In this document: positions 1 to 64,000 of the stretch, one piece after another | Layout of the letters: each line of letters starts with the position of its first letter | Position numbering within the stretch: the first letter of the stretch is position 1 | NCBI RefSeq assembly: GCF_964355755.1 | Contig: NC_092676.1 | Span: forward strand, 18,830,288 to 18,894,287 | Origin: Antedon mediterranea | Lineage: Eukaryota > Echinodermata > Crinoidea > Comatulida > Antedonidae | Direction of reading: 5' to 3' | Length of the DNA stretch: 64,000 bases | The notes under the pieces: model-generated | Seen by the model: the letters and a program-made list of their open reading frames with translations, nothing else | Databases searched by the model: none | Told to the model about the DNA's origin: nothing | Translations under genes and position numbers: made by a program

Positions 1-414
1 TTATTTATGTCATTTTATTTATTTCATTTATTGTCATTTTTACAAGAAGGTACAAATGAAAGTTGGTTGGTTGATTTACATTGATATATATATATACAAA
101 TATATCAAGAAAAAAGAAGAAAATTCAGTGATCTAACAAAGTTGCTATTAAATAAATGAATAGAATAACAAACTAAAGATTGTGGGCAACGTTTGGTGTT
201 TTGATTCAGAGTGATCAGTCTATCATGGCTATTAAGCTTAAAGAATTTATTTCGAGAGTGATCGGTTTTGTTTTCGATTGTTCTTCCTATCTAATTAGTA
301 CATTTGGTACCTCCCGTAAGCTGCCACCTTCCGTGGAAATGAATTGATAAAGTAGTACTAATGTCATCTTGGCTAAAACTTGTAACAAAAACTGTTATAA
401 GCATTTTTAAATTC
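1..414. other. AT-rich stretch with no recognised gene
   Basis: No reading frame with recognisable protein similarity. Bases 1-60 are rich in T-A and include a tract resembling the reverse complement of the LINE 3' tail seen at 680-700, so it may be a minus-strand LINE end. Nothing else can be supported. Confidence 0.4.
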
Positions 415-745
415 AAATGCCCACTCTCCACGTACTCTACAAAACTTACTATCATCCATTTTATCAGGCTCTTTACTCCATTGAATATTATAGGTAGACC
501 TATTATAGGATTTAAAGTACTGTACTGTACTTTATAAGGAAAAGGTATACTATTTGTCGGTGTGTATCCAACCAGTAAAAGTAGTTGAAAGAAAGATAAA
601 ACCAGCAGCTTTTAATTATTGTTTGAAGGGTTATGCATGGATAGATAGATAGATATATAGGTATAACTTTTATTGCCCTTCTTGTAAAATGTAACAAAAG
701 GAAATCAAACGAACGAACTACGTATAAAATACAGAACATAATCAT

Positions 746-755
<10 letters not shown>
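415..755 (+). pseudogene. 5'-truncated LINE 3' end (family of the 16.7-19.2 kb element)
   Basis: Bases 420-520 and 600-750 match the last coding codons and 3' UTR of the LINE ending near 19.2 kb. Both share the codons for the C-terminal Tyr-rich end, the stop in 'taggtagacc', the GATA-repeat tract and the final ~80 bases. About 50 bases around 545-595 are absent from the 19-kb copy. Only the 3' end is present, which is typical of incomplete target-primed reverse transcription. A (CA)n/(TA)n tract follows directly. Confidence 0.75.
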
Positions 756-782
<27 letters not shown>

Positions 783-850
783 ATTTGAAACGTCTCGCCC
801 CAACCGAGACTTGTACCCGGAACCTTCTGCTCGATATGCAGATGTCCTAA
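783..850 (-). repeat. tRNA-like fragment, probably from a SINE
   Basis: On the minus strand there is a box-A-like TAATGGTTAGGAC, a five-pair anticodon-type stem (TCTGC/GCAGA) and a T-arm (CCGGG/CTCGG, one wobble). I see no matching acceptor stem, so it is more likely a tRNA-derived SINE head than a tRNA gene. Confidence 0.3.
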
Positions 851-1212
851 CCATTAACCTTCTTTACTTTTGTTATCAATCTATTTACGTTTGTTGTCAT
901 TTTTTTTTGTCTTGATATCAGTTTCATCTACCTAAGTCAATTTTTCAGAGTATATTCCTTATTGCCAGGGGTTTACGATTGCCAGGACATGAATCACCAT
1001 TTAATAAAATTTGGTACTCATAAATTACGTGCGTAGCGCATATAATGCAATTTTCAAAATTGTCAAATTTATTTTCGATGAAATTAGAGTACGTTTCAGG
1101 CAATTTTAAGCGTTTAAAAAATTGCAATGAGTGCGCAGATTTTTGCACGCGCACTGCACGTTAAACGTTAATACGCACTCTTTGAACCTTTCTTTAATAA
1201 TGTCTTCATATG

Positions 1213-1321
1213 ATACTTGTTGGCGAAGCTATGGAAAGCGCAGGGAATGGCTGCAAGAAAAATTACAACTTCTTCCAAATGCACCTACGTGGTTTACGAG
1301 AATATCATAAAACTTTTCCAT
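1213..1321 (-). pseudogene. SLC22 exon-1 relic (third, lost array member)
   Basis: The minus strand from 1321 reads the same opening codons as exon 1 of the two intact SLC22 genes (start, then [12 protein letters not shown]) and the later PCAFHSFAN-coding stretch. A deletion of about a dozen bases near 1250-1265 shifts the frame between them. Similarity ends near 1213, and the rest of exon 1 and all other exons are missing. It lies ~2.9 kb past the 3' end of SLC22 copy 1 in the same orientation, as expected for a decayed tandem neighbour. Confidence 0.85.
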
Positions 1322-1644
1322 GACCTAAAACATATTATACAACAACTAAATAAATGCCTGTCATTTGATTAGGCGATTGTGGGTCGCATGCCGTTCAATG
1401 ACGGTACAATTAAACAATCGTGTATAGTACTTTTTTTGTTTTAATTGGGAACAACACTACAAGAAGTGCAATCTAGGGAGAAAATTGAATTAACCTAGAT
1501 CAAATTCAGTTGCCTGACGACGTTTCGTAATCGTATCGCCGTGATTGTAGCTTAGGCCTAGCCTCGCTAGCCCTATTTGTTTTTGGTTTTTGGACATAAT
1601 TAACAGTTATAGGCGTGTTGTGTGTTATAAAATCAAAATAAACA
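1322..1644. other. Intergenic, no gene seen
   Basis: Noncoding stretch between the exon-1 relic and the repeated block. No convincing frame or repeat match in the window. Confidence 0.4.
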
Positions 1645-3340
1645 TAATATTTAATATATTATAAAAAAATTATAATGTAAATACGCTATTGCTTTAGGCC
1701 TAATGTGAATCAAATGTAGACGCTACCATTTAAATGCAATCTTCAACGTAAAAAACTTAACAAGGCCATACACATGGCTGCAGTCGCGTGCTCAAGTTAG
1801 TGTAAAAACAATTAGTCAATCGGCCGAATTAACGATTATAGCTTTGATTTTCGCAGAGCTACAAACATTCTTAAACCTTGTTACTGCAGGAGCGTCGCCA
1901 ATCCATGGATCGTAATAATCATCTGGCGTTTAGGTATGCGATGAATAGTTGTCAAAAAGGCAAAGCCTCCAGGTGTTACATCTGTATACATTCTACGTTG
2001 CAAAACAGCGTTAAAATCGCAAAGATCTCCCTTACCAGTGCTACTTTTGAATGGAACGATAATAATTTGAAGAATGATTATTGGAATTACCTTTTTATTT
2101 CAACACAGCTTCAACGAAAGCGTGGCGAGTCTAGGCAAGGAGGTATCTCCCTAGTCCAGGTAGCTCGTATATCGAAACCAACCCACCCAGACTTGTCTAA
2201 ACTCTGTGTAGGCCAAGTGACGGTACACTTGCATACCTTTTAAATGAAATATTTATATGGATACAGTATTCGCTTATTGATTAATTGATAATTAATTAAT
2301 AATACAGTTCTTACCTATACTGTTGTTAAAGTGTATATCTGTGGTCACCGCAATAGTACAGTACAGTATAGGTGAAGTAGCCTAACTAAAGTAACTTATT
2401 TACGGTGTGTATCCAACCATTACAACAAGTTGAATGAGAAACAAAACAACGTTGCCATACTTTGTCTAATCCACGGCTACTATTTGTTCCTTTATAAAAG
2501 TTTCATTGTCATTTACAGCGAAGGAATTATATTTTTTTGGAAAATCTGGAAATAATCAACTATTTTATTTTATATTACGATAATAGTACACATAATAGTA
2601 CGATGGTGAGTTTAGAAGACACTATCCATGATCGTGACAAGCCTGAATTGCTTGAATAACGGATAGGTCTATTTTTAATTTTCAAAACACTTTCAAAATG
2701 GGTTAGTGGTCTTGTGGATTTACGAAAAAAAAGTATTGCTAAGAATTGACAATTGTGAGAGAGATTGGAATGTTCCATTCAACGCTTCCATTTATCCTTA
2801 CGAATTGTAACCCCGTGTAACTGGAAGTTTATAAACTGTTCTGCAGTAGCAAACGTTGGGAAACGTTCTGCCAAACTCAGGGTTTGCATGAGTTGGCTTA
2901 CTATAAAGGTTGCTATTGTACTAGATGTAATAACTTACTGTAGTCATGTGATCTTCAGATGAATAGCCTCCAGTAACACGATTTTCTCCAAACACGTCGA
3001 GTTCTTAAACAAGCTGGTTTAGACTTTTTGACGAAAAAAAAATGCTTTGACTATAAATAATATCAACATACAGTAATTTTATTCCTTATCATTAAAATAG
3101 TATTCGAATAGTTTTATTGTGTATAAAGCAATGTAAGCCTACCATTTTGTTTTCTGTTCTAGTAATGAAGAATCATCATAACAAAAGTAAAAAGAACAAT
3201 TCAATTAAAGTAACACAAATTTACCTAACACAAATTTACCTAAATTTTAAAAGTAAATTTATAACTCTGTTGGGTAATAATTCTAAAAATAATATTTTTC
3301 TTTGCCTGTCTTATTTGTTATAATAATGATAAGGATATAC
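1645..3340. repeat. ~1.7 kb block repeated at 20470-22122 (copy 1)
   Basis: Collinear, near-identical counterpart of 20470-22122. Across 1980-2240 I see one mismatch in about 250 bases; the remainder differs by scattered substitutions and small indels. It lies 3' of SLC22 copy 1, and its partner lies 3' of copy 2. It contains a 121-codon frame (1878-2243) that a TGA interrupts in the other copy, so coding function is doubtful. Bases ~1768-1845 belong to the dispersed CGGT-core repeat family also present at 24.7, 47.9 and 63.7 kb. Confidence 0.85.
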
Positions 3341-3568
3341 ATTTTTTTTCTCCTCTCTTTTGTGGCGCAGTGTCATCTGGGCTAAAACTTTTATGAGCAT
3401 TTTTAAAAATTCAAATGGCCACTCTCCGCGTACTCCACAATACTTATTATCATCCATTCAGGCTCTTTACAACATACACTGAATATTATAGGTATTATCA
3501 GATTTAGAGTACCGTACTTTATAAGCAAAAGGCAGACTATTTGTCGATGTGTATCCAACCAGTAAAAG

Positions 3569-3978
3569 CAAAGAACTTATAACACAAGAATCTCCTGTTC
3601 TTCAATTTGCATTCAAAACACAGTATCGGAAGTACAGGGTTAAAAGGTCAAACTGGGCGACGCCATTTCACAGCATGGAGCAGCGCCCCCTCCAAACTAG
3701 GAAGTCAATTACTCTACCCCAACTAGAGTATTAGCAGATCTCCTCTATGATTTTGACTTTCTAATTTGATGCGGGCGCCCTACTCCTCAGTCCATTACTC
3801 TATCCCCCCTAGAGCATTAGCAGATCCCCTCTATGATTTTGACTTTCTAATTTGATGCGGGCACCCTACTCCATGGCTCACAATGGCGCCACCCATAACT
3901 CTATTCTATCCCACAATGCCTTTCGAAATTGTTACGCGCTTCGGACGAACAGGAGATTCTTGTGTTATAAGTTCTTTG
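3569..3978 (-). mobile_element. MITE-1 copy with ~32-bp terminal inverted repeats and 7-bp TSD
   Basis: Starts CAAAGAACTTATAACACAAG and ends with its reverse complement. Flanked by GTAAAAG on both sides (3562-3568 and 3979-3985). Inside are two imperfect copies of a segment mentioning CTCTATGATTTTGAC. The copy at 11300-11717 has the same ends and interior in the opposite orientation. It has no coding capacity and is a non-autonomous DNA element. Confidence 0.85.
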
Positions 3979-4011
3979 GTAAAAGTAGTTGAAAGAAAGA
4001 CAAAAAACTAG

Positions 4012-4077
4012 TACTTCCGATACTGTGTTTTGAATGCAAATTGAAGAACAGGAGATTCTTGTGTTATAAGTTCTTTG
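4012..4077 (-). mobile_element. Partial MITE-1 end
   Basis: About 66 bases identical to one end of MITE-1, including the terminal repeat ending TTCTTTG. The other end is missing. It appears to come from a local duplication of 3569-4008 rather than a separate insertion. Confidence 0.7.
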
Positions 4078-4253
4078 GGAAAAGGCAGACTATTTGTCGA
4101 TGTGTATCCAACCAGTAAAAGTAGTTGAAAGAAAGACAAAAAACTAGTATACACGAATGAGTATATATTTAACCTTTCACCAGTCACCAAATGCCATTAT
4201 TTGTACCATTACAAGAATGGAATTTTTTTTTTATAAAACAGGATGTGATGTAA

Positions 4254-7200
4254 CTACACTGTCGTATCATTGGTCTCCGCTGCACGATAATCATCGGTTG
4301 TGGAATTTCCAGTACTAAAAAAAATAAATAAATAAAAGCATTATTGCGAACCCGGTAATAGTGAAAGCAAAGCTGAAATATTGTTTATTGAGTGAAACAA
4401 TTAGTTTCAGACAGTAATATTTTCGAAACGAGATTTTTGACTAATCTCTATTAAATCCATTTTGTATACATACTATTGGGATACGTGGCAATGTTAGTTT
4501 AAATTGTCTGTTATTAAACATTATATAATATATTTCATAACATGACTACCGTGGAGAGGATCGTAATTATTACGGGCAGTGTTATATTTACTGTAATTTT
4601 CGTGTATTCTTCGTGTCTCTGTCATTAGACATAATAACATCTAGCCCAAGTCTCAAGGAGTGGGTGGGTAATTTTCGTGTAACAACTCGCGTCTGTCGTC
4701 AAATCTGAGTCTACTACTGGGATTCAAAGAAGATCAACCCATATTTAACGAGACGTCGAATTTCTTGCTGCCACACATGACATGATTCGCTTGCAAAAAA
4801 AAAATCTTTCAATAATATATCAGATATTGCCTTTTAGGCCTATATTGGTGAAATGTAAAATTTTACATCCCCTTGGGAATGACATTTTTCTCTCGAGACT
4901 ATGTATTTCCCTCAGCTTCACTTCGGAAAACATAGTCCACCGAGAAAAATATCATTCCCTCGTGGATGTCAAATCTTATACTTCACCCCTAAGCAGGCAA
5001 TATCTGTATAATATTATGTATTATATGAAATTACTACCAAAATATATGGAGTTTGTTCTACCATGGAGGTATATACCTCCATGGTTCTACGTACCACAGT
5101 TTACACATCGTCAGCTTGTATTCATCCGCTTCTTTTACATTGTCTGGCAGATTCTGGTTCTGTGTCTCTGGTAGAAGTAATACTAATATGCCTGCTAGCA
5201 GAGATTGTCCACCAAAGAGAATGAGCGGCATCACAGCAGACGTATAATCTCCAATCAGGAGGATATACGGAGCAGATACGGAGCCAACTCTGGAGCAGAT
5301 AGATGAAAATCCTAAACCAATATTCCTAGATAGTATTATAAAATATTGCATTTATATCCAGTTATACAAATAATTATGTTTTATTTTTTAACGGGAAGAA
5401 TATTTCATAAATGACTGACAGACACACACGCACACACTGTCCAAAGCCGGCCTCGTTGCGGCCGCTATAGTGCATTTACAAATAGCTGAACGTGCAATAG
5501 AACATCATACCGTAAATTAAAACTAATACTAAATGGCACGTGATACGAAATCAACTGGCAATGAAACATCCTGGTGTTATTCAAAATGATAATGATTGAT
5601 GAATGATGTCTAATTATTTTTTTTAGATGATACATTTCAGAATAATCCAAATAATATATTTAGTTTAGTTTGGCTCATGTCAAAATTATTCTACTGCAAT
5701 TACTGCAGTAACTAAATTTATTTTATTTTTTATTTTAATTTAGAAGACGATAGACAATGTATGTGATAACCACCCACCCCCTCCTCCCCAAAAAACTTAC
5801 TAAATAAATGCATAAACAGGTACATTTTAGTAGTATTATATATAAACACTTCATGCTTTTTATAAATGACTTTCACAAACCTGACTGTGGTTGGGTAGAG
5901 TTCGGCTGAATATAAATATATAGTACCGTAAGAAGCGGTAATACATAATTTGCCTATCATAGCAAATATCACGACAGGCACCTTGTAATCTGTACAAATG
6001 GAATACACATCGATTTTTAAAACTTAATTCGGATTCTAGTATCTACCAGTATACAACTAATGAATGTTTATGAGTTGAATGGTGGTGGAGACTATTTCAT
6101 GACTGCTATATAATATTTGTCTATCTTTCAAAGAATGAAATATTCTTCACCAATAAACGCACCACTCTGTTTCAACCGAAACATATTCTTAGGCCTGGCT
6201 AAATTGGTAATTATATCGCTCTAAAAAATTTTACTTCCGATCACATGCAAGTTGAATGCTATTGTTTTATAATAATGCCAAAGCTAAGCAAAAAAAAAAA
6301 ACAGATAGGTGCGCTATTGGAATTTACGCGAAGGTCTTTACAGCTCGCATTGAGATTTTATTTTCCGTAAGCAGAAAGATTTTTTTCGTACAAAAAGCTA
6401 ACGAGCTTGCAATAGTGCAGTCTATTCTATGTCACGTGACCAAATGACAAGAATCCACTTAAGTGTGTTATAATACGCAATAATTATCTCGCCAGTATAT
6501 TATTCACCAGTATCCTCTTTCTTATTTCCTGCGTATAATTGTAGATGATACTAGATCAATAGGCCTACTCTACGGTGATATAAATATTAGAATAATATAC
6601 TAATAATTTGTGTTACCTTTAATTACAGTTGTTGATAGTAAAACGACCCCACACATAATCATGAATATGCAAATGACTCTCTTTCTGCCAAGACGTTTCA
6701 AAAGAAGTTGTGACAAAATATACCCTGGCACCTCAACAGCTCCAGAAATGAAGAAAGCGAGATAAGGATTTAAACCTAGACTGTCCGTATGGAACGAAAG
6801 ACCATAATATACCATGGAATTTGAGAGCCTGATTAGTAGGGAAAAAATATGATTAGAACACATTTCACATCTTTCAATAGTGCAGTTACTTCTAATACAT
6901 AATCTAATTAGTAGTTATGACATACCAGTTAAAAGCAACCAGAAGAGTTTTCCATCGCATTGTTGATGACGTAAAGAGTAACGCCTTAATAGTTTCAGTT
7001 TTAACTCTTTTTTCATTCTGAAAATAGTGAATAATCATAAAGAAGCAATAGAATATATTTTAAATTGGTTAAATAGGCCTAAGCAAAAAATAAATCTGAA
7101 TGAACATGAACAGGAATGAAGACACTTAACCAGAAGGATAAATAATACAGGTGTTGTTCAGCAACATTGTTTTCGCCGATTAAGAATACGCATAATTATA

Positions 7201-9331
7201 CTAACCGTTTTAATTGCTTTCAGAGTTTCAAGACAGTCTTCTGGCAATGATGTCTTGTTTCTTTTTGCAAAGTTTCTCAATATTTTAACACATTCTTCGT
7301 ATCTTCCTTTTGTCATAAGCCACCGAGGTGATTCTGGTAATATCCTATATATATATATATCAGTTATTTTAACAATGAAGCTGAATTAATTAGGTAGAAA
7401 TTACGTAGAAAAAATATACATTATATCTATAAATTATCTAGGTTATATTCAATAAAGATGTATAGAGTGAATCTTACCAATAGTAGCTCAAGAATAAGAA
7501 GCAGGGCAAAGAAAGCGTCAACTCAATATTCTGCCAATCTCTAAGGGCATAAGCTACACCAGTTAATGTGATGTAACCAAGCGTATAAAAGTATTCTATC
7601 GTAATCCCGATAAATGTCCTCCATGATGGACCTACAATCTCTGTTACTAAATTAAAATGATATTTTAGAATATTAAAATAACGGTTTGATATACACGAAC
7701 ATTTTCTTATGACTGTTAATTAAAGTATATCTGAATAGGCCTAGATTTAAAATTTATATATTTCTCGGAAAACTCATAAAGCTAAAAGTTACGTTAATCT
7801 ATAAACACCATGCATGTATTTACCGTGAATGGTGGTGTGCAATGCACTAATTTGTTTTTATATTTTTAAATTGGGTATACTCCTGGTTAAAATTCCTATT
7901 GTTAGCTATAGAATATAAATCTATGTTCTAAAAAACGTTTTTTAAATGGCGCCACGGGACTTGTTTAAAGTTCAAATACTTGTTTTTCGTGGTTTATGTA
8001 AGACTTGATGTATATAAATATCCAAATATTTACCAATAACAAAAGAAGTTAGAAAAACACCAGAGACAGTAGCTCCAAGCAGGAATTGAAATGTAATGAA
8101 TACTGGGAATGAACCAGAAAAACTTGATAAAACACCACATGCAATCTAGAAAATAAAATCAATACAGTTTTATGTAATTCAATTTCTAGTTTTCTGAGCG
8201 AGCTTGTTCTGCAATGATAGGTTTGAATTATTTAGTTTGATTAGAATAATTGCAAAATGGATGAGAAATTGAAACGTAGGCAAAACATACTGTTGTTAAA
8301 ATTAATTATTCTTTAAAAAAAGGGATTTCCCAAAGAATTTAGTTTCTGTTTTGGAGACTATGCATTTCGGAAACAAAATAAACAATCTCTCTCGTCGTTC
8401 TACTAATATCTGAGTACTCGTGACTATTCTGATGAGGTGTCTCCATTCTTGCCGATCTTGAGCTTCATTGTAGCAACTGATTATTGGTCGGTTTGCAGCA
8501 CCACTTACCATCAATTCATCTGAGTCTCTGTCTTCTTCATTTTCGTTTCCCCTCAACTTTCTCAAACACATTTTCTCCGTATTCTCCAAAATAAACAATA
8601 AGTTCCGTCAAAATATCAGTTTAAAAAATAAACAAACCTGTAACATCAATGCAACTAGGAGTATTTTCTTTCGACCAAACAAGTCTGATAATTGTCCGAA
8701 AATAAATGCACCGAAAACTTTTCCGAGAAGCACGATGGATTTTCCCAGTTGACGCATCCAGTTTTTATCGCAAACCAAGTCCCACTGAATAAGAAAACGT
8801 TGCATTAATAATACTTGAAATTCGATGCAAGATTCTATATTTTAACATTAATTATATAATCAGAGAATGTATTTATTAATGGTCACTCTATTAAAAGATA
8901 TAACCATGGAGAAATAAGTTATTAACTTATTTCTCCATGGTATAACTTACTTGTGTGACGACTGTCTCTCCGTAAACATTACGGTCGTAGAGCCATCCTG
9001 AACGACACTCGGTCTCTTCATCTGATTCAGACGTGCAGTTAAAATCACTATTACTGTTTAACCCAGTGATATTGTATTTTTTATATTCCTCACATTTAGA
9101 CCATTCATCCTTGTCGCTATCCCATGGGATTGCACATTCAATGGCGTCGTCTTTGTACTTCAGTGCCCCTTCAAATCGGCAGTGATGTTTGGGTGAACCA
9201 CTTATAAACGTGTTGGCGAAGCTATGAAAAGCGCATGGAATGGCTGTAAGGCACACCAAGAAAAAGTACAACTTCTGAGTTCTTCCAAATTCACCTACGT
9301 GGTTTACAAGAATATCGTCGAATTTTTCCAT
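4254..9331 (-). CDS. SLC22-family organic ion transporter, copy 1 (10 exons, 550 aa)
   Basis: Coding exons (minus): 9331-8951, 8784-8638, 8145-8034, 7646-7478, 7344-7206, 7017-6926, 6828-6617, 5989-5881, 5325-5095, 4314-4254. They sum to 1653 nt and the frame is open throughout. Family: a 12-TM major-facilitator carrier of the plasma membrane moving organic cations, anions or zwitterions such as carnitine. Seen: TM1 at about residues 20-41; a Cys-rich loop with N-glycosylation sites (NIT, NCT); WDLVC at 128; the MFS signature [11 protein letters not shown] at 157-167; LPESPRWL at 272-279; ELYPTTVR at 447-454; a short hydrophilic tail. Length matches the family (about 550 aa). The start gives the usual FDDIL-HVGEFGR N-terminus. 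It resembles the OCTN/OCT side of the family, but the substrate cannot be read from sequence. It is a tandem paralogue of the gene at 22219-26825, with identical intron phases. Two small palindromes lie just inside introns 1 and 9. Confidence 0.93.
4865..4971. repeat. Imperfect palindrome (MITE-like) downstream of exon 9
   Basis: CATCCCCTTGGGAATGACAT at the left is answered by an imperfect reverse complement ending GTGGATG at the right, with arms of ~40 bases around a short centre. It lies in intron 9 of SLC22 copy 1. No coding potential. Confidence 0.6.
5060..5085. repeat. 26-bp perfect mini-palindrome with 3-bp flanking duplication
   Basis: Perfect palindrome with ends ACCATGGAGG...CCTCCATGGT and TCT on both sides. 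It lies 9 bases inside intron 9 of SLC22 copy 1. The equivalent position in copy 2 lacks it. Confidence 0.75.
8903..8941. repeat. 39-bp mini-palindrome with 3-bp flanking duplication
   Basis: Ends ACCATGGAGAAAT...ATTTCTCCATGGT, perfectly self-complementary in the arms and flanked by ATA on both sides. It lies within 10 bases of the exon 1 donor of SLC22 copy 1 and is absent from copy 2. Confidence 0.75.
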
Positions 9332-9477
9332 GATCTAAAAAATAATTTACAAATAGGCCTATCAATAACAATTAGTGAAAATAACCTTATATGGTTTGGT
9401 TAGGTTTATGGCCTATGGTCTACAGTATGTTTCACATATATTTCAGAAACAATTACACAATCTAGCAAACAATATAA

Positions 9478-9729
9478 ATGATGATATCTGCTTGGATTAT
9501 CGGTATATTAATAAATCCACAGATTTTAGTTGTTAAATTAATATATCATAACACGACTTATGTACACTGTGGGATAGAAAAAGAGTCATGGCTTGTGTAT
9601 TCAATGTTGGCATCATTATTTATACTATATTTTGTGTTTGCGTTGTCAACTATGATAATTGTATATAGCAGAATAATTCACGAATTTGGTAAAATGTTAA
9701 TCATTGACAGTGCATTCAGTAGCTCTTAA
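9478..9729 (+). pseudogene. Class A GPCR fragment (TM4-ECL2-TM5), probable relic
   Basis: The 83-residue frame has a TM4-like segment ISAWIIGILINP (Trp then Pro 8 residues on, as W4.50/P4.60). A loop with HCG follows (the usual ECL2 cysteine), then a hydrophobic TM5-like segment ending IIVYSRII (the conserved TM5 tyrosine). The TM5 proline is replaced by alanine. A TAA directly precedes the first ATG in frame, and no TM1-3 or TM6-7 is visible nearby. Most likely a fragment of a lineage-specific rhodopsin-family receptor. A chance hydrophobic frame is the alternative. Confidence 0.5.
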
Positions 9730-9952
9730 TTTCAAAATGACATTTGGTTTATTGGACTAGATTTGGTATTTGTAAATTTCATTGCAAACCCTTGCATTAC
9801 AAAATTTCCATGGCACAGTACCGAGCAGAGTTTCTCAAATGTTTTCGGATCAGGACATGTTTGCAGAGAACACACATAATATGTGATTTGCCTATGATAC
9901 ATGAGTACACAGTATAGCAGTACCGAGAATCGGCTAGTATCGCCCGATTCTG

Positions 9953-10176
9953 CAGCTGTCTGTAGGTATATCGTAACTGACTATTGACAGTAAAGAATTA
10001 CATAGTAGACTATAATTCCGCTCTCGATTCTCGGTGCATTGGGTATCGCTATTTACTGTTTATACATTGTCTCTACATACGAAACTAAAGACAGGGATAC
10101 ATTATTACAAGTAAAACACATAGACTCGTATCTCGGTGACTGTCAATAGTCAGTTAAGATATACCTAGAGACAGCA
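9953..10176. repeat. Inverted repeat, MITE-like
   Basis: Left arm 9953-9990 and right arm 10139-10176 are near-complementary (CTGACTATTGACAG versus CTGTCAATAGTCAG). They enclose ~150 bases with no reading frame. Confidence 0.6.
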
Positions 10177-10394
10177 ATATAATTGTGTACTAGTATACAT
10201 CAATAAATTTAATTCTTACACTCTTTTATAGCATTTTAATCCACACAGCAACATAAAAACGCCTTTAAAAAAGGAATAATCGATGCATTGACCACATAGT
10301 TAGGCACGACCGAAATTCTTTCAAAGACAAGAAATAACTTAGCCCTAAAGACCATTCATATTGTACATACCATCAAATATCTGTAAATTACATT

Positions 10395-10965
10395 AAAATG
10401 TTATATACTCCCTTTACATTAATAAATGCCTCTGTCACTTCTCGGCTTGATTATTGCAACTCTTTTTTTTTTACCCTACCGAAATCTTTAGTGAATCGAC
10501 TTCAACGTCTCCAGAACACTGCTGCACGCATTCTAACTCTTACTAGAATATCCTCACACATATCTCTTATTTTATATAACCTCCATTGGCTACCTATTGA
10601 CTCCCGTATAAAATATAAGATCCTTTTACTAACATTTAAAGCGCTACTTCTTAAACAACCTACTTATCTCCTTGATCTTCTTCCCTCCTACATCCCTCTT
10701 GCTTGTCTTCATTCGGCTGATCAAAACCTACTACTTGTTCCTAGAATTAACACGAAATCTTATGGACAAAGGTCTTTTATGTTCTCTGCTGCTTCTCTTT
10801 GGAATTCTCTCCCTCGTCATTTTACTAAATCAACTTTTATTGCTATTTTAAAAAAAGAACTTAAAACGCATCTTTTTAACATCCAATATAAGCGCCTTTG
10901 ATTTTTACTTCGGTTTAGATGATTCTGGCGCTATACAAATACCTAAATTATTATTATTATAAGAT
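10395..10965 (+). pseudogene. L2/CR1-type LINE C-terminal fragment
   Basis: A 167-codon frame (10398-10901) carries the post-RT tail typical of L2-like LINEs: SRLDYCNS, RLQNTAARI, LHWLP, a KI-LLTFKAL motif, and SLWNSLP near the end. The UTR after the stop ends GGCGCTATACAAATACC followed by an ATT-repeat, which is the expected L2-like 3' terminus. The RT core is absent, so it is a 5'-truncated relic. Confidence 0.85.
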
Positions 10966-11299
10966 ATAAGATTTGTAAGTAGCTCCATTATGGGCCCTAA
11001 CCGTAACTCTCTCTCTCAATTAAAATTATCTTGAGGAAATTCTCGGCATATTAACGTACGAGTTTAATGAGAGTGATGCATGGAGTGAAGGCTTTTTTTT
11101 TGTCTTGTGTGAGTTCATCTCACGTTTATTTAAATTCTCATTGGTGAATATATTATATACATATAAGTGCATGTGTGACAATTAAAAGTAAGTTTTTAAA
11201 GTAGTTAAAATACAGGTATATTTACATAATAAGATGCTTGAATTCAGTATTAACCATTTTGTTTTCATTTAAAATTTTAGATACGGTGTTAATTAAAAT

Positions 11300-11717
11300 C
11301 AAAGAACTTATAACACAAGAATCTCCTGTTCGTCCGAAGCTCGTAACAATTTCGAAAGGCATTGTGGGATAGAATAGAGCTATGGGTGGCGCCATTGTGA
11401 GCCATGGAGTAGGGCGCCCGCATCAAATTAGAAAGTCAAAATCATAGAGGGGATCTGCTAATGCTCTAGGGGGGATAGAGTAATTGACTGAGGAGTAGGG
11501 CGCCCGCATCAAATTAGAAAGTCAAAATCATAGAGGGGATCTGCTAATACTCTAGGGGGGGGGGGGGTGTAGAGTAATTGACTTCCTAGTTTGGAGGGGT
11601 CACTGCTCCATGCTGTGAAATGGCGTCGCCCAGTTTGACCTTTTAATCCTGTACTTCCGATACTGTGTTTTGAATGCAAATTGAAGAACAGGAGATTCTT
11701 GTGTTATAAGTTCTTTG
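11300..11717 (+). mobile_element. MITE-1 copy with perfect ~32-bp TIRs and 7-bp TSD
   Basis: Begins and ends with perfect inverted repeats of about 32 bases (CAAAGAACTTATAACACAAG inward). TTAAAAT is duplicated at 11293-11299 and 11718-11724. The interior holds a tandem pair of ~90-base segments with GGGCGCCCGCATC, and a G13-14 run at 11554-11567. It is the same family as 3569-3978 in the opposite orientation. Confidence 0.9.
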
Positions 11718-13040
11718 TTAAAATGTAAAAATGAAAAATGGCGGTAAAATACATGATTAAAATTTTCTTGTGAAACTATCTTATTTGTGATCTTATTTGT
11801 GTTCGAGTAGAGAGGCTATAAACTCAGAGGAGGAAAATGTAGTATCCTCCCTTTTCACCAAGATAAAAAGGATGAGATGAAAAAAGAGGAATGCAAAAGT
11901 TTGAAAGTTAGATATTTAGAATGATAGCATGCAATGATATATTTAATGAAAACCGTAAGGTTAGAGTCCATACACTGTGCCAGTCCAAGATGCGATTTTG
12001 GCTCTGTGCGCATGTGAGACGCTTCATACCCGACGGTCACCTTGGTACAACTACTACCTACAATTTGTATTTACGATATAAAATATTGCAAATATAGAAA
12101 AATATATATATTGGACAAATACAAATACATGCAGATAACATTGACATGCATACAATATAAATATTGCAAATTATAGAAAAAAATATATATATATATATTA
12201 AAAATAAATACCAATAATTACAGATTATATTGACATGCCATCAATTATATTGCACCACCAATGATTAAATGATTCAAGAAGCGGGATATCATATTATATA
12301 CACATACATGTATTTGAATAATTGGCATCTTAAAAAGTATAACTGATGCCTAAAAACAGAGTTTATGTTAATATACATCCATTAGGGTAAGGTAATAAAA
12401 AAAAAAAAAAAAAAAAAAAAAGCTTTTATTCAGAATGGTGAATGGATTTTTCCAGAAAAAAACATAGCCTATTAAATTAGCACTTTAAACATGTAATGCC
12501 AATGGTCATTTTCATTACATTTTATTAACTGTAATGTAGTTTAAGGTTTAAGGTTACAGTAATGTACTTAATACAACACAAAATGTTGTTTATCACATTT
12601 GTGGACTATTTTGAACTGTTGAGCTCGTCGTCGGGGGTAGAGGATATGATGCAGTTCCGAGGATGTAGTGTCATAAACGCTTGACTGCCAATTGTTCTAA
12701 CTAACTAAACTAACTAACTAATTTACAGGGTTATCTTTTTGAGCTGATCTACCGTGCATTCTGCTTTTGGGTGGGAAGGGGGACAGGAGGGGTGGTGCTA
12801 GGGTTCTTTATATGGAGTCTGGTGGGCACAACGAACCTAACACTGAAAATATTTAGAAATTGTCATTGATGGTGTTTAAGATTATGCTTTTAACTTACAT
12901 TAATTATTTTACAGCCTTAGCTTTTGAGCTGATCGCCGCTGGGCAGTGGATGGGGAATACGTTGGTAAAACACCGGAAATAACTCATCACCCTAAAATGC
13001 CTAGCAAATGTATTATTTTATTTCTCTTTTACAAGATGGT

Positions 13041-13079
13041 GGGGGGAGGGGGGGGGGGGGGGGGTTTGGGGGGGGGGGG
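13041..13079 (+). repeat. Long G tract, potential G-quadruplex
   Basis: 36 of 39 bases are in G runs broken only by one A and one TTT. On the plus strand this is a strong G4-forming tract by composition. It is noncoding here. Confidence 0.8.
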
Positions 13080-15484
13080 TGGCTCGATTACCCACCACCT
13101 AAAATGTGCCATGGCCATTCATAACAGTTTTCCCACCAGTTTTAAAGGGTTGACTTTCGGCTTTCGGCTGATCTAGGGTTTTTTAAATGGGTGTCACAGG
13201 CATCACCTCCACCACTAAATTTGTATGACAATGGTCAATCATTTTTACCTACTCCAAACAATTGCAACACATATTTCGTGGGATTAACTTTAGGGCTCAT
13301 AGATTTTTCGACCCGTTACAATGTTCCTAATATTAGCCACACACATCCGAATAAACTCGTCAGACGGTCATTTATATACATTAATATGTACACACATAAT
13401 TGCCACATGCATAGAAATTTAACTTCCCAGTTAGGTTACATCTTCTCGGCTTCATCTTAAAAAGTAACAACTAGCAAGCAAGCAATTATACATGATGCCG
13501 TATTGGTCGGTCACAGTATGGCTAAATCCTCACAGGCCAGCTAAGCTTCAACCACTATTCATGATTAGGTACGGTAGCAAAACCGATTTACAGAAACATC
13601 AATTGATCTCGAAGACAATAATATTTATTTTGTTACATCTGCAATTGCTAATTTTTAATGTAATAAAAAGTTAATTCTTACCTCTGCTGTTAAAGTTAAT
13701 TAAAATTACTACCAGTTAAGTAAAATATTTGTTGGACGGGTGTGTATCCGACAAACCATTATAGCTCATGGCATATGTATTATTTTCACTTTATAAAAGT
13801 AGTTCTACTCGCTTTGTAATTAGTTACAGGAAAGTATTGTACGGGCAATTAGACAACGTATTCTGATATTAATCATTGTTTTTATTTGGGTTATTGTTAA
13901 AAACAATTATTTTAGTTCCAATGTTGAATAGTCAATGATTTACCAGATAGTTTAGTCAGGTACATTTTAAACAAACATTTATGTTTCCTGTTTAGGCTGT
14001 TTTAACTGTGCTGGTATTGATATTTATTAATATAAATGTGTAGGCTATAGGTTTATAGTATAAACATCAGTGATGCATATTGTAGTATCACTTCATCAAG
14101 TAGGCCTACATACAATCATGAACAGGTGTCTCGGAATCAAGATACCATTACATCAATGCTAGAAAGCACAACACCAGACATCAACGATTATTTGATTATT
14201 CATCTATATATAAATTTACGTAAGGGCAAAATTCGGTAAATCTCGCCTTACTTCTAGAATTTTTACTCGATGGTATATAAAGTTGGTTCGTACTTTCGGT
14301 ACTGATTTTAACCACCTGATGTAACCCTGTTTACTAATTAAATTGAGTTAAATAATTAGTTATTGACGATTAAAACGAATTTAGGTTCAACGATTTGCCC
14401 CAAATAGGGGTGTTTTCCGACCGTGGTATACACTGTTTAATGCATGTCCATCGTGAAAAATACCCGCATACAATAATACGAGGATGCTTCGCATTTTCCT
14501 ATCTCCTCCTACGATAACTGTTTTTAATGGCTGAAAACCGGTTGAACAGCTCGAGTACAGCATCATAATGTTGAAGACAGGCCGATTTTCTTTAAAAAAA
14601 TACTATTTTGATACATTTAATATACGTTTATACAAATGTATTGATTTGCAATGAATGGAACATTCCAAATTATTTGGTTTAACCATACTTGCATACCTCA
14701 AATGGTTTAACACAAGTAGGTAAATTTATAGACCCTTGGAGAATAAACAGAAATAGTATTGTAATGCTATACAATACTGCAAATAGGTATTAACCACTTT
14801 TGATCGCCATTTGAATCAAAATTGTGTTGGTACTGTTAAATATAATATAAACAAATATACTAATAAACTTTATCACTATGAGTGTGGGTAGCCCCTACTT
14901 TTAGATTAAACACATAATAATATAATACTTTATTACTGTCAGTTGTTTCTCAACGTTTGTATTAATTAATAATTACAAAAATATAAACGTATTAGTGGTC
15001 TTTAAATGTACTTTACTATTTCAATCGACCATGAGACAGTGACAGTTTTAATAAAGTATTAAATCGGAAATGTTTTACTCTATTTAGTGGTATATTATTT
15101 ATAGGCCTATAAAAAAATATTTCGTTACTGAGAGTGGATAATAAAGAAATATATTAAAGAACCATTTAATATAAAGAATATATTAAAAAATTGTTCCTCT
15201 TTGTACCTATCCTCATCCCCAACGCTCAACTCTAATGTTAGATACAAAACCCTAAACTCTAATAGATACAAAATTGGGTTTGTTTAAATGAGTCCAAATA
15301 ACAAATTTGGACTCATTTGTGACAAGTTTCTAGGTGCTAATTTTGGTTGACTACATAAATCATTGTGTCTATTTATTTGTTTCTGTAAAAGACAATGTTT
15401 TATAGTCCTGCCGTACGTACATTTGAAATCGCCAGTTTTTTTACGCTGAAATTACTATGTATTCGAGAACCATCTGTGGGCACG

Positions 15485-15525
15485 AACTAGATGGTACGCG
15501 AGCGAAGCGAGCGTACCATCTAGTT
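15485..15525. repeat. Perfect hairpin with 15-bp arms
   Basis: Arms AACTAGATGGTACGC and its reverse complement flank an 11-base loop GAGCGAAGCGA. The GC-rich centre stands out from the surrounding AT-rich DNA. Function unknown; it could be a very short MITE. Confidence 0.7.
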
Positions 15526-16071
15526 GTAATAATGTGTGATAATTCAAAAGACCTCACCACCATGCTCTGATGACCCTTGCAACTCGTTGTGCCAAATATC
15601 ATAATGTGAAAATTTGTCATTTTAGTGTCAGTATTTGTTTATCGATTTTTAGTCTTTCTTTTTTTGCTATGTGCCAAATTCTATGGTAATTTAATTATGT
15701 TATTTGTCATTACTTTATTTTTATATAATTTAAAAAAGTGGGTTATTCTGTAATCATGTTACAATTGTTGTCATTTTTCTTAGTTGATGTACGTAACAAT
15801 TTAAATCGAAATTGCAGTAGGCCTACATAAGACAAAACATTTTAGAAGTCGAATAAAGATCGCGAATGTTAAACTTCGTTCTGTAGGCTCGCTTCTATTG
15901 GCTGCAATTTATGGGAAAGTCGCGGACCACAAATTATTTTCAAAATTCTCAGACATAGGCCTACGTCCAACAACGGTGGGATATCAGCTGAGGTGTATCT
16001 TGTACACCTTTCTTTAATCAGCATAAACTAACATATTACAGACAGATTAATTTCAAAGACATTATTACTTT

Positions 16072-16104
16072 GGTCATGGATTAAAGAATAGACTTAATCC
16101 ATGG
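16072..16104. repeat. Mini-palindrome related to ACCATGGA family
   Basis: GTCATGGATTAA...TTAATCCATGGT, imperfect at one end and in the centre. It shares the CATGGA/TCCATG ends of the palindromes at 5060 and 8903. Confidence 0.5.
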
Positions 16105-16739
16105 TACAACATATGCTAAAAGATAAATAATACAAAGTTCTTACCTATGATGCGACTGTAGTGAATACGTACCGTACAACGTTAAACTTTGAATGTTACG
16201 TGTATACACATAAATCTATTTTTCCATTAACTTAAAGGTCTTTTATCTGATTTGGAATGTAAAATCATGTGTTTTCAATCATTCAAACCACCGAATTCAT
16301 CTTATCAAGGATAATCTTTCTGAGATAGGCCTGCCTCTAAGGCTGATCCTAATTAATGAAATCTTTATTTGTTTATATTGTTTACATTGTTTAAGTTTAT
16401 CAATAATTGAATAAATGTGAAATGAATTGAATTGAATTGAATTTTATTTAGAGAGAGTGACTATCTGTATAATAATGGACTTATTTACGATAACTGAGTG
16501 GGCCGAAAATAATAAAGGCCAATTACAAAACCAGAAACAAATTGAACACTTTTGAAAGACCTCTATTGAATCAATTTTCTATTATCGACTCAAACATATA
16601 CGCTTGGGATACGTGGGGATTATGCATTGCAACTTGATCCAATATCTATAAACATAGAAAATGAAATTAATATCTTCAATGTCAAGCATTCAGTTAAAAA
16701 TGCATATAACTTTGATCAAAACCAAATTCTAATATTAAA

Positions 16740-19205
16740 AAATTTCAAGACAGTCTTATTCATACATTAAAGGAAAATAACATTGATAAAACGGACTGTA
16801 TTCTCTTAGGGATTTTAATTTGGATGCAAATGACAACAACACACTTAATAATAATTTTTTTTCAATAATGGATTGGATTTGCAATACTCAACTTATAAAC
16901 AGTCCAACAAGAAAAACGCTTACTACTAGTACAATAATTGATCATATTTATACAAATATTCATAAATTTAAAATACATTCCGGTACAATTTATACAGACA
17001 TATCTGACCATTTTCCTATTTTTGCTTTTTTTGAAGATTTTACATTAGGCCTAAGAATAAAAGATAAGCCAATAACTATAACAAACAGAAACTTTAAAAA
17101 TTATAAAGTTGAAAATGTTATTTTTGAACTGGCTTATTGTAATTGGCGTGAAGTGTATGATACCAATGATACAACATACAGCCTATAATCATTGTAATGA
17201 TATATTTCTGAATGTTTGTGATAAACATGACCCAATTACAACGCAAAATCCAAAGAAACAACATGTGGATAAACCTTGGCTTTCCAAAGCAATCAAGACA
17301 AGCATAAACAAAAAGAACAAAATGTACTCAAAGTGTATAAAAAGAAATTTTAATCCAGAGATATTTTCACGCTATAAGAAATACAGAAATATATTAACAA
17401 GTGTAATCAGAAAGGCTAAACAAATATATTACGGTAAACTGTTCAGAAATTGTAAAAACGATAGTGGAAAAATATGGAACAATATAAACATGCTAATTAA
17501 AGGATCTAACTCTAATTATCACGGAAATCCTCTCGATACACTCAGAGTGGTCTATGACATGGGTGAGCAAATAAGTAACGGTCCAGAAAATTGTGCTTCA
17601 ACTTTCAATAATTATTTTGTTAATATAGGGCCAAATTTAGCCAGCAAAATTAATGAAAACTCGACACCACCTTCTGATTATTTACAAAATCCCATAACGC
17701 CTTCTTTTTTCTTGAAACCAATTACACATTATGAAATTGAAAATCTAATTAAAAATATAGATATAAAGAAGTCATCTGGCGATGATTACATGTCTGGTCG
17801 TCTAGTCAAAGACTCTTCTGCTTCCCATATTAGTAGACCACTTGAGCATGTATTTAATTTATCATTTATTAATGGGATCTTCCCAGATGCTCTGAAAATA
17901 GCAAAGGTGTATCCTATTTTTAAGAAGGGAGAAAAAGATGTTATAAACAATTACAGGCCTATTTCTGTTCTACCAATTTTAGCCAAAATATTTGAAAAAT
18001 TAGTTAATGTGCGAATGTTAGAATTTCTCGAAAAGCACCATATACTCTATGATCACCAATATGGATTTAGGAAAAATTACAACACTACATTGTCTCTTGT
18101 AAATCTAGTAAATTCAATTATCAAGAAAGTGGATGAAGGTAAAGTCACTATTGGAATCTTCATTGACATGCCAAAGGTATTTGATACAATTGATCATAAT
18201 ATTTTACTTAACAAACTTCATCACTACGGGGTAAGAGGAATTTGTCTGGATTGGTTTAAAAGTTATCTAACAAACAGAATACAGTTTGTAAATTATGGTG
18301 GATGCAACTCCACCGAAGAACGTATTACACATGGTGTGCCTCGGGGCTCTGTCCTGGGACCAAAACTTTTTCTTTTGTTTATAAATGACTTACCAACTTC
18401 AACAAAATTCTTTAATTTTCGATTATTTGCAGACGACTCAAATCTTTTTCACACATATGATGGAAAACACACTAATATCAATCTTGATGAAGTATCTTTT
18501 CAATTAAATAAAGTATTAAGGTGGTGCAACGCAAATAAGATAACAATAAACTCGTCCAAAACAAATTTCATTATATTCCAAGGCAGGAAAAAAACAGTCA
18601 CAACTATAGGTAATATTATAATTGATAATAAGTACATCCAGGAAGTATCTGAAGTCATGTTTATTGGTCTAATTATGGATAAACATTTGACATGGAAAAA
18701 CCACATAGAGAAAATTAGAACTACTATTAAAAGAAAAATTGGAATCATTTTTAAATTGAGACATTTTCTTCCACAGAATATTCTTTTATTAATTTACAAA
18801 TCATTTATACAACCACATATCATGTATGGCCTTGAGATTTGGGGAAGCACTTTTTCATCGTATTTACAACCCATCTTTTTACTTCAGAAAATGGCAGTGA
18901 GAGCAATTTCTTTTAGTGACTTTACCTCCCATATGCCCGCTCTCCACGTACTCTACAAAACTTACTGTCATCCATTTTATCAGTCTCTTTACTCCATTGA
19001 ATATTATAGGTAGACCTATTATAGGATTTAAAGTACTGTACTGTACTTTATAAGAAAAAGGTACTAACAGCTTTTAATTATTGTTTGAAGGGTTATGCAT
19101 GATAGATAGATAGATAGGTATAACTTTTATTGCCCTTCTTGTAAAATGTAACAAAAGGAAATCAAACGAACGAACTACGTATAAAATACAGAACATAATC
19201 ATACA
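16740..19205 (+). pseudogene. Jockey/CR1-superfamily LINE, frameshifted
   Basis: An endonuclease remnant reads CILLG, then a one-base loss near 16810 breaks the GDFN catalytic motif. NLDAN and SDHFPIF continue at 16820-17188. The frame shifts again, and 17109-19013 encodes 634 codons of reverse transcriptase: NNYRPISVLP; motif A as IDMPKVFD (normally D-KAFD) near residue 351; GVPRGSVLGP; FADD near residue 441; FIGLIMD; and a C-terminal tail. The 3' UTR ends with a GATA tract and a unique ~80-base tail shared with fragments at 415 and 3375. An AT-biased degenerate relic, probably inactive. Confidence 0.85.
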
Positions 19206-19314
19206 AGCCTGTAGAGACCAAACTGTAGTTTTTACTTCTTTTCCAGACTTAACGTATATTTTAGCTCTACTTTACCGTATTGAGCACTTTTTAGACGGTT
19301 ACATTGAACCGAAC

Positions 19315-19316
<2 letters not shown>

Positions 19317-19393
<77 letters not shown>
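19317..19393. repeat. (TA)n microsatellite
   Basis: About 75 bases of uninterrupted TA. Reading frames across it are artefacts. Confidence 0.95.
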
Positions 19394-19395
<2 letters not shown>

Positions 19396-19503
19396 CAATG
19401 ATGTTGCGTAGCACTGTGTAAATTATATATAAATCATACTGTAAATTATAGAAACAGTGATCATGTTCCGAATATGAGCACTGTTTCTATAATTTACAGT
19501 ATG

Positions 19504-19607
<104 letters not shown>

Positions 19608-19743
19608 CAATGATGTTGCGTAGCACTGTGTAAATTATATATAAATCATACTGTAAATTATAGAAACAGTGCTCATATTCGGAACATGATCTCATAATCG
19701 CGTCGAGCATAGCTCATTGGCGAAAGTTCCATATTTTTTACAT

Positions 19744-19814
19744 GGCTCTGTGGTCTAGTGGTATGATACTCGCCCTGTAAGCGAGAGGTTGCAGGTTCGA
19801 ATCCAGCCAGAGAC
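19744..19814 (+). tRNA. tRNA-like gene, anticodon UGU (Thr) on a Pro-like body, copy 1
   Basis: Seven-pair acceptor with one mismatch (GGCTCTG/CAGAGAC). D-arm GGTCTAGTGGTATGAT as in animal tRNA-Pro. Anticodon stem CTCGC/GCGAG with loop CCTGTAA. T-arm GCAGG-TTCGAAT-CCAGC with one mismatch. A TTTTTT Pol III terminator follows within a few bases. Position 33 is C instead of the near-universal U, and the mismatches suggest a pseudogene or SINE source rather than a normal tRNA. Identical to 20094-20164. It lies at the centre of an inverted repeat. Confidence 0.55.
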
Positions 19815-20093
19815 ATTTTTTCATACAACTAAACAATATGGAACTTTCGACGCGATTATGAGATCATGTTCCGAATATGAGCACTGTTTCTATAATTTAC
19901 AGTATGATTTATATATAATTTACACAGTGCTACGCAACATCATTGATTTACATATACACAATATTATTTAAAAAACCGTTGCGAATTAAAGTTGGAATTT
20001 ATTCTGACTTGTTAAGCCTCCACTGATTGTGAGGGCGTTTGTTGTATGAGAGAATGTATCTGGTGGGTGAAAATCTGTGATAATACCATACAT

Positions 20094-20164
20094 GGCTCTG
20101 TGGTCTAGTGGTATGATACTCGCCCTGTAAGCGAGAGGTTGCAGGTTCGAATCCAGCCAGAGAC
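20094..20164 (+). tRNA. tRNA-like gene, anticodon UGU (Thr) on a Pro-like body, copy 2
   Basis: Identical over its length to the copy at 19744-19814. It has the same T6 terminator and the same downstream TTTCATACAACTAAA, but a different 5' flank. Same C33 and stem mismatches. Copying by local duplication or gene conversion within the palindrome cluster is likely. Confidence 0.55.
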
Positions 20165-20469
20165 ATTTTTTCATACAACTAAAAAACATGGAACTTTCGC
20201 CAATGAGCTATGCTCGACGCGATTATGAGATCATGTTCCGAATATGAGCACTGTTTCTATAATTTACAGTATGATTTATATATATATATGACGTTATCCA
20301 AATTCCTTCACTTGCACTGATGAAGGGCTAGTGTTGCCCGAAAGCTCTGCTAACTTTTCTGGCTGTTTACTTTATCGTTTTGATTTAGCTTTTCGCTTTT
20401 TATTTTTGAAAAAAATGACAATGCTGTGAGTATCAGTGGCTGGATCTCAATGGAGATACAAATATTTAA

Positions 20470-22122
20470 TATTTAATGTATTATAAAAAAAAACAAATAA
20501 ATATATTTACAATGTAAATACGCTATTGCTTTAATGTGAATCAAATGCAGACGCTACCATTTAAATTCAATCTTCAACGTAAAAAACTTAACAAGGCCAA
20601 ACACATGACTGCAGTCGCGTGCTCAAATTAGTGTACAAACAATTAGTCAAACCGCCGAATTAACGAATATAGCTTTGATTTTCGCAGAGCTACAAACATT
20701 CTTAAACGTTGTTACTGCAGGAGCGTCGCCAATCCATGGATCGTAATAATCATCTGGCGTTTAGGTATGCGATGAATAGTTGACAAAAAGGCAAAGCCTC
20801 CAGGTGCTACATCTGTATACATTCTACGTTGCAAAACAGCGTTAAAATTGCAAAGATCTCCCTTACCAGTGCTACTTTTGAATGGAACGATAATAATTTG
20901 AAGAATGATTATTGGAATTACCTTTTTATTTCAACACAGCTTCAACGAAAGCGTGGCGAGTCTAGGCAAGGAGGTATCTCCCTAGTCCAGGTAGCTCGTA
21001 TATCGAAACCAACCCACCCAGACTTGTCTAAACTCTGTGTAGGCCAAGTGACGGTACACTTGCATACCTTTTAAATGAAATATTTATATGGATACAGTAT
21101 TCGCTTATTGATTAATTGATAATTAATTAATAATACAGTTCTTACCTATACTGCTGTTAAAGTGTATATCTGTGGTCACCGCAATTATAGTACAGTATAG
21201 GTGAAGTAGCCTAAACTAAAGTAACTTATTTACGGTGTGTATCCAACCATTACAACAAGTTGAATGAGAAACAAAACAACGTGGCCATACTTTGTCTAAT
21301 CCACGGCTACTATTTGTCCCTTTATAGAAGTTGCATTGTCATTTACAGCGAAGGAATCATATTTTTTTGGAAAATCTGGAAACATTCAACTATTTTATTT
21401 TATATTACGATAATAGTACGATGGTGAGTTTAGAAGACACCATCCATGATCGTGACAAGCCTGGATTGTTTGAATAACGGATAGGCCTATTTTTAATTTT
21501 CAAAACACTTTCAAAATGGGTTAGTGGTCTTGTGGATTTACGAAAAAAAAAAAGTATTGCTAAGAATTGACAATTGTGTGAGAGATTGGAATGTTCCATT
21601 CATCGCTTCCATTTATCCTTACGAATTGTAACCCCGTGTAACTGGAAGTTTATAAACTGTTGTACAGTAGCAAACTCATGGTTTGCACGAGTTGGCTTAC
21701 TATAAAGGTTGCTATTGTACTAGATGTAATAACTTACTGTAGTCATGTGATCTTCAGATGAATAGCCTCCAGTAACACGATTTTCTCCAAACAAGTCGAG
21801 TTCTTAAACAAGCTGGTTTAGACTTTTTGACGAAAAAAAAAAATGCTTTGACTATAAATAGTATCAACATACAGTAGTTTTATTCCTTATCATTAAAATA
21901 GTATTCGGATAGTTTTATTGCGTATAGAGCAATGTAAGCTTACCATTTTTGTTTCTGTTCTAGTAATGAAGAATCATCATAAAAGTACAAAGAACAATTC
22001 AATTAAAGTAACACAAATTTACCTAAATTTTAAAAGAAAATTAATACCTCTATTGGGTAATTTTTCTAAAAATAATATTTTTTTTGCCTGTCTTATTTAT
22101 TATAATAATGATCAGGATATAA
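20470..22122. repeat. ~1.7 kb block repeated at 1645-3340 (copy 2)
   Basis: Near-identical to 1645-3340. The 80 C-terminal codons of the frame seen there are unchanged (20829-21074), but a TGA at about 20783 interrupts the upstream part. It lies immediately 3' of SLC22 copy 2. Confidence 0.85.
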
Positions 22123-22218
22123 ATATTTGTGCTGTTTAAATGATAAAGAGTATGTTCTTATCTAAAGAAAAGAAATCTTTCTAGATTCTCATGTCGGAGG
22201 ATCACGATGTAACTATGC

Positions 22219-25200
22219 CTACATCGTCGTGTCTTTGGTCTCAACTGATCGATATTCCTCGGGTTTAGAATCTCTAGCACTGTAACATAAAAAAGTATTC
22301 AATTATTGTAAAAGACATGTGGAACTTTAAAAGACAATAGTGAACGCAATTGTGTATTTATACCTTTGGACGATACAGGAATATGGAATTGAAAAGTGTT
22401 TAAGTGAAAATGTCTACGTACCAACATTGTTTAGAAACAGTCAGCTTGTATTCATCCGCCTCTTTTATATTGTCTGGTAGATTCTGGTTTTGTGTCTCTG
22501 GTAGAAGCAGTATTAATATTCCTGCTAGCAGAGATTGTGCACCAAAGAGAATGAGCGGCATCACAATGGACGTGTAATCTCCAATCAGGAGGATATACGG
22601 AGCAGATACCCCGCCAACTCTGGCGCAAATGGATGAAAATCCCAAACCAATATTCCTAAATGATATTGTAAAATACTCCATTCTCAAATTAATAGTAGAA
22701 ATAGTTTACTATAACTTCTTGGTAGTGTATATTTTTGGTGTTGGTGTGTTGGTCTTGTTATAACAACTTTATTATTTCTATCTGCTTGTTTCTAATTAAT
22801 TAATTAGTAGGGCCATACTACAGAGTGCGCTAGGAAAAAATATTAGGCCTATGACTTTTACAAACCTGACGGTGGTTGGATACAGTTCGGCTGAGTATAA
22901 ATAAACAATTCCGTACGAAGCGGTGATACATAATTTGCCTATCATAGCAAATACCAAGACAGGGACTTTGTAATCTACATAAAATGAATAAAAATAAATA
23001 TTTATACAGTCGCGTATGGTAAGTATAATTCTACGCTTATTATGAATAAATGAGTAATTATTACAGAGGCAAATCCAAAATTTAAATTTCAAGAACTCAA
23101 CTTGAAACAAACATGTGTATTATTAACATGACCTGTGTTTGCATTTGTTTCGTACGGAGTGATGCCACAGAGAAGTTTAGATTTGACGCATGTGAAATCG
23201 TATCCCTTCGCCACATGCATGCTTACTTAATAAAATATAGGCCTAAAAGGTTTATTTTTACTAACCTTTAATTACAGTTGTCGAAAGTAAAACTACGCCA
23301 CCTATACTCATGAATATGCAAATTACTCTTTTTCTGCCCAGACGTTTTAAAAGAAGTTGTGACAAAATATACGCTGGCACTTCAACAGCTCCAGAGATGA
23401 AGAAAGCGAGATAAGGATTCGAACCCAAACTTTCTGTATGAAATGCAAGTCCATAATATACCATAGAATTTGAGAGCCTTTTAGGTAGTGGAATAAAAAG
23501 ATTATTAAGATATGTAATACCTATTTTAATATGAATTCTACGACCGCTGTTTTGTCATAACATACCAGTTAAAACCAATGAGAATTGTTTTCCATCTCAT
23601 TGTTGGTGAGGTGAAGAATAATGCCTTAATGTTCTCAGTTTGGGCGCCATGTTCTTTCTGTAAACGGAAATAGTCATAACGAAATATTATAATATTTGAA
23701 ATAAACTTGAAGATAAGTAAACATTAATAATGATCTAAATGTATTGATTAATTTAGACCCTATCGCCTGTGTGCATTAATTAATTTACACTAACCATTTT
23801 AACCGCTTTCAGAGTTTCAAGACAGTCTTCTGGTAATGATTTCTTGTTTGTTTTTGCAAAGTTTCTCAATATTTTAACACTTTCTTCGTATCTTCCTTTT
23901 GTCATAAGCCATCGGGGAGATTCTGGTAATATCCTACAGTATATTTATATCACAATTTTAGTTAAATAGTACTTAAAGCCCCATTTATACTAGAATGATA
24001 ACGATTGATGATAAATAGATAATATGTGTTTTTCCTACATGGAATAAGAGAAATCTATACAGTTTTTAACTCTAGCATAACCATATATGCTGCTTTTGAA
24101 AAAAAATAATATTTTCACACGTTCAATGAAATGACGTCATGATTAGTAAGAACAATAATATTGTGACGATCCAACGATTGTATTGTTCGTATTGATCATG
24201 ACGTCATATGATTGGAATAAAACAAAATTTTAATGGAATGATCATAATAAAATTTACGCGACATTTTTGGTATATAATAGACAGAAGAAGCTTGGTTGAT
24301 TTTGGTGTGCCACTCTCTTTCTTCCCAGTGGGAACTTTGCTCTAATCACTTTAATTATCTAGAAGATATTTAAGAAAAGAGAGAATCTTACCAAAAGTAG
24401 CTCAAGAATAAGACACCGGGCAAAGAAAGCGTCAACTCAATATTCTGCCAATCTCTAAGAGCATAAGCTACACCAGTTAATATGATGTAACCAAGAGTAT
24501 AAAAGTATTCTATCGTAATCCCGATAAATGTCCTCCATGATGGCCCTACTATTTCGGTTACTAAAACAAAATAAAATGATTAGGAAGGAAGAAATGAATG
24601 GATTATTATTGCTACATTTCAGACATTTGTTTGCAATTACGTTTTTTAGTCGCGTGCAACGCGACTCTACGGCTCACTATGTCGGTCGGTCGGTCGGTTG
24701 GTTGGTTGGTCGGTCGGTAGGTAAACACTAATTTGAGAACGCGTCTGCAACCATGTATATGGCCTTGTTAATCTATACTTTTTCTTTTGTTCATAATATA
24801 TTATACAAGGTTCTGTAAATATAATATTTACCAATGACGAAAGCTGTCAGAAAGACCCCCGAGGAAGCGCACCCAAGCAAGAATTGAAAGGTAATAAATA
24901 CTGGAAAAGAACCAGAAAAACTTGACAAAACACCACATGTAATCTGAAACAAAACACAGTACAATAAATTAGATGGTGTTTTTGATATTTTGTATATTGC
25001 TGTGTTTTATGCATGTATTAATGTTTTGTGTGCGTTGTACTGTACTCTCCGCGAGAGTAGTCTTACATATTATTATAAAGAAGTAGTAAATACACATTTC
25101 AGTACATTCAAGAGACAAACAAATCCACTTCAAGAAAAACCAACCTGTAACAGCAATGAGATCAGTAGTATTTTCTTTCGACCAAACAAGTCCGATAGTT

Positions 25201-26825
25201 GTCCGAAGACTAATGAACCGATAAGTTTTCCGAGAAGTACGATTGACTTTCCCAGTTGACGCATCCAGTTTTGATCACAAACCAAGTCCCACTGAATAAG
25301 AAAACGTTAATACTTTTTTAACTATGTGACGTTAGGTAGACCATCTTAAGATAGGAGGAGGAAGAGAATGAGGAAGAGGATGAGGAAGAGGAAGAAGAAC
25401 AGAAGTAAAATGAACAAAAAGAGAAAGTGGAAAAGAAGTAGTAGGAGTAAGAGGAACAGAAGGAGGAAGAGGAGGAGGAACAGAAGTAAAATGAACAAAA
25501 AGAGAAAGTGGAAAAGAAGTAGTAGGAGTAAGAGGAACAGAAGGAGGAAGAGGAGGAGGAACAGAAGTAAAATGAACAAAAAGAGAAAGTGGAAAAGAAG
25601 TAGTAGGAGTAAGAGGAACAGAAGGAGGAAGAGGAGGATGAGGATGAGGATGAGGATGAGGAAGAAGAAGAGGAACAGAAGGAGGAAGAGGAGGAGGATC
25701 AGAAGTAAAATGAACAAAAAGAGAAATTGGAAAAGAAGTAGTAGGAGTAAGAGGAACAGAAGGAGGAAGAGGAGGAGGAACAGAAGTAAAATGAACAAAA
25801 AGAGAAAGTGGAAAAGAAGTAGTAGGAGTAAGAGGAACAGAAGGAGGAAGAGGAGGAGGAACAGAAGTAAAATGAACAAAAAGAGAAAGTGGAAAAGAAG
25901 TAGTAGGAGTAAGAGGAACAGAAGGAGGAAGAGGAGGATGAGGATGAGGATGAGGATGAGGAAGAGGAAGAGGAACAGAAGGAGGAAGAGGAGGAGAAAC
26001 AGAAGTAAAATGAACAAAAAGAGAAAGTGGAAAAGAAGTAGTAGGAGTAAGAGGAACAGAAAGAGGAAGAGGAGAATGAGGATGAAAAATAGATGCATTA
26101 CCTTATATTCCCCTCCCTAAATTTGCGCGCCACTTGGTATTTATTCCATTTAAATCGACGACATCGTTTTAAGCTCTGTCTACTCTATCAAACATTATGT
26201 GACAAAAAATGTGAAGTGTGCCCATATATGGACATGATATTGTCATATCACTACTATATTTGGGCACATCACACTTTTTTATCAAACAAACTTGAGAGTG
26301 TAGACAGAGTTACAAGAATCAAATTTAATCAATTAATTTAAGGTGTGTAGTTGAAGGAGGAGGAAGTTGAAGTATATTTGAATGCTCTCTCATTGTTACA
26401 CTTTTTAGGCCTACGATCAACCCCTAAAATTGTAAAATACTTACTTCTGTGACGACTGTCTCTCCGTAAATCTTACGATCGTAGAGCCATCCTGAACGAC
26501 ACTCGGTCTCTTCATCCGATTCAGACGTGCAGTTAAAATCACTATCACTGTTAAACCCAGTGATGTTGTATTGTTTATATTCCTTACATTTAGACCATTC
26601 ATCCTTGTCGCTATCCCATGGGATTGCACATTCAATGGCGTCGTCTTTGTACTTCAGTGCCCCTTCAAATCGGCAGTGATGTTTGGGCGAACCACTTATA
26701 AACGTGTTGGCAAAGCTATGGAAAGCGCAGGGAATGGCTGTAAGGCACACCAAGAAAAAATACAACTTCTGAGCTCTTCCAAATTCACCTACGTGGTTTA
26801 CGAGAATATCGTCAAACGCTTCCAT
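22219..26825 (-). CDS. SLC22-family organic ion transporter, copy 2 (10 exons, 551 aa)
   Basis: Coding exons (minus): 26825-26445, 25291-25145, 24943-24832, 24560-24392, 23933-23795, 23657-23566, 23477-23266, 22974-22866, 22655-22422, 22279-22219. They sum to 1656 nt in one open frame. Same domain order as copy 1: TM1, Cys-rich glycosylated loop, [32 protein letters not shown], hydrophilic tail. Exon lengths equal those of copy 1 except for one extra codon at the end of exon 9. By eye, exon 1 differs at roughly one residue in twelve, and membrane-segment exons differ more. This fits a membrane carrier of organic cations or zwitterions; substrate unknown. Intron 1 holds a 740-base polypurine minisatellite and a MITE. 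No disabling change seen. Confidence 0.93.
24126..24212. repeat. Inverted repeat in SLC22 copy 2 intron 4
   Basis: ATGACGTCATGAT at the left is answered by ATCATGACGTCAT at the right, with further pairing of AACAATA/TATTGTT inward. A compact palindromic element without coding capacity. Confidence 0.65.
24650..24775. repeat. CGGT-core dispersed repeat
   Basis: The order GTCGCGT, GGCTCACTATGT, (CGGT/TGGT)n, GTAAACACTAA, GCAACCATGTATATGGCCTTG is shared with 47826-47935 (inverted) and 63688-63778, and partly with 1768-1845 and 20600-20670. A short interspersed family of unknown type. Confidence 0.75.
25350..26087 (+). repeat. Polypurine minisatellite with 300-bp higher-order period
   Basis: The marker CAGAAGTAAAATGAAC starts at 25400, 25481, 25562, 25700, 25781, 25862 and 26000, so spacing runs 81, 81, 138, 81, 81, 138. 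That is a 300-base superrepeat seen twice. Nearly every base on the plus strand is A or G. All periods are multiples of three, so 250-codon frames (Arg/Lys-rich and Leu/Phe-rich) are open on both strands, but nothing supports translation. It lies in intron 1 of SLC22 copy 2. Confidence 0.9.
26173..26310. mobile_element. MITE-2 copy in SLC22 copy 2 intron 1
   Basis: Ends GCTCTGTCTAC...GTAGACAGAG, with GTGTGCCCATATATGG and TTTGGGCACATCACAC inside. Preceded by TTAA and followed by TTAC. It belongs to the family also at 31796, 53212, 58890 and 62366. Confidence 0.8.
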
Positions 26826-28266
26826 AACCCTGCAGCTAACAAAACTGTTCTTACAATCAGATTATCAACGAAATCTAATGTAACTATTTTACTTGAGATC
26901 CGATGCAGATTTCTTAGTATCGATCTGTTAACAGATGTCTATTGACTGAATGATACAACATTAAACAATGAAAATATAGTGATCTTTTCTTTACTCTATC
27001 ATGGACAAACCTACTAAATCGATTACTGGCAGATCAGATCATTGCAGTGTTATCTTGGTCAATAACTAAGACAAGGTTCCTGTAAGATCAGGTTAGTAAA
27101 CAACGGCTCTCCGTACAGGGTGTTAAATGAAATCAATCACCTTATTTTATAATGTAGGCCTACAGGTGCTATAAACGCTTTGCATAAATTCTACGTTACA
27201 AACAAAGCGTCTCCGTACGGCAGTATTGAAATTGAATACAAATCTTTCTTTTAGCTCAGCTATACTGGCTTGAATTAAAAATATATCTTATTTAGGTACA
27301 CGTAAGCCTACATAAACAAAAAGGTGTAACAGAAATCACAGCGAAAAACATGAATTTGACAACGTTATGTTATAAAAAATAATTTAGCTTTTGTCCGGTA
27401 GTTAGCTAGTTCAAACAGATGTTACTATTGTATACCCTCCCGGGAAAAACACTGCAGCGAATATATGTGGGTATAGGCCTAGGTTTATAATTTTGGATAT
27501 AACATGAAAATAAAAATGCCCACATAATTATACTAACAGGGCATAGTATCAATCTGATGAAACATGCTACATCGTTTATTTTTCATCATTCTTTTAATGC
27601 CTCTTTGTTCACAAATAATGCAATAAAAAATGCAATGGGTTATTGATTGATTATTGATTTTCTTACCTATTTTGCTGCACACAGTAATCCCGTTTATAAA
27701 TTGCTGGCTTTATGGATGTTCACACACAGAAAGAGCAAAGTAGTTAAGTGAACTGATTCTACCGCGTGTATGCAAATTTACAAAGAAAATAAAACGATTA
27801 TAGGATTTCAACCTAATTTATTCTACGAATATAATTAATATATCACGTATACAATTCATAAGTAAAAATGCTAATATTTAAAGGCCTTGTCCCAATATAA
27901 TACAAATAAACCTATTTATTGTAATTATAAAATCAACATATGGTGTTTCAAATGGATTATACAAATAATTTATTTTTGTGAGAAAAAAACAAACAAAATA
28001 TAACAAATAATTTTCTGTCAGACTTGTTTTTACTCAGAATTACATTTGTTTTTTGCAAAATGTCATTGTCAACATATTTAGACACAAGAAATAAACAAGC
28101 GAACATCTATTCTACTGTCTTTATCTACGGAGACTTTTCATTTCATTTATCTTTTATTTCGGAATATCATGGTGACATAATATTATATCCATAGCAAAAG
28201 AGAGAACAAAAAAAATCTTAATCTAACAGCTCATAGACAAAAACAAAGATATGTAAATATATAAAG
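26826..28266. other. Upstream region of SLC22 copy 2, no gene seen
   Basis: Probably contains the promoter and any noncoding first exon of SLC22 copy 2, but no element can be pinned down. AT-rich with no supported frame. Confidence 0.4.
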
Positions 28267-28760
28267 TCAATGCAACAAAGCATTCCATTGTATGTGCATT
28301 CTTGACACATTAATGGCCATGATCCAGGAATTACTACTTGCGTTCACACGATTTTTAAAACTAAAAACAGATTTTCTAATGAACTCATCAAAGGATGGGA
28401 CGTCATTTAAGACAAACATCATGCTTGCACTACAATGTCTAGGCCGCTTCAGCAGCAAACGTAAGGCATTGTTATAACATACTTTCAATGATCTCAGAGT
28501 GCTCTTATTATATCTACACCATAAGGTTGAACAGTAGGCCTACATGCTGACACAGTAACTCTTAAATAGATAACATTTAGTCTTAGTAGAACATTTTCCA
28601 AACTTTCTATTTAGAGAGTTGGCCCTAATGCAAATAGATCGATATTGATGTCACTTTCATCACTCAGGTTATTAATGATCACATGACCAAGATAGGTTAT
28701 TGAATTATCAACGATTAGAGGTGCCCCATTTAAGGTAATATGTGGAACACCTTGTAATTA
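28267..28760 (-). pseudogene. Decayed LINE C-terminal fragment
   Basis: On the minus strand, YLGHVI appears in the upstream part. After frameshifts, LKVCYNNALRLLLKRPRHCS and SFDEFIRKSVFSFKNR follow up to the stop at 28267. This is the post-RT region of Jockey-superfamily LINEs. Several frame breaks lie between 28490 and 28760. No RT core remains. Confidence 0.75.
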
Positions 28761-28764
28761 TTAA

Positions 28765-29639
28765 AACCAACATAGTACTAAAGTGGTGTTCATGGCCTTT
28801 TTTTGCAAAATGTTTGTCGAATTGAACAAATGTATAGTAAGTTAGGCCTATGTTGACACAAAGCATTAGTAAGCCTAATCAGCAGTCAGTAGTATAACAT
28901 TAGCACAATGAAATGAGGCTTAAGCATCTTCAACTTTTGTTTAGTAACGGCATTTCTGCTGCGAAGCTTCATAAATTAACAATGTTGTGCTTTAACATAT
29001 TAATAGACTTTGCTATTATAGATTTATTTTAAAATGAATAATTGACTTAATTATATAAAATGATTATTAAGCCTATTATTATTATGTATGGAAATGATCA
29101 GTCAACTATAATAGGCCTACAACAATTTTATTAAGTACTAAAAAATGAAACAATGCTTTTAATATAATATTCTGAAGAGATACAATATAGGTAGGCTATA
29201 ATGTGTAAATTATTTTTCAAACTATTTCACTCTACGGGAATTTTACGTAATTTGTGATCACATCTATCGATCACCCTTGGCCTACCACTTGGATCGAACT
29301 TGCCTTTTAACCACGTTGCACGTGTCTTAACAAATTTACTAAATTTTGACGTTCTCTACTGATATCAGAATTGGAAGGTATGCATGTAGGCCTAAATTTG
29401 AGTGTTCTTTCACAGGTTCACATTCAAACCCACCCGCGTACACCCTCAGAGGGTGCATAGGCTACGGCGGAGAAACTTAATCAATAAATAAATAATTAAT
29501 TTACAATACTTACTATAAGGCATAATCCTCATTTAGTGTGTTCCGTATTAATTAATTTATTTTAATTATAATCCAATCGAAAATCGTTTGTATTCAAATT
29601 GTCTTTATAGATTTAGGAAGGTCGGTCCAAAAGTAATTT
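28765..29639. other. Intergenic, no gene seen
   Basis: AT-rich, with several TAGGCCTA octamers. A weak tRNA-box-B-like string near 29290 is not supported by stems. Confidence 0.4.
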
Positions 29640-29746
29640 TGAATGTGTTGCCAATTACATACTCAGTTTGGCTTCCGATCAGGAAAAGGATGCAGTGACG
29701 GCATATACGTATGTAGACAACTTCAAGAAATCGCACATAGAACACA

Positions 29747-32631
29747 TAGTCCAGTCCCTAAGTGGAAATTATGTTACCATAGTGGATACAAGTGTGCCCT
29801 TTGGCATGTTGATAGAACATGATATGGAGATACCAAAACAAAGTTATTGGAAATCTGATTTGACCTCTGTGACCTCTGACCTCAATTTTTATATTTCTAT
29901 CTTAAACAGCCATATCTCGGCAACGGGGTTGACAATTGAAATGATATTGGTGTCAAATAGATCAGAGGGTACATATTTATATTCGCTATAATAGAACTTT
30001 TTTTCAAAAAAACGACCGGAAATGTAGTTTCTGAATGTTTTGACCTTTGACCTCGGCTTACTATATCTCAATAACTACTTGTCAAAATTTCTTGAAATTT
30101 GTTTCAAATTGTTAAGAGCATACACATTTATATATACTCTAATTAAAGATGTTCTTCCAAATTCACAGGAAATGTCATTTACTGACCTTTGACCTTTAAT
30201 GTTTGAATATGTCTGTATCTCTGTAACCAAATGTCATAAAAAGTTTGGTTTGGTGTCAAATTGTTCAGAATGTAAACATTTATATTAGCTCTATAATAGA
30301 AGATGTTATCATATTTTTACTGGAAGGTATGACCAGGATATACTGTCAAGCGTGCGTGTGTCATACTTATAATAATATACCTAAAATATAGATTTAATGG
30401 ACCAGAACTACATTCAATATCCTATTTAGTTTACTTTTTACAATTTTCTTTAAACTTAAATTTTCATTAATTTCAATATATAATTCCATTGCATGGTAGG
30501 CCTACACCGTAAGAGCAACACTTAATATCAACATAAAATTAGATAAACTTTTTGTTGATTAACATTAAAAAAAAGAAAGAAAATCAAGATCTTAAAGAAA
30601 GAAAAGAAGAATTAACCAATGAGTTTTGATACTCATAAAACATATGACCTAATTATCAATTCATTGCTTGAAGTATGCTGAAAAAATGAAATGTTGAAAA
30701 CAGTGAGGAAAAACCGAAGGAAAGAGTAAAAAATAAAAACATATGCTTAAAATATTAGAAATCTGAAAAGGATCAAAGACAAATTAATTACATAGCTGAT
30801 TTCTTTTCAAGAACATACTGTAGTGGAATATAAAAAGAAAACAAACCAGCAGTCAAAAAAATTACCATCTATTTTTGTAGAGAAAATGAAAGAGGCTGTA
30901 ATTAAGGCAAATGCAAGAAAACAAAGCTCCAACACTGATGATGAAGATGAGGCAATAACACATCCAGCTCATAACACTATACAACAAAATCTTTGAAACC
31001 AGAAGAAATGAAGAGAAGCAATGATATACAAAAACATTACAAACTGACAGACAAATAATTTACAAAAGTAATAAAAAAAAAATCAGAGACCGACTAGAAG
31101 TAAATAAACCAAGATATAAGGTTTCATACAGTAGGACCATCTATACAGTTTGTCAATCAACTAAAATAAAAATGAAATGAATTTCAACAAATCTTTGATT
31201 TAGAGATTATCAGAAGCATTTGACTCAATAAAACAGGCATTACCAATACCATATTAGAGGTAATTATTATACCTCAGCAAATAGTGATTACGATCGCTCA
31301 AAGAGAAGTTAAGGAAGATTAGTAAGACAAGAAGACACTTCACTGCATTGGAAGAGGTGTTTAATCAAAGAGTTAATCTAAAAAAAGTAAATTTCACTTA
31401 TAAAAAGACAAAATCAACAGTTAATTTAACCAAAAACCACATTAACTTTTAACCATTTTTTCCGATCCAATTTTTGGTGAACTATTATGTGATATTAAAT
31501 CAACTATATTAAAACATTCAACAAAAATATTTGTAAAAATTACATTGTCAGGGGGACAATAATTATATCTTTAATAGCATTTGATGTTATTAGCCAATAT
31601 TTCAAATGTAGTTTTGAAACTTTCCCAGTACAAACAATTGCCATAATTGTGATAACATTACAATACACCCATCCTCTGGGACCTTTTTTCAAATGCAGCT
31701 AAAAACTTTCATTTGATGTGTATAGATGCATGCAGTAGTATTAGAAAAGCAAGGGAGTTGGTTGGGGTGGATGGAGAGACACATATGTTTTACATGTTTG
31801 TCTACACTATCAAACTAGTTTAACAAAAAAGGTGTGATGTGCCCAAATATGGTAGTGATACGATGTCATCATGTCCATATATGAGCACATCACATTTTTT
31901 GTCACATTTTATAGTGTAGACAGAGTTTAACATTTGTGCAACATGTAAAAAAGTATGTGTCTCTCCATCCACCGCAACCACCTCCCCTCTCTTGCTCTCT
32001 TTTTATAGATTATTAGTTGCTAAATATATGCAAAACGATGGGTCATAGCTCAAATTGACATTTCCAATTGAATTCTGACAAAATATTTTGTAAGAGCAAA
32101 TATAAATGTGTATATTTTGAACAATTTGACACCAACCTGAACTTTTTAGGACAAATAGTTACCAAGATATCGACATATTCAAACATTAGAGGTCAAGGGT
32201 AAAAAAAGCTAAATTTATGGTAATTTTTTGAAAAAAGTTTCTATTAGACTAAATATTAGATTTATTTTCTTAACATTTTGAGCCCATTCTCAAATCTCTG
32301 AGATTGCGCGTTATTGAGATATTAGCCAATCAAGGTCAAAGGTCAAACTGAAAAAAATAAAGCCTTTGCGGCCATTTTTGTACAATTTTTTTTATTGTAG
32401 CGAATATAAATATATATGTAAAATGTCCATGCGTTGTCAAGATATGGCGATTTTTAGTTATATAATATAAAAATATAAAAATTGAAGTCAGAGGTCACAC
32501 AGGTCAAATAAGATTTCCAGTAACTTTGTTTTGGCATCTCCACACTATACTCTACCAAACTGCTATATTGAATAATTTGTATCCAGTCTGGTAACATCCC
32601 ACCCCTTTTTCTCCCCTTAGGGACTGGACTA
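29747..32631. mobile_element. Foldback DNA element A (2885 bp)
   Basis: Perfect termini TAGTCCAGTCCCTAAG and its reverse complement, with ACA duplicated at 29744-29746 and 32632-32634. Long inverted arms cover roughly 29810-30340 and 32040-32570. The arms are made of ~141-bp modules with TGACCTTTGACC (30041, 30183) and its complement (32334). The interior (30340-32030) is AT-rich and carries a nested MITE-2. A Lys/Glu-rich stretch near 30870-31000 may be a decayed ORF, but no transposase motif is recognised. Confidence 0.85.
31796..31926. mobile_element. MITE-2 copy nested in element A
   Basis: GTCTACACTATCAAACTAGT at the left and ATAGTGTAGACAGAGT at the right, followed by TTAA. The central CCATATATGAGCACATCACA matches the other family members. 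Confidence 0.8.
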
Positions 32632-33805
32632 ACAGCGAAAATTGTTTTCATGCTTTATCGATCTCACAGCAGCATATGACCACGTCAACAGAGAATTCCT
32701 GTTTCGAAGCATAAAAAACAGAATACATTATACACAGCCAACTACTAATGTAAACATATTGGAGTCCCTGTATAGATGCACACAATCATACCTAGCCGAA
32801 GAAGGCCCAGACTCTCAATTTACAACATCAGCAGGAGTACGCCAAGGTGGTAACGAGAGTCCTAACCTGTTCAACCTCTACATGGACTATGCCCTTAGAA
32901 TGTTTACATATCGTTACCAGCAAGATGCTACTACCAGAGGTTTAGAAATCAAATACCGTGTTCCAATCGTAGCAACCAACAGGGAACAAAGAAGAACATC
33001 ATCCATGTGTGGCACATATACAGATCTTGTTGCTGGATATGCTGATGATCTAGTACTTAACAGCTGGTCATTAGAACATTTGCAATCTATGGTAAATCTT
33101 ATACATCTGGTCTTCAACGAATATGGTCTTCAGATTAACATATCTAAAACGGAGACCATGCCGGTGTATAATTGGCAAAGAGATGATGGAGAATATCCAA
33201 CCTCTATTATCAACATCAATGGCACAAATCTGCATAATGTAAACACATTTAAATACCTAGGAGTCTGGATGACCTATGATAACATCAACATAGGAAAACA
33301 GGAAATTCATCATAGAATATGTGCTAAGGCTGCCTTTGCTGAACATAAGAAACTCCTGACAAATCAAATCATTTTTAACCTTAGAACAAGAATCAAATTC
33401 CTGAACGGATTGGTTAGAAGCAGACTGATGTACGGTTGTCATGCTTGGAGACCAACAAACACTGAAATCGGACTAATAACAACAACGTACAACAGATTCC
33501 TCAGGAGGATGATTAGAAATGGTTTCAGACGCGTCAACCCACCAGATAAACATACACAATCAGACGATGAGAAAGAAATAGAGTCTGAGGAAGAAGAAGA
33601 ACAACAGGAAACTGATTGGCGGTACGTTGTCAATAACCAGAGGCTCTACGCAATAACCAACACGATATCAGTATTTAAATTCTACCAACAACAGCAATCT
33701 AACTGGATTTCACACTGTATTCGGAGACAAAACTATGATCCCTGCAAAGTTCTTACATTTTATGACCAAAAAAGTAAATTGATAGGAAGACCGAGCCCAA
33801 GTATA

Positions 33806-36420
33806 TAGTCAATGGGATTTAGACTTTTAACTCACACAAATTGCAAGAAAAGGTTTTTTTGATGAAATGTGTTCTTTAGACCCTACTGAACACATTTATC
33901 AACGTTAGGACATTTTTCGACAACAGGAAGTAGCCTAATTTGCATAATTAAAAATGGCCGCCATTTTTAATAACGTACTCTGTATCTTGGAAACCGCTAG
34001 TCACAGATACTTAATTATGGTGTCAAAATTGTTAGAATATATGTTTTTATATTCACTTTAATGAAAAAGTTTGTCCAAAAATGAATGGAAGTGCTATTTC
34101 TAACATTATTGACCTTTGACCTTGATTTATTATATCTCAGCAACCACTAATCGGAGATATACAAATTAGGGCTTAAATTGTTCAGAAACTACACATTTAT
34201 ATCCAGTCTAATGGCATGTTTTTGCAAAAAATGGCGGATTCTAACATTATTGACCTTTGACCTTGATTTATCATATCTTAGCAACCACTAATCTGAGACA
34301 CACACAATATGGCTCAAACTGTTAAAAAACTACATATTTATATTTAGTCTAATGGCATGTTTTTGCAAAAAATGGCCGATTCTAACATTATTGACCTTTG
34401 AACTTTGCACTACATAAAATCGCATAACTTTGAAAATATTGTACATATGAAATTATTTTTAGTGTCAAATTGTTCAGAACATACATGTTTCTATAGAGTC
34501 CAATGACACATTATGTCCAATAATGGCCTTTTGTATGGTTATTAACATTTGAACTATATTTGAAAATTCTTTAAACCCGGAATCTTCTTCATGTGGACAT
34601 CCATTAGAACATGTGATTTGGCACTCTAAAATGTAAGAGTTGCAACGTTGACTTATTATGTTTAGTTTAAAGTAGGCCATGGTACGTTAAATTTATAAGC
34701 ATAAACTATTGCATTCATCCATAAACTGCCTACAAGTTTACACGTTTGTTTAGTTTATTTCTTATCGTTTTCGCAGCTGAAGCTGAATTACAAGATATTT
34801 ATATTAAAAGCATTAAAATTGATGGTTAAAAAATGGTAAAAATTAAACCACATAGAAACATGGTACATACACAATACATTCACGTAAAAAAAGTAAAAAA
34901 ACAAGTTATAAAAGGTTAAAAACTATACACCACTAGTAGTCGTACTGTATATGGTTATTGAAATAAATAAATAAATTCCATAAGAAACTGAGGTTTTTAC
35001 TGTATACGGCGAAAATATTGCAAGTGGTGGTCAGCCTAATTATGAGTCTCGATAGCCAATTAATTAAACTAAACTAAATATGTTGCATTAATATCGATCT
35101 TTTAAAATTCCAGTTGTCAACAATGCGCGCGTCTATTAGTAGAAAATGCCTTCTTAATAAGACTATGTTTCAACCTAAAAGAATGCCCTCAAGAGTGATG
35201 CTATCCTTAGCAAAATATGAACTAAATAACCTTTAGAAATTTGTTTTTTTGAATATGCCATTTAATGGCAATTTAATTTGATCAAAAAATAAATTACTAA
35301 ATTGAAAAAAACGTTAATAAACCTGCAAAATGGCATGGCCTATTTAAAGTATGTACAATATATCATTAAAAAAAATACATTTTTGTTGGCTCTGTTAATA
35401 GTGTCAACACCAACTTTCTCCTGAGTAAGATGTAAGACCGAATTAAAAATGTATTAATAATCCAAACCTATAATGTATGTATATATAGTCTAATATTTTT
35501 TTTTTAAAGTGAATATTTTCAGTTTTTAAATTTAATTTAAATCAACTGGTTACATGCACTTTAAATTACCACCATATTCTAAACAAGTAGTGCCAAATCA
35601 CATGTTCTAATGAATGCCTACATGAAGAAGATTCCGGGTTTAAAAATCCTTTTCAAATATAGTTCAAATGTTAATAACCATACAAAAGGCCATTATTGGA
35701 CATAATGTGTCATTGGACTCTATAGAAACATGTATGTTCTGAACAATTTGACACTAAAAATAATTTCATATATACAATATTTTCAAAGTTATGCGATTTT
35801 ATGTAGTGCAAAGTTCAAAGGTCAATAATGTTAGAATCGGCCATTTTTTGCAAAAACATGCCATTAGACTAAATATAAATATGTAGTTTTTTAACAGTTT
35901 GAGCCATATTGTGTGTCTCTCAGATTAGTGGTTGCTGAGATATGATAAATCAAGGTCAAAGGTCAATAATGTTAGAATCCGCCATTTTTTGCAAAAACAT
36001 GCCATTAGACTGGATATAAATGTGTAGTTTCTGAACAATTTAAGCCCTAATTTGTATATCTCTGATTAGTGGTTGCTGAGATATAATAAATCAAGGTCAA
36101 AGGTCAATAATGTTAGAAATAGCACTTCCATTCATTTTTGGACAAACTTTTTCAATAAAGTGAATATAAAAACATATATTCTAACGATTTTGACACCATA
36201 ATTAAGTATCTGTGACTAGCGGTTTCCAAGATACAGAGTACGTTATTAAAAATGGCGGCCATTTTTAATTATGCAAATTAGGCTACTTCCCGTTGTCGAA
36301 AAATGTCCTAACGTTGATAAATGTGTTCAGTAGGGTCTAAAGAACACATTTCATCAAAAAAATCTTTTCTTGCAATTTGTGTGAGAAAAGGGTCATTTTT
36401 TAGCTAAATCCCATGGACTA
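33806..36420. mobile_element. Foldback DNA element B (2615 bp)
   Basis: Ends TAGTCAATGGGATTTA and TAAATCCCATGGACTA, one mismatch apart, with ATA duplicated at 33803-33805 and 36421-36423. Arms of ~850-900 bases (33806-34700 and 35560-36420) are complementary with few mismatches. They contain 141-bp modules with DR1 motifs at 34110, 34251, 35953 and 36094. The ~860-base centre is AT-rich and without a gene. It shares the TAGTC terminus and 3-bp duplication with element A. Confidence 0.88.
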
Positions 36421-36730
36421 ATACTTCAGAGAACTATAAACGCTAGTCAACTAGACCGGGAAGACTATATATGGAAGTGCTTCCAGCATCTTTTATAGAA
36501 GACAAAAACTACTATGTCCAGTAGTCATTAAGTTGATTAAGTTATATGTCTTGATGTTTAATTTTAATTTTAAATGTAAATAGGTTGGGTAATCATCAGG
36601 AATAGTCCTGAACAGGGAGATGAGCGCCCCTGCCCACCGATGAGTTTCGGGATCCCTTTGACCCGGAGGGAGAGTACCCGTCAGGGTACCCAGGTTTTTA
36701 TTTGTTTTTAAAATTAATTAGTGTTCCATG

Positions 36731-37113
36731 ACCTTCTCATCAAAATTAACGTCTCTCATTGTTGTACTATGTCAACATAATGTCAATGACGGCGAAATGT
36801 CCCCAATAATGGGGATGGATAGCTATGCAAACAAATTAACAATATAGTTTTTATTTTATTTATTTATTTATTTTATGTCTTTAGGCAATGTGGCCAAGGA
36901 TTACCAATAGTGAATTAATCACTGTCCTATCAGATAGGTGGTAATCCCCCTGATACAGGGGCTATTGTGTGAACCAGTTCACCGGGGTAACCCCCTACTC
37001 TTTTTCGAATAATGAACTGGGTTCTTTAAAGTACACACAGGTTATAACTGTGTACACTGGACCTACGGTTTATAGTCCTTATCCGAGAAGACTTGTTCCA
37101 CCACCAGAACTAG
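36731..37113. other. Intergenic with small hairpins
   Basis: Short hairpins such as AGTGAATTAATCACT (36909-36923) and the CCTATCAGATAGG area. The GC-richer 36890-37060 stretch may be the body of the SINE whose tRNA-like head follows. No coding support. Confidence 0.35.
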
Positions 37114-37211
37114 GAGCGAGCCGGCCTCGAACCCTTGCCGATGTTGTTATTGGCTCTTTAGGTACGGTAAACGGCGCCCCTGCCTTAACCGCTCGGCCAT
37201 ATGACTCGCTC
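37114..37211 (-). repeat. tRNA-Leu/Ser-like sequence, probably SINE head
   Basis: Minus strand: a perfect seven-pair acceptor-like stem GAGCGAG/CTCGCTC, box A TGGCCGAGCGGTTAAGGC as in class II tRNAs, box B GGGTTCGAGGCC. The region expected to form the anticodon arm does not pair well, so no anticodon can be assigned. I favour a tRNA-derived SINE over a functional tRNA. Confidence 0.5.
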
Positions 37212-37498
37212 TTAGTTCTTTTAAAATGATTGATTTTTCTTTGCGAAATTATGAAAATATAATTAGATTTCATACATACACACACTTAACATTTGTTAAG
37301 ATATCCAGGGTACATGGTACAGTTAGCCATGCGGTATTTTTTTTTTTTTTGTGGTTCATTCCCAGTAATCATATCAGTAGGCCTATTGCTTAGGGCCACT
37401 GACTCGAGCATTCAGACTTGAGCGTCTCAGACTTCTTTTGTTATTGGTAAATATTTGGATATTTAATATAGTATTAGAATTAGACTAGAAGACTCATG

Positions 37499-37665
37499 GC
37501 CGATTTACAGATACGAGCGGTAACTGTAATAAAAATATAAAATTTGTTATTTCTTAAGTCCATTTACACACATCGCGGAGCGGACGGATTCCGATAAGGA
37601 CAAATACAGATTCTATGTGGGACAAGCTACGCGGTTTACCGCTTACCGTTACCGTCCGCAGGGGC
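37499..37665. mobile_element. MITE-3 copy (diverged)
   Basis: Shares the GATTTACAGATACGAGCGGT-like end and the internal ACAGATTCTATGTGG and ACAAGCT with the copy at 60248-60427. Its ends are eroded and no target duplication is visible. Confidence 0.5.
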
Positions 37666-37876
37666 CGACCTTGGTGTTTTGGCCCAGTAGCCCGGGCAAC
37701 AACACCCTTAATTTCATACTAAATGTTGTTTCTGCTACTAAATTAAAATGCAAGTCCCATTTCATCGTATACAATATCCATATAAAGTCCAGTCTGGAAG
37801 AGAATAGGCCTATTTGTAAATTGGCAGAATGCACAGTAGTCACCATAGTAGAGCAGTTAACGCCATAAAAATAGCC

Positions 37877-40800
37877 AAGTTGTGCACTTTATTACCAAAG
37901 CATGAAACTTTCCACAAAGTTTCTTTGATGTATATAGATTAAAAATATCGGGGGGTGCCAAGTGTCCAACGTCCGGTATGGCGGCCATCTTGATTTCAAA
38001 ATGGCCACCATAAAAACAAAAAGTGTTCATATCTTGGCAACTATAAACAGTGGAGACTTGATTCTGGTGTTAAATTGTTCACAAACCACATATTTCTATT
38101 TGTTCTAATGTAAAGTTTCGTCCAAAAAATGACCGGAAATGACGTTTCTTCCAGTTTGACCTTTGACCTCTTATTTGTATATCTCAATAACTACTAATCA
38201 TTTTCAATCGATTTTGGTGTCATTTTGTTCAGAATAGAGACATTTATATTTGTAGTAATGAAACATTTTAACATAAAATGACTGGAAATACAATTTATAA
38301 CCTTTGACATATATAATTATGTGAACATACTGTATGTGGTTTACATTGGTATAAATGCACCTAATTTTTATACCGAAATAAATGACACATAACGCAAAAA
38401 TGACCAGGAATTATTATTCTGAATTTTTGACGTTTGATGTGATAGGATAGGCATAAAGTATGACAGATCACTGAGCTCATCTATGCCGACTTGTTTGATG
38501 TGTCAATCGTTAGATAACAGTTTTGGTCCTCTCTCCTTTATCTTTTCTTTTCTTTTTTTTAAATGTATTATACCATATGTTGAATTGAATTGTTAGATGC
38601 CATTTGGAAAAATTTTTGATGTAAAGTAGCATTCTTTCGTTGGCCTCTTTGATGTTGCATATGAGACAAGTTCGGAAAGTTCTCATTTTCGTGAGTTAAG
38701 AGAAGAGAACACCATCTTTCAAAGTACTTACTACAAACTTATCCTGCATTTGTGCAGTAGACCTACTTTCATTAGTCAAAAACTCAGATAATTCTTGTTC
38801 ATTTTCGTTGCATCTAAAAAAATGTACTCCATTTTTATGGTATTGCTGTAAACCTTTCATCTGAATCATTTTCTCTAGTCATTGATTTTTTAGCAAAATC
38901 CGAACCAAATCAATTCGTAAAAGACATCTCATTATAATTATTCAAATAATCCTCAAATTAGTGACATGGACCTACAATATACTGTTCTGTACAAGACCTT
39001 TTTAGGCATCCACCTGTGGACTTTCACTTTGAAGGTCTTGGTCTCCTATCATACAAGAAACAATGTCTGATTTAATCAATCAAAGCAGTGGGTCCAGACA
39101 AAGAAGGGGGTGTAAGACCATCCACATACAAAGAAGGGGGTGTAAGACCATCCATATACAAAGGAGTGGGTATAAGACCATCCACAGACAAAGAAGGGGA
39201 TATAAGACCATCCACAGACAAATAAAGAAGGGGTGTAAGACCATCCACAGACAAAGAAGGGGGTATAAGACCATCCACAGACAAAGAAAGGGGTATAAGG
39301 CCATCTACAGACAAAGAAGGGGTGTAGGACCGTCCACAGACAAAGAAGGGGTTGTAAGACCATCCACTGACAAAGAAAGGGTATAGGACCATCCACAGAC
39401 AAAGAAGGGGGTGTAGGACCGTCCACAGACAAAGAAAGGGGTGTAAGACCATCCACTGACAAAGAAATGTGTATAGGACTACTTACAGACAAAGAATGGG
39501 GTATAAGACTATCCACAGACAAAGAAGGGGTGTAGGACCATTCACAGACAAGGAAGGAGGTGTAGGACCATCCACAGACAAAGAAGGAGAGGTAAGACCA
39601 TCCACAAACAAAGAAGGGGGTATAAGACCATCCACAGACAAAGAAGGGGGTGTAAGACCATCCACAGACAAAGAAGGGGGTGTAGGACCGTCCACAGACA
39701 AAGAAGGGGTGTAAGACCATCCACTGACAAAGAAATGTGTATAGGACTACTTACAGACAAAGAAGGGGGTATAAGACCATCCACAGACAAAGAAGGGGTG
39801 TCGGACCATCTACAAACAAAGAAAGGGATGTAAGACCACCCACAGACAAAGAAGGGGTACAAGACCATCCACACACAAAGAAGGGATTATAAGACCACCA
39901 ATAAACAAAGAAGGGGTGTAAGACCATCCACTGACAAAGAAAGTGGTATAGGACCACTTACAGATCAAGAAGAGGGTATAAGACCATCCACAGACAAAGA
40001 AGGGGGTGTAGGACCATCCACAGACAAAGAAGGGGTGTCGGACCATCTACAAACAAAGAAAGGGATGTAAGACCACCCACAGACAAAGAAGGGGTACAAG
40101 ACCATCCACACACAAAGAAGGGATTATAAGACCACCAACAGACAAAGAAGGGGGTGTAGGACCATCGACAGACAAAGAAGGGGGTATAGGACCATCGACA
40201 GATAAAGAAGGGGTGTTAGACCATCTACAAACAAAGAAGGGGGTGTAGGACCATCGACAGACAAAGAAGGGGGTGTAGGACCACCCACAGACAAAGAAGG
40301 GGGTGTAGGACCACCCACAGACAAAGAAGGGGTACAAGACCATCCACACACAAAGAAGGGATTATAAGACCACCGACAGACAAAGAAGGGGGTATAGGAC
40401 CATCGACAGACAAAGAAGGGGGTATAGGACCATCCATAGACAAAGAAGGGGTGTTAGACCATCTACAGACAAAGAAAGGGGTGTAAGACCATCCACACAC
40501 AAAGAAAGGGGTTTAATACCATCAACAGACAAAGAAGGGGTACAAGACCATCCACACACAAAGAAGGGATTATAAGACCACCGACAGACAAAGAAGGGGG
40601 TATAGGACCATCTACAGACAAAGAAGGAGGGTTAGGACCATATTAACCCAGGAAGCATACAAAAAGAAGATGCAATCAAAATAGGCCTACCACTTCGAAA
40701 ACAATAAATTGTAGAATAACTGAGGCTTAATTGTTGAAATATAAAGGGTTCTTTGTAAGTTCATTAATAATATATTGATATAAACACGATCATCATACTA

Positions 40801-41562
40801 ATTATTTGAAATTCAAATACAGTCTATATCGAAAAGAGGCTCATACTATCACCTTTTTGAGGTTTTACGGTATTCCATACATGTATGTTATTTCCTCTGT
40901 CAAACTATTAAAACTTTTAGCGAATCAGAAGGTGCCAACATCGTTGAACTAATGGTACCACCAAGCACAATGTTTACCAATTTTATGTAGGCTACTATAT
41001 ACAATTCATTAATCATTTAATATAATTACGCCTATCAGGTAAAATTTCAAAATTAGGTGCATTTAAGACCAACAAAAACCACATACAGTATATTCACATA
41101 ATTAAAAATCAATAAATAAATGTCAAAGGTCATAAATTGTTTTTTCGGTCATTTTATGTGAAAATGTTCCATTACTACAAATATAAATGTACTGTATTTA
41201 TTCTGAACAAAATGACACCAAAATCGATTGAAAATGACCAGTAGTTACAAAGATATACAAAGACAAGGTCAAAGGTCAAACTGTAAGAAACGTCATTTCC
41301 GGTCATTTGTGGACGAAACTTTTCATTAGAGCAAATAGAAATATATAGTTTGTGAACAATTTGAGACCAGAATTAAGTCTCTAATGTGTATAGTTGCCAA
41401 GATATGAACATTTTTTGATTTTATGGTGGCCATTTTGAAATCAAGATGGCCGCCATACCGGACGTTGGACACTTGGCACCCCCCGATATTTTGAATCTAT
41501 ATACATCAAAGACACTTTGTGGAAAGTTTCATGCTTTGGTAATAAAGTGCACAGCTCATGTC
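37877..41562. mobile_element. Foldback element C (~3.7 kb) enclosing a minisatellite
   Basis: Inverted arms of ~510 bases, 37890-38400 and 41045-41555, start GTGCACTTTATTACC and contain TGACCTTTGACC (38157, complement at 41267) on ~141-bp modules. The wording around CGGACGTTGGACACTTGG is identical in both arms. The exact termini and a target duplication could not be fixed. The interior holds ~650 bases (38400-39060), the 39.1-40.65 kb minisatellite and a short unique part. On the minus strand at 38690-38890, a short Asn/Glu-rich frame could be a decayed ORF. Confidence 0.75.
39090..40650 (+). repeat. ~30-bp minisatellite with higher-order variants
   Basis: Units of 29-30 bases resembling CCATCCACAGACAAAGAAGG plus GGGTGTAAGA. 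Variants recur in blocks: the GATTATAAGACCACC variant appears near 39886, 40124, 40360 and 40567, suggesting a superperiod of roughly 210-240 bases. Overlapping frames on both strands are repeat artefacts. Confidence 0.92.
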
Positions 41563-42889
41563 ATACCATAGGCAGCCTATACTAATATACCGCGCAGAAA
41601 TTATATCGGCGATCGACGTATTTTTTTGTAGATAAGTTTCTCAGCATGCGCAGCATTAATTTCTGACTGACTAGTTGCTTGTGGTGCGCGCGTCATAAGA
41701 GAAGGGAGATGTATCTCTATCCCGATAAGAGGTATGAAAGGAGGCCAACACACACTGTGTTCGGGAAAAACCTGTCATATAGGTCGTCGAGTGGATCATA
41801 ATTATTGCGTTTTGCCGGTTTTCCATAATAATTTAAGGCCAAATCATAATCTTGCGTATAGTTTTATTTTTCATTGTAGTACCCTATTTATCTTCATTTC
41901 CGTATAAGTCCGTACTATTAGGCCGAATTTCCGTAGTAGCAGAGAATTATACCGGTAGCAAAGCAAACGTTGCTTCTTTCTGCAAAATTTCACATAATTA
42001 ATTTCTTTGTTTTATATTCATTATTTATTTACAGTTTATAGTGGATAAATGAAAATGAATTTTCGGACCTTGATACGCTTAGTCATAAAGGAGTTGCAGG
42101 GCATTTTATCATTATTTATATTTTATCACAGTTTTTATAGCTTAATTGTTAAAATTTGGTAATAGAAATAATGCTGGCGGCAACGAATTTAACGACTTTG
42201 ACAAAAATTTCAAATTCACATATTTCTTTGTAACAAAAATAATTTTAAATGAAACGCTACAAAAATAATCCTCCGCTTCACCACTGCATGGATACCTAAT
42301 AATCAAACTAGAACGTATCTTTGTTACGTTGCTATCAATCCATTTTCATATCACGCAATCCATTTTCAACAATATAATAGTATAGTAATTAAATAGTGAG
42401 GGATTATTTACATTGTCAGATTTTTCAATTTACTGAATATCCAAAATGAAACGCTCTACTAAACATGAAAATAAATAGGTCGGGCGATAAACCTTTGACG
42501 ACGACTAAAACAACGACAATCAGTTATGTATTCGTGATTTTATTTCATCTCTGGCTTGTTACATTATCATTACACATTACCAGACTTCCCCCTCCTCTTG
42601 CAATGAACGGCAGTACAGATCTTCTCTATCGTCATTCACAAATTACCCACGCATAGCAGTGTTCCTAGCGCCATCACAGATTACCTCTAATGGATCAAGC
42701 ATTCACACATGAACTTTGCGTAAAAAAATGTATCATTTTTTATTTATCATGAATTTTACGTACCATTTGCGGCCATCTGGGAGTGTCATTTAACAATTCG
42801 CTTCGACACAGGCCACACGATGGGGGTCCTGTGGCTCAAATACTCAGTGTCTACAGTCCTGGAAACTTTGAGCAACCCTCTTTAAATAG

Positions 42890-42930
42890 TCCTGCGACCG
42901 CCCCTAGCTCGTCTGTGTAAATTGGCCTTT
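42890..42930. mobile_element. MITE-3 end fragment
   Basis: The terminal CTCGTCTGTGTAAATTGGCC matches the right end of the MITE at 60248-60427. The remainder is not recognisable. Confidence 0.5.
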
Positions 42931-43270
42931 AGACTTAAAAGATTTCTAGAATAGTTGATCATAATTTGGCATTCACACATAAATACGTTTAGTTTTTAAT
43001 TTCAAAGGTTTATTTAGAATTTGTTTACAATTTGATTCAGTGTTTGAAATCTAAAATAAAATATAAAAAATATAAAGTAATAATGTTGCCTAACATTTTT
43101 TATTCAACATTCAACAATTAAAATACATTGTTTAAATTACAACATCCCAATGTTAAAGTTTACGTTTGTAAAGCGTTTTTCCTGCAGTCTATACAAGACT
43201 ATGCATTATGCTTATGTAATGTTGCACAGAACTTTGGATCCATCCATCCATTCAGCAAATGGTTGACTAA

Positions 43271-43291
43271 ACCAGGGAGGTATACCTCCCT
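43271..43291. repeat. Mini-palindrome with direct flanking repeat
   Basis: CAGGGAGGTATACCTCCCTG is a perfect palindrome flanked by GACTAAA at the left and ACTAAAC at the right. It shares GGAGGTATA with the palindrome at 5060. Confidence 0.6.
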
Positions 43292-43959
43292 GACTAAACT
43301 AAATCCCTATATAATTTGCCGAGATCAAAGGAAAAAGAACCAGAGTTAGACCTACTTAAAAAATGATGGAGGGATGAAATTATCAATGACCAAGCTAGCT
43401 AGGAATCAAATTGCGAGCAGGCGCAGAAAGGATGGCCTAAGATAGAAAAAAACTGGAGGGTCAGGGAGAAATTGGGCAGTGTGAACAGGATTGGGGACCG
43501 TATGGATGGATTGGATAAGATTAAGAACAGTGAATGAAAGGTCACTGTTATTTAGTCCATCAATCGACGTTTGATATTTGTCTGAAAACGAGCTAAAGTT
43601 TTTTACGTATGAAACGCCATGTGTGCCAAAATGTATCTTTTTAAAACTATTGCACTAATGAGCATTTTGAACTTACATTACAAAATATTAAATTATACAC
43701 TGTCAAGTCTACCTACTATAAAATACTCACATATACAAATTTATTTATACAATAACATTAATACAACAATAATGATTTTTATATATAAAATTAGCAAGGT
43801 GATAAATTGGCTGGTTCGTTTATACACACTTAAAATGGCCAGTTATTCTACACTTTCAAAAGGCCGACTAAAATTTAATTATTGCTACAAAAATAGCAAT
43901 TGGTGGTAAATTTAGAAATCAAGTAAAAGTCATACAGCAATTCAAATAGTTTGTAATAG

Positions 43960-44410
43960 ATGGCTGACATTAAAAGATAAATGACCACTCAGAAACAGAT
44001 AAATGGTCAGTACATATCAGTTTTGTCAATGACCATCAAACTTAAGTTATTTCTTATTTCTGTCCATCTAAAATCACATTGCTGAGAAATCAGACAAATT
44101 CTTATTCTTTGATAAAGACAGTTAGTTGACCATATCAAAAAAGACAAATGGCCACTGCTAAACTGACCACTAAATTTCCATCAATTCCAAATGTCTTATT
44201 TACTAAGTCAGAGCCAATTGGCTGAGAAATGGCCAGTAAAACACACACACAGTTATAAATATCTGACCATTGACAAATGTTCAGCAAAAATACACTGACT
44301 GACCACTAAATTTAAAACTCATTTACGGCCAGAGCCAAAGATCATATTGCTGAGAAGTCAGATAAGGACCAGTAAAACTCACACAGTAACAAGTAGCTGA
44401 CCATTAAAAA
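43960..44410. repeat. Degenerate TGACCA/TGGCCA-rich tandem repeat
   Basis: Motifs CTGACCA, GCTGAGAAATCAGA and CAGTAAAACACACA recur about every 120-150 bases with heavy divergence. It lies just 3' of the RP2 stop codon and may be part of its 3' UTR. Confidence 0.5.
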
Positions 44411-44464
44411 AAACAGACAGTCAACAAACCACGATTTAAACAATATGTGATTACTTCATTTACT

Positions 44465-47400
44465 TCAGACAGCCATTTGAATGTCAGCAAAATTAAAAAA
44501 CTTCTCCACATCGGTTGCACCGTCTTCAGCACTATTAGACACAAAGATAACAGCTCTGCCGGAGAACTCATCAACAAGTTTACGGACATTTTGAACGGTA
44601 CTTTCGCCACAAAATTCAATACCAATTATGTCACCTATAAAAAAAAACCAATAATTTGTTGTGTATTTGCCAATACCAATTATCATCTGACATTAAGGAA
44701 AACTAAAAACAGGACACTAAGCTCGCCTTGCCAAGATAGGAACATATATATTATTATTATTTAAAAAGTGTTATTATTTTAAGCTATTTTTTAAATTGAA
44801 ATATGAAAGTGTTCAATAAAAGCACTGATTTTTATATAATGTTTTTTTAATCTTGAATTATTTATAGAACTTTTATCATCTGTTTATTTAGTAAGTAATA
44901 ACTATCTATTTGAATAAGAAAGTTTTATGTTTAATTAAATTATTTTTTAGTGGAAATATGCTAAAAAAGAAAAAATTGACGACAAATTATTTATTGACTT
45001 TTTTTTTAAGAGAAAAGAAAAAGTAGATTTATATTTATTACATTATGAAATTATTTATATTTTGTTCTTAAGAGAAATGTATATTGTGTATTACTATTAA
45101 TAAGAAAGTGTTATTATTTTAAGCTACTTTTTAAATTGAAATATGAAAGTGTTCAATAAAAAAAAAAAAATAAAAAAAAAATAAAAGATAGGAACATGTA
45201 ACAGTTCTTTGATCTTATGTCTGGCTGTGAAAAATACAAAAGTACTGTAAATGTATATATTCTCCGCACGCAGTGTCTGTTACTACGGGGCGTCGAACTG
45301 ATCATTTTCATAGCCACAGATAAACCCTGTTATTAGATTGCATTGATCTGACCTAACACATTAGTTATCAATCAAGATGATCACAGAAGTTGTTTCCCCA
45401 TATTTTGAGTGATCTCCTACCCCGATATAAAAAAAAAAAGTAAATAGATTTACCATTGCTTTACTACCCGACCCATTAGATATCGGTATATGAGTTGGAA
45501 AGCACCCTGGCATACCCATGATTGTTTACTATAGTTTAATATTCCAGAGATTTCTTTTGATAGCCTCCTCTCTATGTTTGGATGTATTGATATAATTATT
45601 GCACCCTCTATGGGTTGGTCATGCTTTAGAATTTCAAATTTCCAAGTTGGGATCTTCAGTTTAACAAAATGAAAAGACACAGAATTTTAGGATTGAAAAC
45701 TAAAACTATCTTTGTTTGGAAAAGAAAGTTTTAGTTAAATTATTTAAAATAAAAAGTTTTATATATTTACCTCGTTTAGAAGCATCTTCATATTTAGGAT
45801 TTTGGCCAAACAAGTTTGGAACTTCGGAGGGCTGAATCTTAACTTCTTTTGTTTGAATAAGATTAAATCCCTAGAAATAAAAAGAAAACACGAGGAAATG
45901 CAGATTGGGCAGGTTTGTACCACTCTTACAGTACAGTAATATCGTATAATAATTTCTGGATTGGTACCTCTCATGTGGTAGCACAAATAATTTCATTAAA
46001 TTATTTTAGGATTGGTACCCCTCTTGTGGCAGCACAATTAATATCATTAAATAATCATATGTACTGTATGTATGAGCAATTATTCTATGTTATCTATCAT
46101 AATTACAAATTGAAAATGTAGCACATACAAAAGTACGGACCGAAAGAAAGTTTCTTCAAAACCATGTGATATGAGATATTCTATCCATATTTATCTAGCT
46201 TACCCCGTCTCTAGCTTTATTGAGAAATTCAAGAACTATCTCATCAATACCATCACACCAGAAGAAAGCTACAAGGCACTCCTGAAAAGCAACACATCAC
46301 TGTCATTATTCAATTTGTGCGAGAGTAAAGATATAGTTGGAGAATAGATCAATTTTAATAATATCAACTGAAGATTGTCAAAAAGGCAACTATTGTTGTT
46401 GGTATAAAATAGTAGTTTTTATAACATTTGATTGCAACTAAAGTAAAACTAATGTAGGGCTCATTTTAAAATAAATACTACTTGAGCGTTTACCAGTAAA
46501 TGGTTTCATAAAAACAATTAAAAGAGCAAGAAAAAATTATAAGGGGTGAATGATAATTTGTTCAACAAAGATCTATTTGAAGAATGAAATACTGTACCAC
46601 ACAAGATACAATTTTCAATGTGGTCTTCTACCATGCGAGATCAAACAGAAAAATGTTTAATATTATAAATTCAAATATGCTTCCAAAAAAATATGCTTTC
46701 AAAACTCATTTGGGGATGAAATCCAACAATACAAATGTTTCTAATCAAATATATTCTTTATTCATCGTCATTATCTTTAAAATAAATACAAATTCAGAAG
46801 AAAAACAGGCCGATAAAGAGATGAAAAGGAAACAAGTTGAAATAAGTTTAATGATATGTTGTAGCAGAAGAAATGTTATCCCTTTTATCTTAAAGAAATA
46901 TCAATTCAAAAATTACCAATGAATAGAATTTTTTTTCTCTCTCTTTTTTTTTAATTGATTAGCTTTATTAGTGTACTAACCTCAGAACCTGGTTTGTTCT
47001 TGTTTCCTATGCTGAGTGGTACCACGCTCTTGGATATTTCCAATGACAGATTCATCTCTTTAACCTCATCAGTTGTTGGTAGTGGTACATAATCTTCTGC
47101 CTTAGCATTCTAAAGAAACCAATCATTAATATGTATAACTAAAATTGCAAGTCTAAAATGCTTGGGTCGAGGACAATTAAAAAATGCGTTATCATTTGTC
47201 TATGCTCAGCTGCAATCTATGTAATAACCTTTCATATCTGCATAAATTGTGTACTAAATCTCCCATAAATCTCTCTCATACACGCATTTCTGAACCTTGA
47301 GAAATATTGAGAGAAAATAGAGTTGGGTGCTATTTCATTTACTGTGATTGGTCAGTTTAATACCAGGGCAATTACACGTGTGCAGTAACAACTCAGGACA

Positions 47401-50400
47401 TCTCGAAAAAAAACAAAAACAGGTCTCTCATCCATCTCATTCACATGAAATCTGGAGATTTTCCACAAAATTGTCTTCACACTGTGCACCTGGTTACAAC
47501 AAGTTGTTATTTTCTGCAGATGTGAAAAGAGTATAAGACTCAAATGGAACGATAGAACGCCTGTGCGGCGACAGAGAGACAAAAAAGTTACTCTGGATAT
47601 GTACCACAGAAAAAAACAGATTTTCTCACTAACACAGAAGATCAATACACATGTACAGTACCTGGGGCAATAGTGACCAATTTTCTTCCTCAGGAACTGG
47701 TGTAAAATCATGAATGTTACTCCAGTTTGTATTAAATGGGCTTATTCCTGCTCCTCTAAACTGACCTGTTAAAAACATAAATCAAATTGTAAAAATACAT
47801 ATATATGTATATTTAATTTAAAAACAAGGCCATATACATGGCTGCAGTCGCATGCGCAAATTTGAGTTAGTGTTTACCAACGACCAACCGACCGACCAAC
47901 CGACCGACATAGTGAGCTATAGAGTCGCGTTTGCGAATATACATTTAATATAAATTGGAGCTGTAGCTTTGTGATTAACATTCCTATCCCAAGGTCCGAA
48001 GTTCAATACCATACTAGTGCCAGGAACTCATGACTCTTTTAACTAAGATTGGAACTAGAATTGCTTTTGCTTGATAACAAGAGGATGCTACATTTCGTCA
48101 AGTAACATGAAACTAAAGTTACAGTAGCTTACCAGCAAGCTGTTTGTAATAATACTGGAAACACCCAAATCGCATCTTAACCGATGACTCTATGATTGGT
48201 TGAGTATCACAATGAAGGAATGTGTCAATCTTCTTACAGTCACGTGTGCGGAATTGCTGACATGCTATTACACACTGACAGTTTTCGCAGTCTCGCAAAA
48301 ACACACTGTAGAGAAAAAAATGAAAATTAAAGCCATGTGAAAGTACTGTAGGTGAAATATATTAATCAATCCAGAGGTTCCACTAAGTAGGGTGATAAAA
48401 ATTGTTTGATCAATTGGTTTTTTTGATAAATAAAATAAAAACAAAGGATGCGGACAGTCCTGGCTGCGACAAATACCAACAGTACTGTACTATGTACATA
48501 TTCTCTGCAGCGCGGTGCCTGTTGTTAACCAAACATTTGAAAAGATCAGTCAAAATGTTTAGGGGGTCAAAGAACTGATCATGTCACAGCCACAGATAAA
48601 CTCTTTGATTTCTAGAGCTCAGCATCCCGTTGTAAGATTGCCTTGCTCGGCGTTTGTTTTATTACTCAATGCTCTACGCAAAGATAAATCCTACCAACAT
48701 TCCAGTGGCACTCTCAAATGTGTGACAAAATAAATCAGATCATCTGCCAACTTTTCTGTATTTAAAATCTAAAATGATTTAATACTTTAAAGAATTAAAT
48801 TTTGTTACTACTTACCTCCCTTTAGTTGGTCCTAGAAATATCTTGCAGTTTGTACATTTGTCAATTGTGATGGTATTTAGATGGTTGTAGATGTAGATAC
48901 TAGAATCCTACATTACAAAACAATGTTAAAATTACCAGTACTGTCCCATAATTTAAAGTATAAAATATAAAGTACTGTATATTTGTAATCACAATATTGA
49001 ATTTAAAACTACTGCAATGTAGTTGGGCAGAGAGCTAAGTTAATTGGTCAAATGTTTGCCATGTACAAGGGTAGTCAATTGTCGTATTCGATTAAGACTT
49101 TCACCGTTGAGTACAGTTTTTCCGTTAAGTACTTCTTTAAAGAAGTATTTTGAGCGTTGAGATTGTTCTTAACGAAAAAGCTTTCGTTGTCAACGTTTTC
49201 TATTCGAATGACTTTCTGTTGAGCACAAATTTACAATTCGAATACAAAAAGTACTCAACGAATCTTTACGTTGACAACGAAAGTTCCCAATCGAATACGA
49301 CAAATGTACTTAGAAAGTACACTACCATTACGTCAGAGTAGATAAAACAATGATCTGACTAATCAACTTAGATTTCCGAGCTTTGAAGTACAACAGTAGT
49401 TACCAAACTGTATCATCCTGTTGGTGCAGTACCCACCGCTTTCTTGGTCTCGAATATAACCATTCGTGGTCTAGAAGTACAGTATGATAATATGGTTGTG
49501 GGTTTGAGTCCCAAATGAGATTTTCCAATAACATAGTAAAAAACATCTCACAGTATTGTACACACAAAGTATGTACTGTATATTAAAACATTTATAATTT
49601 GTTTTTCCATTTTCATACATACCTTACAGTTCATTATCATAAACTGTTGTCCATCGGCAGTGCCAGGTAATCTCACAGTTGTTTCTCCTACCAATTTATC
49701 AATAATGAAGTCATTTGGATCTACTTTTTTTCTTTTGTCCCTGAAAAATGTTTAATGTAAAATGTTATCATCGATGCAAGTATATTGTATCCTAATCCTC
49801 ATTAGTAAAATAATGGTATACATAAATATTGCTATTAGGTTTTGTCTGTACAGTAAAGTATATACAGTACTACATTATATACTATAGCCTAGTAGGCCTC
49901 TGACTCCCTGCATCTGGTGGTAGCAGTCATTAGTTATAGTTCAGTCCGATGGTGCATGGCTCAGTGTAGCCTACAGTACTGTATTGTACAGTACTGCAGT
50001 AGTTGGAGTGACTATCGACTGGCACAGTCAAGTATGGATCTACAGTAATTTATTAATTGTCTACATCACAGTAGACAGTGCAATTAATGCCTTGTATAAT
50101 ATGGCAAAATAATATTGACTATCAAAATGGTGGTCTAGTTCTCTAGTTAATGAACAAGCATGGCGACCTTATTGATAGAAAATAAAGCATTAAATAAATA
50201 AAGCCTGAACTTGCCAATACTCTAGGAAATAGATTGAGGCTTGATATCAAAACAAAATTTTCTATTATTTTAAATTAATGAATTTCATTAACTGTATCGA
50301 TACCCAACACCCCAAATAATATTATTGACTATCAGCATGGTCAACCATGCTGATAAAAAATACTAACTTTTTAGCCGATAATCAAAATGTTTTAAAAGAA

Positions 50401-50981
50401 CGAAGTTTGATCCAAAAAACTATAGATAGGATTCCCTTTATTAATGTATATAAGATTCAAGAAACTTAAAATGTAAATTCATTTTGGTTGGCATAGTTAC
50501 CTGTAAGACAATAAAACTACAAACAAAAATACATCAATATTAATGTTCATTGCCTGATGTGTCAATATTAAAATACTGTACGGTTAATTATAAATGTTAA
50601 AATACTGTAAAACTAAACAGATTATAATAATAATAATAAACGTTTATTTATTTAACTTCATTAAAAAATGTAATGACTAAATATGTCTTATAAATATTAG
50701 GCCCTGCCTGGTAGTAGGTCTAAATAGTACAGTACCGATTTCTGAAATAGGCCGAGACGTCCTGAAACCTAAGCCTAACACTGCAGACTTGGTAAGTTAC
50801 TACGTTATAAGGGGGCTGGCCTGCCTCTCTCGCTAGCTCCTCGCTCAGTTTTTGTGCAACCTCAATCTAGGCCCTATTCATAGTTTGAATAAAGAGTCAA
50901 TTATTACCAACTAAATTCTTGTTCCTCATTATCTTCAAGATCCATTTTATCAGAATTTGTCTTTGAAAACAAGCACCCCAT
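44465..50981 (-). CDS. RP2: RP2, ARL3 GTPase-activating protein (9 coding exons, 345 aa)
   Basis: Coding exons (minus): 50981-50908, 49740-49623, 48907-48816, 48305-48133, 47765-47662, 47109-46981, 46281-46204, 45870-45771, 44634-44465. They total 1038 nt in one frame. The protein starts MGCLFSK: Gly2 for N-myristoylation and Cys3 for palmitoylation, as in vertebrate RP2. A TBCC/C-CAP beta-helix spans roughly residues 25-225 with [14 protein letters not shown] and CQQFRTRDC. Arg114 matches human Arg118, the arginine finger that stimulates ARL3 GTP hydrolysis. Residues ~230-345 form the NDPK-like C-terminal domain ending [12 protein letters not shown]2 acts at the plasma membrane and cilium base, resetting ARL3 after lipidated cargo release. 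Human length is 350 aa. A foldback element lies 39 bp upstream of the ATG; SPRYD3 is divergent beyond it. Confidence 0.96.
44746..45184 (+). mobile_element. Retroposed sequence in RP2 intron 8 with 13-bp TSD
   Basis: AAGATAGGAACAT flanks the insert exactly (44733-44745 and 45185-45197). The insert ends AATAAA then an A-rich tail with T interruptions, the mark of LINE-mediated retroposition. A ~58-base segment around GAAATATGAAAGTGTTCAAT occurs near both its ends (44768 and 45105). AT-rich, no long frame: a SINE-like unit or a retroposed 3' UTR. Confidence 0.8.
47826..47935. repeat. CGGT-core dispersed repeat, inverted
   Basis: Reverse complement of the 24650-24775 and 63688-63778 copies: AAGGCCATATACATGGCTGC, AGTGTTTACC, an (ACCG/ACCA)n core, GACATAGTGAGCT. 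It lies in RP2 intron 4. Confidence 0.8.
49079..49304. mobile_element. Palindromic MITE in RP2 intron 2
   Basis: Left end TTGTCGTATTCGATT and right end AATCGAATACGACAA are perfect complements. Further complementary blocks (GTTGAGTAC/GTACTCAAC, CTTTCGTTGTCAACG) extend inward. No coding capacity. A target duplication is not evident. Confidence 0.75.
49800..50907. other. RP2 intron 1, nothing recognised
   Basis: AT-rich intronic DNA with repeated ACTGTAC/GTACAGT strings and an (ATA)n tract near 50622-50640. No gene or element that I can support. Confidence 0.4.
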
Positions 50982-51053
50982 TTTAAACTGAATTAAATTT
51001 GACGACAAAAGCAAGAAAGTATGGAACGCCTCCTCTGCCTTCAGTTCACATTT

Positions 51054-51356
51054 ATCATGCAGTACACACCAATGGTCATGCAGTACACACCAATGGTCAT
51101 GCAGTACACACCAATGGTCATGCAGTACACACCAATGGTCATGCAGTACACACCAATCGTCATGCAGTACACACCAATCGTCATGCAGTACACACCAATC
51201 GTCATGCAGTACACACCAATTGTCATGCAGTACACACCAATTGTCATGCAGTACACACCAATGGTCATGCAGTACACACCAATCGTCATGCAGTACACAC
51301 CAATCGTCATGCAGTACACACCAATCGTCATGCAGTACACACCAATCGTCATGCAG
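51054..51356 (+). repeat. 21-bp tandem array, left arm
   Basis: Fourteen units with period 21; the variable positions give CAATGGT, CAATCGT or CAATTGT. Because 21 is a multiple of three, long frames are open on both strands, but they are artefacts. Confidence 0.95.
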
Positions 51357-51694
51357 TCAAATATTGCGTAATTTATACCGCCACCTATCGAAAAAATCGA
51401 ATATCACGTGACTTTTATTAGACGGCTGTAAAACTAAGGCTATATACAAACTTTATACTACAGCAACTCACGCTGTCTACTACTACACCGCACGTGCTTT
51501 ACGTCCTAAAGATTCCAAGATTTATTTAATAGTTTTTCCAGCCATTTTAGTCATAAAGCACGTGCGGTGTAGTAGTAGACATGCGTGAGTTGCTGTAGTA
51601 TAATGTTTGAATAGCTAGTTTTACAGCCGTCTAATAAACGTCACGTGATATTCGATTTTGTCGATAGGTGGCGGTATAAATTACGCAATATTTG

Positions 51695-51957
51695 ACTGCA
51701 TGACGATTGGTGTGTACTGCATGACGATTGGTGTGTACTGCATGACGATTGGTGTGTACTGCATGACCATTGGTGTGTACTGCATGACCATTGGTGTGTA
51801 CTGCATGACGATTGGTGTGTACTGCATGACGATTGGTGTGTACTGCATGATGTTTGGTGTGTACTGCATGACGATTGGTGTGTACTGCATGATGTTTGGT
51901 GTGTACTGCATGACGATTGGTGTGTACTGCATGACCATTGGTGTGTACTGCATGACA
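51695..51957 (-). repeat. 21-bp tandem array, right arm
   Basis: Twelve inverted units of the same 21-bp repeat. Two carry a GATGTTTGG variant not present in the left arm, so the arms have changed independently. Confidence 0.95.
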
Positions 51958-51997
51958 AATGTGAACTGAAGGCAGAGGAGGCGTTCCATAAGAAAGT

Positions 51998-52995
51998 ACA
52001 TGCGAAAAGCGTTTGTTTGGCAAGGCGACCAAAATAATTTACATAATCAACTTTGACATAAATTAGTTGCCAGAGGTAAAATATTATAGTAAAAGCTATT
52101 ATATTTGCACAAATATATCTCTGGTAAATAGAATATAATAAATGTATCTTTCATAAAGTTCTATATTTATAATAAACCTTTAAAAAATAATTACTTTCTG
52201 CTGCTTTCTGTTTTGTTGAAATTAATAGTTCAATACGTTTCGTATTTTGAAATTATTGAAATCAAATTGATTGGACCGCAGGAATAATTACGTTTATTAG
52301 ATGACGTAATAATTTTGGAAGTGAATGAATCGCGAGTTTTCCGCTCGGATCGTCGGGTCGTCCTTCTTTTCACCAATACGTTTAGATCCTTGTCTTCTTA
52401 ACTTTTTGATAACTGAGGTTACTACAGGTATTTGATTTTTTATTGGTTTCACCACCCTATGAATAAAGATTGATTTTATAGGCTTACTGCCTAGGCCTAG
52501 CCTACTAGCCCACCTCTAGGCTAGGAGGTAGGCTAGGCTAGCTAGCTAGGGCCTAGGCCTAGGCCTACACGCCGGCGCGGCTAGGTTTGGTAGGTAGGAT
52601 GGCAGGGGGAGGCGACCTAGCTAGGCTAGAAAATGTATGTTGTAGATTGTAGGCTGGCCGCTGGGAGAATGGATCGCCTGTTGGTCCTAGGCTCTAAGAT
52701 ATTTCCAGTGTAGCCCGATGGTCTGATTATTGAATGTTTCACTTAATATTTACCCTGTAACTGTTAATTTATCTCTACTTAACTAATGGCGGCAATATTG
52801 CTCTTTGTTTTTGTTGATTGACTGAGAAAGCAGTTTGTTAATGTTAGTCATTCATTCATTTTCTTTAAAACTTTTGCGCTACACTACAGGATATCAACAG
52901 AACCATTTGATGGATATGTTTGCGTAAATACATGCCTCGACCTTCAGCCTAGGCTGTACACCAGCAGTGGTCGAGCTGATTGCTCACAACAGATA
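51998..52995. promoter_or_regulatory. RP2-SPRYD3 shared intergenic region
   Basis: RP2 and SPRYD3 point away from each other, with about 2.0 kb between start codons, of which 1 kb is the foldback element. At 52480-52680 the DNA becomes locally GC- and CpG-richer (GCCGGCGCGG) with stacked CTAGGCCTAGG strings. Probably the SPRYD3 promoter and 5' UTR; no TATA box or transcription start can be fixed. The YAG at 52993-52995 could also be an acceptor for an upstream noncoding exon. Confidence 0.5.
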
Positions 52996-55900
52996 ATGCG
53001 TAGAGCCAGAAGGGGCATCCACTTTGGACTACAGTATCAGCACTTTTCACGAGTGAGGATGTTGGGCCGATTTATGGACCGTGAGGCAAATAGGCCACGT
53101 TATTACGGTGTTCTGCGCGTGGAAAACACATTACTGAGTAAAGGTGAAGGACTCTTCGTAGATGGTATGCCTGTCTCTCCTGGGAATAGCTTCTTTGAGG
53201 TACATATCTAAATTCCTGTCTGCACTATCAAAAGAAATGTGCCCATATTTTTTATGTTACTGTATATCAATACCATATTTGAGCATATCACTACCATATT
53301 TGGGCACATCACACTTTTTTTGTCAAACAAGTTTGATAGTGTAGACAGAACTTAACATTTATTTTATTAATATTTCCGAAACACATCTCTTTGGCTTTAT
53401 ACAGCACAAAAAAAAAATACCAGCACCAGAGCGGGTCCCTCAAACTCGGTATAAATTCCGGTCATTTTATACCATACCACCCAATGAGAGTATAGTCTTT
53501 TCTGAAAGATTGATTTACTGCCCTGGTTGAAAACTTCAAATAAATAACTTGAATGATTGAATATTATTTCCTCAGGTAGAGTTGTCCAACCCATTGAAGA
53601 TACCATCAATTTGTGTTGGTCTTTCACCACCTGATCAAAAGCCAGGAACGCCATTAGGATCTGATGAGAAATCCTTGGGTTATAATGTGACGGATTCCTC
53701 AGTGTAAGTTATTACGACTAAATAAATAGTGATAATATCCTGGATTTATAAAGCCCCTAATGTTTTGAAACCTCAAGGCGCTGTACATATTATAGTACCC
53801 TGGTCCTTGCCACATGTGTGGCAAATGCAAACGTACATAAAGTGTTCAAGGGTACAAGCAACAAGCATTAGATTCGAACCCACACTCTCACAATCAGTAA
53901 TCCAACAAGCAACACTGCGCCACATGCCCTTACTCTCAATGTAAACTACATAGTGATACTATAGTTAGTTTACAGCTTAATTGATGTTGAATTTATTGAT
54001 CCAACGAATAACTCTTATTACTCCAACATTGAAGACATTGTAAACGGTTTTAATCGATATTTTACTTCTATTTTTAATGATGTTAACGTTCATTTTAATT
54101 TTAACGAACCTCCCCCCTGTTCTCTTAAAATCCCTGTACTTGCTGATATTTCATTTAGTCCGAATGATATAATTAACACCATATCTACATTTCGGTCTAA
54201 TTCCGCTCCTGGACCAGACTTAATATCAGTCAAATTACTCAAGCCAATATCGCATTCAATTGCCTATCCCCTTTGGTTGCTGTATCGTACTTCTCTTAAT
54301 ACTGGTACTGTGCCCAATGATTGGAAATGTGTAAATACTATTCCAGTTCATAAATCTGGCGATAAGGCAGCGATAACTAATTATAGACCAGTGGCCCTTT
54401 CCTCATTGGTGTGTAAAATTTTAGAGAAGATTATCGTAAATAACATTAATAACTTTACGTATGACAACGGTTTACTTAACCCTAATCAACATGGTTTTGT
54501 CAAACATAAATCTTGCGTAACTCAACTCAATAATGTTACCTATCACTGGTCAAAAATTCTTGACAAACGTGAGCCAGCAATTATTGATACTCTGTTTTTA
54601 GACATGAGCAAAGCATTTGATAAAATGCCCTTCGACATCTTATTAACAAAAATTGCTGTAAATTTTAATATTCAAGGTAATATCTGGAAATGGATATCTT
54701 CATACTTGACTGACAGGAATCAGAAAGTTTGTTTCAGGGGGGCTACTTCTTCCGTACTTCCAGTCACATCGGGTATACCTCAGGGCAGTTGTCTTGGTCC
54801 AATTTTATTCAATATGTTTGTGAACGATGTTAATCATAATGTTTCTTCTGAATGTTTTCTTTTTGCAGATGATATAATACTATATAGACACAGACAAAAT
54901 GCCAACGATATTGTTAATTTGCAAAATGATATAAATATTTTATCTAATTGGGCTGATAAGAATCAAATGAAATTCAATGTCAACAAAACTAAATTAATGC
55001 ATATCACCAGAAAGCGTAACTTTGTTAAGCCGTTGTACTTTCTTAATGGTGAGACAATTGCGGTGGTTGATAGCCATAAACATTTAGGAGTACATATCGA
55101 TTCTAAACTGAATTGGAATGTTCAAATTGATAATCTAATATCGAAAGCTAATCGAATGTTAGGCTTTATTTTTTCTGTAGCCGGAAATTGCTCTCCAGAC
55201 GCGATTTCGTGTCTGTACAAAACTTTGGTGCTACCTATTCTAGAGTATGGTTTGCCGGCGTGGGGCCCCAGAAATGGAGGACACATAAAACGCCTCGAAC
55301 AGGTTCAGCGACGGGCCTCTAGACGTATTCTGGGACCCCACTGCGGACCTATATCATACGACGAACGTTTAATAACTTTGGGTTGGTTATCCTTACGTGA
55401 TAGACGTTTAATGATTTTAATTTCCTTTATATTTCGTTGTTTTTATAATGTAACTTTTTGTAGTACTGTAAATAACAATATCCATATCAATCAACGCCAT
55501 CCTGAATTACTCACATTTGTCCACCCTTTTGCACGTACCGATACTTTAAAATATTCGTCTATCAACAATTTTCCTGTTATATGGTCATCACTACCCTCCA
55601 TAATCAAAGATCAAGCAGTTACTCTTCCTTTGAAAAATTTCCTGTCGAAATTGAAAAAATATCTGCTTGATCAACGCTAAATTTATTTTAATTGTATAGG
55701 AGTATTTTAAATGGTGTAACACAGTAATACAAATTAATTAAATTTTTTATATTTTCTGTATATTTTATATTCATTTTTAACTTGTATTAAGTTGTATGTT
55801 ACAGGGATTGCGGACACAAATGTGTTATGGTGCTCTGTTGCTGTCGCAATCCCTGGACCGCTTGTTGTCGAATAAAGAAATGAAAATGAAAAAAAAAAAA

Positions 55901-58900
55901 ATGAAAATGAAGATATAGACGAAGACCCATTAAAAGAATTCATTAGTATATGTAGAAAATCATGGAACTATTCTTTTAGTTAGTTGATATTGATTTATAC
56001 AGTTAAGTAGATGATATTGATTTATACAGTTTTAAGTTGATGATATTGATTTATACAGTTAAGTTGATGATTTTGATTTATACAGTTAAGTTGATGATTT
56101 TGATTTATACAGTTAAGTTGATGATATTGATTTATACAGTTTTAAGTTGATGATATTGATTTATACAGTTAAGTTGATGATATTGATTTATACAGTTAAG
56201 TAGATGATATTGATTTATACAGTTAAGTTGATGATTTTGATTTATACAGTTAAGTTGATGATATTGATTTATACAGTTAAGTTGATGATTTTGATTTATA
56301 CAGTTAAGTTGATGATTTTGATTTATACAGTTAAGTTGATGATTTTGATTTATACAGTTAAGTTGATGATATTGATTTATACAGTTAAGTTGATGATTTT
56401 GATTTATACAGTTAAGTTGATGATATTGATTTATACAGTTAAGTTGATGATATTGATTTATACAGTTAAGTTGATGATATTGATTTATACAGTTAAGTTG
56501 ATGATATTGATTTATACAGTTAAGTTGATGATTTTGATTTATACAGTTAAGTTTATGATATTGATTTATAAGTTGATGTAATTGATACAGTATATTGATG
56601 ATATTGATTTATTAGTTGATGATATTGATTTATTAGTTGATGATATTGATTTACATATGTAGTAAGTTGATAATATTGATTTCTAAGTTGATGATATTGA
56701 TTTATTAGTTGATGATATTGATTTATAAGCTGATGATATTGATTTATATAGTAAGTTGATAATATTGATTTATACAGTAAGTTGATGATATTGATTTCTA
56801 AGTTGATGATATTGATTTTTAAATTGATGATATTGATTTATAAGTTGATGATATTGACTTATAAGTTGTTGATATTGATTTGTAAGTTGATGATATTGAT
56901 TTGTAAGTTGATGATATTGATTTGTAAGTTGATTATATTGATATATTCTTGTGAAGGAATGAGAGGCCACCAATTAATTTTACAATGATGATGTTGAATA
57001 CTGTAGTTTACAGACTGCAGTATGATTTCTAAAAGGTTTCCATTGAACTGCTATTTAGACTATGAAAGCAATTAAAGTTCAAATAGACGTCTATGTATTA
57101 TTCATTAAAATGTATCTTTGTTATGTTTTTCAATATTCCGAATTCAGGTTTTTGGTAAAATTGTTGTCTTCCTCTATTAAAAGTAATGGATTCAATCCAC
57201 ATACCCATTTCTGAATTCACATACTTCCTCAGAAAAGTTTTATCAAGTTTATTTCCATGTTTCAGCCACCATAAGGGTGAAGCTACTCCTTACGATGCAT
57301 GTAAGAAAGGTGACAAGATTGGATGTGGGGTGAAGTTTTCTGAAGATGCCAAGGATGATGAACCTCGAACTGTTTACTTCACAATAAATGGAAGAGAGGT
57401 ACTTTTGATTTCTATTGATTTAATCCGTTTCAATTTTCTGCTGTTGCATTCACGCCAAAGAATTTTTAATAGCATAGTATTTGAAAACAAAATTGAAATA
57501 ATGTCAATAAGTTCAATACTTCATTCTATAGAGAAAATGATTTAAAGGCCAGGTGCGGGCAAAAAATTTCTATTGATCATACATTCCAATAATTATCGAT
57601 CTATAGTTTCCCCTATGTTTCATAATTTTTGGGATTTTATTTGTGTTACACGAGCTTGTTGAAAATAAGCACTTTCTTATCAGTGGGGGGATAGTTCAAA
57701 TTACACAGTAAAATCTCTATTCTTTTGTACACAAATTTTGTAAAGTAGAGAGGCATTTTAAAAAGCTATGAAAAATAAACGGTGTGGTAAAAATGTTATC
57801 AGATGACTAAATATAGGTAATATAACTTGAATATTACATTTTTGATATTTTTATTGAACTTCAGATTTTTATTTTCATGCTATAGCAAAAATTATCCACC
57901 GTATATCCACCATCTTTTTTCACCGTCTAGGGAGTCACCAGACATGTTATTACATTAGGTTAACTACCTAACTACTGAAAAAAAGTCTTCCTGGTTTTTA
58001 TGGAAGAATTTTTGCCAAATTTTGTATTTGACCATATTAAGGGAAATTAATTTTTTTTTCCTCTTGATTTCTGTTACAAATATTTGATTTATGTACAATT
58101 AACCAAATATTATATTTAAAATTCATGCCTGTATCTGAGCTTTAAGTTCTAGAGAGCAAACTAAGTCATGTTATAGTGATGCAAACATGGCATTACATGA
58201 CTCATCACAGTGGCTCATATGGTCAAGAATATTTTTCATTATACAAAAATAACTGAAAAGTTTGTTTTTTATGAGGATTATATTATGCTCAACAATCTGT
58301 AGGTAGTGTGTGTCTAGTGTCTGATAATGGTTGGCCCTCTGTGTGGTCCCTCTTCATATTGAATCACTTTTTAGCTTTGATTACATTGGGCTTCTCTCCC
58401 TAGTTAATTATATATAACTTCTTCACTTCATCAACAGATTGCAACACAAGAAGTTGAGTTCCCAGCTTGTGGTCTTTTCCCAGCCATTTCATTCAAGACG
58501 GCTGGTGATCGCGTACAGGTTCATTTGCAGGCGGATGGGCCTAGTATGGTGGAGGAAATGGTAGTTGACAGCTGTGAAGAGGATTGGGCTAGGCTACACG
58601 ATGTTGACGTTAACGGACCAGTAAGTAGTTAATATTTGGGGGCTTTTTTCGATTTACGATGACTGACAACCAAACTACGTCATGTACTGTAGTTCATTGT
58701 GCGCATGCAGAAGGAGGGAGGACCTCGACACATAGGATGGTTTCTAGGTGCAGGCCATTACCGATTGACCTGACCTAGGTTGGTCCTCGGTCGAAAGCTC
58801 TCTGTTATTGACATCTGCAAAATGACGGAACAGTAGAATATATTATATTGTAAAACCTTTGTTTGGCCGTAAGACCACTTGGTACTTCAGCTCTGTCTAC

Positions 58901-61156
58901 TATCAAACTTTATGTGACAACAAAATGTGATGTGGCCATATATGGCATGATGATGTCATATCACTACCATATTTGAACATAGCACTACCATATTTGGGCA
59001 CATCACACCTTTTTTGTCAAACTAGTTTGATAGTGTAGACAGAGCTTAAGTCTATGTGCATGTGTGTATTCAATTTTTGGTAGTAGTTTAAGTTTGTTTT
59101 TCTCCCATGTTTATTTTATTTTCAGCCCTTTAACATTAATATTCTTATTCTTCTTCTAAATTGTAAATGTTTTATTTAGATTAAATCCTTTTTTTTTCAT
59201 AGTTTTTATCGTATGTAGGAAGAGGAAAGTCGACAGCTAATGTTGGACTTGCCCAAGCGAGGAAACCAGTTACCCCAACAAATCATTACTTTGAGTTAGA
59301 AATAATTGATCCTGGAAAAAACTGCTATGTTGCTATTGGTCTAGCCAGGCGTAACTATCCAAAATCACGTCACCCTGGTTGGAATTATGGCTCCATAGCA
59401 TACCATGCAGGTTAGTGAAGTTAAATCCAGTTGGAGAGGTGGGGGAGTTTGAGATAGTTGATCGTGAAAAAATTGCTATGTTGCTATTGGCCAACTATCC
59501 AAACCACCCTGGTTGGAATTTTTTCTCCATACCATATCATGCAGCTTGTAAGGTTAGGTTGGTGAAGTTAAATCCAGTTTGGGAGGTGGGAAAACACTGA
59601 CAGAGGAAAAAAAACATTTTTTCAGTACATATATAAAAAATCATAGAAAAATGTGTTTACTTGAATGTTGCGGTGTATGGGTGGGTCACTACGACCTTAG
59701 GGAGTAACAAACATTACCCTTGCATATGTTACTATTATTTAGTTTATGATTATATTTTTGTTCTGTAGGCCAGACTATATTTACATTACACAAAATGTTT
59801 ACTACTGATTTTTAAACAAAAATAACTTTTTTAATAATAATAAAATCATTATTTCTGAAGAAAGAACAATAATTAAAACTGTTATTTCAAAAAGTAGAGC
59901 GGCGTTTTTTGTAGGAAATATTTCTTGTTTAATGTAAGTTATCAGACAGAAATTTGGGTAATAAATATGTATGTAATGTCAATGATATTTAACAGTCATA
60001 TTTAGCTCTATATTCGACAGTGCCTTTACATTTATTCTTTGTTTATTTAGATGATGGTAAATTATTTAATGGTGTGGGACAAGGTGACCCATTTGGCCCC
60101 AGGTGCTATAAAGGTGATATTATGGGATGTGGAGTGATGTTTCCTCGTGATTATCAATTTGATGAGTAAGTTTGCATAAATAAGCTATGATAACACATAA
60201 TGTTAATATTGTCTTTTTAAATTTTTGATTCAAATTGCAGATTAAAAGCCAATTTACACAGACGAGCGGTGACGGTAAGAAATACATAATGTTAGATGTT
60301 ATTCCTTATGACCATTTACAAACAACGTGGAGCGGCCGGGCGGTTTCCGCTCAGGATAGATACAGATTCTATGTGGAACAAGCTCTTGGCTTACCGTTAC
60401 AGCTACCGCTCGTCTGTGTAAATTGGCCTTATAGAAAATTTTCAGTTTGTCTTTCATTGCTTAAAATAATAAAAGTGAATATCTTTTACAGCGAAGATAA
60501 AGATGCTGAAGAAGAAGAGGGTGCTTCATCAGTGTTACCAGCTAGAGACCCGTTGTATGGCCTTGGTGACCTAAATCTTATGTACCCTAGAGGGCAGTAT
60601 GAAGATGACGATCAAGATTTAATTAATGAGGAATTGATGGATTTACAAAGTCAAGGAATCAGTGTACAGGTTGGTTTGCTTATTTTGTTTATTTCTCAAG
60701 ATTAAATTGAAAAAGAAAACCATGAAAAGTAAGCATCTACTGTACAGCCAACTTTCACATTACAGGACACTATTCGAATGACCTAATAAGTCTGGTATTC
60801 AGAGTGTGTTTTATGCTAAACATTAATTTTCTACGTCAATAAAAGCCTGGTTGTTTGGAGAGTCTCCGGTTTTCAGAGAAAATTGGGAGAGCTGACAGTA
60901 TGCATAGATGTTCTATTCAAATTCAAGAAAAGATGAGGACCCTACCCTAAGGAATAAAGGATCATTTATCACTGGTACCATGTAAGGAAATAATCATTTA
61001 CTGCATACGATTTTTTTCCAGGTATTTTTCACTAGAAATGGCAAGACAATTGGACGAAGAGAAGTACGAATACCACAAGGTGGCTTCTTCCCCTCTATAG
61101 GAATGATGAGTATTGGAGAGAAAGTTCGCATTGATCTTCGACCTTTGAGTGGTTGA
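52996..61156 (+). CDS. SPRYD3: SPRYD3, twin SPRY-domain protein (8 coding exons, 427 aa)
   Basis: Coding exons: 52996-53199, 53576-53703, 57266-57398, 58438-58620, 59203-59410, 60051-60165, 60492-60669, 61022-61156. They total 1284 nt in one frame, each with GT/AG ends. The N-terminal MRR-RR matches the vertebrate start. First SPRY at about residues 35-190 (GDKIGCGVKF; TVYFTINGRE), then DSCEEDWARLHDV. Second SPRY at about 217-427 (GLAQARKPV; NHYFELEIIDPG; HPGWNYGSIAYHADDGKLF; GDPFGPRCYKGDIMGCG; VFFTRNGK; GGFFPSIGMMSIGEKVRIDL). An acidic insert at ~325-375 matches the acidic stretch of the human protein (442 aa). SPRY domains bind peptides; this protein's role is poorly known. The first SPRY is more diverged than the second. 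Introns host a LINE, a SINE, two MITE-2s, a MITE-3 and a minisatellite. Confidence 0.95.
53212..53351. mobile_element. MITE-2 copy in SPRYD3 intron 1
   Basis: CCTGTCTGCACTATCA at the left and GATAGTGTAGACAGAAC at the right, followed by TTAA. The interior GGGCACATCACACTTTTTTT is as in other copies. Confidence 0.8.
53730..53940 (-). repeat. tRNA-derived SINE
   Basis: On the minus strand the head has box A-like TGGCGCAGTG and box B GGGTTCGAATC. The tail ends with the complement of CAAGGCGCTGTACATAT, resembling an L2-type LINE 3' end. That is the usual design of a SINE mobilised by an L2-like LINE. Confidence 0.65.
53965..55890 (+). pseudogene. LINE reverse transcriptase in SPRYD3 intron 2, long open frame
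   Basis: The frame is open from 53965 to 55680 (about 571 codons). RT motifs in order: APGPDLISVKLL, NYRPVALSSL, LDMSKAFDKM (motif A), SGIPQGSCLGP (motif B), FADDIILY (catalytic), HLGVHID, then the C-terminal KTLVLPILEYGLPAWGP and RRASRRILG. The endonuclease domain is missing, so it is 5'-truncated although the RT frame has no stop. The UTR ends with a hairpin (AGGGATTGCG / CGCAATCCCT) and GAAATGAAAATGA plus an A run. Same strand as SPRYD3. Jockey superfamily. Confidence 0.88.
55975..56960 (+). repeat. 27-bp then 21-bp minisatellite in SPRYD3 intron 2
   Basis: Units TTGATGATATTGATTTATAC+AGTTAAG (27) up to ~56570, then shorter units GATGATATTGATTTATAAGT+T (21) to ~56960 that lack the ACAGTT hexamer. 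A few 30-base variants with TTTTAAG occur near 56030 and 56140. Confidence 0.93.
58890..59045. mobile_element. MITE-2 copy in SPRYD3 intron 4
   Basis: Perfect ends GCTCTGTCTAC and GTAGACAGAGC; TTCA on the left and TTAA on the right fit a TTAA target duplication with one change. Confidence 0.85.
59446..59544 (+). pseudogene. Decayed tandem copy of SPRYD3 exon 5
   Basis: Bases here repeat the 3' half of exon 5 (GAGTT-GA-ATA-TTGATC, TGCTATGTTGCTATTGG, AACTATCCAAA, CACCCTGGTTGGAATT, CATACCAT-ATCATGCAG). There is a deletion of about a dozen bases, and the donor is replaced by CTTGTAAG. The intron start GTGAAGTTAAATCCAGTT is repeated after it as well. A ~150-base tandem duplication placed a second, now frame-shifted, exon copy inside intron 5. 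Confidence 0.85.
60248..60427. mobile_element. MITE-3 copy in SPRYD3 intron 6
   Basis: Ends GCCAATTTACACAGACGAGC and the complement GCTCGTCTGTGTAAATTGGC are perfect over about 23 bases. Related sequences lie at 37499 and 42890. It is read through by a 156-codon frame ending at 60705 that merges with exon 7, but the AG before 60492 is the real acceptor. Confidence 0.8.
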
Positions 61157-62365
61157 CCTATAACCTTTTTAGAGTTCTGTGTTCCTTTGCTTTATGAACT
61201 TCCAGTCGATGTTAATGTGTGTGTTACTGTACCTTTGTCTGTAGTTATGCAAGAGGTCATAAAGCTCAATACCAATAATAGCATTTTCATTACATGTTTC
61301 TTGTTGAAAATACATTAGTGGTAATAATAGACAGTAAATGAACAATTTAATGTTGTTTAATTATAATTATATTTATTGATAATGTACAGTATATAAAAAC
61401 TGAATTAGAACTGGCTCAATATGCCTGGTTATTCAAGAAATCAATGGAAAGAATGTATGTCCAGTTTTACTTTAAAAAAACCTCCATTAAGGGGACACCT
61501 TTTGTATCCAACAGATTTTTTAAAACATGTATCAGATGTCCCCTGAATAGCTGTGTCTCAAATGAGTGGTTCTATGGTGTTTCTTTTTGCTGAGCAAATA
61601 GGATAAATGTTTTCTCATTTAATTTCCTTTTTTAGAAAAAAAAATATAAACACTAAATTTTTCATATTATTTTCTTATTAAACAATTTTTTAAATTGTTT
61701 CATCATCTTAGAATATTTTATAATAAAAATGGAAATTTTATTTGTATTTTGTCATCAGATGGTTGCTTTAGTTGCAAGGTATTTTTTTGTTTAAAGATAC
61801 TTCTTGCCTGAAAAATATGATATAATACAATTTATTAGTATTAATTTTTGTTTCTATTTAAATTTGTGACCAATATATGTAAGAATATTTAAAATACAAT
61901 TTGTATAATTATGAACTATAAATAAAAACGTTTATGTTTTTCTATTTAATATTAAAATTATATTGGTATTGGTTTCTAATATAAATAACGTTTAGTTTAG
62001 ATTTAAATTTTCTAAGACAATTTTAAACAAAGTGTAATATTCCATGCTGTAAATAGTAGATTTAAATAATGTTGAATTAATAAGATGTAGACATTTGATT
62101 TCTGCGCGTCTTATTTTTTTAAATAATAATTTTGCTTACGAAATTGAAATTTACGTTTTTGCACAATTTGGTATGAAAGAATAAATTACTGTATGCTCAT
62201 TTGCAAACGGCGTGCAATTGTGTATTTGTTATTAAATTATTTTAACTAGTTAATCATTAAATTAATCATTATTAATCATAATCATTATTAATGCTGACGT
62301 GTTGCTGTGAGGGTAAAGTGTGTGTATCTCTACCTTTTGCACAATTTGTCCATTACAAAGTGTAA
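61157..62365 (+). other. SPRYD3 3' UTR and flank
   Basis: AT-rich DNA after the SPRYD3 stop. AATAAA signals at about 61920 and 62180 are candidate polyadenylation sites. No further gene seen. Confidence 0.45.
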
Positions 62366-62507
62366 TGCTCAGTCTACACTATCAAACTAGTTTGGAAAAA
62401 GAGTATGATGTGCCCAAATAGGGTAGGGATATGCTTAAATATGGTAATGATATGACATCATAATGTCCATATATGGCCATATCACATTTTTTTGTCACAT
62501 AGAGTAA
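62366..62507. mobile_element. MITE-2 copy, right end eroded
   Basis: CAGTCTACACTATCAAACTA at the left and the CCATATATGGCCATATCACA interior match the family. The right terminus is cut near TCACATAGAG. Confidence 0.7.
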
Positions 62508-62519
62508 GTTAAACTGAAT

Positions 62520-62757
62520 AGTTAGGAATGCAGGCAAAATTACTGTTGTCGAGATTAAAGATATCACACAAATATGTAATGATGTTATGACATCTAATTT
62601 AAATAGTATTTTAGCTGATGAATCTCACATTCTCAACAATAAGTTAGTAGTTACCAGATCTGGAAGATTAACAACAATTCCAGTTAAAACAAATAGACAT
62701 AAATGTTCATTCTTACCTAGCGCTATTAGACTACACAACAATGAGTTCCAAAGATAG
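62520..62757 (+). pseudogene. LINE C-terminal fragment
   Basis: The frame reads a SGRLTTIPVKTNRHKCSFLP stretch followed by SAIRLHN and a stop. This is the conserved last segment of many Jockey-superfamily RT proteins (SGR-R-P-KT-R-K-SF-PSAI-LLN). No other domain remains. Confidence 0.7.
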
Positions 62758-62759
62758 GT

Positions 62760-63687
62760 CATTAGGTCTGTTGTATTTTATATTGCTTGATCAGTATTGT
62801 TGGTTCCATGTTGATCACGAATGTAAATATTATGTGTGTTTGTTTTTGTTGTTGTTTCAATCCCCCCTACTGTGTGAACTTGCCATTGTTTCTGGATTTC
62901 ACACCAGTCACACCCTTTCCCACTTATATTCCAAGTTTCCTGGACTTTCTGCATTCTCACTCCTGAGGACGATCAAAGCATATTGTTCGAAACGTCGAGA
63001 AACTCAACAGTTCTTTTCAGAACTAATACACGTGGTGTACCGCAAACTTTATATCAACATTTGATTTCGCCATGCAAACCTTCAAACAATATATTTTATA
63101 TTGCTTTATCAGTTTTTAGTTCCATGTTGATCATGAATGTAAATATTATGTGTGTATTGCTTTGCTTGTTTTTTTTCTGCCAAGAAAACAATTATCATTA
63201 TACTATGTATGAATGACTTAATATCTAATCTGAATCTGATGGTGTAGACAAGAGTTTAACAAGTTTTAAAACCATCTCCCGGGTGAAACTATACCGATAG
63301 TAATGAAAACGCAATTTCGAATTATATAATAATGTCAGCAAGTTATTTATTTACTGCAAAAACAAATTTTATATTAGTATTGCTCATGCTCAATAATTTC
63401 AATACCTTAAAATATTCATAAATCTACCATATGGGCAGTTAATTTAGCGCTAGAGTGTATGTTATTAATGTTTTATTATACATTACGAACGAACATGTGT
63501 TTGTGTACTATAACTTACTTTAAGTTAAGTTTCGTTGAATGATGAAATAATGGTTAATAAACAAACATTTCAGGTAGATCAAATAATTCACGAAGTATAA
63601 TAAAGTTTGAGTAGTTTACAAGTACCGATATATAGAGCTTTTTATTTTTGCTTACCATTCGGGTTAATTGACTTGTTTTTAGTCTAG
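62760..63687. other. Repeat-derived stretch, no gene
   Basis: 62760-62830 and 63093-63160 share TTGTATTTTATATTGCTT-like and TTCCATGTTGATCA strings, so part is duplicated. 62950-63010 holds CCTGAGGACGATC...GTTCGAAACGTCGAG, a string type seen near the 3' ends of some invertebrate retroelements. No intact gene. Confidence 0.4.
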
Positions 63688-63778
63688 AGCTCACTATGTC
63701 GGTCGGTTGGTCGGTTGGTGGTCGGTAAACACTAACTTGAGCGCGCGACTGCAGCCATGTATATGGCCTTGTTCCAGT
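63688..63778. repeat. CGGT-core dispersed repeat
   Basis: AGCTCACTATGTCGGTCGGT, GGTAAACACTAACTTGAGC and GCAGCCATGTATATGGCCTT in the same order as at 24650-24775. Confidence 0.8.
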
Positions 63779-64000
63779 AAGAGAGTTCCTCAAATCTATC
63801 GGATGCACTCGGTGCAGAAGTGATGTACACACGGTGGTCGAGGAAATGTTCCAATTGGTGTATCAGAACATGAACCCAACCCGATTCTCCATAGGCCTAC
63901 TGTAAATAGATTTCTCCAGTATCATAGGAATATTTGGCAATACAACATCACATGTTTTTCACATGTATCTCGTAGTATCATATCCAACCTAACATTGCAT
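63779..64000. other. Window end, nothing recognised
   Basis: No supported feature. A short minus-strand frame (63554-63832) spans the dispersed repeat and is not credible. Confidence 0.4.

Follow-up and report, generated by a model that had tools for sequence, protein, structure and literature searches.

PIF/Harbinger elements duplicate a TWA target, and AcademH elements combine a helicase with a target-site duplication (TSD) of 9-10 bp. One source gives 3-bp TSDs for Academ and TSDs of 7-8 bp for P elements (PMC5199201); a second describes AcademX as encoding a nuclease and making TSDs of 3 or 4 bp (PMC10045372). The stretch analysed here (the window), 64,000 nucleotides from the crinoid Antedon mediterranea (NC_092676.1, positions 18,830,288 to 18,894,287), contains two foldback elements, A and B, each flanked by a 3-bp duplication.

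Two foldback elements within one LINE

As proposed in a first-pass annotation made from the sequence, A and B have TAGTC/GACTA termini, foldback arms and exact 3-bp duplications (ACA and ATA), and the ends assigned to them are correct to the base (Table 1). The terminal sequences of B read TAGTCAATGGGATTTAG on the left and CTAAATCCCATGGACTA on the right. The arms of A are more diverged than those of B, with a value of 73.5% over 597 columns in the A family consensus. The window also holds a third, related stretch (C), whose arms, at 37881-38368 and 41049-41553, score about 89%.

Table 1. Features of the A/B locus (window coordinates)
Feature	Position	Strand	Remarks
LINE RT, first piece, 5'-truncated	29643..29746	+	
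Element A TSD ACA, left copy	29744..29746	+	
Element A, non-autonomous foldback element	29747..32631	+	2,885 bp; TIR TAGTCCAGTCCCTAAG
A left arm	29771..30292	+	subterminal ~145-bp units; TGACCTTTGACCT-like boxes at 29870, 30041, 30183
Inverted-repeat stretch inside A, possible nested MITE	31753..31986	.	relatives elsewhere in window
A right arm, inverted	32093..32597	-	
Element A TSD ACA, right copy	32632..32634	+	
LINE RT, middle piece	32635..33805	+	Pfam RVT_1, E 1.7e-19
Element B TSD ATA, left copy	33803..33805	+	
Element B, non-autonomous foldback element	33806..36420	+	2,615 bp; TIR TAGTC(A/C)ATGGGATTTAG
B left arm	33824..34625	+	boxes at 34110, 34251, 34392
B right arm	35589..36390	-	~98% complementary to B left arm
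Element B TSD ATA, right copy	36421..36423	+	
LINE RT, last piece, stop codon included	36424..36498	+	
Stretch C, third, related, foldback-like	37881..41553	.	same subterminal units as A/B

Both elements split the reverse transcriptase (RT) of a single LINE. Upon removal of each element together with one copy of its TSD, the three pieces join into a single open frame of 449 aa, in agreement with the first-pass annotation. Uninterrupted copies of the LINE are present in the genome: scoring of 95 out of 978 candidates gave 109 matches, of which 18 cover query residues 1-441 without a break, at 52-54% identity, and 15 of these 18 are free of stops. A closer copy at C8:12219013-12220300 (82% and 97%) spans both junction residues and has stops and a frame shift. 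A lack of uninterrupted copies would have spoken against reading A and B as later insertions. The view that both elements are younger than the LINE copy, having entered it once it was in place, is supported.

Interspersed families with 3-bp target duplications

A search for other copies revealed A and B to be interspersed families that share 3-bp duplications. Both ends could be located in 32 of 40 further A/B copies, and an exact 3-bp TSD was present in 30 of them; in the remaining eight copies (L016, L019, L027, L039, L048, L053, L054 and L055) no right end lies in the stretch taken. With the window copies added, the figures become 32 of 34 copies, or 31 of 33 distinct sites, since L043 and L044 have common flanks. 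Their recurrence in the further copies indicates that the 3-bp duplications are not due to chance. The two exceptions are L025, flanked by AGT/CTA, and L047, in which the right end was taken 5.4 kb off and probably belongs to another copy.

Nine A copies, all non-coding, are 98.3-99.2% identical to their own consensus, which was derived from 9 of the 17 complete copies, namely those 2,950-2,990 bp long. At 98-99% identity, the main A subfamily is young. No stop-free stretch of this consensus exceeds 108 aa. Other A copies are longer, with up to about 10.3 kb between the ends (at C9:9309190), and look like nested insertions. As for B, a 17-mer from its TIR occurs 137 times in the genome and its reversed control not once. 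The longest frames in B copies are either retroelement-like by eye or not assignable.

Coding relatives and the probable assignment to Academ

The first-pass annotation had suggested looking for an autonomous partner with a transposase. For B there is a candidate, as its ends bound an element with a putative transposase; for A, with 40 of 167 candidates scored in each A search, no coding partner bearing the complete terminus was found. The B-ended element (C2:33493468-33500516; 7,049 bp) has the B TIR at both ends and the TSD CAA/CAA, and its last 467 bases are 88% identical to the B right arm. It contains a frame of 1,247 aa in which the L065 region (366 aa, open throughout) and a nuclease-like match share the same frame, the putative transposase region preceding the putative nuclease region; the portion of the element read comprises 2,057 of its 7,049 bases (within L063-L065). 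Among the first 100 listed B TIR places it is the longest of 28 B-ended pairs no more than 12 kb apart, the others measuring 401-5,379 bp. The pairing used 58 of these 100 places (137 counted), those able to form plus/minus pairs; single places were left aside, as were two tandem arrays (C2:26789859-26790718 and C6:19724405-19781584).

The L065 region has 121 matches in the genome. Transposase-like and nuclease-like regions occur together in one frame at four more loci, in ORFs of 1,171, 1,360, 1,396 and 1,555 aa. In the last three of these ORFs the match to the nuclease-like region is weak (E 4e-5 to 9e-4). Loci with long frames lie at C7:22465196, C4:14283133, C10:8466289 and C3:23174365. 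Against Pfam, L065 yielded only a sub-threshold DUF6589 match (E 0.0076, 15.4 bits, cut-off 27), and the second region found nothing nuclease-like in Pfam and no nuclease in a PDB search. The L065 region may resemble an Academ-type DDE transposase. The first region of the 1,247-aa frame would be the catalytic transposase, and the second, judged by its acidic motifs, may be an XPG-like nuclease.

Acad1, another family with coding capacity, has termini that start with TAGTCCAGTC as in A, the first ten bases of the A end being shared, and the TSD TAG in the one copy read. It carries ~145-bp subterminal units of the A/B type, a nuclease-like frame and a cysteine-rich tail. Nineteen Acad1 end pairs were identified by coordinates, each with a nuclease-like match inside, and 18 of them are spaced 3,872-7,567 bp apart. 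Of L065, Acad1 copies match no more than the final 45 residues or so, which gives this family the look of a deletion derivative. When 80 listed A end places were compared with 224 Academ-like protein matches, none pointed to a coding element bearing the whole A terminus; a single place lay within 12 kb of such a match, and there an A copy is nested inside Acad1.

The C2 element and Acad1 fit the published picture of Academ (AcademX), from which A and B are very probably non-autonomous foldback members of this superfamily, in its nuclease-bearing lineage. The name rests on architecture and TSD, matched to published descriptions, with no profile library match above cut-off. The 3-bp TSDs at 31 of the 33 distinct A/B sites, together with TAG in Acad1 and CAA in the C2 element, fall within the 3 or 4 bp of AcademX. 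Ends shared by non-coding and coding elements are complete for B (full TIR and the 88% arm) and partial for A (the ten bases in Acad1). The earlier interpretation is thereby upheld as regards two bounded foldback DNA elements with 3-bp TSDs and, for B, a coding element. Its proposal that TAGTC ends and 3-bp TSDs define a new TIR/TSD class is not, as B ends bound an element with an AcademX-like, putative transposase-plus-nuclease layout.

In the mechanism that we envisage, the protein needed is encoded by larger relatives present in this genome and has a DDE-like transposase region towards its N terminus and a nuclease-like region towards its C terminus. This protein would presumably recognise the TAGTC ends and the inward-pointing subterminal units, excise the element and reinsert it at a staggered cut, giving rise to the 3-bp duplication. 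We infer that such a protein mobilises A and B.

Oriented arms and comparison with described systems

What is unusual about A and B as Academ elements is the make-up of their arms, in which oriented units of ~145 bp, each with a TGACCTTTGACCT box, form arrays. No published Academ account of foldback arms made of such units was found in a literature search that was little aimed at arms and had the main Academ papers outside its range. Of 33 box instances taken from A, B, C, Acad1 and the right arm of the C2 element, which are related and not independent, 32 point inward; a 34th, dropped for a missing flank, does so as well. The box served to pick the units, so that its conservation is in part a product of this selection; neither the orientation nor the remaining conserved blocks are affected. 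In layout the box corresponds to DR1, a motif that nuclear receptors bind, and the units may be binding sites of the transposon protein. A more specific role in Academ transposition, in which the box is bound by the transposase or a host nuclear receptor and the arm hairpin is a substrate of the element's structure-specific nuclease, is improbable.

One could also argue that the elements are Academ and that their long arms are a by-product, for example of an inverted duplication of one end, rather than an evolved transposition signal. The near-perfect complementarity of the B arms, suggestive of recent duplication or homogenisation, speaks for this idea; however, the protein-coding Acad1 is also long-armed, with related units that are 79% complementary over 632 columns, and the shared inward orientation of the boxes, related as they are, points the same way. 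We consider such an origin possible, if unlikely.

A new superfamily defined by TAGTC ends, a 3-bp TSD and foldback arms would be in keeping with a coding partner that has no Pfam model above cut-off, but is very improbable given that the B-ended coding element has the layout and TSD length published for AcademX. Assignment to Zator, which makes 3-bp TSDs (PMC10045372), or to another 3-bp-TSD superfamily such as CACTA or Harbinger, is the least credible, being disfavoured by the C2 element, by A/B ends that are not CACTA and by TSDs (GTG, TGC, CAG and CCA among them) that are not confined to TWA. The ISAzo13-type transposase of Zator (PF07592) had no match in the genome, a result that is uninformative since 14 control genomes were equally silent. 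AcademH (TSD 9-10 bp) and Mutator- or P-type foldbacks (7-10 bp) were rejected for A/B on account of the 3-bp TSD.

Assignment of A and B to Academ gives a superfamily to two interspersed, otherwise unclassifiable non-coding families, whose exact ends and target duplications can be used for annotation. Their shared, oriented subterminal units offer a testable candidate for end recognition by a nuclease-accompanied transposase. Foldback elements, moreover, gain a case with a 3-bp TSD. Tetris (PMC4079207) resembles A and B in its long inverted arms, tandem subrepeats and non-coding middle of variable length, and had no known coding copy when described; unlike them, it has a TSD of 8-10 bp and was placed in Mutator by its authors. 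Zator shares the 3-bp TSD with A and B (PMC10045372); for its type of transposase neither this genome nor the controls gave a match. The likeness to AcademX extends to the 3-bp TSD, to the combination of a putative transposase region with a nuclease-like one in a single frame, and to the presence of large coding elements alongside smaller non-coding relatives. Where A and B depart from AcademX as described is in their foldback arms, built of ~145-bp units with the TGACCTTTGACCT box.

Elements A and B in their host LINE

The two foldback elements, A and B, were confirmed where the first-pass annotation had placed them, with the same boundaries, termini and target site duplications (TSDs). The arms of B (~800 bp) are ~98% complementary, and those of A (~600 bp) 73.5% complementary as measured in the A family consensus.

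Foldback elements inserted in the LINE (window positions)
Element	Position	TSD	Start	Finish
A	29747-32631	ACA	TAGTC	GACTA
B	33806-36420	ATA	TAGTC	GACTA

The host of both elements is a 5'-truncated LINE whose middle piece matches RVT_1 (E 1.7e-19). Once each element is removed together with one TSD copy, the three LINE pieces join into 449 aa without a stop, in agreement with the claim that excision restores a single reverse transcriptase (RT) frame. The search for uninterrupted LINE copies that had been advised returned relatives in the assembly: among the 95 of 978 candidates scored, 18 of 109 matches span residues 1-441 unbroken at 52-54% identity (15 of them stop-free), and a copy with stops and a frame shift (C8:12219013-12220300) spans both junctions at 82% and 97% identity. 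A second related LINE, on contig C4, is interrupted by a B copy (C4:13426084-13431277), with RT residues 88-309 and 310-441 flanking the insert.

Inside A, an inverted-repeat stretch (31753-31986), possibly a separate MITE family, has partial relatives at window positions 26169-26311, 53286-53360, 58912-59049 and 62372-62500. A third, foldback-like stretch, C (37881-41553), has subterminal units as in A and B and contains ~30-bp repeats in a tandem array of ~1.5 kb (39095-40641).

Ends and target duplications across the assembly

The assembly (354 Mb, 18 contigs) was searched, and 40 of 167 candidates were scored for the A 5' end, 40 of 167 for the A 3' end and 40 of 333 for the B 5' end. Twenty copies of each element were fetched. 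Both ends were found in 17 of the 20 A copies and 15 of the 20 B copies; of these, 16 A and 14 B copies carry an exact 3-bp TSD. Once the window copies are added, the tabulation of termini and TSDs that the annotation had called for gives an exact 3-bp TSD in 32 of 34 copies, or 31 of 33 distinct sites. Only one of the 33 (L010) also matches at five bases; the remaining sites match at three or fewer.

Nine A copies, each ~2,970 bp long, make up a young, non-coding subfamily: identity to the consensus built from them is 98.3-99.2%, and stop-free stretches in that consensus do not exceed 108 aa. The A of the window is related to this consensus more distantly (89-99%, depending on the segment).

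Some copies occur in nested or repeated arrangements. A KDZ-type transposase (PF18758, E 1.8e-6) adjoins the 5' end of the A copy at C6:11866279-11871279, which was thus apparently inserted in a KDZ transposon, as seen from that one side. At another locus (L052), a B copy lies within sequence similar to the terminal repeat of A (CAGTCCC-TAA, B, TAA-GGGGA). Two B copies ~171 kb apart (C10:13956070 and C10:13785018) have identical flanks and represent a segmental duplication. Twelve exact 17-mers of the B terminal inverted repeat (TIR), in a single orientation and mostly spaced by ~71 bp, occupy C2:26789859-26790718, apparently a TIR turned into a satellite. The same TIR recurs six times in one orientation at 8.2-8.5 kb spacing (C6:19740180-19781584), which suggests a tandemly amplified segment.

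Coding relatives

A 1,247-aa frame on contig C2 is followed on its 3' side by a B arm finishing in CTAAATCCCATGGACTA at L063:917 (88% identity to B over L063:451-917). With this end as the query, the other was located at C2:33493468, defining an element of 7,049 bp, of which 2,057 bases were read. Its TSD is CAA, with AACAA preceding TAGTCCATGGGATTTAG on the left (60-base read) and GGACTA followed by CAAGGC on the right. The 1,100 bases read on the upstream side of the nuclease-like region proved fully open in the frame of that region, giving a 366-aa segment, L065. L065 has 121 genome matches, and lies within one frame with the nuclease-like region at five loci (1,247, 1,171, 1,360, 1,396 and 1,555 aa), the nuclease-like match being weak in the last three (E 4e-5 to 9e-4). 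In the search for an autonomous partner, a coding relative with B ends was found for B and none for A: among the A ends listed, the sole one within 12 kb of any of 224 protein matches belongs to a copy, L028, nested in a larger element.

This larger element, here named Acad1, starts with TAGTCCAGTCAATCTA and finishes with TAGATTGACTGGACTA, flanked by TAG on both sides, as read from the loci adjoining L028. Its arms are built of related units, and it encodes a protein that is nuclease-like and ends in a cysteine-rich tail. By coordinates, 22 left and 22 right end matches form 19 pairs, each of which encloses one or more nuclease-like matches; the spacing is 3,872-7,567 bp in 18 of the pairs and 17,613 bp in the other. 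When 165 residues of the nuclease-like protein were used as a query, the genome gave 103 matches, some of them in frames of 1,171-1,555 aa. Copies of Acad1 align to just the last ~45 residues of L065; the element has thus apparently lost the transposase core.

Arm units and probable affinity to Academ transposons

The arms are built from units of ~145 bp in which several blocks are conserved, among them the box TGACCTTTGACCT. Counting instances with at most three mismatches and enough flank, the box points inward in 32 of 33 cases (A, B, C, Acad1 and the right arm of the C2 element), although these are not 33 independent trials because the instances are related by descent. The box has the DR1 layout of nuclear-receptor sites; it could be a site for the transposase, for a host factor, or for neither. 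The ends, arms, TSDs and a coding relative bearing B ends are observed. The most likely reading of the mechanism is that an element-encoded protein would bind the ends and subterminal units, then excise the element and reinsert it at a cut staggered by 3 bp, and that A and B, retaining ends and arms without the gene, would be mobilised in trans.

Against Pfam, L065 gave only a sub-threshold match to DUF6589 and the second region nothing nuclease-like; a PDB search gave no nuclease. The coding frame has a putative Academ transposase pattern. The proposal that A and B define a new TIR/TSD class was not sustained, since their anatomy, 3-bp TSD included, fits the known AcademX group, as does that of their coding relatives. 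A and B, two apparently new families that Repbase may already list, most likely belong to a known superfamily. PMC10045372 gives TSDs of 3 or 4 bp for AcademX and 9 or 10 bp for AcademH, a difference attributed to differing enzymes (nuclease versus helicase). PMC5199201 gives a 3-bp TSD for Academ, and in PMC10294476 curated Academ elements average 5,565 bp in length. Tetris is likewise a foldback element, but its TSD is 8-10 bp (PMC4079207), as opposed to 3 bp in A and B.
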